From positions 558,001 to 622,000 of the forward strand of contig NZ_SJPP01000001.1 of assembly GCF_007860075.1 (NCBI RefSeq): 64,000 nt of DNA, read 5' to 3'. Below, piece after piece: positions 1 to 64,000 of this stretch (its first letter is position 1; every line of letters begins with the position of its first letter). A program made the translations under genes and the position numbers. The DNA is from Symmachiella macrocystis. Its GTDB lineage: Bacteria > Planctomycetota > Planctomycetia > Planctomycetales > Planctomycetaceae. The notes under the pieces were generated by a model. It had not been told where the DNA came from and made no database searches. It saw only the letters and a program-made list of their open reading frames with translations.

Positions 1-2535
1 GAGAGTGGCGGCATGCAGATGTTGATTCATGCCCCCTTCGGCGGTCGGATCAATACGGCATGGGGTATGTCGCTGCGCAAACGGTTTTGCCGGTCGTTTG
101 ATTTTGAACTGCAAGCGACTGCGGACGACAACGGCCTGATACTTTCACTCGGCCCGCAACACAGTTTTCCGCTGGAGAGCATGTTTGGCATGCTCAATCC
201 CAACAACGCTCGCCATTTATTGGAACAGGCATTGCTTGCAGTGCCGACGTTTCAAATTCGCTGGCGGTGGAACGTCACCCGCTCGCTACTTGTCGCGCGG
301 ATGAATAACGGTAAAAAAGTACCGCCGCCGCTACAACGATTTCGCGCGGATGATTTGCTGACGGCTGTGTTTCCCAAATTGACCGGCTGCCAGGAGAATA
401 TCACCGGCGATCACGAGATCCCTGACCATCCGCTCATTCGGCAAACGATGGAAGATTGTCTGTTCGAGGCGATGGACATTGCTGGATTGGAAAACGTTCT
501 CACCGGCGTGCAGCGGGGTGATATTACGTACGTTGCGCGCGACACCCGCGAGCCTTCGCCGTTTTGTTACGAATTGCTCAACGCTAGCCCGTACGCGTTT
601 TTGGATGGTGGCGAGTTCGTCGAACGTCGTGCGCGGATGGTGGCGACCCGTCGCTCGTTAACCGTCGATAGCGTGAGTGATCTTGGACGTCTCGATCCGC
701 TAGCCATCTCGCAAGTCCGCGACGAAGCCACCCCGACGGTGCGCGATGCGGATGAATTGCACGACGCCTTGTTGGGGCGAATTTTGCTGCCCGTGAATGA
801 AGCGGCCGATTGGTCGCCCCACTATTTAGAATTGCAAACGGACGGGCGGGCGACGACCGTCACACAGCCCGATGGGCGCCGCGCGTGGGTGGCGACCGAA
901 CGACTGCCGGCGGTGTTGGCGACGTTTGATGACATTGACGTCGCGCCGCCCGTGACTGTTCCGGAAAACGTGCGGCAAGAATGGGAATCGACCGAGGCCC
1001 GTGTTGCGATTGTCCGGGGTTTGATGGAAATGTGCGGCCCGATTTCCGTCGAAGAGGTTGCCGAGCGAACCTGGACGGCGCTGAACCAAGCGGCAGCTGC
1101 CTTGGAAGCACTCGAAGGCGAGGGCGTGGTCCTACAAGGCCATTTCACACCCGCCTGCTACGATGAAAAATCGGACGACCCACAACCCAGCCAGGATGTG
1201 CAGCGAGAATGGTGTCATCGACGACTGCTGTCGCGGATTCATCGGCTTACGTTGCAAGGCCTGCGAAAACAAATTGAGCCGGTCAGCGTTGATATTTTCA
1301 TACGACACCTCACGCGGCACCAACAGGTGCTTCCCGAAACCCGCCGCACGGGATCCGATGCATTGTTTGACGCGATCGCACAACTGCAAGGGATGGATGT
1401 CCCGGCCGTTGCTTGGGAACGGGACGTGCTTTCTGCCCGCGTCGAGAATTATCAACCCGCCTGGTTGGATGAACTGTGCATGACGGGGGAAATCGGTTGG
1501 GGACGACTGTATCCTCCGCGCCGCGACCCGCAACGGAGCCGTCCGATGGTCAGCCTGACCAAGATCGCGCGGATGTCGCTATTCCTCCGCTCCGACGCTG
1601 ATTGGTTGAGTACGTCCTCCGCAGCGGTCGATGTGGATGAACTGACCACGCCCGCGCAGCAAGTGCTGGAGTGTCTGACCGAGCGGGGCGCAATGTTCGC
1701 CGGCGATTTGGCCGCCGCCAATCACATGCTCCCCGGCCAGCTTGCCGAAACGCTCGGAGAATTGGTAGCCAGTGGATTGGTGACCGCCGATGGCTTCGAT
1801 GGTATACGGCAATTTGTGGCCAACAAACCCGCTGCATCAAACTCCGCCCTGCCGGCGCGCATGCGTCGCGGCGCCGGTCGCCGACGGCTGCCGGTCAAAT
1901 CGACCGGGCGTTGGTCGGTCTGGGAACGTGATTCGGAAACGTCATTGTCGGTCGAAGAGACGAACGAACAGTGGGCGTGGCAATTGTTACGTCGTTGGGG
2001 CGTCATCTTCCGCGACCTGTTGCAGCGGGAACAAGGCGCACCACGTTGGTTTGAATTGTTGCAAGTCTACCGGCGTCTGGAAGCTCGAGGCGAAATTCGC
2101 GGCGGACGTTTCATCGCCGGTGTGGGGGGTGAACAATTCGCGCTGGGGGACACCGTCAATCAATTGCGGCAACTGCGCGACGACGGTCCGCGGCAAGAAT
2201 TGATCGTCCTCTCCGCAACCGATCCGCTGAATCTGATCGGCATCCTCACCGATCATCCTCGCGTCCCCAGTACCGCCTCGAACCGCATCGTCTATCTAGA
2301 TGGCATGCCTGTCGCGAGTCTGCAAGCGGGCGTGGTCGAATACCTGGACGATTGCCCCCCGGCCGCTTACACTTTGGTTGCATCGCGACTGCAAGACGAC
2401 GTCACCTGCGACCTCAGTCATGACGCCCGGCAACGTTCGTTGGAGCGTCTAGAAAACAAAAACGCCGAATCCGCCGCCCAGCGAGTCCGTCAACGCCGTG
2501 AAAAGAACGGGTTTCAACGTCCGCGGGTGATTTGA
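1..2535 (+). CDS. Lhr-type ATP-dependent helicase, C-terminal part (5' end outside window)
   Basis: The frame is open from the first base, so the N-terminal half, which should carry the two RecA-like motor domains, lies outside the window. The visible 844 residues match the region after the motor in Lhr-family superfamily 2 helicases. They start directly in the DEAD/H-associated domain (HAPFGGRINTAWGMSLRKR) and carry the Lhr hallmark near residue 190 (PSPFCYELLNASPYAFLD, then ERRARMV). The last ~400 residues are the long C-terminal extension seen in large Lhr proteins and end in an Arg-rich tail. Lhr proteins unwind DNA or RNA-DNA hybrids and are linked to DNA repair. The next gene is convergent, 38 bp downstream. 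Family assignment is confident; the exact cellular role is not visible. Confidence 0.9.
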   Translation, partial: ESGGMQMLIHAPFGGRINTAWGMSLRKRFCRSFDFELQATADDNGLILSLGPQHSFPLESMFGMLNPNNARHLLEQALLAVPTFQIRWRWNVTRSLLVARMNNGKKVPPPLQRFRADDLLTAVFPKLTGCQENITGDHEIPDHPLIRQTMEDCLFEAMDIAGLENVLTGVQRGDITYVARDTREPSPFCYELLNASPYAFLDGGEFVERRARMVATRRSLTVDSVSDLGRLDPLAISQVRDEATPTVRDADELHDALLGRILLPVNEAADWSPHYLELQTDGRATTVTQPDGRRAWVATERLPAVLATFDDIDVAPPVTVPENVRQEWESTEARVAIVRGLMEMCGPISVEEVAERTWTALNQAAAALEALEGEGVVLQGHFTPACYDEKSDDPQPSQDVQREWCHRRLLSRIHRLTLQGLRKQIEPVSVDIFIRHLTRHQQVLPETRRTGSDALFDAIAQLQGMDVPAVAWERDVLSARVENYQPAWLDELCMTGEIGWGRLYPPRRDPQRSRPMVSLTKIARMSLFLRSDADWLSTSSAAVDVDELTTPAQQVLECLTERGAMFAGDLAAANHMLPGQLAETLGELVASGLVTADGFDGIRQFVANKPAASNSALPARMRRGAGRRRLPVKSTGRWSVWERDSETSLSVEETNEQWAWQLLRRWGVIFRDLLQREQGAPRWFELLQVYRRLEARGEIRGGRFIAGVGGEQFALGDTVNQLRQLRDDGPRQELIVLSATDPLNLIGILTDHPRVPSTASNRIVYLDGMPVASLQAGVVEYLDDCPPAAYTLVASRLQDDVTCDLSHDARQRSLERLENKNAESAAQRVRQRREKNGFQRPRVI

Positions 2536-2573
2536 ATCGCATCTCCCGAATTGAGGGGCACCTTGTTGAGACG

Positions 2574-3656
2574 TTACGGTCGTTTGCGCTGCGGTTTCTG
2601 TGCGGCGGCCGCTTGCGTGATTTTCTCCCCGATCATGGTGATCTTGTTGTCACGGAGACGTTTTTCGTTGAGCCAGTATGGACTGCTGATTTCTTTGAAG
2701 GCATAGATTGCCGCCTGAATTCCTTCAGCCCAGGCAACCGTAATGAGCTTGATGTCGCCGTGCACGTCGCCGATGGCAAAAATGCCGCGACGGCTGGTTT
2801 CGAAATAGGCGTCGATGGCAATACTGCCATCATCATTGAGTCGCACGTCCAACCGTTCAAACGTGTCTTTAGCCGACAGAAAGCCGATTTGCACGATCAC
2901 ACCGTCGCACGGCAGGGACTGTGAATTGGAAAGGGTTAGTGCTATGCGATCACCGGAAAATTCGGCATTGGTGACCTCCGTGGCTGTGTGAACAACGCCG
3001 CCGGAGTCCTTGATCCGCTGCAATGAATCGTCTTTACCGACCGGTGTCTCCTCTCGAACGATGACCTCCGCCAGTCCACCCCGTTCCAAGACCATGACGG
3101 CCGCATCCAAAGCCGAATCCCCGCCGCCGATGATGGCGATTCGCTGGTTCTCGTAGTCGCCGATTTTGGGGTTTTTATAATAGACCTTATTCGACTGCAG
3201 CTCGTCCAACACAGGATGTTTGCGAGGAAAATGCAACAACCCGCAAGCAATAATCACCTTGCGACACAGATAGCTGCCTTGGCTGGTCACGACCTCCTTG
3301 AGTTGATCTTCATTTTCGATCTGATCGGTTTCGTTGATCTCCGTCAATTCTTCTTGAAAGCGAAACTGGACCAGGGCGTCGACAGCTTGACGGTAGGTTC
3401 GATCCGACAACTCTTCACCTGTGACTCCATCGGGAAACCCAGGAATATCGACGATGCGTTTGTCAGCGTACAAGAACTGCGGCTGCCCCCCCGGCCGATC
3501 CTTTGCCTCAATGACCAATGTGGTCAGACCGCGGTGAGCCGTTGTGAGACTCGCCGCCAATCCCGCAGGACCGGCCCCGATAATGACAACGTCCCAATAG
3601 GTCAAACTGTCAAAATCCAGATCCGCGTCGAGCCGTGTAACTTTAAAATCGGCCAT
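2574..3656 (-). CDS. Thioredoxin reductase-like FAD/NAD(P)H oxidoreductase, probable ferredoxin-NADP reductase type
   Basis: A 360-residue two-dinucleotide-domain flavoprotein. The FAD-binding motif GAGPAG lies near residues 27-32, followed by an acidic strand end and GGQP. The NAD(P)H motif GGGDSALDAA lies near residue 175, and the C-terminal FAD motif GIFAIGDVHGD near residue 290. The redox CxxC of thioredoxin reductases is absent: the equivalent stretch reads IACGLLHFPRK. That absence, the length and the C-terminal extension (SPYWLNEKRLRDNK) fit the thioredoxin-reductase-like ferredoxin-NADP reductases (YumC type) better than TrxB. It is predicted to be cytoplasmic and to move electrons between NADPH and a small iron-sulfur or flavin carrier. 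It is a single gene convergent with the helicase. The exact partner is unknown. Confidence 0.8.
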   Translation of the reverse strand: MADFKVTRLDADLDFDSLTYWDVVIIGAGPAGLAASLTTAHRGLTTLVIEAKDRPGGQPQFLYADKRIVDIPGFPDGVTGEELSDRTYRQAVDALVQFRFQEELTEINETDQIENEDQLKEVVTSQGSYLCRKVIIACGLLHFPRKHPVLDELQSNKVYYKNPKIGDYENQRIAIIGGGDSALDAAVMVLERGGLAEVIVREETPVGKDDSLQRIKDSGGVVHTATEVTNAEFSGDRIALTLSNSQSLPCDGVIVQIGFLSAKDTFERLDVRLNDDGSIAIDAYFETSRRGIFAIGDVHGDIKLITVAWAEGIQAAIYAFKEISSPYWLNEKRLRDNKITMIGEKITQAAAAQKPQRKRP

Positions 3657-3807
3657 CGTGCACCGCCACTTCCTTCGAGAATCCTATGTACCAAGGTGAT
3701 ACCAAGCGTATGGCGCAGCTTAACGCGAGATTCCACGTCAATCCAGCGGGATGGAGTGGGGCAGCCGAATGTTCGATGAAAATGCGCTCGATTTCAGCGG
3801 GCGGAAT

Positions 3808-5061
3808 TCACTCGTCGAGGTGACTGAGCTCGCCCATGATTTGCCCCGTCCAGTCGACTGCTTCGAGGTAGGCCTGGCTAATTAAACAGGGATCGATACC
3901 AGTGGAATTTACTGCATCCCAATTTGCCTGTTCATAATCCAAGACGCATTGCAGCGCCCAGGCGAGCGGTCCGGTGGATTCTAACAACGCCTCGGTGATC
4001 GGGTCGGCTAGCGGGACAAGATTTAGGATTTGCTCCATCGGACAGTCGGCGAAGGCATCCAATAACGAAAACAGTCCCAAGGTCAAATACTGATCGGAGT
4101 CTTTGTGGCCAGATTTCGCCGCTAACAGTTCACACATTTTTGCCCGCACATTGGCCGTGACGACCAACTCGGGCGATTTTTCGTTGATCGCTCCAAACCC
4201 CAAGAGACCGACCCAGGTGCGCAATTTGCGCAAACCGACGAGCGTGGAGGCTTGCCGGATTGAGGCAATTTGGTTTTTCAAACCGCAACTGCTTGAGTTG
4301 ATATACAGTAACAATTTGTAGCAAAGTCCCGGATCACGCTTGATCAACTCTTCCAATTCGCTGATCTGCACATTCGGGTCATGTAGCTTGGCCACCAAGC
4401 GCATCGTCGTGATTCGATCGGCTGGGACTTGAAAACCTTCGATGACGCGCGGTCGCGACGTAAAATAACCCTGAAAATACTTGAAACCCAGTTTCTTACA
4501 GAATTCATATTCGTCATGCGTTTCAATTTTTTCCGCCAACAGTTCAACGCCGAAACCTTTGAGCAATTTTGCGTGCTCTTCGACTTGGGCTTGGCTTAAT
4601 TGTTGGATGTCGATTTTCACGATGTCCGCGCAGCGGACGAGCGCGTCGAGGTGTTGTTCGTAGACAAAATCATCGAGCGCAATGCGATACCCCATTTGCG
4701 AAAGTTTCATCAACGCATCCGCTAACTCCGCAGTCGGTTTCGCATCTTCCAGCAACTCCAGCACAACTCGTTCCTTGGGTAGCGATTCGCAATGCCCGTT
4801 CAGCACAAACTCATCGCTGACATTGATAAACGCCGGTCGCGACCCGGCAATATGCTCAATGCCAATGTCGACAAACGTATTGAGTAGCAGTTGCCCTGTC
4901 GCCTCTTCGCCGTCGATGAACAGCGCGCGATTGTGATGACTATCCCGATACAGCAGTTCATAGGCGGCCACCTGCAAGCGACTGTCATAAATCGCTTGCC
5001 GGCCGACATACACCGCGGCGGGATTCATCCGTATCGTTTCGTCGGATGCTACTATTTTCAT
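3808..5061 (-). CDS. EAL-HDOD signalling protein (YuxH-like)
   Basis: A 417-residue protein with an N-terminal EAL-like domain (~15-210) and a C-terminal HDOD domain (~215-410). EAL landmarks are partly kept: ELLYR at the EAL site, FINVS, VVLELLED, KIDI, AEKIET and FQGYFTSRP. The DDFG(T/A)G loop is changed to DDFVYEQH, so c-di-GMP hydrolysis is doubtful and binding or scaffolding is possible. The ATG at 5061 is preferred over a longer frame starting at 5154, because that would overlap the upstream gene by 68 bp and the extra residues look non-domain. It follows the HDOD-REC-GGDEF gene by 25 bp on the same strand and is likely co-transcribed. No clear Shine-Dalgarno precedes the chosen start. 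Confidence 0.85.
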   Translation of the reverse strand: MKIVASDETIRMNPAAVYVGRQAIYDSRLQVAAYELLYRDSHHNRALFIDGEEATGQLLLNTFVDIGIEHIAGSRPAFINVSDEFVLNGHCESLPKERVVLELLEDAKPTAELADALMKLSQMGYRIALDDFVYEQHLDALVRCADIVKIDIQQLSQAQVEEHAKLLKGFGVELLAEKIETHDEYEFCKKLGFKYFQGYFTSRPRVIEGFQVPADRITTMRLVAKLHDPNVQISELEELIKRDPGLCYKLLLYINSSSCGLKNQIASIRQASTLVGLRKLRTWVGLLGFGAINEKSPELVVTANVRAKMCELLAAKSGHKDSDQYLTLGLFSLLDAFADCPMEQILNLVPLADPITEALLESTGPLAWALQCVLDYEQANWDAVNSTGIDPCLISQAYLEAVDWTGQIMGELSHLDE

Positions 5062-5086
5062 TAGGAGCGTCTCAAAAATGTTTGGG

Positions 5087-7081
5087 CTACTGGAATATCG
5101 ATCGCAGCGAGTCCTGAATTTTGGAGATTTTTTCGACCGGTTTGTCGTTGGCACAACAAACCCGATTCCGACCGGTTTCTTTGGCGCGATATAACGCCTC
5201 GTCGGCCGCTTTGAGAATCACATCTTCATCACGCATTAAACTTTCGCGCGTCGCGACGCCGACACTCACCGTGATCGGATGCTCAAACTGTTCGAAATAC
5301 CCCAACGTTTCGCTTTCGATCTTGCTCCGCAGTCGTTCGGCACCTAGTGCCGCTGACTGGAGATCGCTTCCCGGGCAGACAACAACAAACTCCTCTCCAC
5401 CTTGCCGGCAGACGACGTCGCTATCGCGAGTCACGGTTTGCAGAATTGCCGCAACTTTTTTCAAAACCAAGTCTCCCACGTCATGTCCGTAGGTATCGTT
5501 GACGCTTTTGAAACGATCGATATCTAGCAACATGCAGGACAGTTGCCCCCCCTTGCGGGAGATCGTGGCCCACTCTTCCTTGAGACATTTGATCAGGTAT
5601 CTCCGATTCGGCAAAGCGGTCAACGCATCCGTAAAGGCCGCCTGTTCCAACTTGCGATTGACGACCGCCAGTTCAGCCGTCATCTGTCGAATGTGCTCTC
5701 GTTCCAGTTCCACCTCGTGCTGTAATTCGATCATCCGCACAGCGGCGCGAATTCGCGCTTGCAAGGGCCGGGCACGCAGTGGTTTGACCAAATAGTCATC
5801 CGCACCGGCTTCAAATGCCTCGACCAGCCGTTCTTCTTCGCCGTTGCTGGTCATAATGATCAGATACAACTGGCGACCAAACTTCGCTTTCCGCAACGAT
5901 CGGCACAACTCAAACCCGTCCATCTCCGGCATCATCCAGTCGGTGATCACGACATCGGGATTTGTTTCTAACGCGGTTCGTAACGCTTCGCGGCCATTCG
6001 ACGTTCCGACAACGGAATGCCCGGCCGCCTTTACGAGTTTTGTGATCAATGCCAGTTGCAGTGGATCATCCTCGGCGACCAAAATCCGCAACGATTTGGG
6101 TTGGGGGTCGTTCTCGCCTTCGGGTTCGATCTGCTCCTCAACCGTTACTTCCGATTCCACCTCGCGCGATTTCTCCAATATCTCTTCGAATTTCGGCAGT
6201 TCTCGCGTATTGACGTTGAGGATTTCGCCCCATGTTTGCCATTGCTCGGCGACCTCGTCGCACAATTCCGCTAACCCAGACGATTCCAAGTCAATCTGGT
6301 CGTAACAAGCCATGAGCTTTTTGATTGGTTCCGCGCGGCTGTCTTCGTCCTCGACACAGACCCGAGCGATCTGATTGGCCGTTTGGAGAATGAGAGTCAA
6401 TACGTCGGACTGCGTTTTTGTCGAGGGCGCTTTGCGGTGATCGTCAATTTGATTTAAGACCGCAATACGGAATGACTCGGGCAATCTCCAGTCTTCCAAC
6501 ATTGCCGCAGTCATTTCCGCATGATCGGTGCTGAACGCTTGTTGTTCCAAATCCCGCAATTCGTTCCCAGTACCGTTCGCCCAAGTCGTTAGCACCTCAG
6601 CGTATTCTTCCGGGTAGACGCTCGCCAGCGCCAACCGGCCGATTTGACTTAACAACCCGCAAGCAAAACCTTCTTCTTGAGGAGCGGCTTTTGTCATTCC
6701 GCACAACGTTTTTGAGGCGATTCCCAAGACCAAGGAATTCGACCAAAACCGGTCGTAATCAAACCCCTCGCACGGCCCGCGGCGCGAACTGGACAATACC
6801 GAAAAGCCCAACGACAACGTTCCCACTGTACGCATGCCCAAGCGTACGACCGCATCGGAAACCGAAGCAATCGGTTTGCGGGCGCCGGCATGGGCGGAGT
6901 TTGCGAATTTCAAGGTCCGTCCCGTCAATGCCGGGTCGGCTTGGATGGTCTGAGCGATCTGCTTAATCGTCGAGCCTTCGTTTTGCGTCAAACGCAAAAT
7001 CTCCATTGCCACTCCAGTCGGAGAGGGCAACAACCCGGTCGCTTTTAATTCATCAAATCGTTTTGAGAGGGCGATGGTCAC
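5087..7081 (-). CDS. HDOD-REC-GGDEF three-domain response regulator, predicted diguanylate cyclase
   Basis: A 664-residue cytoplasmic protein. The order is HDOD (~15-215), a Glu-rich linker (~300-330), a receiver domain (~330-450) with acidic pocket AEDD, phosphoacceptor in DVVITDWMMPEMDG and the conserved Lys in YLVKP, then a coiled-coil-like linker (ELEREHIRQMTAELAVV) and GGDEF (~480-650). The active site reads GGEEF (561-565). The inhibitory site RxxD is present just before it (RDSD), so the cyclase looks catalytic and product-inhibited. No sensor kinase gene is adjacent. The downstream EAL-HDOD gene shares two domain types, suggesting one c-di-GMP module with opposing or scaffolding roles. 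Confidence 0.92.
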   Translation of the reverse strand: MTIALSKRFDELKATGLLPSPTGVAMEILRLTQNEGSTIKQIAQTIQADPALTGRTLKFANSAHAGARKPIASVSDAVVRLGMRTVGTLSLGFSVLSSSRRGPCEGFDYDRFWSNSLVLGIASKTLCGMTKAAPQEEGFACGLLSQIGRLALASVYPEEYAEVLTTWANGTGNELRDLEQQAFSTDHAEMTAAMLEDWRLPESFRIAVLNQIDDHRKAPSTKTQSDVLTLILQTANQIARVCVEDEDSRAEPIKKLMACYDQIDLESSGLAELCDEVAEQWQTWGEILNVNTRELPKFEEILEKSREVESEVTVEEQIEPEGENDPQPKSLRILVAEDDPLQLALITKLVKAAGHSVVGTSNGREALRTALETNPDVVITDWMMPEMDGFELCRSLRKAKFGRQLYLIIMTSNGEEERLVEAFEAGADDYLVKPLRARPLQARIRAAVRMIELQHEVELEREHIRQMTAELAVVNRKLEQAAFTDALTALPNRRYLIKCLKEEWATISRKGGQLSCMLLDIDRFKSVNDTYGHDVGDLVLKKVAAILQTVTRDSDVVCRQGGEEFVVVCPGSDLQSAALGAERLRSKIESETLGYFEQFEHPITVSVGVATRESLMRDEDVILKAADEALYRAKETGRNRVCCANDKPVEKISKIQDSLRSIFQ

Positions 7082-7598
7082 AGTTCTGGCTCCCAGGGGA
7101 AAGGCAGGGCGCGGATAAATTTCAATGAATTCTTAAGCGCAGCTGATCTGTTGGTGTGAAGCGGACCTTGAGATCCACTCCCCGTAAAGCTAGCCCGAAT
7201 CCGCGATTGCGTGCCAAATTGAGTCCGTCCGCACGCACAAAACTGTGTGGAAACGGACCTGAGATCCAATCGTAACGTTTACAACGATTTCGCATGACGT
7301 CCGTTACGGCACACGTTCCCGGAATGAACAGCCCAAAATGGCTTCTGGTTCGCACAATCGCGCTCGAAGAAATCGAGACCTCCGCCCCTGCGGCGCGTCT
7401 TAAATTGATGTTCTTCATGACCGGTCGTAAAAACTTCGCTTGACGGGCCGCCGAAGGCCTTGACGCGTTTTTGAAAATCTGCGAGAACCCCGACCCTCTT
7501 CACCTCTCTCAATCAAGTCTCAAAGTCCGTCCCGTCTCAATTCGGGCGACGCCAGGTCGTCATCGCACGATCCGCGTGTCCGCCGAAGGATTTTTGGT
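7082..7598. other. Divergent intergenic region, 517 bp, no convincing gene
   Basis: This lies between two divergent genes and so must hold both promoters; no promoter could be called with confidence. Short reading frames here have no recognisable domain. A 15-17 bp motif occurs twice in the same direction (7161-7177 and 7254-7268, core CGGACCT(T)GAGATCCA), 93 bp apart, a possible regulator-binding pair or a duplication remnant. AAGGA 8 bp before the ATG at 7599 is the ribosome-binding site of the lipoprotein gene. Confidence 0.5.
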
Positions 7599-9557
7599 AT
7601 GAATCTCAACGCCAAGTCGCTATTCCTGATCGCTTTGTTGGCGAGTCTCGTAACCGGGTGTGCCAATACGCTGGAAATGCGAACCATCAGTCAGTGGATG
7701 GAGCAGGTCGAAGAAGAGGACCTGGCAAAAGTTCGCGATCGCAGCTCCGATAAGCTTGGAGAGCAAGCGTTCCCGCTGAGCAAACCGGCCGAACCGTTCG
7801 CCGCTTTGAAGGTGCTCAACCTGCCTAAAGGACAAATCACAATCAAAGATGTCCAAGATGAGGGCGAAAACAAAATTGTCATCGCTGAAATTGGCGAAAA
7901 GGACAAACCGAAACGCGAGTTGGTCTTCACAATCACCCAGGATGATGATTCCGGAAATTGGGTTGTTGATGACGTGCATCGCTCTGAAACGCAACGGACC
8001 GGGCAAAAACGCTATCGTTCCGTCGCCCAACAAATGAATCTGCTGCTAGCCGTGCAAGAGTTCAACTACATCTGGACCAACGGCGACCGCCAACAGGTTT
8101 TGGGAAGTTGCACGCCGCGACTGGCGCGTCTGATGGCTGAATTGCCGCCACCGGATCTCGACCACATCTTGACCAGCGTGCACGGTAAGGGAAAAGGCAG
8201 TAAGAAATTCAACCCCCGCGCTCGTATGGCTGAAGATTCCGCCGAAGTTTCCATGAGCAAAAACGGCCGCAAAATTATTGCCGCCTATCGGAACCACGAC
8301 GGACGCTGGCTGGTCGACAATGTCGCCGTGAGCATTTCCGGAGAATCACGCGGCGAAGTTCGGGACATCCCTTCCATTCAAGACTTAGCCGCCGTACTCA
8401 TCACCACAAATTCATTCCGTGCCGCCTACGATGGAAACGACAAAACCGGTCTGGAAGAAGTGACCACACCGCAGTTCTTTAAAGGGGCTCTCGCCTCGGC
8501 GGACCTCGCATCATTTCCAATCCCGGCAATGGACAACGTCGATCAAGACAATCGGAGCGTGGATATTGTCGAAGGCCGCGCCGAGTTCGTGATCCGCGAT
8601 GCCGACGATGTACTGCAAATCACGCTCATGCGGGATAAAGACACCCCCGTCAATGCACCGCGAAAATACCGCGTCGATGATGTCACGGTTTGGCAGGATC
8701 GGCAAGAAAAACGCCTGGCAGCTATCTTTAATGCACAACAGTCGATGCAGGTATTTAGCCACGCCCTGGCACAACGCGATCTGAAGACGCTCGATTATCT
8801 TTCCACACGAGATTTCCGCAAACGTGTTTGGGAACGGCTGACACCCGACACGATTCATGATCTGCCGCTCAACGACATTCCCAACACACCGCCCATTCCG
8901 GAAAACATTGTCTTCCGCGGACAACTGACCGAAATCACCGTCAACCAAGGCGACAAGCCGGTCACCTATGTCATGCGTGCTCTGCATGGTGAAATGAAAG
9001 TGGACGACATCCTGTTCCCCAGCGAGGGACGTCCCGATTCACTGAAACAGACCGCGGAAATTATGATTCCTATCTATGATTTCGCTGCCGGTTTCCGCTT
9101 GAACAACCTAGAACTGGTGGCTGTGAACTCGTCACGTGAACTCAACCGTATGGCTTGGAGCCAATGCCGATGTATTCCGCATTTGAATGTCACACCTGCA
9201 TCGCACTTGAAAATGCCGCTGCATCGCGTCGAAAACTCCAATCCGAAAAACGTACAAGTCGTCTTGGGCGACCAAAACCTGGGCGCGGTCGTCTGGTTGG
9301 TCAAAGAAAACAACGCCTACCGCATCGACGACATGCGGTTGATTCAGGGACCGGATGAGCGTCGCGACCAAGTACAACTGAAACAGCACGTCCGATTGAC
9401 CTTGGCCGAGGGAGAAACGATTCCCAGAGAATTGCAAACCATCGTCCCGGCCGGTTTCGACGTCATCCGCGAAGACCCGTTCCCCGAAACGGTCGGACAA
9501 GACACGGGAATCGAACAAGCCGTCGGCAGCGACGACGATTACCTCGAGCATCCGTAA
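7599..9557 (+). CDS. Large secreted lipoprotein of unknown function with internally repeated NTF2-like units
   Basis: A 652-residue protein with a lipoprotein signal: MNLNAKSLFLIALLASLVTGC, with lipidated Cys21 in the lipobox VTGC. An AAGGA box sits 8 bp before the ATG. The mature protein appears to be four to five imperfect copies of a ~110-residue alpha+beta unit. Each ends in a similar strand: GNWVVDDVHRSE (~118), GRWLVDNVAV (~237), KYRVDDVTVW (~355) and AYRIDDMRL (~580). Each begins with a helix such as QEFNYIWTNGDRQQV, NSFRAAYDGNDKTGL or QVFSHALAQRDLKTL. This pattern resembles SnoaL/NTF2-like folds, but no catalytic motif is visible. It is probably anchored at the periplasmic or outer-membrane face. 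It stands alone and ends in a strong terminator. Function not recognised. Confidence 0.75.
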   Translation: MNLNAKSLFLIALLASLVTGCANTLEMRTISQWMEQVEEEDLAKVRDRSSDKLGEQAFPLSKPAEPFAALKVLNLPKGQITIKDVQDEGENKIVIAEIGEKDKPKRELVFTITQDDDSGNWVVDDVHRSETQRTGQKRYRSVAQQMNLLLAVQEFNYIWTNGDRQQVLGSCTPRLARLMAELPPPDLDHILTSVHGKGKGSKKFNPRARMAEDSAEVSMSKNGRKIIAAYRNHDGRWLVDNVAVSISGESRGEVRDIPSIQDLAAVLITTNSFRAAYDGNDKTGLEEVTTPQFFKGALASADLASFPIPAMDNVDQDNRSVDIVEGRAEFVIRDADDVLQITLMRDKDTPVNAPRKYRVDDVTVWQDRQEKRLAAIFNAQQSMQVFSHALAQRDLKTLDYLSTRDFRKRVWERLTPDTIHDLPLNDIPNTPPIPENIVFRGQLTEITVNQGDKPVTYVMRALHGEMKVDDILFPSEGRPDSLKQTAEIMIPIYDFAAGFRLNNLELVAVNSSRELNRMAWSQCRCIPHLNVTPASHLKMPLHRVENSNPKNVQVVLGDQNLGAVVWLVKENNAYRIDDMRLIQGPDERRDQVQLKQHVRLTLAEGETIPRELQTIVPAGFDVIREDPFPETVGQDTGIEQAVGSDDDYLEHP

Positions 9558-9585
9558 CGGATGTTTGATGTTTGGAAAACAAAGA

Positions 9586-9622
9586 ACGGCGGCCGGAATC
9601 TCTATCCGGCCGCCGTTTTTTT
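9586..9622 (+). terminator. Rho-independent terminator of the 652-residue lipoprotein gene
   Basis: A perfect 12-bp stem (9586-9597 with 9605-9616), mostly G+C, with a 7-nt loop and a run of seven T (9616-9622), placed 28 bp after the stop codon. It is one of the clearest intrinsic terminators in the window. Confidence 0.92.
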
Positions 9623-9685
9623 GGACCCTGCGATCATCCAGCTGAGATGAACATCTGTTCGCGGAGGTCAGTCACCTCACTCTGG

Positions 9686-10253
9686 TCAAGGCAATTCACA
9701 ATTGGGACATTTCATGTGAACTTCCTCCGTCGGGGAATGCGCCAACAGGTATGCCTTTTGGGTTCGTGCAAAGCACTGTTCACAGAACGGACCACTACCA
9801 ATACCGTTTTCGCGGCGCACATAAAAAGTGTCGCCTTCGATTTCTCATTTCCCGGATAAAGGAATGTCGGAAAAGCTGAGTCGCATTACCGCAATAAACC
9901 CAAGTATTTCCCAATAAGTCGTCTGCAATAGGGCTTTGTCGCGTCCTACGGGCGGTTCCGGTTGGTATCGCTGGCTCCACGTCAATAAAGAAGGTTTCTG
10001 TTTCCACAGCTTCCTGATGTGCTTGCATCAAGGCCTCGTGCGTCTTATTCGACTCTACTCGGACAGCATCGTCCATACGGCTATTCACGAAATGTAATAC
10101 CTGTTTCGTACTCTCCTGGTTGCCCTGTTCCACGAATTGCCGGAGAAGCTCCTTGATTCTGCCCCCTTGGGGATTCACTTCAGACATCCGTCCATCAAAG
10201 GCGGGCTTGCGGGGCTTAGGACGTTTAAAAAGTTGAAGAAGCGAGCGCAGCAT
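9686..10253 (-). pseudogene. Zinc-ribbon protein gene broken by two single-base frameshifts
   Basis: The reading frame from ATG 10253 (MLRSLLQLFKRPKPRKP...) runs well to TWVYCGN at about 9887. There the sense passes to a second frame (CDSAFPTFLYPGNEK), and at about 9843 to a third (IEGDTFYVRRENGIGSGPF, then CEQCF, ending MKCPNCELP at stop 9686-9688). Adding one T near 9885 and one A near 9843 restores a continuous protein of about 188 residues with three Cys pairs (CGNC, CEQC, CPNC), a pattern typical of zinc ribbons. Before them lies a charged helical segment (RIKELLRQFVEQGNQEST). Both breaks fall beside short T or A runs, so sequencing error and true decay are both possible. No family recognised; zinc binding is inferred from the Cys spacing. 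Confidence 0.7.
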
Positions 10254-10865
10254 TATGTTTTGGCTTCTGTCAACTGAGTTGAAGTTAGACGGTACTTTTG
10301 CCAGAGATCGCAGGGTGCCCCCGAAAGATTCTATCGGTACGGCACAGACGTGGGAGGGATGTTCCTATCAGCCAAGTCCAACCTTCAGCAAACCTACTGC
10401 CGACTTCGTCGTCCCGGATAGAATCTAAATGGGCCACCCGCGAAAGTCCAATCGGCGGTTGTTCGGCCTACGGGATTGTGACCGACGCTGGTTGTTGGAT
10501 GACCGTTTAGCAGCGATCCGGGGATTAGATAACCCTCCCCGCGTTAAACAACAAACGACTTGCGTCACTGCGATCGTTCCATTCGCAGCCAGCGTGACAT
10601 GTGTGCCCCCCAACCAACGAGTAATCGTTTCTGACAACGTGTTGCGGCCCGTCGCCATAGACGCCAAGTGCCGAGAATTCGCCGAAAAATGCAGAATTAC
10701 CGGGAATTTCGTCAGGCAATTTTTAGTCACGGTTTGCCTATCTCTGTGGCCGGCTGCTTTATTCGTGTATCATGAAAATAGAAGAAAAGGAGCATTGCTG
10801 TTTCATCGACTTGTTGTGGTTGAAACGGCGTTCCAACCCGCAAGTCAGATTTTGTAAGCTAGAAC
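10254..10865. other. Intergenic region, 612 bp, no supported gene
   Basis: Opposing reading frames of 142 codons (plus, 10429-10857) and 101 codons (minus, 10425-10730) overlap here. Neither has a ribosome-binding site or recognisable motif, and both look like chance frames. The region should hold the promoter of the DUF1501-DUF1553 pair; none was assigned. Confidence 0.4.
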
Positions 10866-12314
10866 ATGATGCAATTCAGTCGTCGCGGAATGCTTTCACT
10901 TTCCGGATTTGGCTTGGGACAAATTGCCGTTGCCGATTTACTTGGTGGGGACCAGCAATTCGGTGCGGAAACGCCGGAGCCCTCCCGCATTCCGATCCAC
11001 GGTGATCTTCGCGCGCGGAAAACGCATTTTCCGGCGGGTGCCAAAGCGGTCATCCAGCTGATCCAAAACGGCGGTCCCAGTCAGATGGACTTGTTCGACC
11101 CCAAGCCACTGCTGACACAAATGGCCGGCAAACCACACCCCGATGGAGTCGAAATTCACCAACCAGATAACGTCAACAGCCTGCTCCCTTCGCCGTTGAA
11201 GTTTCAAAAATATGGTGAATGCGGCATGGACGTTTCCGAAGCGTTGCCGCACATCAGCACCGTTGTGGATGACCTATGCTTTGTGCGTTCGATGTACACA
11301 GAGCACAACAATCACCTGGAGGGGCTCAACATGCTCCTCACCTGCAAGATATTTCCCGGCAGACCGGTGATGGGAGCGTGGATCAGCTATGCCTTGGGCA
11401 CCGAAAATAATAATCTGCCGGCGTACGTCGTCTTGCGCGACCCGGATGGATACACAATCGGAGGGAAACAACTTTGGGCCAACGCCTTTCTGCCTGCGTT
11501 GTACCAGGGCGTTGAGTTCAGTACGCGCGGCGCACCGATCCACCATTTGAATCCTCCGGCGTCACTTCCGCCGGGCGCTCAGCGCGCCAACTTGGACTTT
11601 CTCAATCAACTGAACGCTCGACATCTCCGCAATCGTCCCGGCGAGTCTGAGTTGGAATCGCGGATCGAGAACTTCGAACTGGCAGCACGGATGCAACTGG
11701 AAGCGCCCAGTGTGCTCGATTTGGCCGGAGAAACACAGGAAACACAGAAACTCTACGGCCTCGATAAACCGGCGACTGCAAAATACGGCACGCGCTGTTT
11801 GATGGCGCGCCGCCTTGTCGAATCGGGCGTGAGGTTTGTGCAAGTCACCACAAGCCCCGGGCAACCGTGGGACCATCACAACGATATCGGCAAAGGCATG
11901 TCGAATATTGCCACTGCGACGGACCAAGGGGCGGCGGCGCTCATCAAAGATCTCAAGCAACGCGGATTGCTCGATAGCACGATTGTCATGTGGGCCGGAG
12001 AGTTTGGTCGTCTGCCCACGACACAAAATGGAAAAGGCCGCGACCACAACCGCAACGCGTTCACTCTCTGGTTTGCCGGAGGCGGATTTAAGCCGGGGCT
12101 GATCTATGGCGAAACCGACGAGTTTGGTTACAAAAGCATCGTCAATCGAGTCGGCGTTCCCGATATGATCGCCACCGTCTGCCATCAGTTGGGGTTAGAC
12201 CACCAGAGAGTCCAGTTTCCTCTGGGCGGTCGTGTTGAGACTCCTTCCAATGTGACCGTCACCGGCGCCAAAGTCGTTGGCGACCTGTTGAGCAACACAG
12301 TCTATAGTTCATGA
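10866..12314 (+). CDS. DUF1501 family protein
   Basis: A 482-residue DUF1501 protein of the sulfatase-like alkaline-phosphatase fold. It begins with a twin-arginine-like export segment (SRRGMLSLSGFGLGQIAVADLL). Family marks are IQNGGPSQMDLFDPKP near residue 65, MYTEHNNHLEGLNML, GVRFVQVTTSPGQPWDHHNDI, VMWAGEFGRLPTTQNGKGRDHN and the C-terminal DMIATVCHQLGLDH. It is predicted to be exported. In planctomycetes these proteins are nearly always paired with DUF1549/DUF1553 cytochrome proteins, as here: the partner starts 9 bp downstream, which supports translational coupling. The usual order is DUF1553 then DUF1501; here it is reversed. Biochemical role is unproven for the family. Confidence 0.92.
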   Translation: MMQFSRRGMLSLSGFGLGQIAVADLLGGDQQFGAETPEPSRIPIHGDLRARKTHFPAGAKAVIQLIQNGGPSQMDLFDPKPLLTQMAGKPHPDGVEIHQPDNVNSLLPSPLKFQKYGECGMDVSEALPHISTVVDDLCFVRSMYTEHNNHLEGLNMLLTCKIFPGRPVMGAWISYALGTENNNLPAYVVLRDPDGYTIGGKQLWANAFLPALYQGVEFSTRGAPIHHLNPPASLPPGAQRANLDFLNQLNARHLRNRPGESELESRIENFELAARMQLEAPSVLDLAGETQETQKLYGLDKPATAKYGTRCLMARRLVESGVRFVQVTTSPGQPWDHHNDIGKGMSNIATATDQGAAALIKDLKQRGLLDSTIVMWAGEFGRLPTTQNGKGRDHNRNAFTLWFAGGGFKPGLIYGETDEFGYKSIVNRVGVPDMIATVCHQLGLDHQRVQFPLGGRVETPSNVTVTGAKVVGDLLSNTVYSS

Positions 12315-12323
12315 CCTGACGGA

Positions 12324-15305
12324 ATGACGAAACTTCTTATGTCGAATTACTTGATGATCGTGATTGCCGCGATCGTAATTGCTGACGGGTCGATGGCCTC
12401 GGCTGATGTTGTTGAAAAGCCTGTCTTTGAAAAAGACGTTCTGCCGATCTTCACACGCTACTGTTTCAACTGCCACGGCAAGAGTTCGCCGCAGTTGGGA
12501 CTCGACCTGCGTTCAGCCCGTTTGACGATGCGCGGCAGCCAGAACGGAGCGGTCCTCGTCAAAGGGTCGCTGGAAGAGAGTCTGTTATGGAAGAAGGTCT
12601 CGACCCGCGAAATGCCGCCGGCGATCTTCAAGCTCAGACTGTCTGATGATGAAATCGAGACGGTGCGCCGTTGGATCGAAACCGGTGCGCCGTCCGACGA
12701 ATCGACCGAGTTGCCCGAGGACGTCCAACAGCATTTCGCACGATTCGAAAAAGAGATCCAACCCATTCTGACAGAGCGCTGCGTCGCATGTCACGGCGAG
12801 GACGAACCGGATGCCGCGTTAGACCTCAGCAGCTTGGAGTCTCTAGTCCGCGGTAGCAAAAGCGGCCCGGTGATTGTAGAAGGTTTTTCCGACAAGAGCA
12901 TTCTCATCCGAAAAGTCGCCAGCCATGCTATGCCTCCGCCCGACTCGGACGATCCACTGTCTGCCGCTGAAATTCAAACCATCACCCATTGGATCGACAA
13001 AGGCCGGTTTGCGGATTTTGTCGAAGTGACGCCGCGGCACAGTCAGTCAGCGGATTCGATGGTGACTTCGACGATTACTGACGAGGATCGTCAGTTTTGG
13101 GCGTTCCAGAAACCCGTGGCTGTCCCACTGCCCGAGGTGAAAGCCAAACAGCGCGTTCGTACTCCTATCGATCAATTTATTCTGGCAAAATTGGAATCGC
13201 GTGGACTGACGTACTCACCCGATGCGTCAAAACTCACGCTGCTCAGGCGGGCCTGTTTCGATCTGACCGGCCTCCCGCCGACCCCCGCTCAGACGCGTGA
13301 ATTCTTAGACGACGACCGCCCGGATGCTTACGAACACCTGATCGATCGACTACTCGCATCACCGCACTATGGCGAACGTTGGGGGCGGCATTGGCTCGAC
13401 GTGGTGGGCTATGTGGATACCGCGGGGAAAGACTTCAACCCCACGAAGGCCACGTTGTCCGACGGCTATTGGCGTTATCGTGATTACGTCGTCAATGCGA
13501 CGAATCAAGACACTCCCTGGGACCGTTTTTTGGTCCAGCAGATCGCAGGTGACGAATTAGTCGATTGGCGAAACGCGGAAAAATACACGCCCGAAATTTT
13601 GGAACTTCTCACGGCGACCGGCTATCTGCGCAATGTGTTGGACGCCACCGATGAAGATATTTCGAACCTGCCGTTCGATCGCTATGAAGCCTTGTTCATG
13701 CTCATGGAAAGGGTCTCATCAAGCACGCTGGGGATGACTTTGGCGTGTGCACGCTGCCACGATCATAAGTTCGATCCGATTCCTCAAGCAGACTATTATC
13801 GTTTTCTGTCGTTGTTTACGTCGGCATACAATCCCACCGATTGGTTGCCGCCCAAGAAACGACATCTCTACCACGTCTCGAAAACCGAGCAGACCGAAAT
13901 TGAGCGGAAAAAGAAGGAAGCCAACGCGACTCTGAGCAAGTTGCAAACGCAGCTCAAGAAGCTTCGCGCGCCTTATCGGGATCGTTTGCGTAAGGAAAAA
14001 CTCAATCAGATCCCCGAAGCGGTCCGTGCCGATGTCGAAGCAGCCCTCGCAATAGCAGCGAAAAAACGCGACAAGAACCAGAAAGAGCTTGCGAGCAAGT
14101 ACGAAAAAACCGTTTCCGTGACAGATGCTCAAGTCGATGCGGCCTTGAGCGAGGCCGACCGCATGGCTTGCGACACGTTGCAAGAACAAATCCGAGATGG
14201 CCAAGCGGTTCTGGACACGCTTCGCATCGAGAAAATACAGGCTCTTTGGGATGTCGGTGAGGCTCCCACTATTCGCCTGCTACACCGCGGCGATGTCGAG
14301 TTCGCCGGCCCGACAGTCAGTCCGGGATTCCTCACGGTTCTGAGCGAACCGGGCATGTCCGCTGCCATTCCCGCGACAACAGCAGTGGGAAACACGACCG
14401 GCTTGCGTCTGGCCTTTGCTGAATGGTTGACCAATCCCGACCACCCTTTAACCGCGCGGGTGATTGTGAATCGTTTGTGGCAGCATCATTTTGGCCGTGG
14501 TATCGTGGCTACGCCGGGGAATTTCGGCATCTCCGGTACGCCTCCCACACACCCGCAGCTGCTGGATTGGTTGGCTGTAGAATTCATGCGGCAAGGCTGG
14601 AGCGCAAAACGTTTCCACAAAATGATGATGACCTCGACGGCTTACCGACAGACATCAAAAACGGGAACAGACGAGGAACAGGATAGAAAAATCGCCGGAC
14701 AGTCATCTCCTTCTGTCATCGATCGAGAGAACCGACTGCTTTGGCGAATGAACCTGCGGCGACTCGATGCCGAAGCTTTGCGCGATTCCGTCGTTGCTGT
14801 CAGTGGTCAGGGGGACTATACGCTGGGCGGACCGCCGGTATTGCTGGAAGCGACGTCCAGCGGTTTGCAGACCGTTGCTGCTGACAAGCGGCGCAGCATT
14901 TATCTCATAGCCCGCCGGACGAACCCGCTTACATTCTTGCGTGTGTTCGATTTTCCGATCATCGACGTTAACTGCACGCGCCGGTCGGCATCGGCGACGC
15001 CGCTGCAGTCGTTAACGATGATCAACAGCGAATTCCTCACCGACAGCGCCGACCACCTAGCGCGCCGCGTTGAAGAAACCGTCGGAAGCGATGCTCCGCT
15101 GGACAAGAAGATTGAGCAGGCCTACTGGTTCGCGCTTTCAAGGAGTCCGTCGCACTCTGAAGTCGAAGCTGCGCAAGAGCACTTGCAGCACCTGGATCAA
15201 CTCTATGAAGCCTCCGACGCCGCGGGAGCCGATGTGCCGAAGAAGTCCTTCGCACAATTCGTCCACATGCTCCTGTGCTCCAATGAGTTTCTGTACATCG
15301 ATTAG
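12324..15305 (+). CDS. Planctomycete cytochrome c / DUF1549 / DUF1553 protein
   Basis: A 993-residue exported protein. The order is signal peptide (~1-27), two tandem planctomycete cytochrome-c-like domains with haem motifs CFNCH (47-51) and CVACH (153-157), DUF1549 (~275-490; RRACFDLTGLPPTP, HWLDVVGYVDTAGKD), a Lys/Glu-rich coiled-coil-like insert (~525-630) and DUF1553 (~690-960; VIVNRLWQHHFGRGIV, MMMTSTAYRQTS). A third CxxCH (CARCH, 475-479) lies at the end of DUF1549. Tandem cytochrome modules followed by this pair are typical of planctomycetes, where such proteins are often linked to polysaccharide breakdown, but the reaction is not established. The start is 9 bp after the DUF1501 stop. 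Confidence 0.93.
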   Translation: MTKLLMSNYLMIVIAAIVIADGSMASADVVEKPVFEKDVLPIFTRYCFNCHGKSSPQLGLDLRSARLTMRGSQNGAVLVKGSLEESLLWKKVSTREMPPAIFKLRLSDDEIETVRRWIETGAPSDESTELPEDVQQHFARFEKEIQPILTERCVACHGEDEPDAALDLSSLESLVRGSKSGPVIVEGFSDKSILIRKVASHAMPPPDSDDPLSAAEIQTITHWIDKGRFADFVEVTPRHSQSADSMVTSTITDEDRQFWAFQKPVAVPLPEVKAKQRVRTPIDQFILAKLESRGLTYSPDASKLTLLRRACFDLTGLPPTPAQTREFLDDDRPDAYEHLIDRLLASPHYGERWGRHWLDVVGYVDTAGKDFNPTKATLSDGYWRYRDYVVNATNQDTPWDRFLVQQIAGDELVDWRNAEKYTPEILELLTATGYLRNVLDATDEDISNLPFDRYEALFMLMERVSSSTLGMTLACARCHDHKFDPIPQADYYRFLSLFTSAYNPTDWLPPKKRHLYHVSKTEQTEIERKKKEANATLSKLQTQLKKLRAPYRDRLRKEKLNQIPEAVRADVEAALAIAAKKRDKNQKELASKYEKTVSVTDAQVDAALSEADRMACDTLQEQIRDGQAVLDTLRIEKIQALWDVGEAPTIRLLHRGDVEFAGPTVSPGFLTVLSEPGMSAAIPATTAVGNTTGLRLAFAEWLTNPDHPLTARVIVNRLWQHHFGRGIVATPGNFGISGTPPTHPQLLDWLAVEFMRQGWSAKRFHKMMMTSTAYRQTSKTGTDEEQDRKIAGQSSPSVIDRENRLLWRMNLRRLDAEALRDSVVAVSGQGDYTLGGPPVLLEATSSGLQTVAADKRRSIYLIARRTNPLTFLRVFDFPIIDVNCTRRSASATPLQSLTMINSEFLTDSADHLARRVEETVGSDAPLDKKIEQAYWFALSRSPSHSEVEAAQEHLQHLDQLYEASDAAGADVPKKSFAQFVHMLLCSNEFLYID

Positions 15306-15725
15306 CTAGCCGAGCGCCCCGCGCATGTCAGAAAACCCAAGCCAGCGTCTTTCGATTGATCTGATCAAAACGAGGTTATCGAATTAAAACTTGCAGACCC
15401 CGGCAAGCCGTGATGGCGGGGGACCAAGTAATACTGTGCGGTGTGGCTGACGAATAGCAGTACGTCGAGACCGTTGCATGCGTGAAATCTGTCAATGACC
15501 AAATGGTAATCGCTCATTGTTTGCGATACATTCGTTGTCTCGCACTGCGTGTCAGTGGACTTGCCCTTGTCTGTGAAAGACGGTTGAGTCAGCAAGGCCA
15601 ATCGTATCCACTCAATGACAACGACAGCATCGCGCCGGTTGACCAGATAGGTCGGCAGACCCAAGTGCCGCTGAGTCCAAACGAGTCATATCGCGACGTA
15701 CCGATTTTCATAAAAGGATAATTTG
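15306..15725. other. Intergenic region, 420 bp, no supported gene
   Basis: A 99-codon minus-strand frame (15365-15664) has no family resemblance and no ribosome-binding site. The only feature that could be assigned is the AAGGA box at about 15714-15718 that serves the next gene. Confidence 0.4.
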
Positions 15726-16694
15726 ATGTTAACTCGACGAAAAATGATTGCAAAATCACTCGGTGCCGCTTCCGTATCAGGAATTGCGTTGGGCAGCATG
15801 TTTTCACCAGAATTGTTGGCCATCGATTACCCACAGCCGGTTCCCGAAGCCAAGGGACTCACGGCGTATTGCAATCATTCGAATCTCATTGTGCGCTACG
15901 ACAATTTGCCGATCCTCGCGTATCGGGCGCAGTCGAACTTGAAGTATCCCTACTTTTATCCCTTGAACGGCCCCAATTCGGGATTGCCGTTAACTACCGA
16001 GAGCGCTCTCCCCTACCCGCACCATCGCAGTTTGTGGTTAGGCTGCGACCCACTCAACGGTGGGAACTACTGGGGGGACAATCCTTTGAAGACAGGTCAA
16101 ATTCGTTCTGTCGAATTAGCACTGGACACCGAGAAGCAGACCGACAACTTGGTGACCTTCAACGAGAGATGCGAATGGACTCGCCCCGGCAGCACGCCGC
16201 TGAACGATGTGCGTCAATACACCATCACGCGTCCCCATGATTCACAAATCTGGATCGATTGCGAGTTTGAGATCACCGCCATCGAAGATATCTCCATCAA
16301 GCGGGCGAAACATTCGTTCTTTGCTATGCGGGCCGCTTCGGACATTTCTCCCGCCTATGGCGGAACGCTGATGAATTCCCACGGAGATCTCAACGCCAAA
16401 GGCACCTATGGAAAAACCGCGGATTGGTGTGGTTATTTTGGCAAGCGAAAGCTCCGACCGGAATTGGTCGAAGGGATTTGCATCATGAATCACCCGGAGA
16501 ATTTCGGAGGCAACTGCCCGTGGTTCACGCGGGACTATGGCCATCTTTCACCGTCGCCGTTGGCTTTCCTCAAGTCACCTTGGACGATGTCGGAAGGGGA
16601 AACACTCAACCTGCGCTATCGCGTCGTCCTGCACACCGGCACACCCCAAGAAGCCAAGCTGAACGAACTGTACCAACAATGGACCGCGGTCTAA
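15726..16694 (+). CDS. PmoA-like DUF6807 family protein
   Basis: A 322-residue exported protein. The N-terminus (LTRRKMIAKSLGAASVSG...) is a twin-arginine-type signal. The mature part carries features of planctomycete PmoA-like/DUF6807 proteins: YPYFYPLNGPNSGLPLT near residue 75, PHHRSLWLGCDPLNGGNYW near 100, ADWCGYFGK, GICIMNHPENFG and FTRDYGHLSPSP. Despite the PmoA label these are soluble beta-rich proteins and not methane monooxygenase subunits; they are often found near carbohydrate-related genes. The ATG at 15726 is chosen over an in-frame TTG one codon earlier because AAGGA is correctly spaced. It is monocistronic. Confidence 0.85.
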   Translation: MLTRRKMIAKSLGAASVSGIALGSMFSPELLAIDYPQPVPEAKGLTAYCNHSNLIVRYDNLPILAYRAQSNLKYPYFYPLNGPNSGLPLTTESALPYPHHRSLWLGCDPLNGGNYWGDNPLKTGQIRSVELALDTEKQTDNLVTFNERCEWTRPGSTPLNDVRQYTITRPHDSQIWIDCEFEITAIEDISIKRAKHSFFAMRAASDISPAYGGTLMNSHGDLNAKGTYGKTADWCGYFGKRKLRPELVEGICIMNHPENFGGNCPWFTRDYGHLSPSPLAFLKSPWTMSEGETLNLRYRVVLHTGTPQEAKLNELYQQWTAV

Positions 16695-16810
16695 TTCCTC
16701 TCCTTGGATTTCGGCGTAAGTCATTGCCGCACAACGATTCGCCGGGCGGCTCATCAGTAGGGGCACCTTTCACCCCGATCACGGCGCAATTGTTCTACCG
16801 AAATATTCGA

Positions 16811-16838
16811 TGAGTTAGCAGTTTGGCAACTGGTTCCA
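16811..16838 (+). repeat. Solo copy of a short dispersed motif
   Basis: GTTAGCAGTTTGGCAACTGG followed by TTCCACC resembles GTTAGCGATTTTGCAACTGA at 25643-25662 and the inverse copy at 26463-26485. All are intergenic. It is probably a remnant of the element described around the lipoprotein gene at 25.7-26.3 kb. Confidence 0.4.
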
Positions 16839-16900
16839 CCAACTTCAGGCCAATCCTAAACTTGTCAATTAGGTTTGTGCCTGTGGGACCCGAGAAACAC

Positions 16901-16960
16901 AAAAACCCCAACGAACCCCTTCGGTCCCGTGTCTTAGGGGCCTATGGGGTTCGTTGGGGT
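16901..16960 (-). terminator. Intrinsic terminator of tRNA-Leu
   Basis: A perfect 14-bp inverted repeat (16906-16919 with 16946-16959, arm CCCCAACGAACCCC) encloses a 26-nt loop. On the minus strand it is followed directly by TTTTT. It lies 13 bp past the 3' end of the tRNA, so it most likely ends tRNA transcription. Confidence 0.85.
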
Positions 16961-16972
16961 CGATTTGTAGAG

Positions 16973-17057
16973 TGCCGAAGGTGGGACTTGAACCCACACG
17001 AGGTTTACCCTCACTGGATTTTGAATCCAGCGCGTCTGCCAATTCCGCCACTTCGGC
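16973..17057 (-). tRNA. tRNA-Leu(CAA)
   Basis: Minus-strand sequence folds as a class II tRNA. The acceptor stem is GCCGAAG (17051-17057) with CTTCGGC (16974-16980). The anticodon stem CTGGA/TCCAG holds loop TTCAAAA, giving anticodon CAA that reads UUG. The variable arm is long, as expected for Leu, and the T arm contains GTTCAAGTC. The discriminator base is A. The 3' CCA is not encoded and must be added enzymatically. Confidence 0.96.
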
Positions 17058-17284
17058 TGGGCGTGTTCCTAATATATGGCCTTTGACTTGATCGTCAAGT
17101 CAGCGAACCGGTTGGCGGACCTGGTTTTGGGCAACGCGACATCCGAGAGGACCGATTGTTCCGATTTCGCATCCGCCCTGCCCCTCGCGCAGCCCTGGAC
17201 CGGTTGAACAACTGGGCGGGGCCTTCTAAGCTGGGCGCTTCATTTATCAAGCTATGTCGCCCCAATCCACTGACTGATCGCTCC

Positions 17285-18022
17285 ATGAACCTTGCCGAAA
17301 ACCTTCGCTATTTGTTGCTCCAGGTCCGGAATGCGAATGATCCGATGCAGACCCACGAAGTCGAAAGTTTTTCGCGGGTCCTGGGGGTCTCAACGGAACG
17401 GATTGCTGTCCACGACATGCTCAACAGCCTTCCGTCGCGTCAAAACACCGAGCAAGCGGATATTTGCCTGTTGGGGGGCAGCGGGCATTATTCGGCCGCT
17501 GGCGAAGGGGAATGGCTGATGCGGGCCTTGGATTATCTCCGCCAATTGCATGCAGCGGGCAAGCCGACCTTTGCCTCCTGCTGGGGATTTCAGGCCATGG
17601 CTCGCGCCATGGGAGGAGAAGTGGTCAAGGACATGGAACGGGCCGAGGTCGGAACGCACACGCTGACGTTGACCGAAGCGGGCCGGGCTGATCCGATTTT
17701 TGGTCCTCTGGGGGAAACGTTCTTTGGACAGATGGGGCATGAGGATTGCGTGACGCGCTTACCAGCAAACGCCGTGCTGCTAGCCTCATCCAGGCGGGTG
17801 AAGAACCAGGCATACTGTTTTGCGGATGCGCCGATTTATTGCACGCAGTTTCACCCGGAACTGAATCGCAACGATCTGTTAGCTCGCGTCAAAATCTATC
17901 CGGAATACGTCGAACGGATCGAAAACATTCCGCCGGAACACTTCGGCGAATTGTGCCGCGACACACTGGAAACCGAACAACTGCTGCCACGATTTGTCGA
18001 GCATGTTTTTGGCGGTGGGTGA
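17285..18022 (+). CDS. Class I glutamine amidotransferase domain protein
   Basis: A 245-residue stand-alone class I amidotransferase (GATase1) domain. The nucleophile is Cys99 in ASCWGFQAMARAMGG; the catalytic His190 and Glu192 sit in TQFHPEL. The oxyanion region reads LLGGSGHYSAAGEGEW. It resembles GMP-synthase-type glutaminase domains found as single proteins, which hydrolyse glutamine or a gamma-glutamyl bond. No synthase partner is nearby. The ATG at 17285 is chosen over an upstream start at 17156 because similarity begins at MNLAENLRYLLLQ and the extra residues are low-complexity. It is convergent with the CvpA-like gene. Substrate unknown. Confidence 0.82.
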   Translation: MNLAENLRYLLLQVRNANDPMQTHEVESFSRVLGVSTERIAVHDMLNSLPSRQNTEQADICLLGGSGHYSAAGEGEWLMRALDYLRQLHAAGKPTFASCWGFQAMARAMGGEVVKDMERAEVGTHTLTLTEAGRADPIFGPLGETFFGQMGHEDCVTRLPANAVLLASSRRVKNQAYCFADAPIYCTQFHPELNRNDLLARVKIYPEYVERIENIPPEHFGELCRDTLETEQLLPRFVEHVFGGG

Positions 18023-18040
18023 ACTCCCCGGCGCGGTTGA

Positions 18041-18754
18041 TTACATCCCGGTGCCGCGCTTGGGGGGGCCGCTACTGCTTCCTCCCCCGCTTGAGCCGCC
18101 GCCGGCGCTCAGAGTGTTGCCCGATGAACTGCTAGACGATGCGCCGGAGATCAGTTCGCGGCGGGTGGCGTAGCGGATCGGAAACGCGGCCCACAGGGTA
18201 TCGCTGGGACGTCCGGGACGGCGAAATTCCAGGCCGTCGAACACGCGACGGCGACCTGCGACGCTATTGTTCAATGCGTGCTCGGAGACATATTGCGTAA
18301 AACCCAGCCATTGACGGTCGGGAGCCACCATATTGAGTAGGTTTTTTCGCTCTGGTTTGAATCCGGCAAACTCCCGGGGCAACGGTGCTGTGTGCAAGGC
18401 AGTCAGCAGAAAGGCCATTGTCGTATAACCGGTGATCACGGCGAAGCCCCACCGCCCCGCTTGATAGACCGGCGCGGGAAGTTCGATATCGATGGGCGCA
18501 ATCCATTCGGTGGCAACGCGCAGCAGCGAAACAAATCCGGTAAACAGCAGACACAGCGCCACGATATCGGCATAACCGGCCGGCAGCATACCATCCAGAC
18601 CGATGGCCAGCGGTTCGAAAAAGTTCATCGCCAGCAGCCCGGCAAAGACGACGGACAGCAGGATGATGCCGGCGCCCCAGGCGCCTTCGCTGGCGACGCA
18701 CCAGGTGACGATGCCGAAGACCAATAACAGTAGTCCGTTGAACAACAATTCCAT
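18041..18754 (-). CDS. CvpA-like membrane protein
   Basis: A 237-residue membrane protein with four predicted membrane segments (about 4-20, 26-45, 62-80 and 104-122) in the arrangement of the CvpA/colicin V production family. The first half follows the pattern LLLLVFGIVTWCVASEGAWG...DGMLPAGYADIVALCLLF. A soluble region follows (~125-205). The last ~35 residues are a Ser/Gly low-complexity tail ending PPKRGTGM. In other bacteria CvpA-like proteins support envelope function, but no activity is known. It is transcribed in the same direction as pilT and GspE but 76 bp after them, so co-transcription is possible. Confidence 0.65.
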   Translation of the reverse strand: MELLFNGLLLLVFGIVTWCVASEGAWGAGIILLSVVFAGLLAMNFFEPLAIGLDGMLPAGYADIVALCLLFTGFVSLLRVATEWIAPIDIELPAPVYQAGRWGFAVITGYTTMAFLLTALHTAPLPREFAGFKPERKNLLNMVAPDRQWLGFTQYVSEHALNNSVAGRRRVFDGLEFRRPGRPSDTLWAAFPIRYATRRELISGASSSSSSGNTLSAGGGSSGGGSSSGPPKRGTGM

Positions 18755-18830
18755 GACGATTGGTCAGCCTGTTGGGGCGATAGTAACGCAGCCCGCCGCG
18801 AGCGACGACAGCTACGCGTGGATGTAATAA

Positions 18831-20708
18831 CTATTTGATGACGCGCAACAATTCTTGCATCGATGTTGCACCATGCACCACCAGCCGCAATCCTTCTTCC
18901 TGCATGTAGAGTATCCCCTCTTTGCGCGCTTCGGCTTTGATGGCGGACATCGAAGGATTTTCGCGAATCATGTCTCGGATGCGATCAGTGATCACCAACA
19001 ATTCGAACACCCCAATCCGGCCACGGAATCCTAAGCCGTTGCACGAAGGACATTCGTATTGCGGATTTGTGGGGGGGCGATAAAAGGCTTCGATTTTATC
19101 AGGGGCCAGGTTTGCTTTTTTGAGCAATTCTGAACTGGGCTTATAGGCTTCCTTGCAGTCAGGGCATAACTTCCGTACGAGACGTTGGCCCAGGATGGCT
19201 GTGATTGATGTGGAGACGACGAACGGCTCTACCCCCAAATCCAGCAGACGGAACAACGCGGTGAAGGTATCGTTGGCATGAATGGTGGAAAAAACCATGT
19301 GCCCGGTATTGGCTGCTTGGCAGGCGATTTTCGCCGTTTCGCCATCGCGGATTTCCCCCACCATCAGTACGTCGGGGTCTTGCCTGAGGATGCTCCGCAA
19401 GGACGTCGCGAAGTTTTGTCCCGATTTACTGTTAATCTCAATCTGTGAGACGTTTTCCAAGCGGTATTCCACCGGGTCCTCGACGGTGATGATGTTTCGC
19501 TGATAGGAATCGATCTCGTTCAGGGCGGCGAACAGTGTGGTCGACTTCCCTGCTCCAGTGGGACCGCAACTCAGCAGCAATCCGTGTGGTTGATGAATGA
19601 TATTCGCGAGTTTTTTTTGGACCTGTTTGCGCAGTCCCAGATGAGCCAGTTGACTGACGGAGTTGGCTTGATCGAGAATCCGCAAACTGAGTTTTTCGCC
19701 GGCTTGCGTGCCTTGCGTTGCCACACGAAAGTCGATTTGCCGGCCTTCCAAATCGGCGGAAAAACTACCATCTTGCGGGCGACGGCGTTCTGTGATATCC
19801 ATGGCCCCCAACACCTTGAAGATGTTGATCACGGCATCGCCCACCGCGCGATCGAACGGTTCAGCGGGATACATGACCCCATCGACGCGATACCGAGTAG
19901 CGACCTGATCTTTCATCGGTTCCAGGTGAATATCGGTCGAGCGGCGCAAGATGGCGTCGTAGACCAACTCTTTGGCAGCCAAATAACCTTTGGAGTTTTC
20001 GACCTGCCGCGAACGACCTTCGTCTCCCCCCAACCCGGACACCGATTTGCCTATGAATTCAATCGGCGGGCCGATCGATTCTTCGCGGGTGTTGCGGCTG
20101 CCCATGTCGATGCCGAGCCGCCCCAATTGCCGGCGTACCACCTTTTCAATGTGGCGGGGCGTCATCACTTTTGAGTTTTCCGGAACACGGTCGTTGCGTT
20201 CGCGGATGTATAACCCCAACGGAACCGCATACAACAGCGACATCGCCAAAAAACCGATACCAAAATGTGGTAGCACTAAGACCAATAAAAAGGCCGCCAC
20301 GCCGGATAATAGCGCGATTGCATTCCACTGCGCGGCATCCAGTTTCAATCCGCGGCTGTCTTGGTCGATCCAATAGGTCGACCAGACCCAGAGAATCAAG
20401 AGTCCCACAATCGGAATCAGCCGCAACAGGTTGAGGTATCCCCCGACCTCCGGGCGAATGGGATTATTGCCACGATAAAACCGTCGGCCAGGAACAACCG
20501 GATAGGAAGCGGGTCCGGTCAATTTGGTCGGTGTGGGCGACTGGGCAACGACGGGTGCTATGGGGAGCGTCGCAATGACCGAATCGGCAGGCTCAGCCTG
20601 GGCAACCGCAGGGAGGCTGGCCCACATCCCCAAGCAGATGAGACAGCTAACGAAAAGAGATTTGAACACGATGGCTCCCGCGATAGGTTGGCGACGAATC
20701 CTGCGCAT
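18831..20708 (-). CDS. GspE/PilB-type secretion ATPase with N-terminal signal peptide and membrane anchor
   Basis: A 625-residue protein. The C-terminal ~400 residues are a complete type II secretion/type IV pilus assembly ATPase: Walker A GPTGAGKS, Asp box ITVEDPVEYRLE, Walker B LMVGEIRDGETA, His box STIHAND, and a zinc site with CPDC and CPSC. Unusually for this family, the N-terminus has a signal-peptide-like segment (1-38, ending AVAQA), a Pro-rich stretch, and three predicted membrane spans (~75-95, ~105-125, ~130-150) before the ATPase. This topology would leave the motor in the cytoplasm but membrane-tethered. It follows pilT by 46 bp from this start. ATG 20708 is chosen because it begins the signal peptide; an upstream GTG (20738) adds ten residues. 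Confidence 0.9.
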   Translation of the reverse strand: MRRIRRQPIAGAIVFKSLFVSCLICLGMWASLPAVAQAEPADSVIATLPIAPVVAQSPTPTKLTGPASYPVVPGRRFYRGNNPIRPEVGGYLNLLRLIPIVGLLILWVWSTYWIDQDSRGLKLDAAQWNAIALLSGVAAFLLVLVLPHFGIGFLAMSLLYAVPLGLYIRERNDRVPENSKVMTPRHIEKVVRRQLGRLGIDMGSRNTREESIGPPIEFIGKSVSGLGGDEGRSRQVENSKGYLAAKELVYDAILRRSTDIHLEPMKDQVATRYRVDGVMYPAEPFDRAVGDAVINIFKVLGAMDITERRRPQDGSFSADLEGRQIDFRVATQGTQAGEKLSLRILDQANSVSQLAHLGLRKQVQKKLANIIHQPHGLLLSCGPTGAGKSTTLFAALNEIDSYQRNIITVEDPVEYRLENVSQIEINSKSGQNFATSLRSILRQDPDVLMVGEIRDGETAKIACQAANTGHMVFSTIHANDTFTALFRLLDLGVEPFVVSTSITAILGQRLVRKLCPDCKEAYKPSSELLKKANLAPDKIEAFYRPPTNPQYECPSCNGLGFRGRIGVFELLVITDRIRDMIRENPSMSAIKAEARKEGILYMQEEGLRLVVHGATSMQELLRVIK

Positions 20709-20754
20709 AGATATGAGAGGCGACCGTGGACCGCCCACCGTGAAGTGACGAATC

Positions 20755-21927
20755 TTACAAAATCCCCCGCGATTTGACTTCGATGCCTTTGAGGATCATC
20801 TTCAATTGTTCCACGTTGGGCGAGACTTCAAAGGCGGTGGCACGGCTGATGAATTCATGGTCGATGAAATATTTCAAACTGTCGTTGAAGGTCTGCATGC
20901 CTTCTTGGCGGCCGATGATGATGGCATCGGGCAGCTTTTCGTCCATCTCTTCGATCACCAATTTGCGGATCGTGGGATTCATGGTCATGATTTCCACAAT
21001 CGGGACCCGCTTGGGATTGTCGCGAATTGTCGGCAACAACTTCTGAGCGACGATCGCGTTGAGGTTGAACCCCATACTACTACGCAATGCCGTGTGCATG
21101 TCTTGTGGAAACAGGTCCAAAATCCGACCGATGGTACTGGGAGCGGTCGAGGCGTGGATGGTTCCAAAGACCAAGTGTCCGGTTTCGGCCGCGTGCATGG
21201 CGGTCGAGAATGTTTCCTTGTCCCGCATTTCGCCCACCAGCATGATGTCCGGGTCTTGCCGGACGGCATGTTTCATGGCGATCTCGAAGTCCTTAACGTC
21301 GATCCCCACTTCGCGCTGATTGATCAAACTTTTATTTTCCGTATACACAAATTCGATCGGGTCTTCGATCGTCAAAATGTGTTTGCGTTTCCGCTCGTTG
21401 ATCCAGTCCAACATCGAGGCGATCGTCGTACTTTTACCACTACCCGTCACACCAGCCAGCAGCACCATGCCTTGGTCGAATTGACACAGCGATTCCATAA
21501 TTGGGGGCAGGTTCAAGCCCTCAAAGTTGGGAATGAACCGCTCGACTTTCCGAGAGACCATGCCTACATGACCCATTTGGATAAACAGGTTCACACGAAA
21601 ACGCCAGTCTTCACCTTCGTATTCCACGATATGGGCAAAGTCCGCACCGCCATCGACGTCGAAAATCCGCTTTGCCCGATCGTCCATCATGGCGAAGCAG
21701 AGTTGCTCCATTTTTTCTTTCGTCAGAATGTCCATCTGCAATTCGCGGAGCGTTCCCTTGATCCGCAAGATCGGCGGCTTGCCCACCTTGAGGTGCAAGT
21801 CCGACCCCTCAAATTTGATCAACTGACGAAAAAGCTTATTGACCTCTAAATCGCCGGCGGGACCGGTGACTGAAGGCATTTCCGGATCTGACGAGTCTGT
21901 GGTAGCTTCAGTAGCGGTCGCCATCAA
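20755..21927 (-). CDS. pilT: PilT-type twitching/retraction ATPase
   Basis: A 390-residue hexameric pilus-retraction ATPase of the PilT/PilU family. After a disordered acidic N-terminus (~1-28) comes the PilT N-domain (NKLFRQLIKFEGSDLHLKVGKPP). The motor has Walker A GVTGSGKSTT (~160), Asp box LTIEDPIEFVY, Walker B IMLVGEMRDKET, His box FGTIHAST and the QKLLPT motif. The AIRNLIRE-type retraction motif of classic PilT is not obvious; the region reads MTMNPTIRKLVIEEM. The GspE/PilB-like gene lies downstream on the same strand, so an extension and a retraction motor are probably expressed together. An ATG two codons in is an alternative start. Confidence 0.92.
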   Translation of the reverse strand: MMATATEATTDSSDPEMPSVTGPAGDLEVNKLFRQLIKFEGSDLHLKVGKPPILRIKGTLRELQMDILTKEKMEQLCFAMMDDRAKRIFDVDGGADFAHIVEYEGEDWRFRVNLFIQMGHVGMVSRKVERFIPNFEGLNLPPIMESLCQFDQGMVLLAGVTGSGKSTTIASMLDWINERKRKHILTIEDPIEFVYTENKSLINQREVGIDVKDFEIAMKHAVRQDPDIMLVGEMRDKETFSTAMHAAETGHLVFGTIHASTAPSTIGRILDLFPQDMHTALRSSMGFNLNAIVAQKLLPTIRDNPKRVPIVEIMTMNPTIRKLVIEEMDEKLPDAIIIGRQEGMQTFNDSLKYFIDHEFISRATAFEVSPNVEQLKMILKGIEVKSRGIL

Positions 21928-22116
21928 CTTTGCTCCGAATCAACTGCGAAATCACTCAAGACACAATACCCGCCGCACTTACGCCCGCGAAACAGGCGGA
22001 GCACACTGGGTCTTCTTATTCTAACGTGCACAAGCGGCGATTCGCTAGCGCCAATTCGCAAGGAGCACGATTTCTCGCCGACGCGCATCCTTCCCCGCGC
22101 GGCTCATGACACGATT

Positions 22117-22902
22117 CTAACCCGGCAAAACCGGATTGGGCCGCACAATAACACCACGTTCGGCCAAATAGGCCTTGGTTTCCGGAATCGAATATTCCCC
22201 ATAATGAAAGATACTGGCCGCCAAAGCTGCATCCGCTTTCCCGTCGGTCACCGCTCGATAAAGATGTTCAGGACAACCCGCTCCGCCGCTGGCAACAATC
22301 GGAATCTTCACCGCTTCAGCCACGGCGCGGGTGATCGGCAAGTCGTAGCCATCTTTGGTTCCGTCGGCATCCATCGACGTCAACACGATTTCCCCCGCCC
22401 CAAGCGCCTCGACTTCACGTGTCCATTCGACCGCCTGCAAGCCGGTCGGTACACGTCCGCCGTTGATGAACACTTCCCAAAACTCCTCACCCTCCCGATC
22501 GACTCGCTTGGGATCAATGTTCACCACAATGCACTGGCTGCCGAATCGCCGAGCTGCTTGACGAATGAATTCCGGATCTTTGACCGCCATGGAATTGATC
22601 GAAACTTTATCACACCCCGCATTGAGCAGCGTGCGAATGTCATCCAAATTGCGAATCCCACCGCCTACCGTCAACGGCATGAAAATCACCTCCGCCGTCC
22701 GCTGCACGATGTCGACCAGAATATCGCGTTCCTCATGGCTGGCGGTGATATCCAAAAACACCAACTCATCGGCCCCTTCTTCTTCATACCGCGCCGCCAC
22801 CGCAACAGGATCGCCCGCATCGCGCAGATTGACAAAGTTGGTCCCTTTGACCACACGTCCACCATGCACGTCGAGACAGGGAATAATCCGTTTGGCCAGC
22901 AT
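22117..22902 (-). CDS. hisF: Imidazole glycerol phosphate synthase cyclase subunit HisF
   Basis: A 261-residue (beta/alpha)8 barrel with the full HisF signature. [20 protein letters not shown] places catalytic Asp11; the second catalytic Asp (~130) is in [10 protein letters not shown]. Phosphate-binding loops are TVGGGIRN and PIVASGGAG. With the glutaminase HisH it makes imidazole-glycerol phosphate and AICAR from PRFAR and ammonia in histidine synthesis. No other his gene is in the window, so the pathway is scattered in this genome. It is a single gene between pilT and a lipoprotein gene, all on the minus strand but widely spaced. Confidence 0.97.
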
Positions 22903-23029
22903 AGCGTCACCGTGAAGTCATCGAGAAAGGTATAAAGTGATTCTGATAGCTCAATCTAAACCACCCGGACCAACCCGTCAATCACCCGCGCCCACGACTA
23001 AAGGCAAGTTTCCGGCAGCCCGACTCAAC

Positions 23030-25384
23030 CTACGGGGTTTGTCTGGCGATCCCTTCACGGAACTCGCGCACGAGTTCTTGAACCCCGCCCGCAGGGAGCA
23101 ATTGGTCCCGTTGGGGATTCTTCGCAAGCTCCTGTTCGATACGCATCTGTTCCGCGGGGCGGTCCAATCGTTGATAGGCCGCATGCAGAAATAAGTTGCA
23201 CCCCAATTTCGCCGTATCGTGATCAGACTGTTCGCGAAGCGCTTCCCATTGGGGGACGAGCGCGCTCAACTGTTCAGCGGTCAGTCCTGCGACAAACTCT
23301 GTGGAGAACATCGGCACCAGCGATGTCACCGCGAGATGCTCCGGCAGTAGCATCAGAGCACGGTCTTCGGCCGCAGGTCCATACTGTTCAAAATGGAACG
23401 TCTGTTTGACCAACGGAGCTAAGGTGTTTGTGGCAAAGTCAGCATACTCCGCCGTCTTTTGACGCACCAACAAGATTTGCGACAGCACAATCGCATCGGC
23501 CAGCCCGGCATTTTTGTGAGGTGCGGTTTCCAGGGCGGCGCGGAAAAACGTTTCGGCCTCAGCAGCGGCCTCTAGACTCAAGAAGACTTCGGCGATGTAC
23601 AAATTGCGTAGCAAACGCGGCATCGACGTCTGTGTGTCCAACCACTGATTCTGATCCGCCACCAATTGCTGCTCTTCGGGCGTTGCTGTTTCAGGGATTT
23701 CCGCAGGGGGCGGGAAAAACGTGCGTTCGAACTCAGCCAACTTCGCTGCCGCCTCCTCGGTGCGGCCCAATTTATCGAGACAGTAGTAATGAAAGAACGC
23801 AAAATTCTGTTGTCCAACAAATGGCTGAAACATCGACTCCGATTCGGGAGGAATTTCAGGAGGAAGTTCCGCCGCCGCTTGTTCATACCATTCCAGCGCC
23901 GCATCATAATCTTTCTGCAACAGATGGTAATGTCCCACCTGTGCTTTCTCAGCAGCATTGACCGTCATCCACTCGATGTCACCCGTTTCGACATCAAAAA
24001 TCGCCGCCGGATCGCCCTGCTGTAGCCCCCACCTGAGAAACTCCGTGAGCAATGAGCGATAGGTTGGTGTGTACGTGAACCACACCGAAAGTTTCTCTTC
24101 GGTCGGCGACCAATGCGGAAACGTGACCCGCATGCCGGAAAAGACCGCATCGCCTATTGCGCTTCCATTCCCGGGAGCAACATAGATTACGTCGCGCGCC
24201 AACGGCTGCGGGAAAAATGCCATCGCCCAATAACTGTCACCCAGCGTGCGTGAGAATGCTTCTGGAGCAACATAGGCCAATTGATCCCCCGTTGCGTTCC
24301 ACCCGGCAAATTTTCGCACCGGGCGAACGTTGATCGGTATGGATCGCGTGCCGTCCAACGCGACGAACTGCAACAAGGGCGATTGCTCACCAGCCACGAT
24401 TCCCATTCGCTTGCCATCGGGCGCCCAATGCAATTGTGCCAGTTGTTTGGAGTCGGTCAGAAGGGGACGCACCTCACGCGACTCGGCGTTGCCGACATAC
24501 AGCACATACTCCGTTTGGTTTTCGGCCGGCGTCGATGCGGTGATAAACGCGAAGTGCGCTGCTTGCCGGGACCAAGCTGGGCGAGCGGCGCGGAGCTTTT
24601 CAATCGAGACCAACCCATTTTGCCCCCGGCCAATAGCAGTCTGCGGCACGCGCCACCAATTCGCGCCGTCGGTTTCACTGATCCACATCCCATGCCGCGA
24701 TGGCGGTTCTTTATTCGCCGCCGCCAGACAGACAAGATATTTCCCATCAGGCGAATAATCAAAAATGACCGCGGAAGCTGCATGCGGAAAGACGCGCCGC
24801 GACGCGCGGGAATCGATGTCGAATTCATAGACTCCGTGATGATGTTCATCGACCTGTTTGACGTACAACACCTTCTGCCCGCCGGGATGCCAACGGACCG
24901 CCAAGTTTGCGGCCACGTATCCCGTGTGCAGGCAATCGGCCTCGAACAAGGCCACCGGTTTTGAGGTGTCCGCATCGGCAGTTTCCGTGCGCAACCAACA
25001 GGTGTATCGGATCGGCTGTTTTAGAAACGCGCGACCTTCAGGCGCGATGTCCCAGGGAATGGCTGCGGCCGGACCGGGAGGCGGCGCGTCGGGGTCGATT
25101 TGCCGCGCGACGGCTGTCGTGAACAACATCCGCTTATTGTCGGGCGCCCACAGCGGCGTACTGGTTGCGAGCGTGTATTCGTCTGGCTGGAAGACTTTCT
25201 CCAACGCACCGGTTTGCGAGTTGGTGACAAACACCCCCTCAGCTCCATGTTGGAAACCGGCCGCCTTTCCGTTGTCGGAAAACGTGATCGTGCGGTCTTC
25301 CCGCACTTGCTCGCTGCAGCCTCCCATTAAAAAGGGGAGTACCAACCAACCGGTCAACGTGAGCAAGGAAAGGTGTCGGCGCAT
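23030..25384 (-). CDS. Beta-propeller (PD40/TolB-like) lipoprotein with C-terminal TPR region
   Basis: A 784-residue lipoprotein. The signal MRRHLSLLTLTGWLVLPFLMGGC puts the lipidated Cys at 23. Residues ~30-480 hold repeated PD40/TolB-type blades, recognisable by motifs such as PLWAPDNKRMLFTT, VRWHPGGQKVLYV, FDYSPDGKYLVCL, LHWAPDGKRMGIV and FPHWSPTEEKLSVW. Residues ~490-780 are helical, with TPR-like units such as GHYHLLQKDYDAALEWYEQA. It is probably a scaffold or sensor at the envelope; no enzyme motif is seen. The ATG at 25384 begins the lipoprotein signal and has AAAGGG upstream; an in-frame ATG at 25441 would add 19 residues ahead of the signal and is less likely. Confidence 0.82.
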   Translation of the reverse strand: MRRHLSLLTLTGWLVLPFLMGGCSEQVREDRTITFSDNGKAAGFQHGAEGVFVTNSQTGALEKVFQPDEYTLATSTPLWAPDNKRMLFTTAVARQIDPDAPPPGPAAAIPWDIAPEGRAFLKQPIRYTCWLRTETADADTSKPVALFEADCLHTGYVAANLAVRWHPGGQKVLYVKQVDEHHHGVYEFDIDSRASRRVFPHAASAVIFDYSPDGKYLVCLAAANKEPPSRHGMWISETDGANWWRVPQTAIGRGQNGLVSIEKLRAARPAWSRQAAHFAFITASTPAENQTEYVLYVGNAESREVRPLLTDSKQLAQLHWAPDGKRMGIVAGEQSPLLQFVALDGTRSIPINVRPVRKFAGWNATGDQLAYVAPEAFSRTLGDSYWAMAFFPQPLARDVIYVAPGNGSAIGDAVFSGMRVTFPHWSPTEEKLSVWFTYTPTYRSLLTEFLRWGLQQGDPAAIFDVETGDIEWMTVNAAEKAQVGHYHLLQKDYDAALEWYEQAAAELPPEIPPESESMFQPFVGQQNFAFFHYYCLDKLGRTEEAAAKLAEFERTFFPPPAEIPETATPEEQQLVADQNQWLDTQTSMPRLLRNLYIAEVFLSLEAAAEAETFFRAALETAPHKNAGLADAIVLSQILLVRQKTAEYADFATNTLAPLVKQTFHFEQYGPAAEDRALMLLPEHLAVTSLVPMFSTEFVAGLTAEQLSALVPQWEALREQSDHDTAKLGCNLFLHAAYQRLDRPAEQMRIEQELAKNPQRDQLLPAGGVQELVREFREGIARQTP

Positions 25385-25552
25385 GATGATCCCTTTGAGG
25401 CATTGGGGCCGTCGGCCCAGAAGGGGCCGGATGTCATCCACGCTTTATAAGATCCACCGACAAGCCGTTTTATTCCCCAGATTTTTCGAGAATGCAAAGT
25501 ATTCGTAGGTTACCCAACTCGAAATGTCCTGCATTGGTCAGAGACGTCAGGG

Positions 25553-25680
25553 GGGGCTGGGGACGGGCGAAGTCCCCCCCCAGTTTACTACAACCAGTTT
25601 CAAAACTGTTTCCGGTTCAAAACTGGTTCCGGTAGTGAACAGTTAGCGATTTTGCAACTGATTCTAGAACGAGAAGCACC
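25553..25680 (+). repeat. Left arm of an imperfect inverted repeat flanking the small lipoprotein gene
   Basis: From outside inwards it holds a GC-rich hairpin (CTGGGGAC...GTCCCC..CAG, 25558-25585), then AT-rich motifs built on TTTCAAAACTG and TTCAAAACTGG, then AGTGAAC, then TTTTGCAACTGATTCTAGAA. The same order, reversed and complemented, appears at 26460-26665 on the other side of the gene. Confidence 0.55.
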
Positions 25681-25684
25681 ACCT

Positions 25685-26302
25685 CTATTCCGTGGATTCA
25701 TCCACCGGTCTCAGAGAGAGAACGCATTGACTCATTAATTCAATCTGCTCGCGCGTACATTTTTCGTCTTCTGAATTATTGAAAAGAAAGTCTTTGTCAC
25801 CGATGGAGACAACAGCAATGAGTTCATAAACAGCATCTTGGGGGGCGGGGGTTCCTTCTTGTGAATGATAAATCACAACCTGGTCGTCGATGACCTCCAC
25901 GGTACTAACGATGTCAGTGTACTTATTCTGAGCATATTCGCGAATATTCTCGATTGTATCCAACAGCGGCATCGTATTCCGCATCGTGAGTATAAAAAAG
26001 GAGCCATTGTAGAAATTGATTTCTCGGGATTTGCCGCTCGTGTCTCCTAGGCCATTTGGGTCCATAATCCAATCCATTTTGGTCCCCTTTGGCACATCAA
26101 TCAACGCTGGAACACCGGTTTCTGAGAGATCCAAGGTGACGAGTTCTATGCCTTGATCTTCATGGTTGTTGGCCGGCTCACCAACAGCGTCAACTTCCAA
26201 GTCGCCCTCTTCTGGTTCCGCTGAATTCTTATTACAGCCACCCATGGTGACGAGAATAATGAGGAGTAGAATGCGAAAAACAGGTGATTCTGGAATGATC
26301 AT
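25685..26302 (-). CDS. Small acidic lipoprotein, function unknown
   Basis: A 205-residue protein starting at ATG 26302; a TTG one codon upstream is less likely, because GGAG lies 7 bp before this ATG. The signal segment PVFRILLLIILVTMGGC ends in a lipobox. The mature N-terminus is acidic and Pro/Asn-rich (NKNSAEPEEGDLEVDA), followed by a compact domain of ~140 residues with no recognised family. Two Cys (in EKCTREQIELMSQC) near the C-terminus could form a disulfide. The gene is more A+T-rich than its neighbours and is bracketed by imperfect inverted repeats, which suggests it arrived or spread as a cassette. Confidence 0.7.
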   Translation of the reverse strand: MIIPESPVFRILLLIILVTMGGCNKNSAEPEEGDLEVDAVGEPANNHEDQGIELVTLDLSETGVPALIDVPKGTKMDWIMDPNGLGDTSGKSREINFYNGSFFILTMRNTMPLLDTIENIREYAQNKYTDIVSTVEVIDDQVVIYHSQEGTPAPQDAVYELIAVVSIGDKDFLFNNSEDEKCTREQIELMSQCVLSLRPVDESTE

Positions 26303-26704
26303 CAATCAGCTCCGACAAGTCTGGTGTGGATGCGTTAATCGCGAGCGCTCTGAGGATTGGTAGCCCCCTAGCTCGGAAATGATAATTTCAACGATAATCG
26401 GGAGAGCCTGTTTTCTCAACCCGCCAGTCGACGAAATGGCGGCATGATTTTTAGTTCACATCATTCTAAAACTAGTTGCAAAACCACTACTCAGTGTTCA
26501 CTGAAAAAAGATTTCGGATAATCCCAAGGCTCGATGGTAAAGGCGTTTTTCAAGCATTTAAGTCGCATCCCAAAAATATTTACTGTTTGAAATGGTTTTG
26601 AAACTACTTGTAAGTGCAAGAATCTCAAACGAACTGGGGGGCGAGCGAATGCTCGTCCCCAGCCAGCCTGAGCCTGACAGCTATCGTTAGTCTGTGCACT
26701 ACGA
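26303..26704. other. Intergenic region, 402 bp, mostly the right inverted-repeat arm
   Basis: No gene is supported. The 26460-26665 part is the right arm of the repeat pair that flanks the small lipoprotein gene. The remainder must hold that gene's promoter; only its GGAG ribosome-binding site could be assigned. Confidence 0.5.
26460..26665 (-). repeat. Right arm of the imperfect inverted repeat
   Basis: Read inwards to outwards on the plus strand it shows TTCTAAAACTAGTTGCAAAA, GTTCACTG, then TGGTTTTGAAACTACTTGT, then a hairpin CTGGGGGGCGAGC-GAAT-GCTCGTCCCCAG (26635-26663). Each element is the inverse of one in the left arm. The arm is longer by an insertion of roughly 80 bp between the AGTGAAC-like and TTTCAAAAC-like elements. 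Confidence 0.55.
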
Positions 26705-27358
26705 CTAGCAGGGAAAAATATCCGGCCCGTCCGCTGCGCCTGTCTTGAGGTCGTGACTCCGCCACAAGTACCAGCTGGCAATCGTCGCATGCGGTCGCCA
26801 GGGGGCGGAGAGTTCTTCGCTGGTCGTGCGGTCGGGTAAATCTTCCAGACGGTACAGGCTTTTCATTGCATTGCGAATTCCTAGATCGCCGTGCGGAAAG
26901 ACATCCGGCCGGCCCAGGCAGAACATCAAAAACATCTGCGACGTCCAGACGCCAATTCCCTTGACCTGTACCAATTCGGCAATCACCTCGTCATCGCTCA
27001 TCCGCCCCACGGTCCGCAGTCGCACGGTACCGTCCAACACCTTGGCCGCCAAATCGTGCAAGTACATCGCCTTCTGCGGCGAAATCCCCGCCGTCCGCAT
27101 TTCAGCGGGCGAAAGCCGCGCCACCTTTTCCGCTGTGGTGGTCCCCGGACCGACAAGTTGATCAAACCGCCGACGAATACTCCGCGCCGCCATGGTCGAA
27201 ATCTGCTGCGCAATGATCGAACGCACCAGCATCTGAAACCGCTGCGGCCGCAACTTCAACACCGGCGGCCCAACCGCATCGATCAACGAACGCATCACCG
27301 GATCGGACCGACGCAGATGCCGGCGCGCTTGCTTCAATTGGGGTTCAGGGAATGACAT
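26705..27358 (-). CDS. HhH-GPD DNA glycosylase, probable 3-methyladenine DNA glycosylase (AlkA type)
   Basis: A 217-residue base-excision repair glycosylase of the helix-hairpin-helix GPD superfamily. The hairpin and catalytic Asp are visible in VKGIGVWTSQMFLMFCLGRPD..FPHGDLGIRNAM, where the Asp of PHGDLG is the predicted catalytic residue. Upstream is the family segment MLVRSIIAQQISTMAARSI. There is no C-terminal iron-sulfur Cys cluster, which separates it from endonuclease III and MutY. It removes alkylated bases such as 3-methyladenine; the exact base range cannot be told. It is a single gene. Confidence 0.88.
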   Translation of the reverse strand: MSFPEPQLKQARRHLRRSDPVMRSLIDAVGPPVLKLRPQRFQMLVRSIIAQQISTMAARSIRRRFDQLVGPGTTTAEKVARLSPAEMRTAGISPQKAMYLHDLAAKVLDGTVRLRTVGRMSDDEVIAELVQVKGIGVWTSQMFLMFCLGRPDVFPHGDLGIRNAMKSLYRLEDLPDRTTSEELSAPWRPHATIASWYLWRSHDLKTGAADGPDIFPC

Positions 27359-27523
27359 GGCATTTCAATCATGTTGAGAGACGACCGATGCGGGCGATCT
27401 GTTAGGTGTCGGCGAATTCACCGCTAAATTCAAAATGGTCTTTCCCAGACGCCTTGGTACACTTATTCATGACAATCCTGGCACCGACTTTTTTATTGAC
27501 CTCTTCGGGTATATTGACTGATT

Positions 27524-28021
27524 ATGAATAAACGATATGAAACTCTAAAGATCGACCTAAAATATCCATCTAAGCGAGCGACTTCTGTCATCGCCAAAAT
27601 GTGGCGACGCTTTTATGCCAGAATCGACGATCCTGCAATCGACCGGGCAATTTGGATGTGCAATCGGTGTCCAGCATGGATTGGTGTGAAGCCCGGGAGT
27701 CCTGACGACGACCCATATGATTGCACAAAGTTTGTAATATCGGTCATGATACCTGAGCTTAACGCAATCTCTTATGCTATTTGGGACCAAGATCTTCCTG
27801 AAGAGGAGATTATGGCTGAGTCGGATTCATTGTTTAAGGAGAGTTATGCATGGCTCAGATCGGGGATATATGCAAGCTGGAATCAGGTAAACATACAAAA
27901 ACTGCACGCTAAAAAAGTGTCTGGAAAATTCGCAGTTTATACGTCCGAGGTGGGAGACGTTGAGACAGACAATTTTGCATTAATGGATTGGCTTTGTGGG
28001 GACAAGCTCACGCACATTTAA
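27524..28021 (+). CDS. Orphan protein of unknown function, AT-rich gene
   Basis: A 165-residue protein with no recognised domain, no signal peptide and no membrane segment. It contains a basic N-terminal third (KYPSKRATSVIAKMWRRFYARI), a Cys pair in MCNRCPAW, an acidic segment (DLPEEEIMAESD) and a Trp-rich C-terminal half. Codon use is clearly richer in A/T than in neighbouring genes (many ATA, TTT and AAA codons), a sign of recent acquisition. It lies between the glycosylase gene and bioA, convergent with bioA, and ends next to a palindrome. No good Shine-Dalgarno precedes the ATG. Probably a real protein, but function cannot be stated. Confidence 0.55.
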   Translation: MNKRYETLKIDLKYPSKRATSVIAKMWRRFYARIDDPAIDRAIWMCNRCPAWIGVKPGSPDDDPYDCTKFVISVMIPELNAISYAIWDQDLPEEEIMAESDSLFKESYAWLRSGIYASWNQVNIQKLHAKKVSGKFAVYTSEVGDVETDNFALMDWLCGDKLTHI

Positions 28022-28023
28022 CA

Positions 28024-28078
28024 CTTGTTGTGCGCGGGTCTCCCGACCCCGCACAAGCCCAGACCGAAGGTCTCCCCC
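28024..28078. repeat. Palindromic sequence between convergent genes
   Basis: An imperfect stem (CTTGTTGTGCGCGGGTC / GACCCCGCACAAG, with loop TCCC) is followed by the short palindrome AGACCGAAGGTCT. It lies between the orphan gene and bioA, which converge. It may be a REP-like element or a two-way terminator; it has no U-tract. Confidence 0.45.
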
Positions 28079-28092
28079 AACCCTCACCACCG

Positions 28093-29370
28093 TCACTCCC
28101 CAAGCTCCGACCACTGCGTAACAACTGCCACCATCGCCGCACACAACGTGCTTAAATCCTCCGGTGATATCACCAGCGACGGTGTGATATAAATCGCATC
28201 GCCGAACGGGCGGATCCAAACGCCCTCTTCCAAAAATCGCTCGCGCAGCCAACCGACGTGCCGCAGCTGGTCAACCTGAATCACCCCAATCGCGCCCTTC
28301 GCGCGGACATCAACCACGCCCGGCAACTCTCGACAGTCGGCCAATTGTTCAGCGATCGCTGTTTCAATCACCCGCGCTTGCTCAAGACGCGGCTCGCGCT
28401 CAAACAAATCCAACGACGCATGCGCCGCCGCACACGCTAACGGATTCGCCATGAATGTCGGACCATGCATCAGTGCATGCGCCGGATCATCGGAGAGAAA
28501 CGCTTCGAACACACGGTCCGTCGCCGCCGTCGCCGCCATCGGCATTGTGCCACCGGTGAGCGCCTTGGACACACACATGATATCCGGCACGACGTCGGCC
28601 TGCTCGCACGCAAACATCGTCCCCGTCCGCGCGAAACCCGTCGCGATTTCGTCGGCGATCAACAACACATCATGCGCATCGCACAACTGGCGAATCGTGG
28701 CGACGGTTTCGGGCGGATGGAATCGCATCCCCCCTGCCCCTTGGACGATCGGCTCGAGCATCACGGCAGCGATTTCGTCGCGATGCTCGCCCAACAACCG
28801 ATCGAGCGCTGTTGTCGATTCCTCATCCAGCGGCAAGTCGGTGTTGAATTGCTCTGGCAGAAACCCACGAAAGTGCGCGTGCATGCCGTTCACCGGATCG
28901 CAGACCGACATCGCTGTGATCGTGTCGCCGTGATAGGCATGCAAAAAACTGACAAACTTCGTCCGCCCGCGCACACCCCGGTTCAGCCAATACTGCGCCG
29001 CCATTTTCATAGCGACCTCGACCGAGACCGAACCCGATTCGCTAAAGAACACACGATTCAAATCCCCCGGCAACAGCGCCGCCAACCGCTGGGCCAATCG
29101 CAGCGCCGGTTCGTGATTGATCCCGCCAAACATCACATGCGGCATCGCCTTCAACTGCCGCTCGACCGCCGCTTCAATATGCGGATGCCGATACCCATGA
29201 CACGCCGACCACCAAGAAGCCAACCCATCAATCACCCGCCGCCCATCGGCAAGAATCAGCGACACCCCGTCGGTCCCCACCACCGGCACCGGCAGCGGCG
29301 CGGTCTGCATTTGCGTGTAGGGCATCCAAATGTGTTGGTAGCCGTCGATTTGCCAGGGGGGGGTGGTCAT
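28093..29370 (-). CDS. bioA: Adenosylmethionine-8-amino-7-oxononanoate aminotransferase
   Basis: A 425-residue PLP-dependent class III aminotransferase that makes 7,8-diaminononanoate from KAPA with S-adenosylmethionine as amino donor, in biotin synthesis. BioA marks are HIWMPYTQM at the N-terminus, DGLASWWSACHGY, FFSESGSVSVEVAMKMA, FLHAYHGDT, LIADEIATGFARTG and PLP Lys in CVSKALTGG. GPTFMANPLACAAA is also typical. ATG 29370 (MTTPPWQIDGYQHIW) is preferred; the frame runs to 29472 but the added 34 residues are unlike the family. No other bio genes are adjacent. Confidence 0.95.
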   Translation of the reverse strand: MTTPPWQIDGYQHIWMPYTQMQTAPLPVPVVGTDGVSLILADGRRVIDGLASWWSACHGYRHPHIEAAVERQLKAMPHVMFGGINHEPALRLAQRLAALLPGDLNRVFFSESGSVSVEVAMKMAAQYWLNRGVRGRTKFVSFLHAYHGDTITAMSVCDPVNGMHAHFRGFLPEQFNTDLPLDEESTTALDRLLGEHRDEIAAVMLEPIVQGAGGMRFHPPETVATIRQLCDAHDVLLIADEIATGFARTGTMFACEQADVVPDIMCVSKALTGGTMPMAATAATDRVFEAFLSDDPAHALMHGPTFMANPLACAAAHASLDLFEREPRLEQARVIETAIAEQLADCRELPGVVDVRAKGAIGVIQVDQLRHVGWLRERFLEEGVWIRPFGDAIYITPSLVISPEDLSTLCAAMVAVVTQWSELGE

Positions 29371-29527
29371 GGTCGGGTGGTTTGGTCGAGAATACTTGGT
29401 TTCAATTAGGGCCATGTTATTCAGGTTCGTGCTTCGCCTAGCAAAGTGTGTTTCAATGCCAGGCACGATCACTCGGGTTACGTACCAACGTCATTTGAAT
29501 TGAGTGACAACAAAAGGCAAATTTGGG

Positions 29528-31579
29528 TTACGATATCTTTCTTACTGTTTTGTCATAAATGTCTTGAATATGACCATCCTTGACCCCTCCATTTCGTGCC
29601 TGTCGAATAAATACACGAAGGTCGCGATCACCAAGTAACACTACGATAGCGTTTCCATTCTGCTGATTCGCAATTCTTTGGATATGTTCGTAGTAGTGAT
29701 TCTTAATCTCACCACGAAATGCTATCACACCAAAACCACCGATCGGCCTCGATAAGTAATATCCCATTTGTTGAAAATCGCTCGAATCCAATGTTTCATA
29801 ATTTTTACATTCAAAAACCACCTGTGTTGCACCGTACCGGTTTCTCACCATATTCCAGAAACCAGCATGGGCGACATTTGCGGCAATCCAGTCTCGTCGT
29901 ACCCTTCCCTTTTTTCCGGGGCTTTGCGGCTCAAGATTCGTAAGAACATGAAATAAACTATATTTAATTACCTGACCGACAACATCCTCGTATTCCGTCG
30001 CATGCTTTTCACCTTTGGGAAGGGTACTTAGCTCCTCAGCGAGCGAATCCAGTTTGTCTTGGTATTCCACAAGGTCAATCGAACCTGGTATATCTAGTAA
30101 GATCCCCACCTCTCGCAATGTTGCATCTTTCAGTTCGGTTAGCACGCTGTCTCGGAGTTGAAGAGCATCGTGGAACGTTGGGTGTATCTCAATTTGCGTA
30201 TGATCATCAATTTTCGGCAATGCCTTTGCGCGTGCACCGTGCGAGCGGTAGACGATGTTCGCACTAGGATTTCGTATGCCGATGAAACCGATGTCAAATA
30301 ATAGTCCAATGAAAGACTCCGGCGCAGAGTTTGCATAAATCCATTTTCCACAAGCAGTTTTTATCTGCTCGTCTGCAATTAGGGCAGCTATGATATCCCG
30401 GATAGCCGCAATTGTGTAACATGTAGTCAACCCAAAGAAACGGGCGAGAACGAGCTGAATCTGGTGGAAGTTCTCAGAATATTCGTCGCCAAGGTCTTTT
30501 AGTCGACTGTCAGAAAATTTCTTTTTTGCCTCGTGAAGATCCTCGATCTGAACTTGGTTGTGCCTGCGTGCCCTTGCTCCGTCAATTGCGTAGTCGACAT
30601 ACATGAGTACATCACGTGGACGATGTTGGCATTGCTCAAACACCCACTCGTACGAAGAGACACCGTTCTCTAATTCAAAAAAATGGTCCCATGTTGGACC
30701 GCCTAGAGGCGTTCTCGTGTTGAACGGCACAAGCAGGCGGCGCTCAACCAATTGCAAAAGGAGCTCACGAGTCCAGTCGAGTGAAACAATCCATGTTTCC
30801 AATCGAGCAAACTCGTTGTCTATCTCCCGAACTCTCTCGAAAATATTCTCTCGGCAGAACACCATTGTGCGAGCGAACGAGACTTCAATATTTAGTTGCA
30901 CTGCGGCATGCATAAGCGCCATCAACATCACGATTGCTTTATCCGATCCATCCCAGTCCTCGTCAACTCTGTCTATTAGAATCCGGTGTTTTGCTATGCC
31001 CTCCGAGAGATTGCCCATCCCTAACGCAAGCGCTTTCACTCGCCTCAAATACTTCAACCATTCCTTTTCAGATTTCGACGCGTGTTCATACTCTTCAAGA
31101 ATTGCGACCAACTTAAAGTCGAAGTCTTCCTCCTGTAATAAACGCGACTCACGTTTTACGTCCCCTACGAATTCATACTCGTTGACATCGCCATTTCGAA
31201 TCCAAGCGGCGAGAAACTCAAGCAAGAGTGTTCGCTTAAATGCGTGTACGATGGACGTGAATGGGCGCTGTCGCGTGTCCTTAAACTTATCAATACCGTC
31301 CGGAAGATTAGCTGACGACAACGTTTGCGGGTGGATAATCGTCGCGCGCTTGTTTGACTCTACAAATCGAGTTATCGCCGTTTTTCCCGTACCTCGACGC
31401 CCAACGAAAAGACACTTTTCTCCGGTGGACTCCACAGCCTGTGCCATTGCAGGAGTGTTTACAAAAGCCCATTTATTTTCGAGCAAGGTGTCATACTCGG
31501 CGAACGAATGCCCAACCGAAACTCGTGTGAGCGCGTCTTTTGGCAGAACTGGCTGCGGTTTCTTGGAGGATTTTGCCAT
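29528..31579 (-). CDS. P-loop ATPase (Sll1717-like) fused to a predicted PD-(D/E)XK nuclease domain
   Basis: A 683-residue protein in an AT-rich gene. The N-terminal ATPase has Walker A GRRGTGKT (60-67) and a Walker B-like HRILIDRVDEDWDG (199-211), which resembles the P-loop ATPase family named after Sll1717. A helical middle follows (~230-520). The C-terminal ~150 residues show the layout of a restriction-endonuclease-like fold: a helix Glu (Glu531, EYEDVVGQVIKYSLF), Asp563 (RRDWIA), Glu590-Cys-Lys592 (VVFECKNYE) and Gln in DFQQMGYYL. Start ATG 31579 (MAKSSKKPQ) is preferred over 31681, with GAGG upstream. ATP-driven sensing coupled to DNA cleavage, as in antiphage defence, is an inference. 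Confidence 0.75.
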   Translation of the reverse strand: MAKSSKKPQPVLPKDALTRVSVGHSFAEYDTLLENKWAFVNTPAMAQAVESTGEKCLFVGRRGTGKTAITRFVESNKRATIIHPQTLSSANLPDGIDKFKDTRQRPFTSIVHAFKRTLLLEFLAAWIRNGDVNEYEFVGDVKRESRLLQEEDFDFKLVAILEEYEHASKSEKEWLKYLRRVKALALGMGNLSEGIAKHRILIDRVDEDWDGSDKAIVMLMALMHAAVQLNIEVSFARTMVFCRENIFERVREIDNEFARLETWIVSLDWTRELLLQLVERRLLVPFNTRTPLGGPTWDHFFELENGVSSYEWVFEQCQHRPRDVLMYVDYAIDGARARRHNQVQIEDLHEAKKKFSDSRLKDLGDEYSENFHQIQLVLARFFGLTTCYTIAAIRDIIAALIADEQIKTACGKWIYANSAPESFIGLLFDIGFIGIRNPSANIVYRSHGARAKALPKIDDHTQIEIHPTFHDALQLRDSVLTELKDATLREVGILLDIPGSIDLVEYQDKLDSLAEELSTLPKGEKHATEYEDVVGQVIKYSLFHVLTNLEPQSPGKKGRVRRDWIAANVAHAGFWNMVRNRYGATQVVFECKNYETLDSSDFQQMGYYLSRPIGGFGVIAFRGEIKNHYYEHIQRIANQQNGNAIVVLLGDRDLRVFIRQARNGGVKDGHIQDIYDKTVRKIS

Positions 31580-31815
31580 TCGAAAGCGGCCTCGACGAAA
31601 GGGTTGTAAAGTAGGGTGAAATGAGGGAGCGTTGCCTCGTAATTGCACTTCAGCACCTAAATGCCAACCATCTGTTCGCATATTTGGCCATGTGTGGACT
31701 TGGACGTCTGGTCAACAACGATTATGGACAACATCTCAGATCGGACGCAACCGTTACGGTGAATTGCCATGGCTCTCGACTGGGGACGGAAGTCACTGCG
31801 CCGTAGAAATAATGA

Positions 31816-31989
31816 GTTAGCCGTCGCGACGTTACCCAACCGCATGAATTGAGTGACCGATTTCCCATCGCAGTCGACGCCGCCCTGCGCGCGATCTGTT
31901 TGCGCTGCCTACAAAAATTACCAGCCGATCGTTACGCCTCCGCCGCTGCGTTAGCGCGTGCACTACAGGAACTGGGGCACGGCGACTAA
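31816..31989 (+). pseudogene. C-terminal remnant of a serine/threonine protein kinase
   Basis: In one open frame the sequence reads FPIAVDAALRAICLRC, LQKLPADRYASAAALARA and LQELGHGD, then stop 31987-31989. This is the last helix of Hanks-type kinases, where the Arg in P-x-x-R-Y is conserved. There is no start codon and no catalytic core upstream: an in-frame stop lies at 31813 and the ATPase gene begins at 31579 on the other strand. It is most likely the stub of a kinase gene cut off by insertion or deletion. Its stop overlaps the end of the convergent LRR gene by three bases. Confidence 0.7.
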
Positions 31990-32789
31990 GGGACTGTCGC
32001 TGACTTTCGCTTCGGATACTCGATCAATTTCTTCCAATGCACATAACAATTCGGCAGCGTGTTTTGTATTTCCATGACCCCCTCATGGGTAACGTCCGTT
32101 TTGGCCAATGACAGATACGACAAACTCGTTAGACCGTGCAGGTGCTTTAATCCCGCGTCGCTGATCCTGGTGTTTGTGAGTGAGAGATACTTCAGGTGTG
32201 GCAAAGCTTGGAGGTGTACCAAGCCCGCATCGGTGATCTGGGTGTTTTCGAGCGACAGTTCGCGGAGAGTGGTCAGATTACGCAGATGCTCGAGGCCGGT
32301 GTCGTCGGTTCTTGTGTTGTCCAAGCGGAGGTATTTGAGTTTCTTCAGCCCTCGCAAATGTCTTAAACCGTTGTTGCTGATGTACGCATTGTCGAGCGTC
32401 AGAAACTCCGCATTGGCGAGATCCTGGAGTTCTTCCAATCCTTTGTCACTCACGACCGCCCCGTCAAGCGAAAGGTCGCGGACGTTGGTCAAGCCTCGTA
32501 GTGGCGCTAAGTCGCCATCTTGAACCGTAGTGGCGTTGAGATTGACTTCCCAGACGCGCTCGTACGGTTTGAGTTTATCGTCGCCGATTTTATCCGGAAT
32601 CCAGCCGGGCCGCTCGGTCTCGGTTTGCGTCTTTCCCCCCAGATCTTCAATCGCGGCAATCGCCCGTTGATTTTGAAAGTGCGGCCACCAGACGATCAGA
32701 AATCCGCCGACGACAATCACAATCACAGCCACGATCAGCAGCGTACCGGTCCGTGGAAAACGATTCTTTGCGTGAGGTATCTCAGCCAT
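31986..32789 (-). CDS. Membrane-anchored leucine-rich-repeat protein
   Basis: A 267-residue protein with a short basic cytoplasmic start (KNRFPRTG), one membrane segment (~16-36) and an exported part. From ~85 to ~245 there are about seven LRR units of 23-24 residues, such as LRELSLENTQITDAGLVHL and LKYLSLTNTRISDAGLKHL, of the planctomycete T-x-I-T/S-D-A-G-L type. Such proteins are taken to bind other proteins; partners are unknown. The N-terminal anchor (RFPRTGTLLIVAVIVIVVGG, then QNQRAIAAIEDLGG) is shared with the gene at 53645-54199, marking them as paralogues. Confidence 0.88.
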   Translation of the reverse strand: MAEIPHAKNRFPRTGTLLIVAVIVIVVGGFLIVWWPHFQNQRAIAAIEDLGGKTQTETERPGWIPDKIGDDKLKPYERVWEVNLNATTVQDGDLAPLRGLTNVRDLSLDGAVVSDKGLEELQDLANAEFLTLDNAYISNNGLRHLRGLKKLKYLRLDNTRTDDTGLEHLRNLTTLRELSLENTQITDAGLVHLQALPHLKYLSLTNTRISDAGLKHLHGLTSLSYLSLAKTDVTHEGVMEIQNTLPNCYVHWKKLIEYPKRKSATVP

Positions 32790-32902
32790 CGTGAACGCTC
32801 CTTAATGTCTGCCCGCGATTGTACCATGCGAGACACGGATTGAAATATCATCCGCACAGCGACCGAAAGATTCGAGCAGCGCCGCATCCAATCATCAACC
32901 CC

Positions 32903-32932
32903 CTCAAGCCTGTCCCCGCAAGCCTCAAGCCT
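32903..32932 (+). repeat. CTCAAGCCT direct repeat, copy 1
   Basis: A 30-bp sequence built from CTCAAGCCT and GTCCCC blocks. It matches 33695-33724 in the same direction with one mismatch. The two copies flank the CYTH-domain gene. Confidence 0.8.
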
Positions 32933-33075
32933 ATCTAAGCCCTACGCTTGTCCGCCCGCCGCAATGGGCGATAGGATGAGCGCGGCAGGCTGATTGCCCG
33001 GTGACTGATTTCATCAGTCACTGATATCAGCGGCGTTGAAATTGAGTGCGAGAAATAATTGGGGCGAGTGCTACG

Positions 33076-33642
33076 ATGAGTTACGAAGTCGAATTGAAAT
33101 TCCCCGTGGCCGATCCGCAGGGGCCGTTGTCGAAATTGCTGGAACTGGGCGCCGTCAAGCAGCGCAGCATCGAGCAGCGGGATACGTACTTCGCCCATCC
33201 GCAACGCTCCTTTGCCGAGTCGAATGAAGCCTTGCGAATTCGTCAGGTGGGGGATGAAAATCGCATCACCTACAAAGGGCCGATCATCGATCAAGAAACC
33301 AAGATGCGACGCGAAATCGAACTCCCCTTCCAAACCGGTGCAGCGGCGGGGCAGAGTCTGCGGGAACTTTTGGAGATCCTCGGATTTACCCCCGTGCACT
33401 CTGTGGTCAAAACGCGGGAGACCTATGCTCTCACCTGGCAGGACCGAGATTGCGAAATCTGTGTCGACCACATCGAAGCCCTGGGCACCTTTATGGAAGT
33501 GGAAACATTGGCCGAAGAAGCTGCGCTGGGCGACGCCAAAGAGACCATCTTGAAATTAGCAGCACAGTTGGGCTTGAGCGCCCCGGAACGAAGGTCGTAC
33601 CTCACGATGCTACTGGAACAGAAGGGGATCCCAAGAGAATAG
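33076..33642 (+). CDS. CYTH domain protein, class IV adenylate cyclase (CyaB) type
   Basis: A 188-residue single-domain CYTH protein (triphosphate tunnel metalloenzyme). The signature ExExK is present at the N-terminus as EVELKF. Other tunnel residues are visible in EALRIRQVGDENRITYKGP, RREIELPF, TRETYAL and CEICVDHIEALGTFMEVE. The layout fits the CyaB-like class IV adenylate cyclase group, whose members cleave triphosphates such as ATP or thiamine triphosphate; the substrate cannot be read from sequence. ATG 33076 (MSYEVELKF) is chosen because the signature must lie at the extreme N-terminus; an upstream frame start at 33046 adds ten residues. The gene lies between two copies of a 30-bp repeat. 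Confidence 0.85.
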   Translation: MSYEVELKFPVADPQGPLSKLLELGAVKQRSIEQRDTYFAHPQRSFAESNEALRIRQVGDENRITYKGPIIDQETKMRREIELPFQTGAAAGQSLRELLEILGFTPVHSVVKTRETYALTWQDRDCEICVDHIEALGTFMEVETLAEEAALGDAKETILKLAAQLGLSAPERRSYLTMLLEQKGIPRE

Positions 33643-33694
33643 ACATAAGGCGACAGAAATACGTCCGAACCGTTCCCTTGTTCCCGCAAAAGTC

Positions 33695-33724
33695 CTCAAG
33701 CCTGTCCCCTCAAGCCTCAAGCCT
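33695..33724 (+). repeat. CTCAAGCCT direct repeat, copy 2
   Basis: Matches 32903-32932 at 29 of 30 positions in the same orientation, 53 bp after the CYTH gene stop and 160 bp before recA. Confidence 0.8.
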
Positions 33725-33884
33725 TCTCCCCATTCTGAATTTTTTCCAATTTTACTCTTGCCAATCTAGGCGGGCGCTCGATATAGTGTCTGTTTGTTCA
33801 GTATTGGTCAATTAACGCACAGGAGTGCGAAACAGGCCTCACGGATGCGACTACGCGTTCCCCGAAAGTAGAAGGACGATCGAC

Positions 33885-34982
33885 ATGGCGACCAAAGCAG
33901 CGGCGAAAAAGGCGGCTTCACGAAACGGCAACGGCAATAGCCACGGCGATCCCAAAATCCTTGATAATGCCCTTTCCCAAATTGAGAAGCAGTTTGGCAA
34001 AGGCTCGATCATGAAGCTGTCGGATAGTGCGGCGACGCGAATTGCCGGCATTCCGACCGGAGCTTTGTCCTTGGACCTTGCCTTGGGAGGCCGGGGATTC
34101 CCACGTGGCCGCATTATTGAACTGTTCGGGCCGGAATCCAGCGGAAAAACAACCTTGGCCCTGCATGTGATCGCTAGTGCCCAAAAGCGGGGCGGGATCG
34201 CTGCGTTTATCGATGCGGAGCACGCGCTGGATCCCTCGTGGGCCAAGCGATTGGGGGTCGACTTAGAGGATCTGTTGGTCAGTCAACCGTCATACGGTGA
34301 AGAGGCGTTACAAATCGCCGAAATGCTGATTAAGTCCAACGCCGTCGACGTGATTGTTGTCGACTCGGTGGCAGCTTTGGTGCCCAAGGCGGAGCTGGAT
34401 GGCGAAATCGGTGATCGGCACGTCGGCCTGCAGGCCCGCATGATGAGTCAGGCAATGCGCAAGTTGACCGGTGCGATTGCCAAATCCAAGACCTGCGTCA
34501 TCTTCATCAATCAAATCCGCGAAAAAATTGGCGTAATGTTCGGAAGTCCGGAAACCACACCCGGCGGACGGGCGCTGAAATTCTACAGTTCTTGCCGGGT
34601 TGATGTCCGTCGCATCAGTACGCTCAAAGATGGGGACACCGTCACCGGCATCCGTATGCGTGCCAAGATCGTTAAAAACAAGGTCGCTCCACCGTTCCGG
34701 ATCGCGGAATTCGACATGCTCACCGAGTGTGGTATCTGTGCCGAAGGGGATCTTGTCGACTTGGCTTTGGAAGACCGGCTGATTGCCCGCAGTGGGACTT
34801 GGTACAGCTACGGCGACGTAAAATTGGGGCAAGGCCGCGATCGCGCGCGGCAGTTCTTCAAGGAAAACCCCGAATTGACAGTCGAACTGCGCGACAAAGT
34901 CCTCATACATCGTGGATTCCCGCCACAATCCGTGCTGGACGGTTCAGCGGAAGGGACCGAGGAGACCGGCGCGGAAGAATAG
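33885..34982 (+). CDS. recA: Recombinase RecA
   Basis: A 365-residue RecA with all landmarks: Walker [29 protein letters not shown], the L1/L2 loop region with [21 protein letters not shown], and an acidic C-terminal tail ([10 protein letters not shown]). It forms filaments on single-stranded DNA for homologous recombination and SOS signalling. ATG 33885 is preceded by AAGGA at the right spacing; a longer frame from 33825 is unlikely. The N-terminal tail is Lys/Ala-rich ([21 protein letters not shown]), longer than in E. coli RecA. I could not identify a LexA-type operator upstream. The gene is alone, without recX or lexA. Confidence 0.98.
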
Positions 34983-35227
34983 TACTGTTGGCCGTGTGGG
35001 GCCGGTCTGCAATTCGCGCTACCACCCCCTTTCCACGTAGATTCCCGGTAAAAGCGACGACTCTACCACTTGTCTCCACCGCAATACCGTGAAATGATTC
35101 CCCCAGGACCGGTTGGACTTGGGCCGCTGCCCGTTCGCCGATACCATTGAGGTAGGTCTCGGAACCGACAAACGGTTCCGAGCTCGCTTCGGGATTCCTC
35201 AGCGGAGAGTCGTTGGAGACGTATGCC

Positions 35228-36856
35228 ATGGAACATGACCTGCACAATTCCCCCGTGCGGCCTCACACACCGAGAGGCCGTCTCTCGTCGCGCGGGCGTC
35301 GAGTGGTCAATACCGCGTCCGTGATCGCGATAACATTGATCGCGAGCCTCTGTCTATTCTCGCCGACTGCCACGGCCCAGGATGTCGATTCGTCGGTGTT
35401 GCTGCGCGCTCTGGAACAATCCCTCGTCAAGGCTGTGGAGGTATCGGAAGAATCCGTCGTCTCCATAGCGAGGGAGAAGATTGAGAATATACGTCGAGCA
35501 AACCAACGGCAATTCGATCGAATTCAGCGTGGGCGGTTTCAGAACGACAAAAGCGTCGACATGAACCATCCCGACTATATCCCTAACGATTTCGGTTCGG
35601 GTGTCGTGCTGGGCGAAATCACAGTCAATGGCGCGCGACGTACGGCGATTTTGACCAATTACCACGTCGTCAAAGGGGCTGAGACCTCGACTCCGGACTC
35701 TCCCGTGGTCACTGTGTTGTCAGTTCGTTTTCAGGGAAAACAGCGGGGCATGCAGGCCCAAATTTGGGCGGCCGATCCGCGCAGCGACTTGGCCATCATC
35801 ACGATCGAAGCCCTCGGCCTACAGCCGATCAAAATCGCCAAGTCGCACACCTTCAAAAAAGGGCAATTCGTCTTGGCATTGGGCAATCCGTTAGCCGTCG
35901 CAAACGACGGTGGATCGGCCAGCGTCAGTTGGGGAATCATCAGCAACATCAGCCGTCGCGCCAACTCCGAGGTCGCCAATCCCGACGGCACAGTTCCAGA
36001 CCCGCAGGGAGTGGGCAACGAACGTTTGTACCACTTCGGCCGCCTACTGCAGATCGATGCCAAATTGAATCTCGGCATGAGCGGTGGCGCACTTCTGAAT
36101 ATCAACGGTGAATTGATCGGCATCACGACGTCATTGGCCGCTCTGGCTGGCTACGAAAAATCAGCTGGATATGCGATTCCCGTGGACGATACGACTCAAA
36201 GGGTGATTGAAACGTTGCTCAAAGGGCAGGAGGTGGAGTATGGATTTCTGGGCGTGAGCTTTAAGTCGCCCGAGCAACGGGACTATTTGAGAAATTCCAA
36301 ACTGAAAGGTGCGCGAATTTCTAGTGTGTTGCCAAATCTGCCGGCCAGCGACAGCGGGCTGATGGAGAACGACTTCATTACCGAAATCGATGGCAAACAA
36401 ATCCGCAACCGAATTGACCTGATGCGAGAAATCGGCCAACGGGCACCGGGAACCAACGTCCGTTTGCAAATCTACCGCAATAGTCGGAACGCGGAATACA
36501 AAAACGTAGTCTTGGGGAAATGGCCCGCCAAAAACGTGGATGAAATCATTGCCCCGATCGATCGTTACGGCGGGGCTTGGCGGGGGCTAGTGGTCGATTT
36601 CTCCTCCGGCAGAAGCCAATTTTTCCCTGGACCCACGCAAACTATCCCCCGTGGCGTGCTGGTCACGGAAGTTGTCCGGGATTCGCCTGCCGAGCGGGCA
36701 CAATTCAAACGGGGGGATTTTATCACCAAAATCGACGACGATGACGTGCAGACTCCTCAAGAATTCCATCGACTCGTCGCCAGACACCCCGCAGCGGTCC
36801 GCCTCTTGCGACTCCGCGACAAAGAGTCGCAGCAAATCGTGATCGAACCCCATTGA
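35228..36856 (+). CDS. HtrA/DegP-like trypsin-fold serine protease with two PDZ domains
   Basis: A 542-residue exported protease. The basic N-terminus leads to a signal segment (VNTASVIAITLIASLCLFSPTATAQ). The trypsin-like domain shows His in LTNYHVVKG, Asp in DPRSDLAIITI and Ser in LNLGMSGGALLNINGE, so the catalytic triad is intact. Two PDZ domains follow (~335-430, with LPNLPASDSGLMENDFITEIDG, and ~450-540, with PAERAQFKRGDFITKID). It is predicted to degrade or chaperone misfolded envelope proteins. ATG 35228 has GGAG 9 bp upstream; the in-frame TTG at 35213 overlaps that site and is less likely. It is a single gene between recA and alaS. Confidence 0.9.
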   Translation: MEHDLHNSPVRPHTPRGRLSSRGRRVVNTASVIAITLIASLCLFSPTATAQDVDSSVLLRALEQSLVKAVEVSEESVVSIAREKIENIRRANQRQFDRIQRGRFQNDKSVDMNHPDYIPNDFGSGVVLGEITVNGARRTAILTNYHVVKGAETSTPDSPVVTVLSVRFQGKQRGMQAQIWAADPRSDLAIITIEALGLQPIKIAKSHTFKKGQFVLALGNPLAVANDGGSASVSWGIISNISRRANSEVANPDGTVPDPQGVGNERLYHFGRLLQIDAKLNLGMSGGALLNINGELIGITTSLAALAGYEKSAGYAIPVDDTTQRVIETLLKGQEVEYGFLGVSFKSPEQRDYLRNSKLKGARISSVLPNLPASDSGLMENDFITEIDGKQIRNRIDLMREIGQRAPGTNVRLQIYRNSRNAEYKNVVLGKWPAKNVDEIIAPIDRYGGAWRGLVVDFSSGRSQFFPGPTQTIPRGVLVTEVVRDSPAERAQFKRGDFITKIDDDDVQTPQEFHRLVARHPAAVRLLRLRDKESQQIVIEPH

Positions 36857-37053
36857 TCAACGGCTGTCTCTTACGCTATGGTTTGGTGCATTAACTACGG
36901 CCTTCAGCGACCACCAAACGCGTGATTTCCCTGGAAAAACCCTTCGCAGGGCATCCGCCAAATGCTGGGACGGTTGAGGCACACGACGCCCGTCCGTCGC
37001 CACGATATCCGAACTGAATACACTCCCATTTTTCTGCGATATACAACACCACA

Positions 37054-39681
37054 ATGAAAACCGACGAACTCCGCGAAAAATATCTTGAGTTTTTTGAAAC
37101 CAAAGGCTGCGTCCGACGGCCCAGCGATGTCCTCGTGCCCCGCGGCGACCCAACGGTGCTGTTTACGCCGGCCGGGATGAATCAATTCAAGGACCAATTC
37201 CTCGGGATCGGCAAACTCGATTTCACACGGGCAACGACATGTCAAAAATGCCTGCGGACCGGTGATATCGAAAACGTGGGCAACACCGCCTATCACCACA
37301 CGTTTTTTGAGATGTTGGGAAATTTTTCCTTCGGCGATTACTTCAAGAACGACGCGATCCATTGGGCCTGGGAATTCCTCACCGACAAAAAATGGTTGGG
37401 GCTTGATCCCCAACGCTTGACCGTCACGGTCTTTCAAGAAGACGAAGAAGCCTACGGCATTTGGCACGACAAAATTGGACTGAAAGCTGATCGCATTACC
37501 CGCGACAACGAACACGAAAATTTCTGGCCGGCCGGCGCACCGAGTGAAGGTCCCGACGGTGTCTGCGGACCCTGCAGCGAGATTTTTTATCACCCTCCCG
37601 GCAGCAATGGCAATGTCGAGATCTGGAATCTGGTCTTCACGCAGTTCAACCGCGTGGGCGATCCCCCGGACAACTTACGGCCGTTGCCGAAAAAGAATAT
37701 CGACACCGGCATGGGACTGGAGCGAACCGCCGCCGTCCTACAAGGCCACGAAAGCAATTTTGAAATCGACACACTCCGGCCATTGTGCGAAGCATCCGCC
37801 GCTGCTGTGGGTGTGAAGTATGCTTATGATTCTCCGCACGGACGCGCCGTCCGGCGAATCGCCGATCACGTCCGCGCTGTAACATTCGCCATTTCCGAAG
37901 GCGTCTTGCCTGATCGCGATCGCGAACGTTACGTCATCCGGCAACTATTGCGCCGTGCGGTGATGGAAGGTTTCCTGATCGGCCAGCATGACCCGTTTTT
38001 GCACACGCTGGTCCCCAACGTGGCTGAAGCGATGCAGGTCCCCTACCCCGAGTTGGGAAAAGAGACGGAAAAAATTGCAGAGGCTATTCGCGACGAGGAA
38101 GAACAGTTTCTCGGCACCGTGGAAAAAGGACTGCACAAGCTCGACAGCTATATCGAGAAAGCCCGCGGCGACGGCAAGTCGGTTCTTTCGGGCGACGATG
38201 TCTTTGATCTGCACCAAACCGATGGATTTTTGATTGAATTGACCGAGGCGGTCGCCGCCAAACATAATCTTTCGGTCGATCGCCAACGGTTTAATGCCCG
38301 CATGCAACGGCATCTGCAGGACAGTGGCCGCGGCGCCTTCGCCGATAAAGTGATGGCCGCCGGCCCGTTGGACGCAATTCGCGAAACGCAGGCGGGGACC
38401 GATTTTGTTGGTTATGACGAGACGGCTTCGACCGGCAAGGTTGTCGGCATCATCGCCGAAGGCCGGTTGATCGATGCATTGGAGGAAGTCGGACACGATG
38501 ATCCGGTCGGCGTGGTTTTGGACTGCACGCCGTTTTATGGCGAAGCGGGCGGACAAGTCGGCGATACCGGCACGCTCACTGCTAACGGTCTGCAGTTTGA
38601 CGTCGCCGACACGCAACGCGAGGGCGACTATATGGTGCACATCGGGCACTTAAAGTCCGGGACGTTGCAACTTGGCATGGAAGTCTCAGCCGAAATCGAT
38701 ACGGAGCGTCGTTCCGGAATTCGCCGCGCTCATTCCGCCACGCACCTGTTGCATCACGCACTGCACAAATACGTCGGCGAACATGCCCTACAGCGCGGCT
38801 CGAAAGTCGACCGTGACACATTGCGGTTCGACTTCAGCCAACCCCGCCCGGTGACTTCGGAGCAGATTTCGCAAATCGAAGATGAAATCAATTCTCGAAT
38901 CGCCGAAGGCGCAACGGTTTCCGCGGAACTCATGGAGCTCAAGGAGGCCAAAAAGCTGGGGGCCATGGCCTTGTTTGGCGAAAAATATCCCGACCGCGTC
39001 CGCATGGTCAGCATGGGAGATTTCAGCAAGGAGTTGTGTGGAGGCACGCATCTGGTCAATACCGGCCAAGTCGGCCTGTGCAAGATCATCTCCGAGGAAG
39101 GGACTCAAAAAGGAGTGCGGCGGATCACCGCGCTGACTGGTGAGCGGGCGCTGGAAAAAATCCGGCACGACGAAGCTCTGCTCAAGGAATTGGCGCAACT
39201 GCTCAAAACCCCGCAACCTGACGACCTGCCGCAACGAGTGATTGCGTTGCAGGAAGAATTGAAACGGTTGAAACGGGACTTGTCGAAACAGACGAGCCAA
39301 TCCGCCGCCTCAGCCGTCGATACAATGTTGGAAAACGCGATCTCCGTGGGGGATGTCAAAATCGTCGGGCACGAAGCTCGGGATTGGGACGTCGATATGA
39401 TTCGAGCTCAGATCGATCAAATCCGCCGCTCAGCCGGTTCATCAGCCGTCCTCATCGGCTCCATTACCGGCGACAAGGTGATCTTGATCGCCGGGCTGAG
39501 CAAGGACCTCGTTCAGCAAGGCTTGAATGCGTCCGACTGGGTGAAGACCGCAGCCAAGATTGCCGGAGGAGGCGGCGGTGGACGCCCCGACTTCGCGCAG
39601 GCCGGTGCCAAACATCCCGAAAAGCTGAGCGAAGCAATCGCTCACGGCACAAAGTGGCTGCAGGAGCAATTGGAAAAGTAA
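37054..39681 (+). CDS. alaS: Alanyl-tRNA synthetase
   Basis: An 875-residue class II synthetase with the standard order. The catalytic domain starts [20 protein letters not shown], with motif [14 protein letters not shown] and the class II motif [13 protein letters not shown]. The editing domain has the zinc ligands HSATH and CGGTH. The C-Ala domain contains a coiled coil (~720-765, [18 protein letters not shown]) and ends in a Gly-rich DHH-associated region ([16 protein letters not shown]). Length is normal. It charges tRNA-Ala and clears mischarged Ser and Gly. It is a single gene; no upstream T-box or attenuator was recognised. Confidence 0.98.
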
Positions 39682-39695
39682 CGCGAGCGACAGAC

Positions 39696-39724
39696 GCATC
39701 GCTCAACGAGCAGGTGAGCGATGC
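39696..39724 (+). other. Stem-loop after alaS
   Basis: A perfect 9-bp stem (GCATCGCTC / GAGCGATGC) with an 11-nt loop, 14 bp past the alaS stop. There is no T-run after it, so it may be a weak or Rho-assisted terminator, or an mRNA 3'-end stabiliser. Confidence 0.45.
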
Positions 39725-39851
39725 GCGGCGTTAATCCTGGTGCGCAGTCATCGTTCAATTTAGGCGTAGAATGTCACTGAATCTGCCAGTGGCACCCGAA
39801 TTCGTAGCGGTCACTTTGCACTCGTAGTTAGCAAGCGCTCAAGGTTTCGGC

Positions 39852-40379
39852 TTAGCTATGGCGGGCGGCGATTACTGCTTGTGAGGCGTCGGTTTGTCGT
39901 CGGGCGTCGCGTGTTTCCAGGATCAGATTGCGGAAGGTTTCGGGATAAGGAATTCCCTCCAACCGCATAATCACCTCGCCTGCGGCGTTCAACAACTGCA
40001 GGTCCGCCGCTCGGTAAAAAACTTGGCCCGCGTCCTGGGCGATGGCGATGTCGTCAATTTCGTTGAGTGACACCTGTTTGAGCATTCGATTGCCCAACGA
40101 CTTCCAGACTTGAACCGAGCGATTGGTGACGGTGTAACGGGCGCCGAATAGCTTCAGGTAAAAGTAAAGCATAATCGCGCCTGGTGCCGACGGAAGCGGA
40201 AAGAGCCAATGCGATAATTTCACGCCGAACAGCTTCACCGGCATCGATTCGTACAGTTTCCCGTGCAGCCGGCCCAATCCTGTGCAGGCGATCGAAGGAT
40301 AAACCGTCATGACCGGCGTTTCAGCGTCGGTATTCACGCCGGAAATCGGGGGGCGTCTGTAGGCGGCAACTGTCGTCAT
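39852..40379 (-). CDS. Small protein with bacterial PH-like domain
   Basis: A 175-residue protein. A hydrophobic stretch near residues 60-80 (LFPLPSAPGAIMLYFYLKLFG) precedes a bacterial PH-type domain (~80-160): ARYTVTNRSVQVW, QVSLNEIDDIAIAQDAGQVFYRAADLQLLNAAGEVIMRLEGI split over its strands. The C-terminus is Arg/Ala-rich. Bacterial PH domains are usually membrane-associated and of unknown function. ATG 40379 is chosen, because the 53 codons upstream look like promoter DNA and include tandem 18-bp repeats. It is convergent with alaS. Confidence 0.65.
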   Translation of the reverse strand: MTTVAAYRRPPISGVNTDAETPVMTVYPSIACTGLGRLHGKLYESMPVKLFGVKLSHWLFPLPSAPGAIMLYFYLKLFGARYTVTNRSVQVWKSLGNRMLKQVSLNEIDDIAIAQDAGQVFYRAADLQLLNAAGEVIMRLEGIPYPETFRNLILETRDARRQTDASQAVIAARHS

Positions 40380-40390
40380 CTCTGGTCCTT

Positions 40391-40426
40391 GTCCGCGATT
40401 GTCACAGGGTCCGCGATTGCCACAGG
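40391..40426 (-). repeat. Two tandem 18-bp repeats just upstream of the PH-domain gene
   Basis: GTCCGCGATTG(T/C)CACAGG occurs twice head to tail (40391-40408 and 40409-40426, one mismatch), 12 bp upstream of the chosen ATG. It could be a binding site pair in the 5' leader or a replication-slippage duplication. Confidence 0.75.
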
Positions 40427-40625
40427 CAGGTCGCCCCCACAATGGGAACGCAGCGACTAGGACAGTGGGCGGAGCGTAAAAATCACCAAAACTCAAAAAA
40501 CGGGGCCAAAATCCTGCCAACGGCAGCAGCATGCACACCGTTGTTTTGCGAAATCAGCTCACAGCAAGGCCCTAAAATACCAAACTACGGCCAACGGTAC
40601 CAGTGAGTGAAACCCGCCGGAAATA

Positions 40626-41927
40626 TCAAAATCCGCCCTTTTTCCTCTTCCTCTGCTGCTGCGCCGGCTCCTCTTTGTCCTCCCGCACACTTTCGCCCTG
40701 GCCCAGTCGCCAAACGCAGCGGAAACCGATTGTGGGCGAACGGGTTCCCATGGGGATACCACTTCTCCGCCAGATCTCCCAACCCTCCTCACTGCCGCGG
40801 ACCACGCGCACTGTGCGGTCCTTGGAACCGACGGCGGCTCGCGGTCCCTGCGGATTGAGCAACGTGGCGGCGTTGGACTGGTCGAGGGCCATTTGATAAC
40901 TCTGGGCGGAATACCAGTCTTGGCACCACTCGCGCGCATTGCCTGCCAAGTCCATGACACCAAATGGGCTACGGTCTCCGCGGAACGATTGGATCGGGTC
41001 GATTTGCGTCAGCTCGCGGGGCCGATGCCAGATTGGCTTGCCATCGCCCCAAGGATAGGCATAAGGCACACTGCCGCGCGCTGCTTTTTCCCACTCCGCT
41101 TCGGTTGGCAACTCCTTGCCGGCCCAACGTGCATATTGGCCCGCTTCACCCCAACGCACACCGGTGGCGGGCAATGCCCCGTCGGCGTCCGAATCCAACC
41201 CCTTGGGCAACCGCTGATTATTTGCGCTCAGGTCACGGCGGTAACGACGGTATTGGGCGAACGTCACTTCATGCAGGTCGATGTAATACGAATCCAGTTG
41301 CACCTGATGCTGCGGCCCGGCATCTTGCGGCCCCCCGTCCACTCCACGCGTGAACATTCCCGCTGGGATCAAAACCATTTCCGCCTGGTCCTGCAAACTG
41401 ACGATCCGCTGCGGCCAACCCTCCTCGCTGACCTCCGTCCCTGGAACCGCCGCAAATCCTTTGGGAAGGCGCACCCCCGATCCGCGACTCGTGCGATGAG
41501 TCGACCCGGTGTTGGCGGGGGCATACTGTGTTGAGGAGAGCGGCTGTTCTTGCACGTTGATGCTGAAGGACTCGCCCACGGCAAACGGTTCGTCGGCAAT
41601 TTCAAATTCATCCGCATTCCCGTCACTGGCGAACTCTTCTTCCGGCATCGGCGTGATGGGAATCCCCGGTGGTTTTTTCCGACGACGCGTCGGCTTGGAA
41701 TTCGAACGGCGCTTGGAGTTGGACTTCTTGGCCACTTTCGGCCGCGGTTTCACCACTCCGCCGGTGAGCGACTGTTTTTCCTCAGCAGCGGGTGGCGGAA
41801 TCGCTTCGTCGCCCCCTCCACACCCCCACAACAATCCCACGCACAATGCGCTCAGAAACCGGCGAAGGTTCAAACGTTGCGCGCGCCTCCCGTAACCATC
41901 GACGGAGCTGAACTGCAATGTCTCCAC
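40626..41927 (-). CDS. SUMF1/formylglycine-generating-enzyme-like lipoprotein without the catalytic Cys pair
   Basis: A 433-residue lipoprotein. The signal RFLSALCVGLLWGC gives the lipidated Cys, followed by a Lys/Arg/Pro linker (~50-95) and a C-terminal SUMF1 (FGE-sulfatase) fold (~185-410): MVLIPAGMFTRGVDGG, YYIDLHEVTFAQYRRY, LPTEAEWEKAARG, YPWGD and FGVMDLAGNAREWCQDWY. The end segment reads RVVRGSEEGWEIWRRSG..GFRC, whereas true formylglycine enzymes have RGGSW plus two catalytic Cys; these are missing, so sulfatase activation is unlikely. The GTG start at 41927 is supported by AAAGGAG 5 bp upstream, better than the ATG at 41987. The C-terminus is very basic (QQQRKRKKGG). Confidence 0.82.
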   Translation of the reverse strand: METLQFSSVDGYGRRAQRLNLRRFLSALCVGLLWGCGGGDEAIPPPAAEEKQSLTGGVVKPRPKVAKKSNSKRRSNSKPTRRRKKPPGIPITPMPEEEFASDGNADEFEIADEPFAVGESFSINVQEQPLSSTQYAPANTGSTHRTSRGSGVRLPKGFAAVPGTEVSEEGWPQRIVSLQDQAEMVLIPAGMFTRGVDGGPQDAGPQHQVQLDSYYIDLHEVTFAQYRRYRRDLSANNQRLPKGLDSDADGALPATGVRWGEAGQYARWAGKELPTEAEWEKAARGSVPYAYPWGDGKPIWHRPRELTQIDPIQSFRGDRSPFGVMDLAGNAREWCQDWYSAQSYQMALDQSNAATLLNPQGPRAAVGSKDRTVRVVRGSEEGWEIWRRSGIPMGTRSPTIGFRCVWRLGQGESVREDKEEPAQQQRKRKKGGF

Positions 41928-41932
41928 GAAGA

Positions 41933-41939
41933 CTCCTTT
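41933..41939 (-). promoter_or_regulatory. Strong Shine-Dalgarno deciding a GTG start
   Basis: AAAGGAG on the minus strand lies 5 bp before the GTG at 41927. The alternative ATG at 41987 has no comparable site, so this sets the start of the SUMF1-like lipoprotein. Confidence 0.75.
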
Positions 41940-42186
41940 ACGGACAATGCGGCCCCGGGAAAATCCGAGGACACTCGAATACAACAACCGGCCTCGACGC
42001 TCAACCAGCCTCTATTCTCAACCGCTCAACGGCGGAAAACAAGTCCGATTCAGGCCTGCTGAGTCGCAAATGACCTTCGGCCTGCGCGCAGGCACCAGGA
42101 TTAGCGAGTGCGTGTGCTTCTGTTTCTTGGCGGCTTTTGCGCCTTTGCGTGAGGTCTTTTTTGAGGAAGTTCGTTTGTCCTATGCA

Positions 42187-42217
42187 AGAAAGGTGCGTCG
42201 CGACGTAGCCTACTTTT
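42187..42217 (-). repeat. GTGCGTCGCGACG element, copy 1
   Basis: On the minus strand it reads AAAAGTAGGCTACGTCGCGA, then CGCACCTTTCT. The same element, with the palindromic core intact, is at 52808-52840 in the opposite orientation. This copy supplies the stop codon (42210-42212) of the HD-domain gene. Confidence 0.75.
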
Positions 42218-43553
42218 GGGTAGAGCGATCGAGGGCTGTTTGTAGATGATCTGGAAGTGCGGGGATATCGGCGAGCTTGATGGCGACCTCCCGGTCGGCG
42301 AACAGGCGTACGCGTTTGACGTAGTCGTCGAATTGCGTTTTGGCCAACGAGGCCACCACCGGTGAGACTTGGCTCAACGGACGGTAGACATCTTCTTTGG
42401 GAAAATAGATCTCGATATTGAATTCGACCTCGCGGTGCGGGGGCGGGGCATCGATGATCATGTCGGTCGCCGACACTGACAGTCCGGCAGTTTCGTTGAG
42501 GATCGCCGCCAAATGCTCCGTACATCGCACCAGAAAATCAAACGGTCGCCGCGCAAGTTGTTCGTACAGTTCTGGCGATTGGTACAAGCTGAATTCAGCC
42601 ACGCGTTTATAGATTCTTCGTTGCGGACCGAAAATCCCATCCAACAATTTCTCACACGGCAAGCCAGCCGCCTTATCCTGCAGCAAATGAATTGTGTCGG
42701 CTTCGCTTTTGCGAAAGATCTGTTTCAAATCCAAATCGCGATGCAAATCATAAAACGCGCGGGCAAACATCGATGTCGCCGAGCGAACCGTGTGGTGCCA
42801 ATACACCTCCGAGAACATGATGTAACGGGCAAACACCATCAACTCGGCGGCTGCTTTGCCCTTAAAACTGATCGCTAAACCATCGCCCGCCTCGTTCAAC
42901 AGCAGCGATTGAATCAAACGGCTTTTGTCGAAGTTGCGGCCATACGGCACGCCCACATGCAGGCTGTCCCGCTCCAGGTAATCCATCTTGTCGATGTCGA
43001 TCGGCCCGGAGAGAATCGACCGTAATAACCGCAAGCGGGGCGAATCGGTACGGGCGACCAATACGTCCAACACTTCCTCTGGATCAATATTCCACACCTC
43101 GCGCAGCACCGTCGACAGTTCGCTCCCCTCGGCAAGAAACTCAGCGGCGAAGTCCTCGTGCGGCGGCAGATCGGAGAGCAGCATGTCTTCGATGGGATGA
43201 CAAAACGGCCAATGCCCCAAATCGTGCAGCAGCGCCGCTACCATCAATACCTCGGCGGAGTGCGAATCGACCAGCGCACAAAACCGTTCATCGCGGCCCA
43301 ACTGCCATAGGTACCGCAGCGCGTTGTGGAACACTCCCAAGGCATGTTCGAATCGTGTATGCATCGCCCCGGGATAGACACGATTGACCAGCCCCAACTG
43401 AGTGATCGTCGCCAGCCGACGAAACTCAGCGGTATCGATAATCGCCTTAACCCGCCGCGTGATCGGCACGTCCTGCTCAGTAGGAATCCGTATCAACCCA
43501 GAGCCGGCATCGAGGCCAACAAGTTCGGGGATTTCTAGGAGGGGGTGTTTCAT
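42210..43553 (-). CDS. HD-domain metal-dependent phosphohydrolase (dGTPase/SAMHD1-like)
   Basis: A 447-residue HD hydrolase. Metal ligands are visible in order: His in MHTRFEHALGV (~66-76), the HD pair in LLHDLGHWPFCH (~107-118), and Asp in SGPIDIDKMDYLERDSLHVG (~185). The N-terminal strand LRRLATITQLG-type segment (AEFRRLATITQLGLVNRVYPG) is typical of the dNTP triphosphohydrolase/SAMHD1-like subgroup. It is predicted to be soluble. Substrate (dNTPs, nucleotides or something else) cannot be told. Its last residues and stop codon lie inside a dispersed repeat, so the natural C-terminus may have been changed. It is a single gene. Confidence 0.87.
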   Translation of the reverse strand: MKHPLLEIPELVGLDAGSGLIRIPTEQDVPITRRVKAIIDTAEFRRLATITQLGLVNRVYPGAMHTRFEHALGVFHNALRYLWQLGRDERFCALVDSHSAEVLMVAALLHDLGHWPFCHPIEDMLLSDLPPHEDFAAEFLAEGSELSTVLREVWNIDPEEVLDVLVARTDSPRLRLLRSILSGPIDIDKMDYLERDSLHVGVPYGRNFDKSRLIQSLLLNEAGDGLAISFKGKAAAELMVFARYIMFSEVYWHHTVRSATSMFARAFYDLHRDLDLKQIFRKSEADTIHLLQDKAAGLPCEKLLDGIFGPQRRIYKRVAEFSLYQSPELYEQLARRPFDFLVRCTEHLAAILNETAGLSVSATDMIIDAPPPHREVEFNIEIYFPKEDVYRPLSQVSPVVASLAKTQFDDYVKRVRLFADREVAIKLADIPALPDHLQTALDRSTQK

Positions 43554-43785
43554 GGTGGGGTCATCATCTTAACTGCGTTCAATTCTCAATTTCCAAACCG
43601 ACGGCATCTACATCGTTTTCGGACTACAGACTAATCAACACGCCGTACGCCGTCGACCGAAGCTGATCATCGACCTGCGGATGGTACTCGATTTTTGAAT
43701 TCACTAAAAATAGTCGCTAGGATACTCCTTGAACAATCGAGCAACCAATCTGGAATATTCAAATTCTTGACGAAGGGAGTTTTCT

Positions 43786-44394
43786 ATGGGAGTCGTGAGA
43801 GAAATCGTTGGAGCGTCGACCCCTGGAGAACTGACGATCTCGCGCAGTCGGTTTGCGAATTATATCGGAAGAGATTTCATCGATCGAAGTATTTATTGGG
43901 GGTGCTCGTTCCTTCCACGATTCGCGCACAAAGTCCCCTATATCGGCAATAAAGCGTACCGCTGGGCGCAGGTCGTGGAGTTCTTTTGGGGAGGTTGCTT
44001 GGTTCCAGCGATCGTCATCGATGCGGACCGGAGCTATGTGGCAGTATTTTCTAACCTCACGGCCGATGGAAGGCATCCGGTTCCGGTCATTAAAGTTATT
44101 TCCGAAGGCCTACATCTCATTACTTCAACGCCGGTCAAAAACGGGTCCAAATTCGCCGCGACATCAACTTATCTCGCGACTCCTGAAAGCTGGAAGCTAG
44201 GTCAGTGGAGCGACTTTCACCCAATGGTCGTCGACTGTCTTGTTGATGATCCTGAAGATTGCGAACATGCGAAACAACGGATCGACAGGGACTCCTGGGA
44301 TGCTCTCAGAATTTCTTTGGAGCGATTGGGGCCAATTCGGAAACCAGGACTCTACCACGTTGATTTGTCTGACTTGATGTGGACAGACGACTAA
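43786..44394 (+). CDS. Protein of unknown function, possibly DUF3239-like
   Basis: A 202-residue soluble protein with no signal or membrane segment. The central strand-rich part (GGCLVPAIVIDADRSYVAVFSNLT, then PVPVIKVISEGLHLI) weakly resembles DUF3239-type domains; this is a memory-based impression, not a match that can be shown here. A C-terminal helical segment (DCEHAKQRIDRDSWDALRISLERLG) follows. AAGGGAG lies 6 bp before the ATG, so translation is well supported. Its stop codon overlaps the stop of the convergent deoxyribosyltransferase-like gene by three bases. Confidence 0.65.
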   Translation: MGVVREIVGASTPGELTISRSRFANYIGRDFIDRSIYWGCSFLPRFAHKVPYIGNKAYRWAQVVEFFWGGCLVPAIVIDADRSYVAVFSNLTADGRHPVPVIKVISEGLHLITSTPVKNGSKFAATSTYLATPESWKLGQWSDFHPMVVDCLVDDPEDCEHAKQRIDRDSWDALRISLERLGPIRKPGLYHVDLSDLMWTDD

Positions 44395-45041
44395 ACGGCA
44401 TCGGGCGCGAACAACTCCGACACAATATCCGCCAACACACTGTCGTTCCCCTGCGCGGAGGCCTCCTGCATCGCCGACCACAGCAAGCTTCCTTGGCCGA
44501 CGGCGCGTTGCATGGGCTTGGAGATGTGTTCCAGCGATAGCGGTTTGGATTCGGCGTCTTGGATGGCCCGTGACAAGCCGCTGGGGATTTGGGCAATCGT
44601 GTCGACGGTTTGAAAATCGACCATGCCGACCAGCAGCGGGTTGTCGCGACCGGCGATCAAGGTGCGGACGTCTTCTTTATAGGCGATGAGCGGCTTGCCC
44701 AACGTCCAAGCCATCGCTGCTTCGGAAACGGCCCCTTCATCGGGTGTGCGGCCGTTAAGGTTCCAGACCATGCAGTCGCATTCTTCGACCAACTGATAGA
44801 CATCCAGCGCGAAGATGGCGGCGTGCAGAAACTGAGCGGCCTGCGGCGCTGCCCAACCCCGGTCGATCAATTCCGCATGAATGAATCGAAATTCCATCCC
44901 GTCGCGGTGCGGCAGATAGACTTCGCAACCGAAGTCACACAGACAATCGGCGATAGCGGTCATTTCGTCCCGCTCCGCTTGATTGAACAGCGGCCCGGCG
45001 CAATAGACGCGGTGCAGGCCTGTTCGTCGTGAATCAATCAT
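44391..45041 (-). CDS. Nucleoside 2-deoxyribosyltransferase-like protein
   Basis: A 216-residue protein whose first ~150 residues match the nucleoside 2-deoxyribosyltransferase (Rossmann-like) superfamily. VYCAGPLFNQAERDEM is the N-terminal substrate loop; VYLPHRDGMEF and DVYQLVEECDCMVWNLNGRTPDEGAVSEAAMAW (in parts) hold the catalytic Glu-type motif (PDEGAVSE). The C-terminal ~60 residues are extra helices. Enzymes of this group exchange bases between deoxynucleosides or hydrolyse nucleoside monophosphates. Which reaction applies is unknown. It is convergent with, and just overlapping, the gene at 43786-44394. Confidence 0.82.
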   Translation of the reverse strand: MIDSRRTGLHRVYCAGPLFNQAERDEMTAIADCLCDFGCEVYLPHRDGMEFRFIHAELIDRGWAAPQAAQFLHAAIFALDVYQLVEECDCMVWNLNGRTPDEGAVSEAAMAWTLGKPLIAYKEDVRTLIAGRDNPLLVGMVDFQTVDTIAQIPSGLSRAIQDAESKPLSLEHISKPMQRAVGQGSLLWSAMQEASAQGNDSVLADIVSELFAPDAV

Positions 45042-45247
45042 CGCTCGGTTCCATCCGCAAGTCGTTTTTTTGCTGACTGTGGCTGTGAGAGTCGTAATGA
45101 GTCCCGATTATAGCGTGACGAGCGAAATCGCAACGCAGAATTTGTGGATCATCCCGTTTTTTGCGAGCGTCGAAAAAGCCGTCACGGTTTCCCCACAGGC
45201 GGATATTATCGTAGCCTGGCGCAGTTCCGTCCCTCCAGATGCAATGA

Positions 45248-45781
45248 ATGATGCCAATCCTCAAACACCCCCCGCGAACGTTTTATTTCTCCGCCATTGC
45301 CATCGCGCTGCTGTTGGCGGCGGCCGCTCTGCCCTTTGCGCACCATTATTACGTCCAACGGTCACTCATCAACGAGGTCGAAGGCTATGGCGGATCGGTG
45401 GTGATGGAGCCGGGCGGGCCGACATGGTTACGAAGTTGGTTGCCGCGTGAATTGACGTACTGTTTCGATACGCCACGAGAGATCCATTTGGGCAACTCGG
45501 CAGTCGACGACGTCTGGCTGGCCAATTTGCGCGAATATCCCAGCCTTGAAATGCTGGGGCTGGCCGACACAAACGTCACCGATGCGGGGCTAATTCACCT
45601 GTCCGACATGCCCCATTTGCAGGTGCTCTGGCTATCCAACACAGCAGTCAGTGATGCCGGGCTGCCGTCGCTACGGGGCTTGCCAAAATTGGTGCTCTTT
45701 TATTTAGACGGCACGCGCGTGACCGAGACAGGGATCACCACGCTGAGCGAGCGATTATCCCACGTGGATATTCAATGGTGA
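45248..45781 (+). CDS. Small membrane-anchored LRR protein
   Basis: A 177-residue protein: one membrane segment (~12-31), a linker with VEGYGGSV like the paralogues, and about four LRR units (~85-160) such as LEMLGLADTNVTDAGLIHL and LQVLWLSNTAVSDAGLPSL. The exported LRR part is probably periplasmic. It belongs to the same general family as the genes at 31986-32789 and 53645-54199, but its anchor sequence is different (no PRTGTL motif). Two overlapping ATGs (45248, 45251) are equivalent. Confidence 0.82.
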   Translation: MMPILKHPPRTFYFSAIAIALLLAAAALPFAHHYYVQRSLINEVEGYGGSVVMEPGGPTWLRSWLPRELTYCFDTPREIHLGNSAVDDVWLANLREYPSLEMLGLADTNVTDAGLIHLSDMPHLQVLWLSNTAVSDAGLPSLRGLPKLVLFYLDGTRVTETGITTLSERLSHVDIQW

Positions 45782-45841
45782 ACGCCCCTGCCATTCCCGC
45801 GGCTAGCAATGCCGTGGGATGACACCCCAAAGTCCTGTCGC

Positions 45842-46564
45842 CTACGGATGGAATTCGGGGATATCCCAAACATTCGTCCCATCAGCCATGCCCTGCACGT
45901 GCGTGGCGATGTTTGCGACAATCGCTTCAATCATCGCCGCTCCCGCTTCGGCCGTGGCTTCGAGCGGTTCTTTGTCCTCTTGGTCTTGCATCGCATCATG
46001 CCGCACGTTTTCTGGGAAGGCGTGCAGCGCAAAGGCGGTTTCGAATTCCTGCGCGTGGCCGGGCCAGCTTTTGGTTTTCAAATTCGCTTCCGCAACCTCT
46101 TTGGGAAGAAAATCCCAGTAGGGATGAAACTGCAAATTGATTTCGAGTCGTTGTTGAAATTGGCCCCAGATGCCGTTGCAGGGGGCGACGTTTCCGCCGT
46201 GGCCATTGAGCACCAGAATGTTTTCAAAACCAGCGTGATGCATGCTGCGAATCGTATCGAACAGCACACCCAACCAACTCCCCGGCATGGCGGTCATCGT
46301 GCCAATGTGCCGCATATGGTGTTCGCTGATGCCGATATTCATCGACGGGGCGACGAGCGTATAGGGCTGCGTCCGCCGGGCGACTTCGGTGGCGACGTGC
46401 ATCACGCTCCGATAATCATGCTCCATCGCCAGATGCTCCAAATGTTGCTCCGTCGCCGCAACGGGTATGATGCAAACTTTCAATTCCCCCGCTTGCATGC
46501 GTTCGCGGAATTCCCGGCGGGTATGTTTAGCGAGCAAGAGTTTATTGTCATCAGGAGTCGGCAT
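45842..46564 (-). CDS. Creatininase family amidohydrolase
   Basis: A 240-residue member of the creatininase/MftE fold family. Metal ligands appear as Glu and His in PVAATEQHLEHLAMEHD, then His in NIGISEHHMRHIGT, and the signature LVLNGHGGN; the C-terminal Glu is in HAQEFETAFAL. Planctomycetes carry several such proteins; real creatinine activity is unlikely to be the default, and amide hydrolysis of a cofactor precursor is another option. GAGG lies 7 bp before the ATG. A terminator for the upstream tyrS gene sits just before this gene, so it has its own promoter or relies on read-through. Confidence 0.85.
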   Translation of the reverse strand: MPTPDDNKLLLAKHTRREFRERMQAGELKVCIIPVAATEQHLEHLAMEHDYRSVMHVATEVARRTQPYTLVAPSMNIGISEHHMRHIGTMTAMPGSWLGVLFDTIRSMHHAGFENILVLNGHGGNVAPCNGIWGQFQQRLEINLQFHPYWDFLPKEVAEANLKTKSWPGHAQEFETAFALHAFPENVRHDAMQDQEDKEPLEATAEAGAAMIEAIVANIATHVQGMADGTNVWDIPEFHP

Positions 46565-46581
46565 GGAAAAACCTCGCTGTG

Positions 46582-46606
46582 AAAAAACTCCCCGACAACA
46601 TCGGGG
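46582..46606 (-). terminator. Intrinsic terminator after tyrS
   Basis: On the minus strand a CCCCGA/TCGGGG stem with a 5-nt loop is followed by AG and six T (46582-46587). It lies 77 bp past the tyrS stop and only ~8 bp before the creatininase ribosome-binding site, so it could also modulate that gene. Confidence 0.7.
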
Positions 46607-46625
46607 TGAGTATGTTAAAAACAGT

Positions 46626-46656
46626 CCTCGTTCCCAAACGGGGATTGGGAACGAGG
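46626..46656. repeat. REP-like palindrome, copy 1
   Basis: A perfect 12-bp inverted repeat CCTCGTTCCCAA / TTGGGAACGAGG around a 7-nt GC-rich loop. A sister copy with the same TTCCCAAACGG core is at 52890-52918. Confidence 0.8.
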
Positions 46657-46682
46657 AAAAAAATCAAGGGTATTCTGTCGAG

Positions 46683-47903
46683 TCAGCCGTCGATTTTCAC
46701 TCGGCAGATTCGTTTTTTGCCGACACGCAGTAACATTCCGTCGGCGACAGTGATCAATGCGTTGGGGTCGTCCAGACGCTGCTTTTCCTCACCGACGTAG
46801 GCTCCTCCCTGTTGGATCGACCGCCGCGCGTCGCTGGTGGACTTACACAGACCGGCGGTGACCAACAACCGCGCCGCCGGCAGTTGCCCCTCCTGCAAGT
46901 CAGTGGCGGCAATGGGGGCGGTGGGAATGTCCTCATTCAAAGCGCCTTGACTGATCTCGCGTTCCCAGCGCTCGGCCGCTTCATCCCCCGCGGCAGCACC
47001 GTGGTACTGGGCGATCACCGTTTTGCCCAACGTTAATTTCGCTTCCTTGGGATGTCCGGCGAGAAGCGTGTTGATTTCATCAAGTGGGATTTCTGTGAGC
47101 AATTCGTAGAACATTTGCATGCACGTGTCGGGCAACTGCATGAATTTTTTCATCATCTCGTAGGCGGGTTCGGAGATGCCGATGTAGTTGCCTAGGCTCT
47201 TGCCCATCCGCCGGACGCCATCGGTGCCGACCAGAATCGGTGACATCACACTCACCTGCGGCGCGAGATTCGCATCCTTTTGCAGATCCCGAGCCAACAT
47301 GAAACTATAAAGCTGTTCGGTGCCGCCCAGTTCAATGTCGGCGCGAATTTCGACCGAATCCCAGGCCTGCATCACCGGATACAGGCATTCGTGCAAAAAG
47401 ATCGGCTGCTCGGACTTATAGCGCTTGCTGAAATCGTCGCGCGTGAGCAACTGCGCAATGGTCACCTTGCCGCACAGGTCCAACACGTCGGAGAAATTCA
47501 TCTTCGCAAACCAATCGCCGTTGCGAACAACTTCCGCCTGCGACAAATCAACAACCTTGCCGACCTGTTCGAGGTAATCCTTGGCATTGGCTTCGACTTG
47601 GTCTTGCGTCAGCCGGGCGCGGGTTTCGTCGCGGCCGCTGGGATCGCCCACTAAAGCGGTGTAATTGCCGATAATGATTACCGCTTGATGACCGAGTTCT
47701 TGAAACTGCCGCATTTTTCTGAGCGGGACCGTGTGCCCCAAATGCACGTCAATTCCCGTGGGATCGATGCCATATTTGATCCGCAGCGGCGTGTTTGTCT
47801 TGCGACTCTTTTCGAGTTTGGCTGCGAGTTCCTCTTCGGGGACGATTTTCTCGACACCACGGCCAATCACGGCCATTTGTTCTTCAACGGCAGGAAACGA
47901 CAT
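46683..47903 (-). CDS. tyrS: Tyrosyl-tRNA synthetase
   Basis: A 406-residue class I synthetase. Signature HIGH is present as HLGH in GIDVHLGHTVPLRKM, and KMSKS as RRMGKSLGN. Other marks are YGIDPTG, IIGNYTALVGDPSGR and the substrate motif SVEIRADIELGGTEQLY. A C-terminal S4-like RNA-binding segment ends the protein (LLVTAGLCKSTSDARRSIQQGG). It belongs to the shorter TyrS group with the 'DIELGGTEQ' motif. ATG 47903 (MSFPAVEEQM) is preferred; a frame start at 47924 adds seven residues. It charges tRNA-Tyr and is a single gene with its own terminator. Confidence 0.97.
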   Translation of the reverse strand: MSFPAVEEQMAVIGRGVEKIVPEEELAAKLEKSRKTNTPLRIKYGIDPTGIDVHLGHTVPLRKMRQFQELGHQAVIIIGNYTALVGDPSGRDETRARLTQDQVEANAKDYLEQVGKVVDLSQAEVVRNGDWFAKMNFSDVLDLCGKVTIAQLLTRDDFSKRYKSEQPIFLHECLYPVMQAWDSVEIRADIELGGTEQLYSFMLARDLQKDANLAPQVSVMSPILVGTDGVRRMGKSLGNYIGISEPAYEMMKKFMQLPDTCMQMFYELLTEIPLDEINTLLAGHPKEAKLTLGKTVIAQYHGAAAGDEAAERWEREISQGALNEDIPTAPIAATDLQEGQLPAARLLVTAGLCKSTSDARRSIQQGGAYVGEEKQRLDDPNALITVADGMLLRVGKKRICRVKIDG

Positions 47904-48212
47904 AACACGGCTTTCAAGCAACAAAAATGGACAAACATTCTCTCAGCCCCCAGATTGCTGCGGGGCACTCTGATATATCACGCCCTCCGGCACGCATCCA
48001 GTCAGCGGCATGAAAAAGCGGACTGCCACCTCTCTTGAGCCGACCTGTAACCATGCAGATGCTGTGTTCTGCGATGCAGTGCCCAATTTAGGGTGCCACT
48101 GGCGCAGTTGCGACCGAATTCCCGTTGGACCAAGAAAACCGCATGGGAATTGCTTACAATCCATGCGACGCGTCCATTGTCATTTTCAATCGCAGATTGC
48201 GGAGCACGATTC
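47904..48212. other. Divergent intergenic region, 309 bp, no gene seen
   Basis: It must contain the promoters of tyrS and of the sialidase-like gene. No operator, leader or T-box could be recognised. GGAG at 48200-48203 is the ribosome-binding site of the plus-strand gene. Confidence 0.4.
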
Positions 48213-49928
48213 ATGTCCCGTTCGTCTTATGTTCACTCCCGACTTATAGCGACCATGATTGCCGCTGTGGCCATGATTGCCGCTGTGGCCATGATCACAG
48301 CGGTTGCTCATGCCGATTCGCCTCCAACACCGCCGCAATTGTTGGATGCGTCTCCCCCGAGCAAGAATATTCTCAGCCTGCCGGATGGGTCATTGGAAAT
48401 TTTGTATTTACAGCGGGGCAAGCAGTGTGTTTCGATTCGTTCGACCGATGGCGGCGAAACATGGAGTCAGCCGCACGCGGAATTTCCGTTCACCAAACCT
48501 AGTTCGGGGATTCCGGTCACGCTCGTTGATCGTGATGGGGAACTGCATGCCATTCTCACCGTCCGCCGCGGGGACGGCAGAAAACCGACGGTCGATTATT
48601 TCATCGACATTTGGCACTGCCGCACCTCAAAGGAGCGCACCGAGTGGAGTGAGCCGCAGCGAATTTTTGCCGGTTATGTCGGCTCGCTGAATGGCATCAC
48701 GCAATTGCCCAGCGGGCGGATCGTGCTCCCACATCAGTATTGGGTTCCCGGAAGAAAATCAACGCCGCCGACCGGGAGTCATATTGTGACGACCACTTAT
48801 ACGGACGACGGTGGAAAAACTTGGACGCAGTCGCCGGCCGAATTGACGGCTCCCTGTGCGGCGAATTACATCGGCAGCAACTACGGTGCCTGTGAGCCTT
48901 GTATGTTGCCGCTCAAAGATGGCCGCGCGTGGATGTTGATGCGCAGTCAAACCGGTTCGATGTATGAATCGTTTTCGCCTGACGGCGCCGACTGGACACC
49001 GGCGCAAGCCTCGCCATTCATCGCATCCAATTCGCCGGCCAGTCTGCTGCGACTGAGCGATGGGCGCATCGTGGTGTTTTGGAACAATTGCGAGAATCCA
49101 TCACGCGTCGACGGGGCTCCGATCTATACTTCGCGTGATGCGCTCCACGTGGCCATCTCGGAAGATGAGGGCAAAACCTGGCAAGGTTTTCGCGAAGTCG
49201 TCCGGGACCCTCTCAGAAATGAATCGCCCCCCAAACAAGGGGACCGCGGCACGGCGTATCCCTATTCCGCGGAAACGCCCGAGGGGGACATTGTCCTGGC
49301 AACCGGACAAGGGGGCGGACGGATTACTTTGATGCGCATCGATCCGGATTGGATAACAGCATCAACCGCGGCGGATGATTTTTCTGGTGGACTGGAGGGT
49401 TGGTGCACGTTCAAACCCTTTGGACCAGCAGCGCGCTATTGGCGCGACCGCACCGCTGGCCCGGTGCTGATCGAGCATCCCACCCAGTCCGGCAAACAGG
49501 TATTACACGTAAGACGGCCGGATGAAAAACCTGCGGACGAGGCCGTTTGGAATTTCCCCGCCGGGCGTACTGGACAGTTAACATTGCGATTGAAGCATCA
49601 GCCCGGATTCCAGGGAGGGCGTATTGCCTTGGCTGATCGTTTCATTCCCCCGGGAGATCCGGTCACGGACAAACTCGCGGCATTCGTGCTGCCGCTGTCG
49701 GCCGAAGGAGAGATCGCGGATCAGGATTGGCATACCATACAACTGTCCTGGAATCTCGACGATCGCATCTGCCAGGTGAAGATCGATGGAACGTCAACGA
49801 CGGAACTCCCACTCGTCAATTCCCAGAGCGGTGCGGTGAGCTACCTCCGCTTGGCTTCGACAGCCGATGATGTCGACGAAGCCGGCTTTCTGGTTGAATC
49901 GGTTCGCGCCGATGTGACCGCCCCATAG
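48213..49928 (+). CDS. Exported sialidase-like (BNR/Asp-box) protein with C-terminal lectin-like domain
   Basis: A 571-residue exported protein. The signal peptide (1-~35) contains a tandem duplication (MIAAVA twice, then MITAVA). Residues ~40-390 form a six-bladed sialidase-type propeller with Asp boxes STDGGETW, TDDGGKTW and SEDEGKTW. The C-terminal ~180 residues look like a beta-sandwich (LQLSWNLDDRICQVKIDG-like end), perhaps carbohydrate-binding. The Arg triad of true sialidases was not traced, so the activity may be other glycan binding or cleavage. The ATG at 48213 has GGAG upstream; the longer frame from 48093 is rejected. Confidence 0.8.
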   Translation: MSRSSYVHSRLIATMIAAVAMIAAVAMITAVAHADSPPTPPQLLDASPPSKNILSLPDGSLEILYLQRGKQCVSIRSTDGGETWSQPHAEFPFTKPSSGIPVTLVDRDGELHAILTVRRGDGRKPTVDYFIDIWHCRTSKERTEWSEPQRIFAGYVGSLNGITQLPSGRIVLPHQYWVPGRKSTPPTGSHIVTTTYTDDGGKTWTQSPAELTAPCAANYIGSNYGACEPCMLPLKDGRAWMLMRSQTGSMYESFSPDGADWTPAQASPFIASNSPASLLRLSDGRIVVFWNNCENPSRVDGAPIYTSRDALHVAISEDEGKTWQGFREVVRDPLRNESPPKQGDRGTAYPYSAETPEGDIVLATGQGGGRITLMRIDPDWITASTAADDFSGGLEGWCTFKPFGPAARYWRDRTAGPVLIEHPTQSGKQVLHVRRPDEKPADEAVWNFPAGRTGQLTLRLKHQPGFQGGRIALADRFIPPGDPVTDKLAAFVLPLSAEGEIADQDWHTIQLSWNLDDRICQVKIDGTSTTELPLVNSQSGAVSYLRLASTADDVDEAGFLVESVRADVTAP

Positions 49929-49946
49929 AAGGGTTGCGAGTTCATC

Positions 49947-50459
49947 ATGGAGAGTGCGATCCATCCCGCGGCTTTGCCTGTTGCGGAGTTACTGCCTCGA
50001 TGCGAAGTCACGCGTACCCGCGGCAGCGGGCCGGGAGGACAGCATCGTAACAAGGTCGAAACGGCGATCATCCTGTTGCATCGGCCGACCGGGACTCACG
50101 GCGAAGCCTCCGAGCGACGCAGCCAAGCCGAGAACCAGACCGTTGCCCTGTTTCGGCTGCGGATCAATTTGGCGCTCGCGGTGCGCATGAAAAAAACCAC
50201 CGACGGCGAACTCAATCGAGTGTGGACATCCCGGATTGTGGGAGGCCGCATTAGCATCAATCCAGCACATGAGGACTTTCCTACGATGTTGGCTGAGGCG
50301 CTGGATTGGATCGAAAGCTGTGAGTTCGATCTCAAGGCAGCCTCGGAGAAACTGGGCTGTACCGGCTCGCAATTGACAAAATTCTTGAAGCGCGAACCGC
50401 GGGCGTGGAGTGGCGTGAACGCCAATCGAAAGTTGTGCGGACTGCATCCGCTGAAATAG
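49947..50459 (+). CDS. Release-factor-like protein with GGQ motif
   Basis: A 170-residue protein with the class I peptide-release domain only. The catalytic GGQ is in RTRGSGPGGQHRNKVETAI near residue 33, followed by HGEASERRSQAENQTVALFRLR. Codon-recognition domains of RF1/RF2 are absent. The C-terminal part (FDLKAASEKLGCTGSQLTKFLKREPRAW) looks like a helical nucleic-acid-binding tail, unlike the basic tail of ArfB. It is predicted to hydrolyse peptidyl-tRNA on stalled or special ribosomes. It starts 18 bp after the sialidase-like gene and may be read through from it. Confidence 0.87.
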   Translation: MESAIHPAALPVAELLPRCEVTRTRGSGPGGQHRNKVETAIILLHRPTGTHGEASERRSQAENQTVALFRLRINLALAVRMKKTTDGELNRVWTSRIVGGRISINPAHEDFPTMLAEALDWIESCEFDLKAASEKLGCTGSQLTKFLKREPRAWSGVNANRKLCGLHPLK

Positions 50460-50595
50460 CCCCAGTAAATTTCGCCGAGGCTGACCGCAGTTGCTAATGC
50501 AAGTCAACACCGGTGGCAAACACGCACCTCGCGCGTTATTGCTGCAAAACGCGACCCGCCCCGCGCACGTTATGGAAACTCGTTTCAAGAATCCA

Positions 50596-50838
50596 TCAGT
50601 TGTCGGATTTAGCTGGTTCGACCCGTTGCTGAATTCGTTCAGCGATGCCTTGGAGTTGCTCCTCGCGGCATAACTGAAGAACTTGCAATGCCCAAAGTTT
50701 GCTTGGGTTCGACTTGCGACCACTCAGCAAATGGCTGAGGTAAGACCGACTCACATGGGTGCGACGTGCAAGTTCGGCTGCTCGAATTTTGAGCGAGTCG
50801 AGGATTTCTTGGATATCGCCTGCTTCGACGTACGCCAT
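50596..50838 (-). CDS. Small XRE-family helix-turn-helix regulator
   Basis: An 80-residue protein consisting of one Cro/C1-type HTH (ELARRTHVSRSYLSHLLSGR, ~20-40) plus a short helix-rich tail (QVLQLCREEQLQGIAERIQQ). ATG 50838 has AAAGG 8 bp upstream; an in-frame GTG three codons earlier overlaps that site. It is predicted to bind DNA. No obvious partner such as a toxin or phage gene is adjacent; a 75-codon minus-strand frame upstream (50868-51095) is not convincing. It could autoregulate. Confidence 0.75.
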   Translation of the reverse strand: MAYVEAGDIQEILDSLKIRAAELARRTHVSRSYLSHLLSGRKSNPSKLWALQVLQLCREEQLQGIAERIQQRVEPAKSDN

Positions 50839-51264
50839 CCCCAACACCTTTCACAAAAAAGGAAGACTCAGTGAGAACCAAGCTCAATACCCGTTGGTGT
50901 GCTGCATTTGATTTGCTTTTGCATGGCAAACACAATCACGCCCTCGGCGTTTGCACCTCGTTCTCGACCATTTTGTGGGGTCACGTATCGGCCAACGCGC
51001 CGCGTTCGTCTATGTGGCTGCGTGTCGCCGAATCTGTGCACCCACAAAACCACGTCGGTTACATCACGCTTGATAACCGTCACGTGGGTATACACGTGCC
51101 TGAATTTTAGGCGCAGGATGACGAAGTAAACAAGCCCAGAAATTCATTTTGCACCAACAGTCAACAAAACCGATTGCTTCGTAGCAATCGGGCAAACGAG
51201 GTGATTTCTCGATCTGCGTCGCCGCTCTACTGCAGTATTCGCAACTGGGTGTAAGCGGTGCGGA
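50839..51264. other. Intergenic region, 426 bp, no supported gene
   Basis: Two opposing frames (minus 50868-51095, plus 50871-51110) overlap; both lack a ribosome-binding site and family likeness. The only clear element is the stem-loop at 51171-51190, a likely terminator of the sulfatase gene. Confidence 0.4.
51166..51190 (-). terminator. Probable intrinsic terminator of the sulfatase gene
   Basis: A perfect 8-bp stem CGATTGCT/AGCAATCG with tetraloop ACGA (minus strand), followed by GTTTTGTT. It is 74 bp beyond the sulfatase stop. Confidence 0.6.
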
Positions 51265-52710
51265 CTATTGATATTGCCGCCCTGCGGGGGGCTTCGGCTC
51301 GATTTGTGGACGTGGTTCCTCGTGTGCGGATTTAATGATCTGCTCCATCTGTTGCACGACACTTGGGTGGTCGGCCGCCACATTCGTTTTCTCGCCGACA
51401 TCGGTTTGCAAGTCGTACAGCTCCAACGGCAGACCGGCATCCAGGCGGATCGCTTTCCAATCTCCCATGCGTACGGCCTGTAACAACCGCTCGTGGTTGT
51501 TGGGATGCTCCCAATACAAATAGTCATGTTCCGCCTGCGCGCGACCCGCCGCTTTTTCACCCAACAGCGCCGGCACCACCGACAGACCATCGTTTTTTTG
51601 CGGCGCATCGGTTTTCGCAAGCTCGGATAATGTTGGCAGCACATCGGCGAAATACCACACGTGATCGTTCACGCTACCGGCTTTGATATGCCCCGGCCAG
51701 CTCGCGATCATCGGCACACGAATTCCCCCTTCGTACAAATCGCGTTTATACCCCCGGAGCGGTCCGCAGGCCTGAAAGAAGTCAGGATCCGAAGGGCCTC
51801 CGGTGGCACCGTTGTCGCTGGTGAAAAACACCAACGTGTTCTCATCCAATTTCAATTCTTTCAACAGATCCAGAATTCGTCCTACGTCGCGGTCCATGCG
51901 CGTGACCATCGCCGCTGTCGCTGCTTTGGGGTGCGACTGGGCGGCATAGTCGTCTGGGAAGCCAACTTTCTTCCGACGACCGGTATACGGTGTTTCCGGA
52001 TACTTGCCGCGAAACTCCTGCAGAGAATCCTCGGGCACCAACAGTTCGTAGTGGGGAATTGTGAGTGGGAGATACAAGAAGAATGGATCATCTTGCTCTG
52101 CTTGTTCGCGGAGAAACTGCATCGAGCGATCGACGATGACATCGTGCGTATACTGCCCGCTGAAGCCGTCGTTCCCCTCTAAGACAAACTTCTCATCCTG
52201 GTCCCACAAGAACTTGGGATAATAAAAGTGAGCATGGATCTGATGCAGATAGCCGAAGAACCGGTCGAAACCTTGCTTGTTGGGAATCCCGGACGTGCCA
52301 TGTTCGCCGAGTCCCCACTTGCCAATACAAGCAGTGCGATACCCGACTCCCTTGAGGACTTCTGCTACGGTGACGTCGGAATCAGCTAAGGCAATGCCGC
52401 CGGTGTTTCCGCGAACCGGCGTATGTCCGGTGTGCAGCCCGGTCATCAACACACTGCGTGAAGAAGCACAGACAGTGCAGCCGGCGTACACCTGCGTAAA
52501 CCGCATCCCCTCCCGCGCCATTTGATCAATCCGCGGCGTGCTGTATTTTTTTTGCCCATAACAGCTCAGCCCGGCATACCCCAGGTCATCAGCCATGATA
52601 AACACAAAATTCGGCCGCGCGGGCGCAGCCTCTGCCGCCATGACATGCGTTGCCGAAAGACAAACCAACAACCCCACAAACAATCGCAGCCGCACGAAAC
52701 AATCCACCAT
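51265..52710 (-). CDS. Exported sulfatase (arylsulfatase/GalNAc-6-sulfatase-like)
   Basis: A 481-residue sulfatase. A signal peptide (~1-25) precedes the metal site FIMADDLGYAGLSCYG (Asp41, Asp42). The formylglycine site reads C81-A-S-S-R85 (VCASSRSVLMTGLHTGH), so the usual Pro or Ala at the third position is Ser. Later marks are TACIGKWGLGEHG, FFLYLPLTIPHYE and FFTSDNGATGGPSDP, followed by GYKRDLYEGGIRVPMI. It is expected to remove sulfate from sulfated glycans in the periplasm or outside. ATG 52710 starts the signal; a longer frame to 52791 is rejected. It requires a formylglycine-generating enzyme, which the SUMF1-like protein at 40626-41927 probably is not. Confidence 0.93.
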   Translation of the reverse strand: MVDCFVRLRLFVGLLVCLSATHVMAAEAAPARPNFVFIMADDLGYAGLSCYGQKKYSTPRIDQMAREGMRFTQVYAGCTVCASSRSVLMTGLHTGHTPVRGNTGGIALADSDVTVAEVLKGVGYRTACIGKWGLGEHGTSGIPNKQGFDRFFGYLHQIHAHFYYPKFLWDQDEKFVLEGNDGFSGQYTHDVIVDRSMQFLREQAEQDDPFFLYLPLTIPHYELLVPEDSLQEFRGKYPETPYTGRRKKVGFPDDYAAQSHPKAATAAMVTRMDRDVGRILDLLKELKLDENTLVFFTSDNGATGGPSDPDFFQACGPLRGYKRDLYEGGIRVPMIASWPGHIKAGSVNDHVWYFADVLPTLSELAKTDAPQKNDGLSVVPALLGEKAAGRAQAEHDYLYWEHPNNHERLLQAVRMGDWKAIRLDAGLPLELYDLQTDVGEKTNVAADHPSVVQQMEQIIKSAHEEPRPQIEPKPPAGRQYQ

Positions 52711-53045
52711 GAAATTTATCCCCCGGAGAGTAAGGCCGAGCCGCCCTACACTCGTACTATAAACTAGCCACAGATTAACACAGATTAACACGGATCAAAC
52801 ACAGATCAAAAAAGTAGGGTGCGTCGCGACGCACCTTTCTATGTAGGACGAACGATTCACAACCACAAAAATGCACAATATCTGTTTTACTGGTTCCCAA
52901 ACGGAGTTTGGGAACCAGAACGCGATACCAATGTGCGAAGGGAGCAAGGAAACTTCGCCTTGAGGCACCAACAATCTATAATAACCCCGTCGTGCGCAAA
53001 TCGCATCCGCTGCGGCAAGGAAACAATACTCGTGACCCCCTCGAT
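52711..53045. repeat. Intergenic region, 335 bp, made largely of repeats
   Basis: Between divergent genes lie, in order: short tandem units ACACAGATTA / ACACGGATCA (~52766-52806); the element AAAAAAGTAGGGTGCGTCGC (52808-52840) with the 18-bp perfect palindrome GGTGCGTCGCGACGCACC; and a REP-like hairpin with a perfect 13-bp stem CTGGTTCCCAAAC / GTTTGGGAACCAG (52890-52918). The last two have sister copies at 42187-42217 and 46626-46656. No gene is supported. Confidence 0.75.
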
Positions 53046-53633
53046 ATGCCCGCTCTCTCCGACAGACCTGCGACTCACCGCACCGATGCCCGGTTTCTAT
53101 TGCGCTTCGCTGCCACAGTGACGAGTGTGGCGGGGACGGCCGGGGTGTTGGCTTGGATGCTGATCCACGTTGTCGGCGCGACGCCCCATCCGGGACGTGT
53201 CGTGTTTCCCGTCGCGCTGTTTGCCAGCACGGCATTACTGGCCTGTGGGAGTACGGCGATGCAACGCGCCTTGCTCGCAATCCGCCGTGAACGCCAACGC
53301 CTCTGCCGCCGCCATTTGTGCCAAGCCATGCTGGCCGGGACGCTCTTTTGCGGCGTGCAAAGTTATGCGTTGTACTGCCTGATCCAAAACCAAACCCCGT
53401 CAACCGCCCAAGCCGATGCCAACGCCTTCCTCATCGTATTCGCCGGCCTGCACGCAATGCACTTTTGCGTGGCAATGCTGTTTGTCTGCTACATCGCCGT
53501 ACGAACCTTCGCGGGACGTTACGACCACGAATACTATCTAGGAATCACCCTCTGTACGTACTTCTGGCACGCACTGGGAGTGGTGTGGATGGTGATTCTG
53601 GGAGTATTTGTGATGGCGTTAGGGATGCAGTGA
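53046..53633 (+). CDS. Cytochrome c oxidase subunit III-like membrane protein
   Basis: A 195-residue protein with five predicted membrane spans (about 20-42, 54-72, 95-115, 130-155 and 170-192). The last two resemble haem-copper oxidase subunit III: AFLIVFAGLHAMHFCVAML and DHEYYLGITLCTYFWHALGVVWMVI. Subunit III stabilises the oxidase core and proton uptake. No subunit I or II gene is in the window, so this is an orphan that may work with an oxidase encoded elsewhere. ATG 53046 (MPALSDRPATHRTD) is preferred to a start at 52908, which would lie inside the repeat region. Confidence 0.75.
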   Translation: MPALSDRPATHRTDARFLLRFAATVTSVAGTAGVLAWMLIHVVGATPHPGRVVFPVALFASTALLACGSTAMQRALLAIRRERQRLCRRHLCQAMLAGTLFCGVQSYALYCLIQNQTPSTAQADANAFLIVFAGLHAMHFCVAMLFVCYIAVRTFAGRYDHEYYLGITLCTYFWHALGVVWMVILGVFVMALGMQ

Positions 53634-53644
53634 CTTTGAGGGCG

Positions 53645-54199
53645 CTATTCCGCTGGCGGTATCCAAAATATTGCGCAATTGGGTAGAGCTATCTGGAGTT
53701 TTTCTACGCCTGTTTTTGTGACCTGGGTATTTTTGAGCCACAGCGTTTTTAACTGGGTAAAACCTTCAAAATGTTCAATCCCCATGTCACTGACTTGGGT
53801 ACCATCCAGTGATAGGTATTCCAGGTTGGTCAGCCCATAGAGGTGCTCCATTCCAGCATCCCCAATTTCGTTGTAGTCCAGCGATAGGTATTCAAGCTCG
53901 GCGAGTCCCTGCAGTTGTCCAAGGCCTGCATCACTGATGGGCGTGATGGTTAAATCCACTGAGGTGACTCTCTCGAACGCTGCCCAATGCTTTGACTCCG
54001 GTGCCTCTGGAATCCAAGCGGGGTAAACATATTGTGACTCGACTGTGCCTTCTAAATCCTTAATTGCAGCGATCGCCGTTTGATTGCGATGATACGACTC
54101 CCACACCGATAGCACGCCACCGCCTATCAGCAACACCACCGCAATCAGCACCAACGTGCCCGTGCGTGGCAGTCGACTCTTCGGCTTTGAAGCGGACAT
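53645..54199 (-). CDS. Membrane-anchored LRR protein (paralogue of 31986-32789)
   Basis: A 184-residue protein: basic start KSRLPRTGTL, one membrane segment (~15-33), then NQTAIAAIKDLEG and about four LRR units (~85-165) such as LEYLSLDYNEIGDAGMEHL and LEYLSLDGTQVSDMGIEHF. Anchor and linker match the gene at 31986-32789 (RFPRTGTL..., NQRAIAAIEDLGG), while the LRR part is shorter by about three units. It is probably exported. It is convergent with the subunit III-like gene, 11 bp apart. Binding partner unknown. Confidence 0.87.
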   Translation of the reverse strand: MSASKPKSRLPRTGTLVLIAVVLLIGGGVLSVWESYHRNQTAIAAIKDLEGTVESQYVYPAWIPEAPESKHWAAFERVTSVDLTITPISDAGLGQLQGLAELEYLSLDYNEIGDAGMEHLYGLTNLEYLSLDGTQVSDMGIEHFEGFTQLKTLWLKNTQVTKTGVEKLQIALPNCAIFWIPPAE

Positions 54200-54214
54200 C
54201 GCGAATTCTCGCTC

Positions 54215-54687
54215 TTACTCAGGAGCGTCGGTGGGTTTGTTTTCGTTGGGCGTTTCAGCGGGGTGGTCTTGTTGGCCAGAAATTCTCCTCCAGCCCGGCA
54301 GATGATGCAACGCCAGGATTCCGAACACGATCAACGAAGTAAGCGTGGCCAGCAGGTACATACCAAAACCGACGGCGGTGCCGCGGCGGCGGTGGCCCAG
54401 ATTGTGGCTGCGGTGGTCAGACCCACGGTGCGGCCGCGTTCGCGGAGGATGATGCCGGCTCCCAAAAAGCCGACGCCGGTGACGATGTTGGCCGCTAGTC
54501 GCGACGGTTCGGCTCCGGGGATGTGCGATGAGATGAGGGCAAATACGCACGAGCCAAGTGCGACAGAGGCATAGGTCCGCATGCCCGCTTCACGCCCGTG
54601 CCACCCGCGTTCCCAGCCAATAAAGCCGCCCAGGACCGCCGCCACGACTGCACGGACCGCATACAAGGATTCTAATTGCCAGTCCAA
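54215..54687 (-). pseudogene. mgtC: MgtC/SapB family membrane protein gene with a frameshift
   Basis: From the TTG start at 54687 (AAGGA upstream) the protein is typical MgtC/SapB: AVLGGFIGWERGWHGREAGMRT (in two parts), ALGSCVFALISSH, VTGVGFLGAGIILRERGRTV and GLTTAATIWATAA. At about 54378-54396 the sense leaves this frame; in another frame it continues AVGFGMYLLATLTSLIVFGILALHHL and ends at stop 54215-54217. The break lies in a GC-rich run with repeated GGCGGTG, consistent with an extra ~8 bp from slippage, or with a sequencing error. MgtC-like proteins act in Mg2+-limited growth and ATP synthase control in pathogens; here the role is unknown. If the shift is real, the last membrane spans are lost. 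Confidence 0.8.
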
Positions 54688-54881
54688 GGTCGATGTCCTT
54701 AATGTTGTCTCGGTTTGCTTTCCTGCGACCAGTCTATCAAAATAACGCGTCGGGTGGAGAATGCCAGGTTTGCTGATCCAGGTCGGCTGATATAGTTAAT
54801 CGTTTGCGATTGCGTTACCCTGACTTCTTCTGTGCCAAACACTCGATTCTTGTCACTTTGAATTAAAATTAGTGGATTCCC

Positions 54882-57782
54882 ATGAAGTCATCGAGGCCAG
54901 TTGGCAAACCGGCAACAGCCCCCTCCGCATCGAGTGATCCACTTTCCGCTCAGGCGACAGCCACTGCGGATGACGCTATTCGCTCGCTCGAAGAACGTCT
55001 GGAATTTGAAATTCTGATTTCCGACATGTCGGCCGCGATTGTCAATTCAGCGGCAGACGATGTGGACGGTACGATCTCCGATATATTGCGACAAGTCGCC
55101 GCTCCATTGGGCATCGACAGACTCTCTCTGTTCACATTATCGGCCAATGAGGATCGATTGTGCGCAACTCATGTTTATTGCCGCTCGGGTTGTGAAAATG
55201 ACATTCCCCCTCGTGAATTGGAATTCACACCCGAACTGCTTTCGCAGCTACTTTTGGATAACATTATCGAATTGAACGGTTCGCCCGCCGACGACGAATC
55301 CGCGCCACCATTCCAGCGACTGTTGGTCCCCGTACAGGTCAATGGAGTACCGCGCGGCGCATTGGAATGCCACAGATCGGGCGCTCCGGAGCAGTGGCAA
55401 CCGTATGTCATACGACGTCTGCAGCTACTGGGCAACATCATTGCCAATACGCTCTCCCGCACACAGACCGCAGAAGAACTCGCCGCTGCGAAAACGCGGT
55501 TTTCGCTAGCTGTGGCAGGCTCGACCGATGGAATTTGGGACTTAAATTTTGGAACGGGCGAGTTATTTTACTCGGATCGGTTTATTGAACTAATGGGTTT
55601 CAAGGATGTGGAGGTCGACCCTGATACCAACACTTTCGACAATCACATCCATCCCGACGACGCAAAGCAAAACAACGAAGCCATCAAACGCCACTTGAAA
55701 AACCGCGTTCCCTACGACGTCGAATATCGTTTACGCACGCACTCGGGAAAATATCGCTGGTTTCACGCACGGGGCCAGGCGATTTGGAATGACGAAGGCT
55801 GCGCGTTACGGATGGCAGGATCCATTCAGGACATCGACGCTCGAAAGCAGGCCGAGGCGGCGTTAGTGAATGCGGCCAAGCGGTTCGTCTCGTTGACGGG
55901 TGAGGAATTATTTCAATCTTTGGTAACGCATTTGGCTGAGTCGCTGGACGCCGACTTTGCGTTTATTGGCTCGTTGAATCGCGAAAGTCCTGAGGGCATG
56001 CGGACGAACGCAGTATATACCGATGGAAAAATCATTGATAATTTCGATTACGATGTGAAAGGCACCCCTTGTGAGCAGGTTATCTCGCAGCAGACCTGTG
56101 TCTTTTCCAGCGGGGTCCAGCAACAATTCCCCAAGGACGAGATGTTGTCAACGATGGACGTGGAGGCCTACGTGGGCACCACGATTTTTGACTCGCGTGG
56201 CCAGCCGCAAGGATTGGTGTCGCTTTTATTTCGTCGTCCGCTAGCAGAGACACTGACGGCACAATCGACACTAAAAATTATCGCCGGGCATATTTCCGCT
56301 GAACTGGAACGCAACCAGGCGAAGGTCGCGCTGCGCAGCAGCGAACAGCGGATTCGTCAATTCTTTGATCTGGGCGTCATTGGAATGGCGATTTCAACTC
56401 CCGACAAATGCTGGGTCGACGTCAACGATCGACTGTATGAAATCCTGGGCTATACGCCCGAGGAACTTGAGCAGTTGTCATGGGTCGATCTTTCGCATCC
56501 CGATGATGTGGATATCGACATTGCCCAATTCGAGCGCGTGCTGGCGGGGGAAATCGACGGATACTCAAGGGAAAAACGGTATATCGTCAAAAACGGCGAA
56601 GTCATTCACGTCTCTGTCGCCGTGAACTGTACCCGAAGTGCTGATGGTACGGTGGATTACTTTTCAGCGCTTGTCCAGGATATCACAGATCGCAAACGGA
56701 CTGAACAGGCACTGTATGCCAGCGAACAGCATTTGCGTGCCATCATTGATATGACACCCGCCTGCGTCAAACTGCATACGCGGGAAGGGATCCTGTTGGA
56801 AATGAATGCCGCTGGATTAGCCTTGATCGAAGCCGAATCAACTGACGATATTCGAGGTATGTGCGTTTACGATTTGATCACCGAGGAGTATCGCGATGCT
56901 TATCGTAAATTCGTTGACCGCGTATGGCATGGTGAAAAAGGGACCTTCGAATTCGAAATAGTGGCATTGCACGGAACGCGACGGCATATGGAATCGAAGG
57001 CCGTCCTTCTAGAAACGAACGCCCCGAACCCGCTCATCTTGTCGATCACAAATGACATCACCGCACGTAAGGAGGCGGAAATTGATCGCGAGGCGTTGAT
57101 TCAAGAACTGGAGTCTAAAAACACCGAGTTAGAACGCTTTACGTATACTGTGTCTCATGACCTCAAAAGCCCCTTAGTCACGATCAAAGGCTTTTTGGGA
57201 TTGCTGCAAAAAGACCTCACAGCGGGGAACATTTCCGCCGTAGAAGATGACTGCAGCGAAATCAGCGATGCCGCAGACAAGATGGCACAACTGTTGGACG
57301 GTTTGTTGGAACTCTCCCGTGTGGGACGAATTGCGAATCCGTCGGAGAATGTCGACTTTGGAGAAATTGTGGCCCAAGCATTGCGGACATCGGCAGGCGG
57401 CATTGCGCAAAAAGGGGTGCACATGACGGTTGCGCCCGAGTTTCCAACCGTCTTCGGCGACCGACTGCGATTACTGGAAGTGATACAGAATTTAATCGAC
57501 AATGCGATCCAGTATTGTTCACCCTCCGATCCGTGCATCGAAATCGGCGTGCGGAATGATGCAAAAGGGACCGTTTGCTTTGTACGGAATAACGGAACAG
57601 GTATCGACCCCAAATTTCATGACAGAGTTTTCAAAATTTTTGAGCAACTCGATGCCAACGACGCAGGGTCTGGCATCGGCCTGGCGATTGTGAAACGCAT
57701 TATCGACGTGCACGGAGGGGACATCTGGGTGGAATCAAAAGGAGAGCAAAGCGGTTGTTCATTTGTTTTTTCATTGCCTTAG
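54882..57782 (+). CDS. Soluble multi-sensor histidine kinase (GAF-PAS-GAF-PAS-PAS-HisKA-HATPase)
   Basis: A 966-residue kinase with no membrane segment. The order is GAF (~40-190), PAS (~205-325, TDGIWDLNFGTGELFYSDRF split), GAF (~330-480), PAS (~490-610), PAS (~620-735), HisKA (phospho-His in FTYTVSHDLKSPLV, ~765) and HATPase (N box NLIDNAIQYC, G boxes NNGTGIDPKF and GSGIGLAIVKRI). It is therefore a cytoplasmic sensor of small ligands, redox state or light. A CheY-like gene follows 70 bp downstream, as in phytochrome-type Rcp pairs. A conserved chromophore Cys was not identified, so a phytochrome role is not claimed. Confidence 0.92.
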   Translation: MKSSRPVGKPATAPSASSDPLSAQATATADDAIRSLEERLEFEILISDMSAAIVNSAADDVDGTISDILRQVAAPLGIDRLSLFTLSANEDRLCATHVYCRSGCENDIPPRELEFTPELLSQLLLDNIIELNGSPADDESAPPFQRLLVPVQVNGVPRGALECHRSGAPEQWQPYVIRRLQLLGNIIANTLSRTQTAEELAAAKTRFSLAVAGSTDGIWDLNFGTGELFYSDRFIELMGFKDVEVDPDTNTFDNHIHPDDAKQNNEAIKRHLKNRVPYDVEYRLRTHSGKYRWFHARGQAIWNDEGCALRMAGSIQDIDARKQAEAALVNAAKRFVSLTGEELFQSLVTHLAESLDADFAFIGSLNRESPEGMRTNAVYTDGKIIDNFDYDVKGTPCEQVISQQTCVFSSGVQQQFPKDEMLSTMDVEAYVGTTIFDSRGQPQGLVSLLFRRPLAETLTAQSTLKIIAGHISAELERNQAKVALRSSEQRIRQFFDLGVIGMAISTPDKCWVDVNDRLYEILGYTPEELEQLSWVDLSHPDDVDIDIAQFERVLAGEIDGYSREKRYIVKNGEVIHVSVAVNCTRSADGTVDYFSALVQDITDRKRTEQALYASEQHLRAIIDMTPACVKLHTREGILLEMNAAGLALIEAESTDDIRGMCVYDLITEEYRDAYRKFVDRVWHGEKGTFEFEIVALHGTRRHMESKAVLLETNAPNPLILSITNDITARKEAEIDREALIQELESKNTELERFTYTVSHDLKSPLVTIKGFLGLLQKDLTAGNISAVEDDCSEISDAADKMAQLLDGLLELSRVGRIANPSENVDFGEIVAQALRTSAGGIAQKGVHMTVAPEFPTVFGDRLRLLEVIQNLIDNAIQYCSPSDPCIEIGVRNDAKGTVCFVRNNGTGIDPKFHDRVFKIFEQLDANDAGSGIGLAIVKRIIDVHGGDIWVESKGEQSGCSFVFSLP

Positions 57783-57852
57783 CCAAGTCAACACGGCACA
57801 ATAGGGAGGTGAAGGGTGTAAGTTCGCGCCACAAAACCGGAGAAATTCGCCG

Positions 57853-58302
57853 ATGAACAGCAGGCCATTGCGAATTCTGCTCGCCGATGACAATACGGCC
57901 CATGCCAAATTGGTGATGAGAATCTTTGCGGATCATCGTCTCACCAACACCGTCGAGCACGTGACGGATGGCGAAGCGACGCTGGACTACTTGCTTCACC
58001 GCTGCGAATTCAGAAATGCGCCAGACTACCCGCTTCCCGACGCTGTCTTGTTAGATTTGAATCTACCCAAAATCGACGGCCTAAATGTTCTGAAATCCAT
58101 CAGAGAAACCGATCGACTACGCCGCTTGCCCGTCATTATTCTGTCTACGAGCAATGCCACCACTGATGTGACACGCGCCTATGAATTAGGCGCGAACAGC
58201 TATCTCGTGAAACCGACCGATTTCGAGCAGTTTTCACAAATGATCAATGACTTAGGGGATTTCTGGCTACACTGGAACCGTTCACCGTGGGCCACTCCTT
58301 AG
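57853..58302 (+). CDS. Single-domain response regulator (Rcp1/CheY-like)
   Basis: A 149-residue receiver domain without an output domain. The acidic pair is in LLADDNTAHAKLV, the phosphoacceptor Asp68 in AVLLDLNLPKIDG, and the conserved Lys120 in NSYLVKP. The insert CEFRNAPDYPLPD before the phosphorylation strand is typical of the Rcp1-like group that pairs with soluble PAS/phytochrome kinases. GGAG precedes the ATG by 10 bp. It follows the multi-sensor kinase by 70 bp on the same strand, so they very likely form a pair. Confidence 0.92.
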   Translation: MNSRPLRILLADDNTAHAKLVMRIFADHRLTNTVEHVTDGEATLDYLLHRCEFRNAPDYPLPDAVLLDLNLPKIDGLNVLKSIRETDRLRRLPVIILSTSNATTDVTRAYELGANSYLVKPTDFEQFSQMINDLGDFWLHWNRSPWATP

Positions 58303-58342
58303 AGCGCAGCGAAAGACCGGACAAGCCCTCGATGCGTCGTCA

Positions 58343-58990
58343 TTAGCTGTTGCGAGTCGATTTGACCAGCGCGACATACTGGCTCGCCAGATCGCGAATC
58401 CGGCCCAAATCTCCGTCGACAACCGCTTGTTTCTCCACCAACGAACTCCCCAATCCGACCGCACACGCGCCCGCATTCAAAAAGGCAGGCAGCGTTTCCA
58501 AATTCACGCCGCCCGTGGGGAGCAGCTTGATCTGCGGCAAGGGACCGTGCAACGATTTGAGGTAACTTGGGCCGCCGATATCGGCGGGAAAGACTTTGAC
58601 AATATCCGCTCCGGCTTCCCAGGCGGTCAGGACTTCCGTGGGAGTAAATGCGCCGCTCATCACCAATTTATCGTAGCGATTCGCCATGCGGATCACGTCG
58701 GTGTTCACGCAGGGGGTCACCAGGAACTGTGCGCCGGCCAAAAAGGCCGCCCGCGCGGTTTCGGGGTCGAGCACGGTCCCGGCGCCTAATAGGATCCGGT
58801 CTCCCAATTCACGATGAACCTGCGAGATGATGTCCAACACCCCCGGCACGGTAAAGGTGACTTCGATCACGTCGATGCCCGCTTCATACAGAGTCAACGC
58901 CACATCGACCAATAATTCGCCCGACGGCGCCCGAATGATGGCGACGATCGCCGAATCAAGAACGCGATTGAGATCATCCTGCTTGCTCAT
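58343..58990 (-). CDS. eda: 2-dehydro-3-deoxy-phosphogluconate (KDPG/KHG) aldolase
   Basis: A 215-residue class I aldolase barrel. Catalytic Glu43 (GIDVIEVTFTVPG) and Schiff-base Lys132 (ADIVKVFPADIGG) are in place, with the phosphate-binding KLLPTGGVNLE. It cleaves KDPG (or KHG or a relative) to pyruvate plus an aldehyde, as in the Entner-Doudoroff route or sugar-acid breakdown. ATG 58990 is chosen; the alternative TTG at 59011 has no ribosome-binding site. No kinase or dehydratase partner is next to it, so the substrate in this organism is open. It is convergent with the response regulator gene. Confidence 0.92.
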   Translation of the reverse strand: MSKQDDLNRVLDSAIVAIIRAPSGELLVDVALTLYEAGIDVIEVTFTVPGVLDIISQVHRELGDRILLGAGTVLDPETARAAFLAGAQFLVTPCVNTDVIRMANRYDKLVMSGAFTPTEVLTAWEAGADIVKVFPADIGGPSYLKSLHGPLPQIKLLPTGGVNLETLPAFLNAGACAVGLGSSLVEKQAVVDGDLGRIRDLASQYVALVKSTRNS

Positions 58991-59113
58991 GAGGGTACTT
59001 GGCTTCGTCAAATATTAAGGAGGGGGAGAAACAGCGTTTGCGCGGCTGTTCACCTTAATTCGCCGCCCCCAATGCTGTCAAACCTCACCAGCGGATTCGC
59101 GATTGGGGGTCGT

Positions 59114-59983
59114 TTAGGCCACACGGGCATCCAACCACGCTAACAACGAATCGATCGTCTCGTCGCGGTCCGGTTCGTTGAGCAGTTCATGCATGTGGTC
59201 GGGAAACAATTCGAACGTCTTGTCAGTACTGCCCGAGGACTCGGCCCATTGTTCGCTTGAGAGTGGGTCGACGACGCAGTCCATTGCCCCTTGCATGACC
59301 AACAACGGCACCTGCATCCGCCCTGCCCTCTTCCAAGCCTTGCCGATCGCGAACCGGGCTTCAAAGAACCAACCCGCCGTGACCGAGGTTTGCATCAATT
59401 GGTCCTCAGCCCGCCGCCTAAGCATCTGCGGGTCCCGGCAAACCTCGTGCGGTTCAATCCGGGTCGCAAAACGTGTACGGGGAGCGATGAACGACATCAC
59501 GCGCCCGAACGCCGTGGTGATGGGATGCGGCGGCTTTCCCGGTCGCAGGAACGGCGCACTCAACGCTAATGCCGAGAGCTGATCGGAATGACGCTGCGCA
59601 TAGCGAATCGCCACCAAGCCCCCCATACTATGCCCCAGCATGGCAGTTTTTTGTGGATCGGTTTCGAACTCGCGCCGCACGGTTTCTATATCTTCGACAT
59701 AATCGGTGAACCGGCTGACGTGCGCCCGCGGTCCGCTGGAGCGCCCATGTCCACGCAGATCGGGAATAATCGTCTCCCAGCCTTGCTGGGCCGCAGCTGT
59801 GGCCACATGCTCATACCGTCCCCCATGTTCACAAATCCCATGGACAATCAGCAGCGTGCGCCGCGCAGGCGTCAGGGAGGGCGCATAGCGACGGACTTGC
59901 AATTCAATTCCGTCGCTGGTCATGACGCGTCGCTCGTCACATGTCGGAGTTTCGACACGCCTCTTGGAAGCAATTTTTTCCAT
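59114..59983 (-). CDS. Alpha/beta hydrolase, monoacylglycerol lipase-like
   Basis: A 289-residue serine hydrolase. The oxyanion region is LIVHGICEHGGRYEHVA, the nucleophile Ser is in LGHSMGGLVA, the Asp in VMQGAMDCVVDP and the His in PDHMHELLNEPDR. This set fits the lysophospholipase/monoacylglycerol lipase group. There is no signal peptide, so it is probably cytoplasmic. ATG 59983 has AGGA 7 bp upstream; a start at 60007 adds eight residues. The substrate is not certain. The next gene upstream on the same strand is 52 bp away, so co-transcription with the TlpA-like gene is possible. Confidence 0.87.
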   Translation of the reverse strand: MEKIASKRRVETPTCDERRVMTSDGIELQVRRYAPSLTPARRTLLIVHGICEHGGRYEHVATAAAQQGWETIIPDLRGHGRSSGPRAHVSRFTDYVEDIETVRREFETDPQKTAMLGHSMGGLVAIRYAQRHSDQLSALALSAPFLRPGKPPHPITTAFGRVMSFIAPRTRFATRIEPHEVCRDPQMLRRRAEDQLMQTSVTAGWFFEARFAIGKAWKRAGRMQVPLLVMQGAMDCVVDPLSSEQWAESSGSTDKTFELFPDHMHELLNEPDRDETIDSLLAWLDARVA

Positions 59984-60035
59984 CGCCACGTCCTGTGACA
60001 AATGCATTGATGCGAACGTCCGGCTGGAAGGGCCG

Positions 60036-61034
60036 TTATTTTTTCTTCAGCAACTGTTCCACTTGCGTACGAATCTCAGCTCCCCGCATGTCGAATTGAA
60101 CCAGAATGCCGTTGCGGTCGACCAGATATGTCGAGGGGAGCATCACCGCATCGAATTTTTTATCCAAATCGAACTCGTCAACCTTGTCCAAAATTTGCGG
60201 CCATTTCATCCCGGCCGATTTCAAAAACGCCTTCACTTGGTCCGAGTCCTCATCCCGATTGATGCCGATGATTTCAAAGCCTTTGTCATGCAGGTCGGCA
60301 TAGGTTTTTTTCAGGTTCGGCATTTCCTCGATGCAAGGTCCGCACCACGTGGCCCAAAAATCGACCAACACCACCTTGCCTTTGTACTGCTCCCATTCAA
60401 TCAGCTTGCCGTCCATGTCCCGTACGCCGATTTCGGGGGCGGGCTTGTCCAGCAGGTCGTGCTTGATCAATCCTGTCTGCACCATTCTGGTGACTTTTTG
60501 ATTGAAGGGAAATTTTGCGGACAACTGCTCGTAAATGTCCCGCGAAATCCCAATCTTGTCAGCAAACCGTGCTTTGCTGGCCAAAACAAACCCAACGCTG
60601 AGCATCGCATCGGCCGATTGCGGACTTGCCTGGGAGAGTAGCGACTCGAAAACGGCGAATGCCTCTTCAAATTCTCCCTCGGTCGCAAAACTCATACACC
60701 GGACCCGTTGTGCCAAATTTGACATTGCCGGGTTTTGGTCTTTGCGCTTGAGATAAGACTCCGCATACGGAGCAGCTTGCACTTCCATGTCGTGCATCAA
60801 GCCCTCGCGGAACAGGTGAAAATAAGCGTTCTCAAGATCGTCTGCCTCGGGATGCGTCTCGACATACTTGCCTACATCAATGAACGTTGCCTGACGATGT
60901 TTTTCCAAGACTTCGACCAGCGTGACCTGCTCTTGGGCCTGAACTGAGCCAACAGTCATCAGCCCCAGTAGCAACAAGGCCGCCACGCAGCGCGGCAATT
61001 GATTCAAAACTCGACGGATCGCAAACACAGCCAT
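60036..61034 (-). CDS. Exported TlpA-like thioredoxin-fold protein
   Basis: A 332-residue protein with a signal peptide (~1-33, ending VGSVQA), a helical N-terminal domain (~35-190) and a C-terminal TlpA/ResA-type thioredoxin domain (~195-332). The redox motif is CGPC in VLVDFWATWCGPCIEEMPN, and the cis-Pro motif is MLPSTYLVDRNG. It is expected to act in the periplasm on disulfides, for example in cytochrome c maturation. The helical N-terminal half is common to planctomycete versions and has no known role. Confidence 0.9.
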   Translation of the reverse strand: MAVFAIRRVLNQLPRCVAALLLLGLMTVGSVQAQEQVTLVEVLEKHRQATFIDVGKYVETHPEADDLENAYFHLFREGLMHDMEVQAAPYAESYLKRKDQNPAMSNLAQRVRCMSFATEGEFEEAFAVFESLLSQASPQSADAMLSVGFVLASKARFADKIGISRDIYEQLSAKFPFNQKVTRMVQTGLIKHDLLDKPAPEIGVRDMDGKLIEWEQYKGKVVLVDFWATWCGPCIEEMPNLKKTYADLHDKGFEIIGINRDEDSDQVKAFLKSAGMKWPQILDKVDEFDLDKKFDAVMLPSTYLVDRNGILVQFDMRGAEIRTQVEQLLKKK

Positions 61035-61214
61035 TCCCCAAGGTCCTCATCTAGATACGATTCGACTCCGGTCCCGTCCCGGCGTTACATCAACTATCTC
61101 AGATTCGCCGCCTGAGCGGAAGGCAAACCTGACAGTCAGGCGTTTGGCAACAACCACCAATCCGCGGGTCCATCGACGCGCCGCTGGCAAAACCATTGAC
61201 GTCGCCAGCGGCGA

Positions 61215-61784
61215 TTATTCTGCCACTTCCTGGCCGAAGGCCAACCGTTTTTGCGGGTCGGTCTTTTTTTCCCATTCCTTAAACAACATGCTCGGCTGAA
61301 TATCCGTGTTGTTCTGGTATTTTTCGCTGTTGTATTCCGTGACGTCGCCGTGGAGCTGATGGTAAAAAATCTGGCAGATCGGCACGCCCGGATAAATGCG
61401 AATGGGCTGGACGGCGAACATCTCCAGCGTCCAAAACCCACGGAAACCGGCGTCTCCGAATCCAGCGGTGATGTGCACAAACAGCCCCATCCGCCCAATC
61501 GAGGAACGCCCTTCGAGCATCGGCACAAAATTGTGCGTCTCGGTCCGCTCCATCGTCCGCCCCAAATAGAGCTGGTGGGGGTTGAGCACGAAACCCTCGG
61601 CGGGGATCGTGAAGCGGCGAAAGCGATTCGGCCGCTTCATATCCAGCACGATCTCCTCATACACGATCAATTCGTCATGGAGGCAAAGGTTATAGCTATT
61701 GGGATTGAGCAGTTGGTCGTCAAACGGCTCGATGACGATGTTGTTGCCCAATTCCCGTTTGATTTCATTGCCGGATAGAATCAT
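61215..61784 (-). CDS. dcd: dCTP deaminase
   Basis: A 189-residue trimeric dUTPase-fold enzyme. The start MILSGNEIKREL is typical; motifs are LLNPNSYNLCLHDELIVYE, LGRTMERTETHNFVPMLEGRSSIGR (in parts, with catalytic Glu in the E-G-R-S-S segment), GFGDAGFRGFWTLEM and PICQIFYHQL. It deaminates dCTP to dUTP (or to dUMP in bifunctional forms). ATG 61784 is chosen; a longer frame to 61943 does not match the family. It is a single gene. Confidence 0.94.
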   Translation of the reverse strand: MILSGNEIKRELGNNIVIEPFDDQLLNPNSYNLCLHDELIVYEEIVLDMKRPNRFRRFTIPAEGFVLNPHQLYLGRTMERTETHNFVPMLEGRSSIGRMGLFVHITAGFGDAGFRGFWTLEMFAVQPIRIYPGVPICQIFYHQLHGDVTEYNSEKYQNNTDIQPSMLFKEWEKKTDPQKRLAFGQEVAE

Positions 61785-61926
61785 GGGCAGGGACGAAATA
61801 AGGCACCGAAAACCTGGGACGCCCACACCGCTGTGACCATCAACCGCCACCATGCTAACGGCGCCAACTGATTTCGTCAATTTGCGAGCGGACGTACTCA
61901 ATTCACAGGGCGACCGGACCATCCCC

Positions 61927-62673
61927 TCAGCGTTCACCACCACGCTGCTTCAACGCGTCGTTGATCGTTCCCGCCACTTGTTCCGCCAATGCCTTGGACC
62001 CCGGTTTGCTGAAATGTACGTTGGCCGGTAGTTGGATCTCTTTGAGCCGTGGCTTAGCGAACGTGTAGAGGTCGTCGATGGCGATGTCGTTTTCCTGCAT
62101 GATTTTCGCGGCGACCGCATTGTACTGCACCGCATCCCCCACAACCCGTCCTCCCGCACCTGCGGGCACCGGTGTTGTGGAACACCAAATCAATGTCGCC
62201 CCCGTCTCCTTGAGCCGCGCCACTAATTTACGGAGGTTCTTTTCGTACTCCTGCAGCGGGACTTGTTGATGGCTGTCGGCGGCGGCGGGGTCGGCTAGGT
62301 TTTTTCCGTTGGGCCCCAGGTATTTCAAATCGTGCAGGCCCCAATTGAAATGAATCACATCCCACGGTTTCTCGACCAACCAACGGTCGATCTGTGCCAC
62401 CCCGCGCGTTGTCGGGCCCCCGTTGGTCAAAATGCGATGCACGTTCGCCTTCCCCGCCAGCAGTTCCCGCGTCGGCAGCGTGTAACCGATCGAAATCGAG
62501 TCGCCGATCAACAACACTCGCGGCAGTTTCGGATCGTCTTGGATCGCCTGCAGCGCCGGATTAGGTTTCCGCTTCGCCCGCTTCTTCTTAGCAGCCGATT
62601 TCTCCTGAGCGGCCAACGGGGCGGCAGTGATGAACGTGACAAGCAGCAGGCAGACAAGGCGAAATGACATCAT
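61927..62673 (-). CDS. Exported SGNH/GDSL hydrolase
   Basis: A 248-residue protein with a signal peptide (1-22, ending PLAAQ) and a Lys/Arg-rich linker (~25-37). The SGNH fold shows block [13 protein letters not shown] (nucleophile Ser59), block II Gly in [11 protein letters not shown], block III in [11 protein letters not shown], and block V with His in [16 protein letters not shown]. Block III normally has GxND; here it is W-G-L-H-D, as in a planctomycete subgroup. It is probably an esterase or acetyl-esterase acting on envelope or environmental glycans. AGGGAG lies 5 bp before ATG 62673. Confidence 0.87.
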
Positions 62674-62896
62674 GGTCGCTCCCTGTTTAGTAGTGGAAAT
62701 GGGGTGCGATTCATTGTGGTGTGATTTAGGGGCCGCTGCAAGCGAAACATGCCGGGGGCGATCGCTGGCATATCCAAACGTGGCACCCGGCGAGAGTTTG
62801 GTATAATGATTTTCCACTCAGCCCACGGCACGAATGTCCCCACGCTGAGCGGCGGAGAGGACCATAAACTGCACCCTAAACGAACGGTCAAGACGA

Positions 62897-64000
62897 ATGA
62901 ACCTACGCGGTCTTCCCTGGCGACGCTGGGCGGCGGTGGTGATTCCGGTTGCCGTGGTTTGCCTCTTACTCGCGCTGCTCGTCCCGGCAATGCTGCGGGC
63001 GCGGACTGAGGCGCGCAAGACCTATTCCCGAAATAACCTCAAGCAAATCGGATTGGCGTTTCATAATTATTACGACGTTTACCAATGCCTGCCGCCCGGA
63101 GCGATCGTTCGAGAGGATGGCGTGGCGCTGCATGGTTGGTCGTCGCCCATTGTGATTTACTTTCGCGCTACTCCATATTATCAATTCATAGACTATGACC
63201 TCCCGTGGGATCATGACCTCAACCGGTACACCTACTGCCACACAGAACCCGACTATCAAATCCCCGATATTGACGAGATAGCCACCAAAGACGGTTATGG
63301 ATTGTTGTGTTACATGGGCAATCCGAACTTGCTGCACCGCAACAGCAGCGTGAAGTTCGACGACATGACCGCTGGTGTGACGCACACCTGGATGGCGGGA
63401 GAAGCAGCCGGCAACTATCAGCCGTGGGCCTACCCGTTCAATTGGCGGCCGTTGGGAATGCGGCTCAATGACGGACCGGACAGCTACGGGCGACCTTCAG
63501 GAGACGGCGCCTTTCTGTTGATGGCTGATGGAAGCGTGCCGTGGATTTCCAATAATGTCGAAGAGAAAGTCTTGTCGGACTATGCCGCTGCGCCTCCGGT
63601 AGCGAATGCAGATCAAATCGCAGTCCCGTCGCGGCGGTTCGAGTATTCGACCTCGATTGAAGAATGGGTGATTGATTGGATCGATCTCGACAAAAATGAT
63701 GACGAGGGTTGGGCCGCGAGCGAGTATATCGTCACAGACATCCGGTTCCACTCAGTCATTTTCCGTAGCAAGATGAAATCCACTCCGGGTCGAGCGCTGA
63801 ACGCAGCGGATGTGCGGAGGGTGGCCGATAAGTTTCCTAAAGCGAATTCCCTGCAACGCGATTTCGTCATCGACGATGATGTCGCAGAAGTATTGGCTGA
63901 ATTTAAGAGATTAGCCTATGTCCGTGCGCAATCGCTCATAGTCTCCGAACGCGGCTTGTCAGCAATCAAGCGTATGCCGGCATTGAAAATGTTAAGAGTC
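62897..64000 (+). CDS. DUF1559-like pseudopilin-type protein running into LRR repeats (3' end outside window)
   Basis: The frame is open from ATG 62897 to the window edge (368 codons, no stop). The N-terminus is one hydrophobic segment (~13-33: VVIPVAVVCLLLALLVP) followed by the DUF1559 mark NNLKQIGLAFHNYYDVYQCLPPGA, then a variable beta-rich part with a conserved C-terminal block GDGAFLLMADGSVPWIS. A second region (~230-345) links to the sequence LIVSERGLSAIKRMPALKML at the edge, which has the spacing of an LRR unit. DUF1559 proteins are abundant in planctomycetes and look like pseudopilins; fusion to LRRs is unusual. The type IV prepilin Gly-Phe-Thr-Leu site is degenerate here. Confidence 0.8.
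   Translation, partial: MNLRGLPWRRWAAVVIPVAVVCLLLALLVPAMLRARTEARKTYSRNNLKQIGLAFHNYYDVYQCLPPGAIVREDGVALHGWSSPIVIYFRATPYYQFIDYDLPWDHDLNRYTYCHTEPDYQIPDIDEIATKDGYGLLCYMGNPNLLHRNSSVKFDDMTAGVTHTWMAGEAAGNYQPWAYPFNWRPLGMRLNDGPDSYGRPSGDGAFLLMADGSVPWISNNVEEKVLSDYAAAPPVANADQIAVPSRRFEYSTSIEEWVIDWIDLDKNDDEGWAASEYIVTDIRFHSVIFRSKMKSTPGRALNAADVRRVADKFPKANSLQRDFVIDDDVAEVLAEFKRLAYVRAQSLIVSERGLSAIKRMPALKMLRV

Follow-up and report, generated by a model that had tools for sequence, protein, structure and literature searches.

STAND-type immune sensors habitually swap effectors on one ATPase, and FokI cleavage domains must pair to cut. Several described systems come close to the protein analysed here. The Avs/nSTAND proteins join a STAND-type ATPase to an effector nuclease, while BrxC is an ORC/Cdc6 ATPase of 1200-1300 aa that lies within the BREX locus (PMC12839542). 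DS-41 is a DefensePredictor system that has been experimentally validated against phages (PMC13092281), and DefensePredictor is also reported to include validated systems with P-loop and PD-(D/E)XK domains. The gene considered in this study lies in a stretch of 64,000 nucleotides of Symmachiella macrocystis DNA, the whole of which we call the window, and it fuses an ATPase of this general kind to a nuclease.

29528..31579, minus strand: ATPase-nuclease fusion gene, 683 aa; open frame, with a full-length relative (L002) 50% identical and a start codon that agrees with the N-termini of relatives.

Translation of the frame from 29528 to 31579 runs without interruption, with no internal stop, and the gene is present as a single copy in the 7.57-Mb host genome. 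We consider it likely that the product is a horizontally acquired single-gene immune protein, with an ORC/Cdc6-like STAND-type ATPase as its sensor or switch and a FokI-like nuclease as its effector.

The ATPase half has the following layout.

30161..31513, minus strand: Sll1717-family P-loop ATPase with a C-terminal winged-helix-like region, residues 23-473 (NF047389 match and VIA fold matches).

31379..31402, minus strand: Walker A motif GRRGTGKT, residues 60-67 (no change at K66 or at most other motif positions across 51 sequences).

30959..30982, minus strand: Walker B motif ILIDRVDE, residues 200-207 (D203 and D206 invariant in 51 sequences).

Pfam alone gave nothing above its cutoffs for the 683-aa protein. 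The NCBIfam model NF047389, "P-loop ATPase, Sll1717", was matched by residues 23-473 along almost its entire length (E 8.5e-79, 265.8 bits against a cutoff of 75, model positions 2-454 of 454). That model describes an ATPase alone, without an effector, whereas the window protein adds a nuclease domain. In the AlphaFold2 model made from 51 family members (mean pLDDT 89.5), the first 480 residues gave VIA matches to STAND and ORC/Cdc6 AAA+ ATPases, the C-terminal helical and winged-helix parts included, with Z between 11 and 12.6 (2fna, 12.6 over 326 residues; 2qen, 12.4; 1w5t, 12.1; 1fnn, 11.9). BREX BrxC was also among the fold matches of this half when Foldseek was used.

The nuclease half follows at the C-terminus.

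29531..30076, minus strand: FokI/BspD6I-like PD-(D/E)XK nuclease domain, residues 502-683 (AlphaFold2 pLDDT 94.4; VIA; PADLOC PDC-M36A).

29987..29989, minus strand: E531, in the helix ahead of the core sheet (E in 50 of 51 sequences).

29891..29893, minus strand: D563, candidate metal ligand (D in 49 of 51).

29804..29812, minus strand: E590-C-K592, (D/E)XK motif carried by the following strand (E or D at 590 in 49 of 51, K592 in 50 of 51).

29768..29770, minus strand: Q604, in the helix after the core (Q in 50 of 51).

Folded alone with AlphaFold2, this domain was predicted with high confidence (pLDDT 94.4, pTM 0.90), and its best VIA matches were R.BspD6I2 (2p14; Z 12.2, 150 aligned, rmsd 3.1 Å), FokI (2fok_B; Z 12.2, 154 aligned, rmsd 3.6 Å) and N.BspD6I (Z 12.0). 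The next matches were EcoT38I, MspJI, AspBHI, HindIII, Shedu SduA and Can2; Card1, NucC, McrC and Avs4 were likewise found, the Avs4 nuclease more weakly (Z 6.9). Two other searches gave candidates that we did not retain. Foldseek alone ranked the RNA polymerase subunit RPB5 top for this domain, with no match at E ≤0.001, whereas the slower aligner VIA placed FokI and BspD6I first, and a sequence search of the PDB returned a single match, the colicin M immunity protein, whose E of 0.03 is a chance value. The predicted core has the alpha-beta-beta-beta-alpha-beta order of the PD-(D/E)XK superfamily, made up of helix 524-541, strands 546-551, 564-568 and 586-592, helix 599-608 and strand 616-621. 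D563 opens one strand, E590-x-K592 lies on the strand that follows and Q604 in the helix after it.

The original prediction had read an intact Walker A motif GRRGTGKT, a Walker B-like site and a C-terminal E...D...ExK...Q arrangement fitting a PD-(D/E)XK nuclease from the protein sequence, and these assignments stand. Had the C-terminal model lacked a PD-(D/E)XK core, the last of them would have failed; instead the core is predicted at high confidence, and the order E531, D563, E590-x-K592, Q604 is that expected of a PD-(D/E)XK enzyme, so the residues had been assigned correctly. Because the relatives were collected with either of two patterns, QVV[FW][ED][CA]KN (around residues 586-593) or the Walker motif (around 58-66), the conservation of positions 590, 592 and 60-66 is partly by construction, and the identity of G60, R61, R62, G63, G65 and K66 in 51 of 51 full-length relatives, with T64 in 46, should be read with this in mind. 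E531, D563, Q604 and Walker B fall outside the collecting patterns, so that no such bias affects them; in Walker B, D203 and D206 do not vary among the 51. The whole set of E531, D563, E/D590, K592 and Q604, two positions of which were covered by those patterns, is kept in 49 of the 51. The two relatives that have lost nuclease site residues, from Marinobacter (L077, 981-3026) and Stenotrophomonas (L081, 7911-10007), are both full-length and look like natural inactivations.

Set against the known systems, the window protein shares parts with several of them. Its nuclease fold is that of FokI and BspD6I (Z 12) at a sequence identity of 7-12%, but a FokI-type IIS enzyme has an N-terminal sequence-specific DNA-recognition domain where the window protein has an ATPase. 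PDC-M36A, a phage-defence candidate of PADLOC, matches residues 516-657 (E 4.7e-15, model positions 288-429 of 457), which indicates a related nuclease; its first ~285 positions are unmatched, so the front part is different. PADLOC makes no call on the whole 683-aa protein, which counts against an immune role, and no Avs model is among its PADLOC matches. The logic of a STAND-type ATPase with an effector nuclease is common to Avs proteins and the window protein, but the latter carries its effector at the C-terminus, has an ATPase of the ORC/Cdc6 type and shows no long repeat sensor region in the predicted structure. With BrxC only the ATPase fold is common, the window protein having 683 aa and standing alone. 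The DS-41 ATPase, DS41_1, is distantly related, which speaks for an immune role given that DS-41 is validated, and its 448-position model leaves no room for a nuclease domain; with 33.8 bits against a cutoff of 370 for DS41_1 (NF053860) the window ATPase is not a member, and so weak a link counts against the immune interpretation. The window fusion may overlap with a DefensePredictor system. The original prediction knew of no close described system with this pairing. This holds for the open-access literature searched (most subscription papers lie outside it), in which we found no description or experimental test of the ATPase-nuclease fusion and no function given for a relative on the F plasmid that is described below. 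It does not hold for the separate halves, since the ATPase half already has a name (NF047389, which is also the RefSeq name of the F-plasmid relative) and the nuclease half resembles part of PDC-M36A. As the ATPase family is named and the general design is known, the fusion is not a new category.

The surroundings of the gene bear on how it came to its present position.

31840..31989, plus strand: Ser/Thr kinase remnant, last 49 codons and stop, front part missing (89.6% identity with the 3′ end of the closest relative's kinase gene, which is intact at 507 aa).

29496..29508, plus strand: 13-bp direct repeat TGAATTGAGTGAC, left copy, flanking the gene (two copies only in the window).

31845..31857, plus strand: 13-bp direct repeat TGAATTGAGTGAC, right copy, within the kinase remnant (two copies only in the window).

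The ATPase-nuclease gene is accessory and was probably acquired horizontally: it is full-length in 2 of 170 genomes of the host's bacterial family, is absent from the closest relative and has the lowest GC3 (0.47) among the 39 long ORFs of the window. Its GC content is 46.6% against 54.9% for the window, and it lies between a bioA-like aminotransferase gene (28093-29412) and a leucine-rich-repeat gene (31986-32789), with the kinase remnant alongside. The features from which the original prediction read an inserted accessory locus, a gene that is richer in A+T than its flanks, sits between bioA and a leucine-rich-repeat gene and adjoins a truncated kinase gene, are each confirmed. No defence gene was recognised adjoining the gene in the window, which counts against an immune function. 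In the closest genome (~93% DNA identity around bioA), which is without the gene, the site is syntenic but remodelled; between bioA and the next conserved block it holds the intact 507-aa kinase and an apparent transposase, which from reading its sequence we take to be of the IS630 type. The 13-bp repeat is beyond chance, as no repeat of at least 12 bp arose in 300 shuffles of the flanks, and it may be a trace of the gene's arrival. We considered it as a target-site duplication, but the sequence on the left side is not that of the kinase and a clean insertion is therefore not supported; the arrangement could equally well stem from a deletion with homology at its junction. Between the kinase remnant and the next conserved block there is a second variable spot (31973-32899 in the window, L136:10627-11953 in the closest relative), where the window has the leucine-rich-repeat gene and the closest relative a thioredoxin-like gene. 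The window also contains another low-GC ORF at 25685-26305 (GC 45.7%, GC3 49%), possibly encoding a lipoprotein, within a stretch that does not align to the closest relative genome.

Relatives of the protein are thinly spread in the family of the host and widely spread outside it. A scan of genome contigs with a single protein query gave no close relatives, and these were found with an alignment as the query. Any match at all was seen in 6 of the 170 family genomes, the two full-length ones including the window genome. The nearest known relative (L002) is full-length and 50% identical, and it and the window gene each stand alone between chromosomal genes. Full-length relatives at 40-50% identity occur in Planctomycetota, Acidobacteriota, Actinomycetota and Pseudomonadota, with Streptomyces, Micromonospora, Pseudomonas (L021), Rhizobium and Paraburkholderia among the genera; a Bacteroidetes bin also has a relative, the reading frame of which stops early. 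In the tree the window protein is grouped with at least four phyla at 100/100 support, and within this mixed clade the Actinomycetota and the Pseudomonadota each form their own group. Relatives were also found on 347 plasmid records, two Klebsiella phage records and 13 predicted viral contigs.

One of these relatives is encoded by the F plasmid. WP_000422420 (NC_002483, 4303-6399), named by RefSeq as a Sll1717-family P-loop ATPase, has the same order of ATPase and nuclease and is 26% identical to the window protein over 632 aligned positions; its catalytic residues match those of the window protein, with D instead of E at 590. It lies on a distant branch of the tree, where it was placed via a close relative (L052), and unlike the window gene it is borne on a transposon. 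On the F plasmid its gene belongs to ISEc63, a Tn3-family element, and shares the space inside the terminal inverted repeats with tnpA and tnpR. The unit of 5,981 bp is the same base for base on the F plasmid (L009:4193-10173) and on the DH5alpha chromosome (L172:2229-8209), where the flanks differ from those on F and the unit sits at the junction of a truncated ion-channel gene and a truncated mhpD. An identical unit between the repeats with different flanks indicates that the transposon carries the ATPase-nuclease gene along as cargo when it moves. Among 5,426 complete E. coli genomes the gene was matched in 126, of which 115 match across 80% or more of its length; XL1-Blue is included. The F plasmid has been in use for decades and we know of no phage phenotype that has been assigned to this gene, which counts against the immune reading.

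The ATPase is also found with other effectors. Seven proteins of ~800 aa (L012, L014, L016, L087, L090, L091 and L092) combine it with an N-terminal domain that is TIR-like or nucleoside deoxyribosyltransferase-like; the matches of this domain to nucleoside deoxyribosyltransferase and CAP12/Pycsar TIR families are weak and below cutoff, the best having an E of 9e-6. Another protein (L088, 7974-10889) carries, after the ATPase, a nuclease domain that has lost its (D/E)XK motif and then a PNP_UDP_1 domain (E 6.4e-22). Some relatives consist of the ATPase alone, which is the arrangement of the DS41_1 model, and the nuclease domain occurs on other N-termini as well (L013, L015). On balance we favour the view that the Sll1717 ATPases form an NLR-like family of immune sensors in bacteria, in which an ORC/Cdc6-type ATPase is combined with exchangeable effectors (FokI-like nuclease, TIR-like, nucleoside phosphorylase). 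On the same view the nuclease branch would have spread partly by riding on transposons, and an immune gene that has gone unrecognised would already be present on the F plasmid and in common laboratory strains.

The places in which relatives are found were compared with arbitrary stretches of 20 of the same host genomes. Scored at E 1e-8, 149 neighbour genes of relatives matched 107 PADLOC families and a further 85 matched 140, counts that overstate the numbers of proteins because one protein matches many redundant models; the 124 control genes matched 5 families, all of them generic and also found in the test sets. Near relatives and absent from the control were PD-Lambda-5 A and B, type I and III R-M, DRT, AbiGi, IetA, PDC-S08, PDC-S20 and SoFic. 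Six phage integrases were present in the first neighbour set; neither the 25 most frequent families of the control nor the 25 listed for the second set include one. It had been suggested that homologues confined to the conserved core genome would speak against a defence role, and the relatives are instead in variable, defence-rich places. No constant partner emerged from the genes around 75 relatives, where even the most widespread family was present at just four loci, which suggests that the gene is self-sufficient and works singly.

We infer that the window protein acts on DNA, that it is directed against phages or plasmids and that it is activated by oligomerisation. At rest the ATPase would be held inactive. 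Its ATPase half would recognise a sign of invasion, which could be a phage protein or a DNA structure that is abnormal or comes from an invader, and would then bind ATP and oligomerise; the nuclease domains would thereby be apposed, and the paired FokI-like domains would cut DNA. An oligomerising switch would fit well with the pairing that FokI-type domains require. The same molecular mechanism could serve another beneficiary, namely the transposon or plasmid that carries the gene, if the protein excluded or outcompeted rival plasmids, transposons or phages by cutting them. The F relative, which is carried inside the terminal repeats of a Tn3-family element, and the relatives on plasmid, phage and predicted viral records are consistent with such a role, but the window gene and its nearest relative stand alone between chromosomal genes, and we regard it as unlikely.

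The closeness of the ATPase fold to STAND and ORC/Cdc6 structures would also fit an ATPase that loads a structure-specific nuclease on host DNA, in DNA repair or in the control of replication. This explanation appears quite improbable for a gene that is rare and patchy in its own bacterial family and absent from the nearest genome, and whose relatives have defence-rich neighbourhoods and swapped effectors, a nucleoside phosphorylase domain among them. The least probable alternative in our estimate is that of a decayed or inactive immigrant gene, kept only through its recent arrival. The kinase remnant and the alien composition would be in keeping with it, as would the Marinobacter and Stenotrophomonas relatives without nuclease residues; however, the frame is intact and all catalytic residues are present, though the nearest known relative is only 50% identical.

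If the immune reading that we prefer is true, the unassigned gene of the F plasmid, which is also present in DH5alpha and XL1-Blue, would be an immune gene, and phage work and cloning in common strains could be affected by it. A Tn3-family transposon would then carry such an immune gene as cargo, and the ORC/Cdc6-type ATPase would serve as a modular switch in immunity, combined with three or more kinds of effector.
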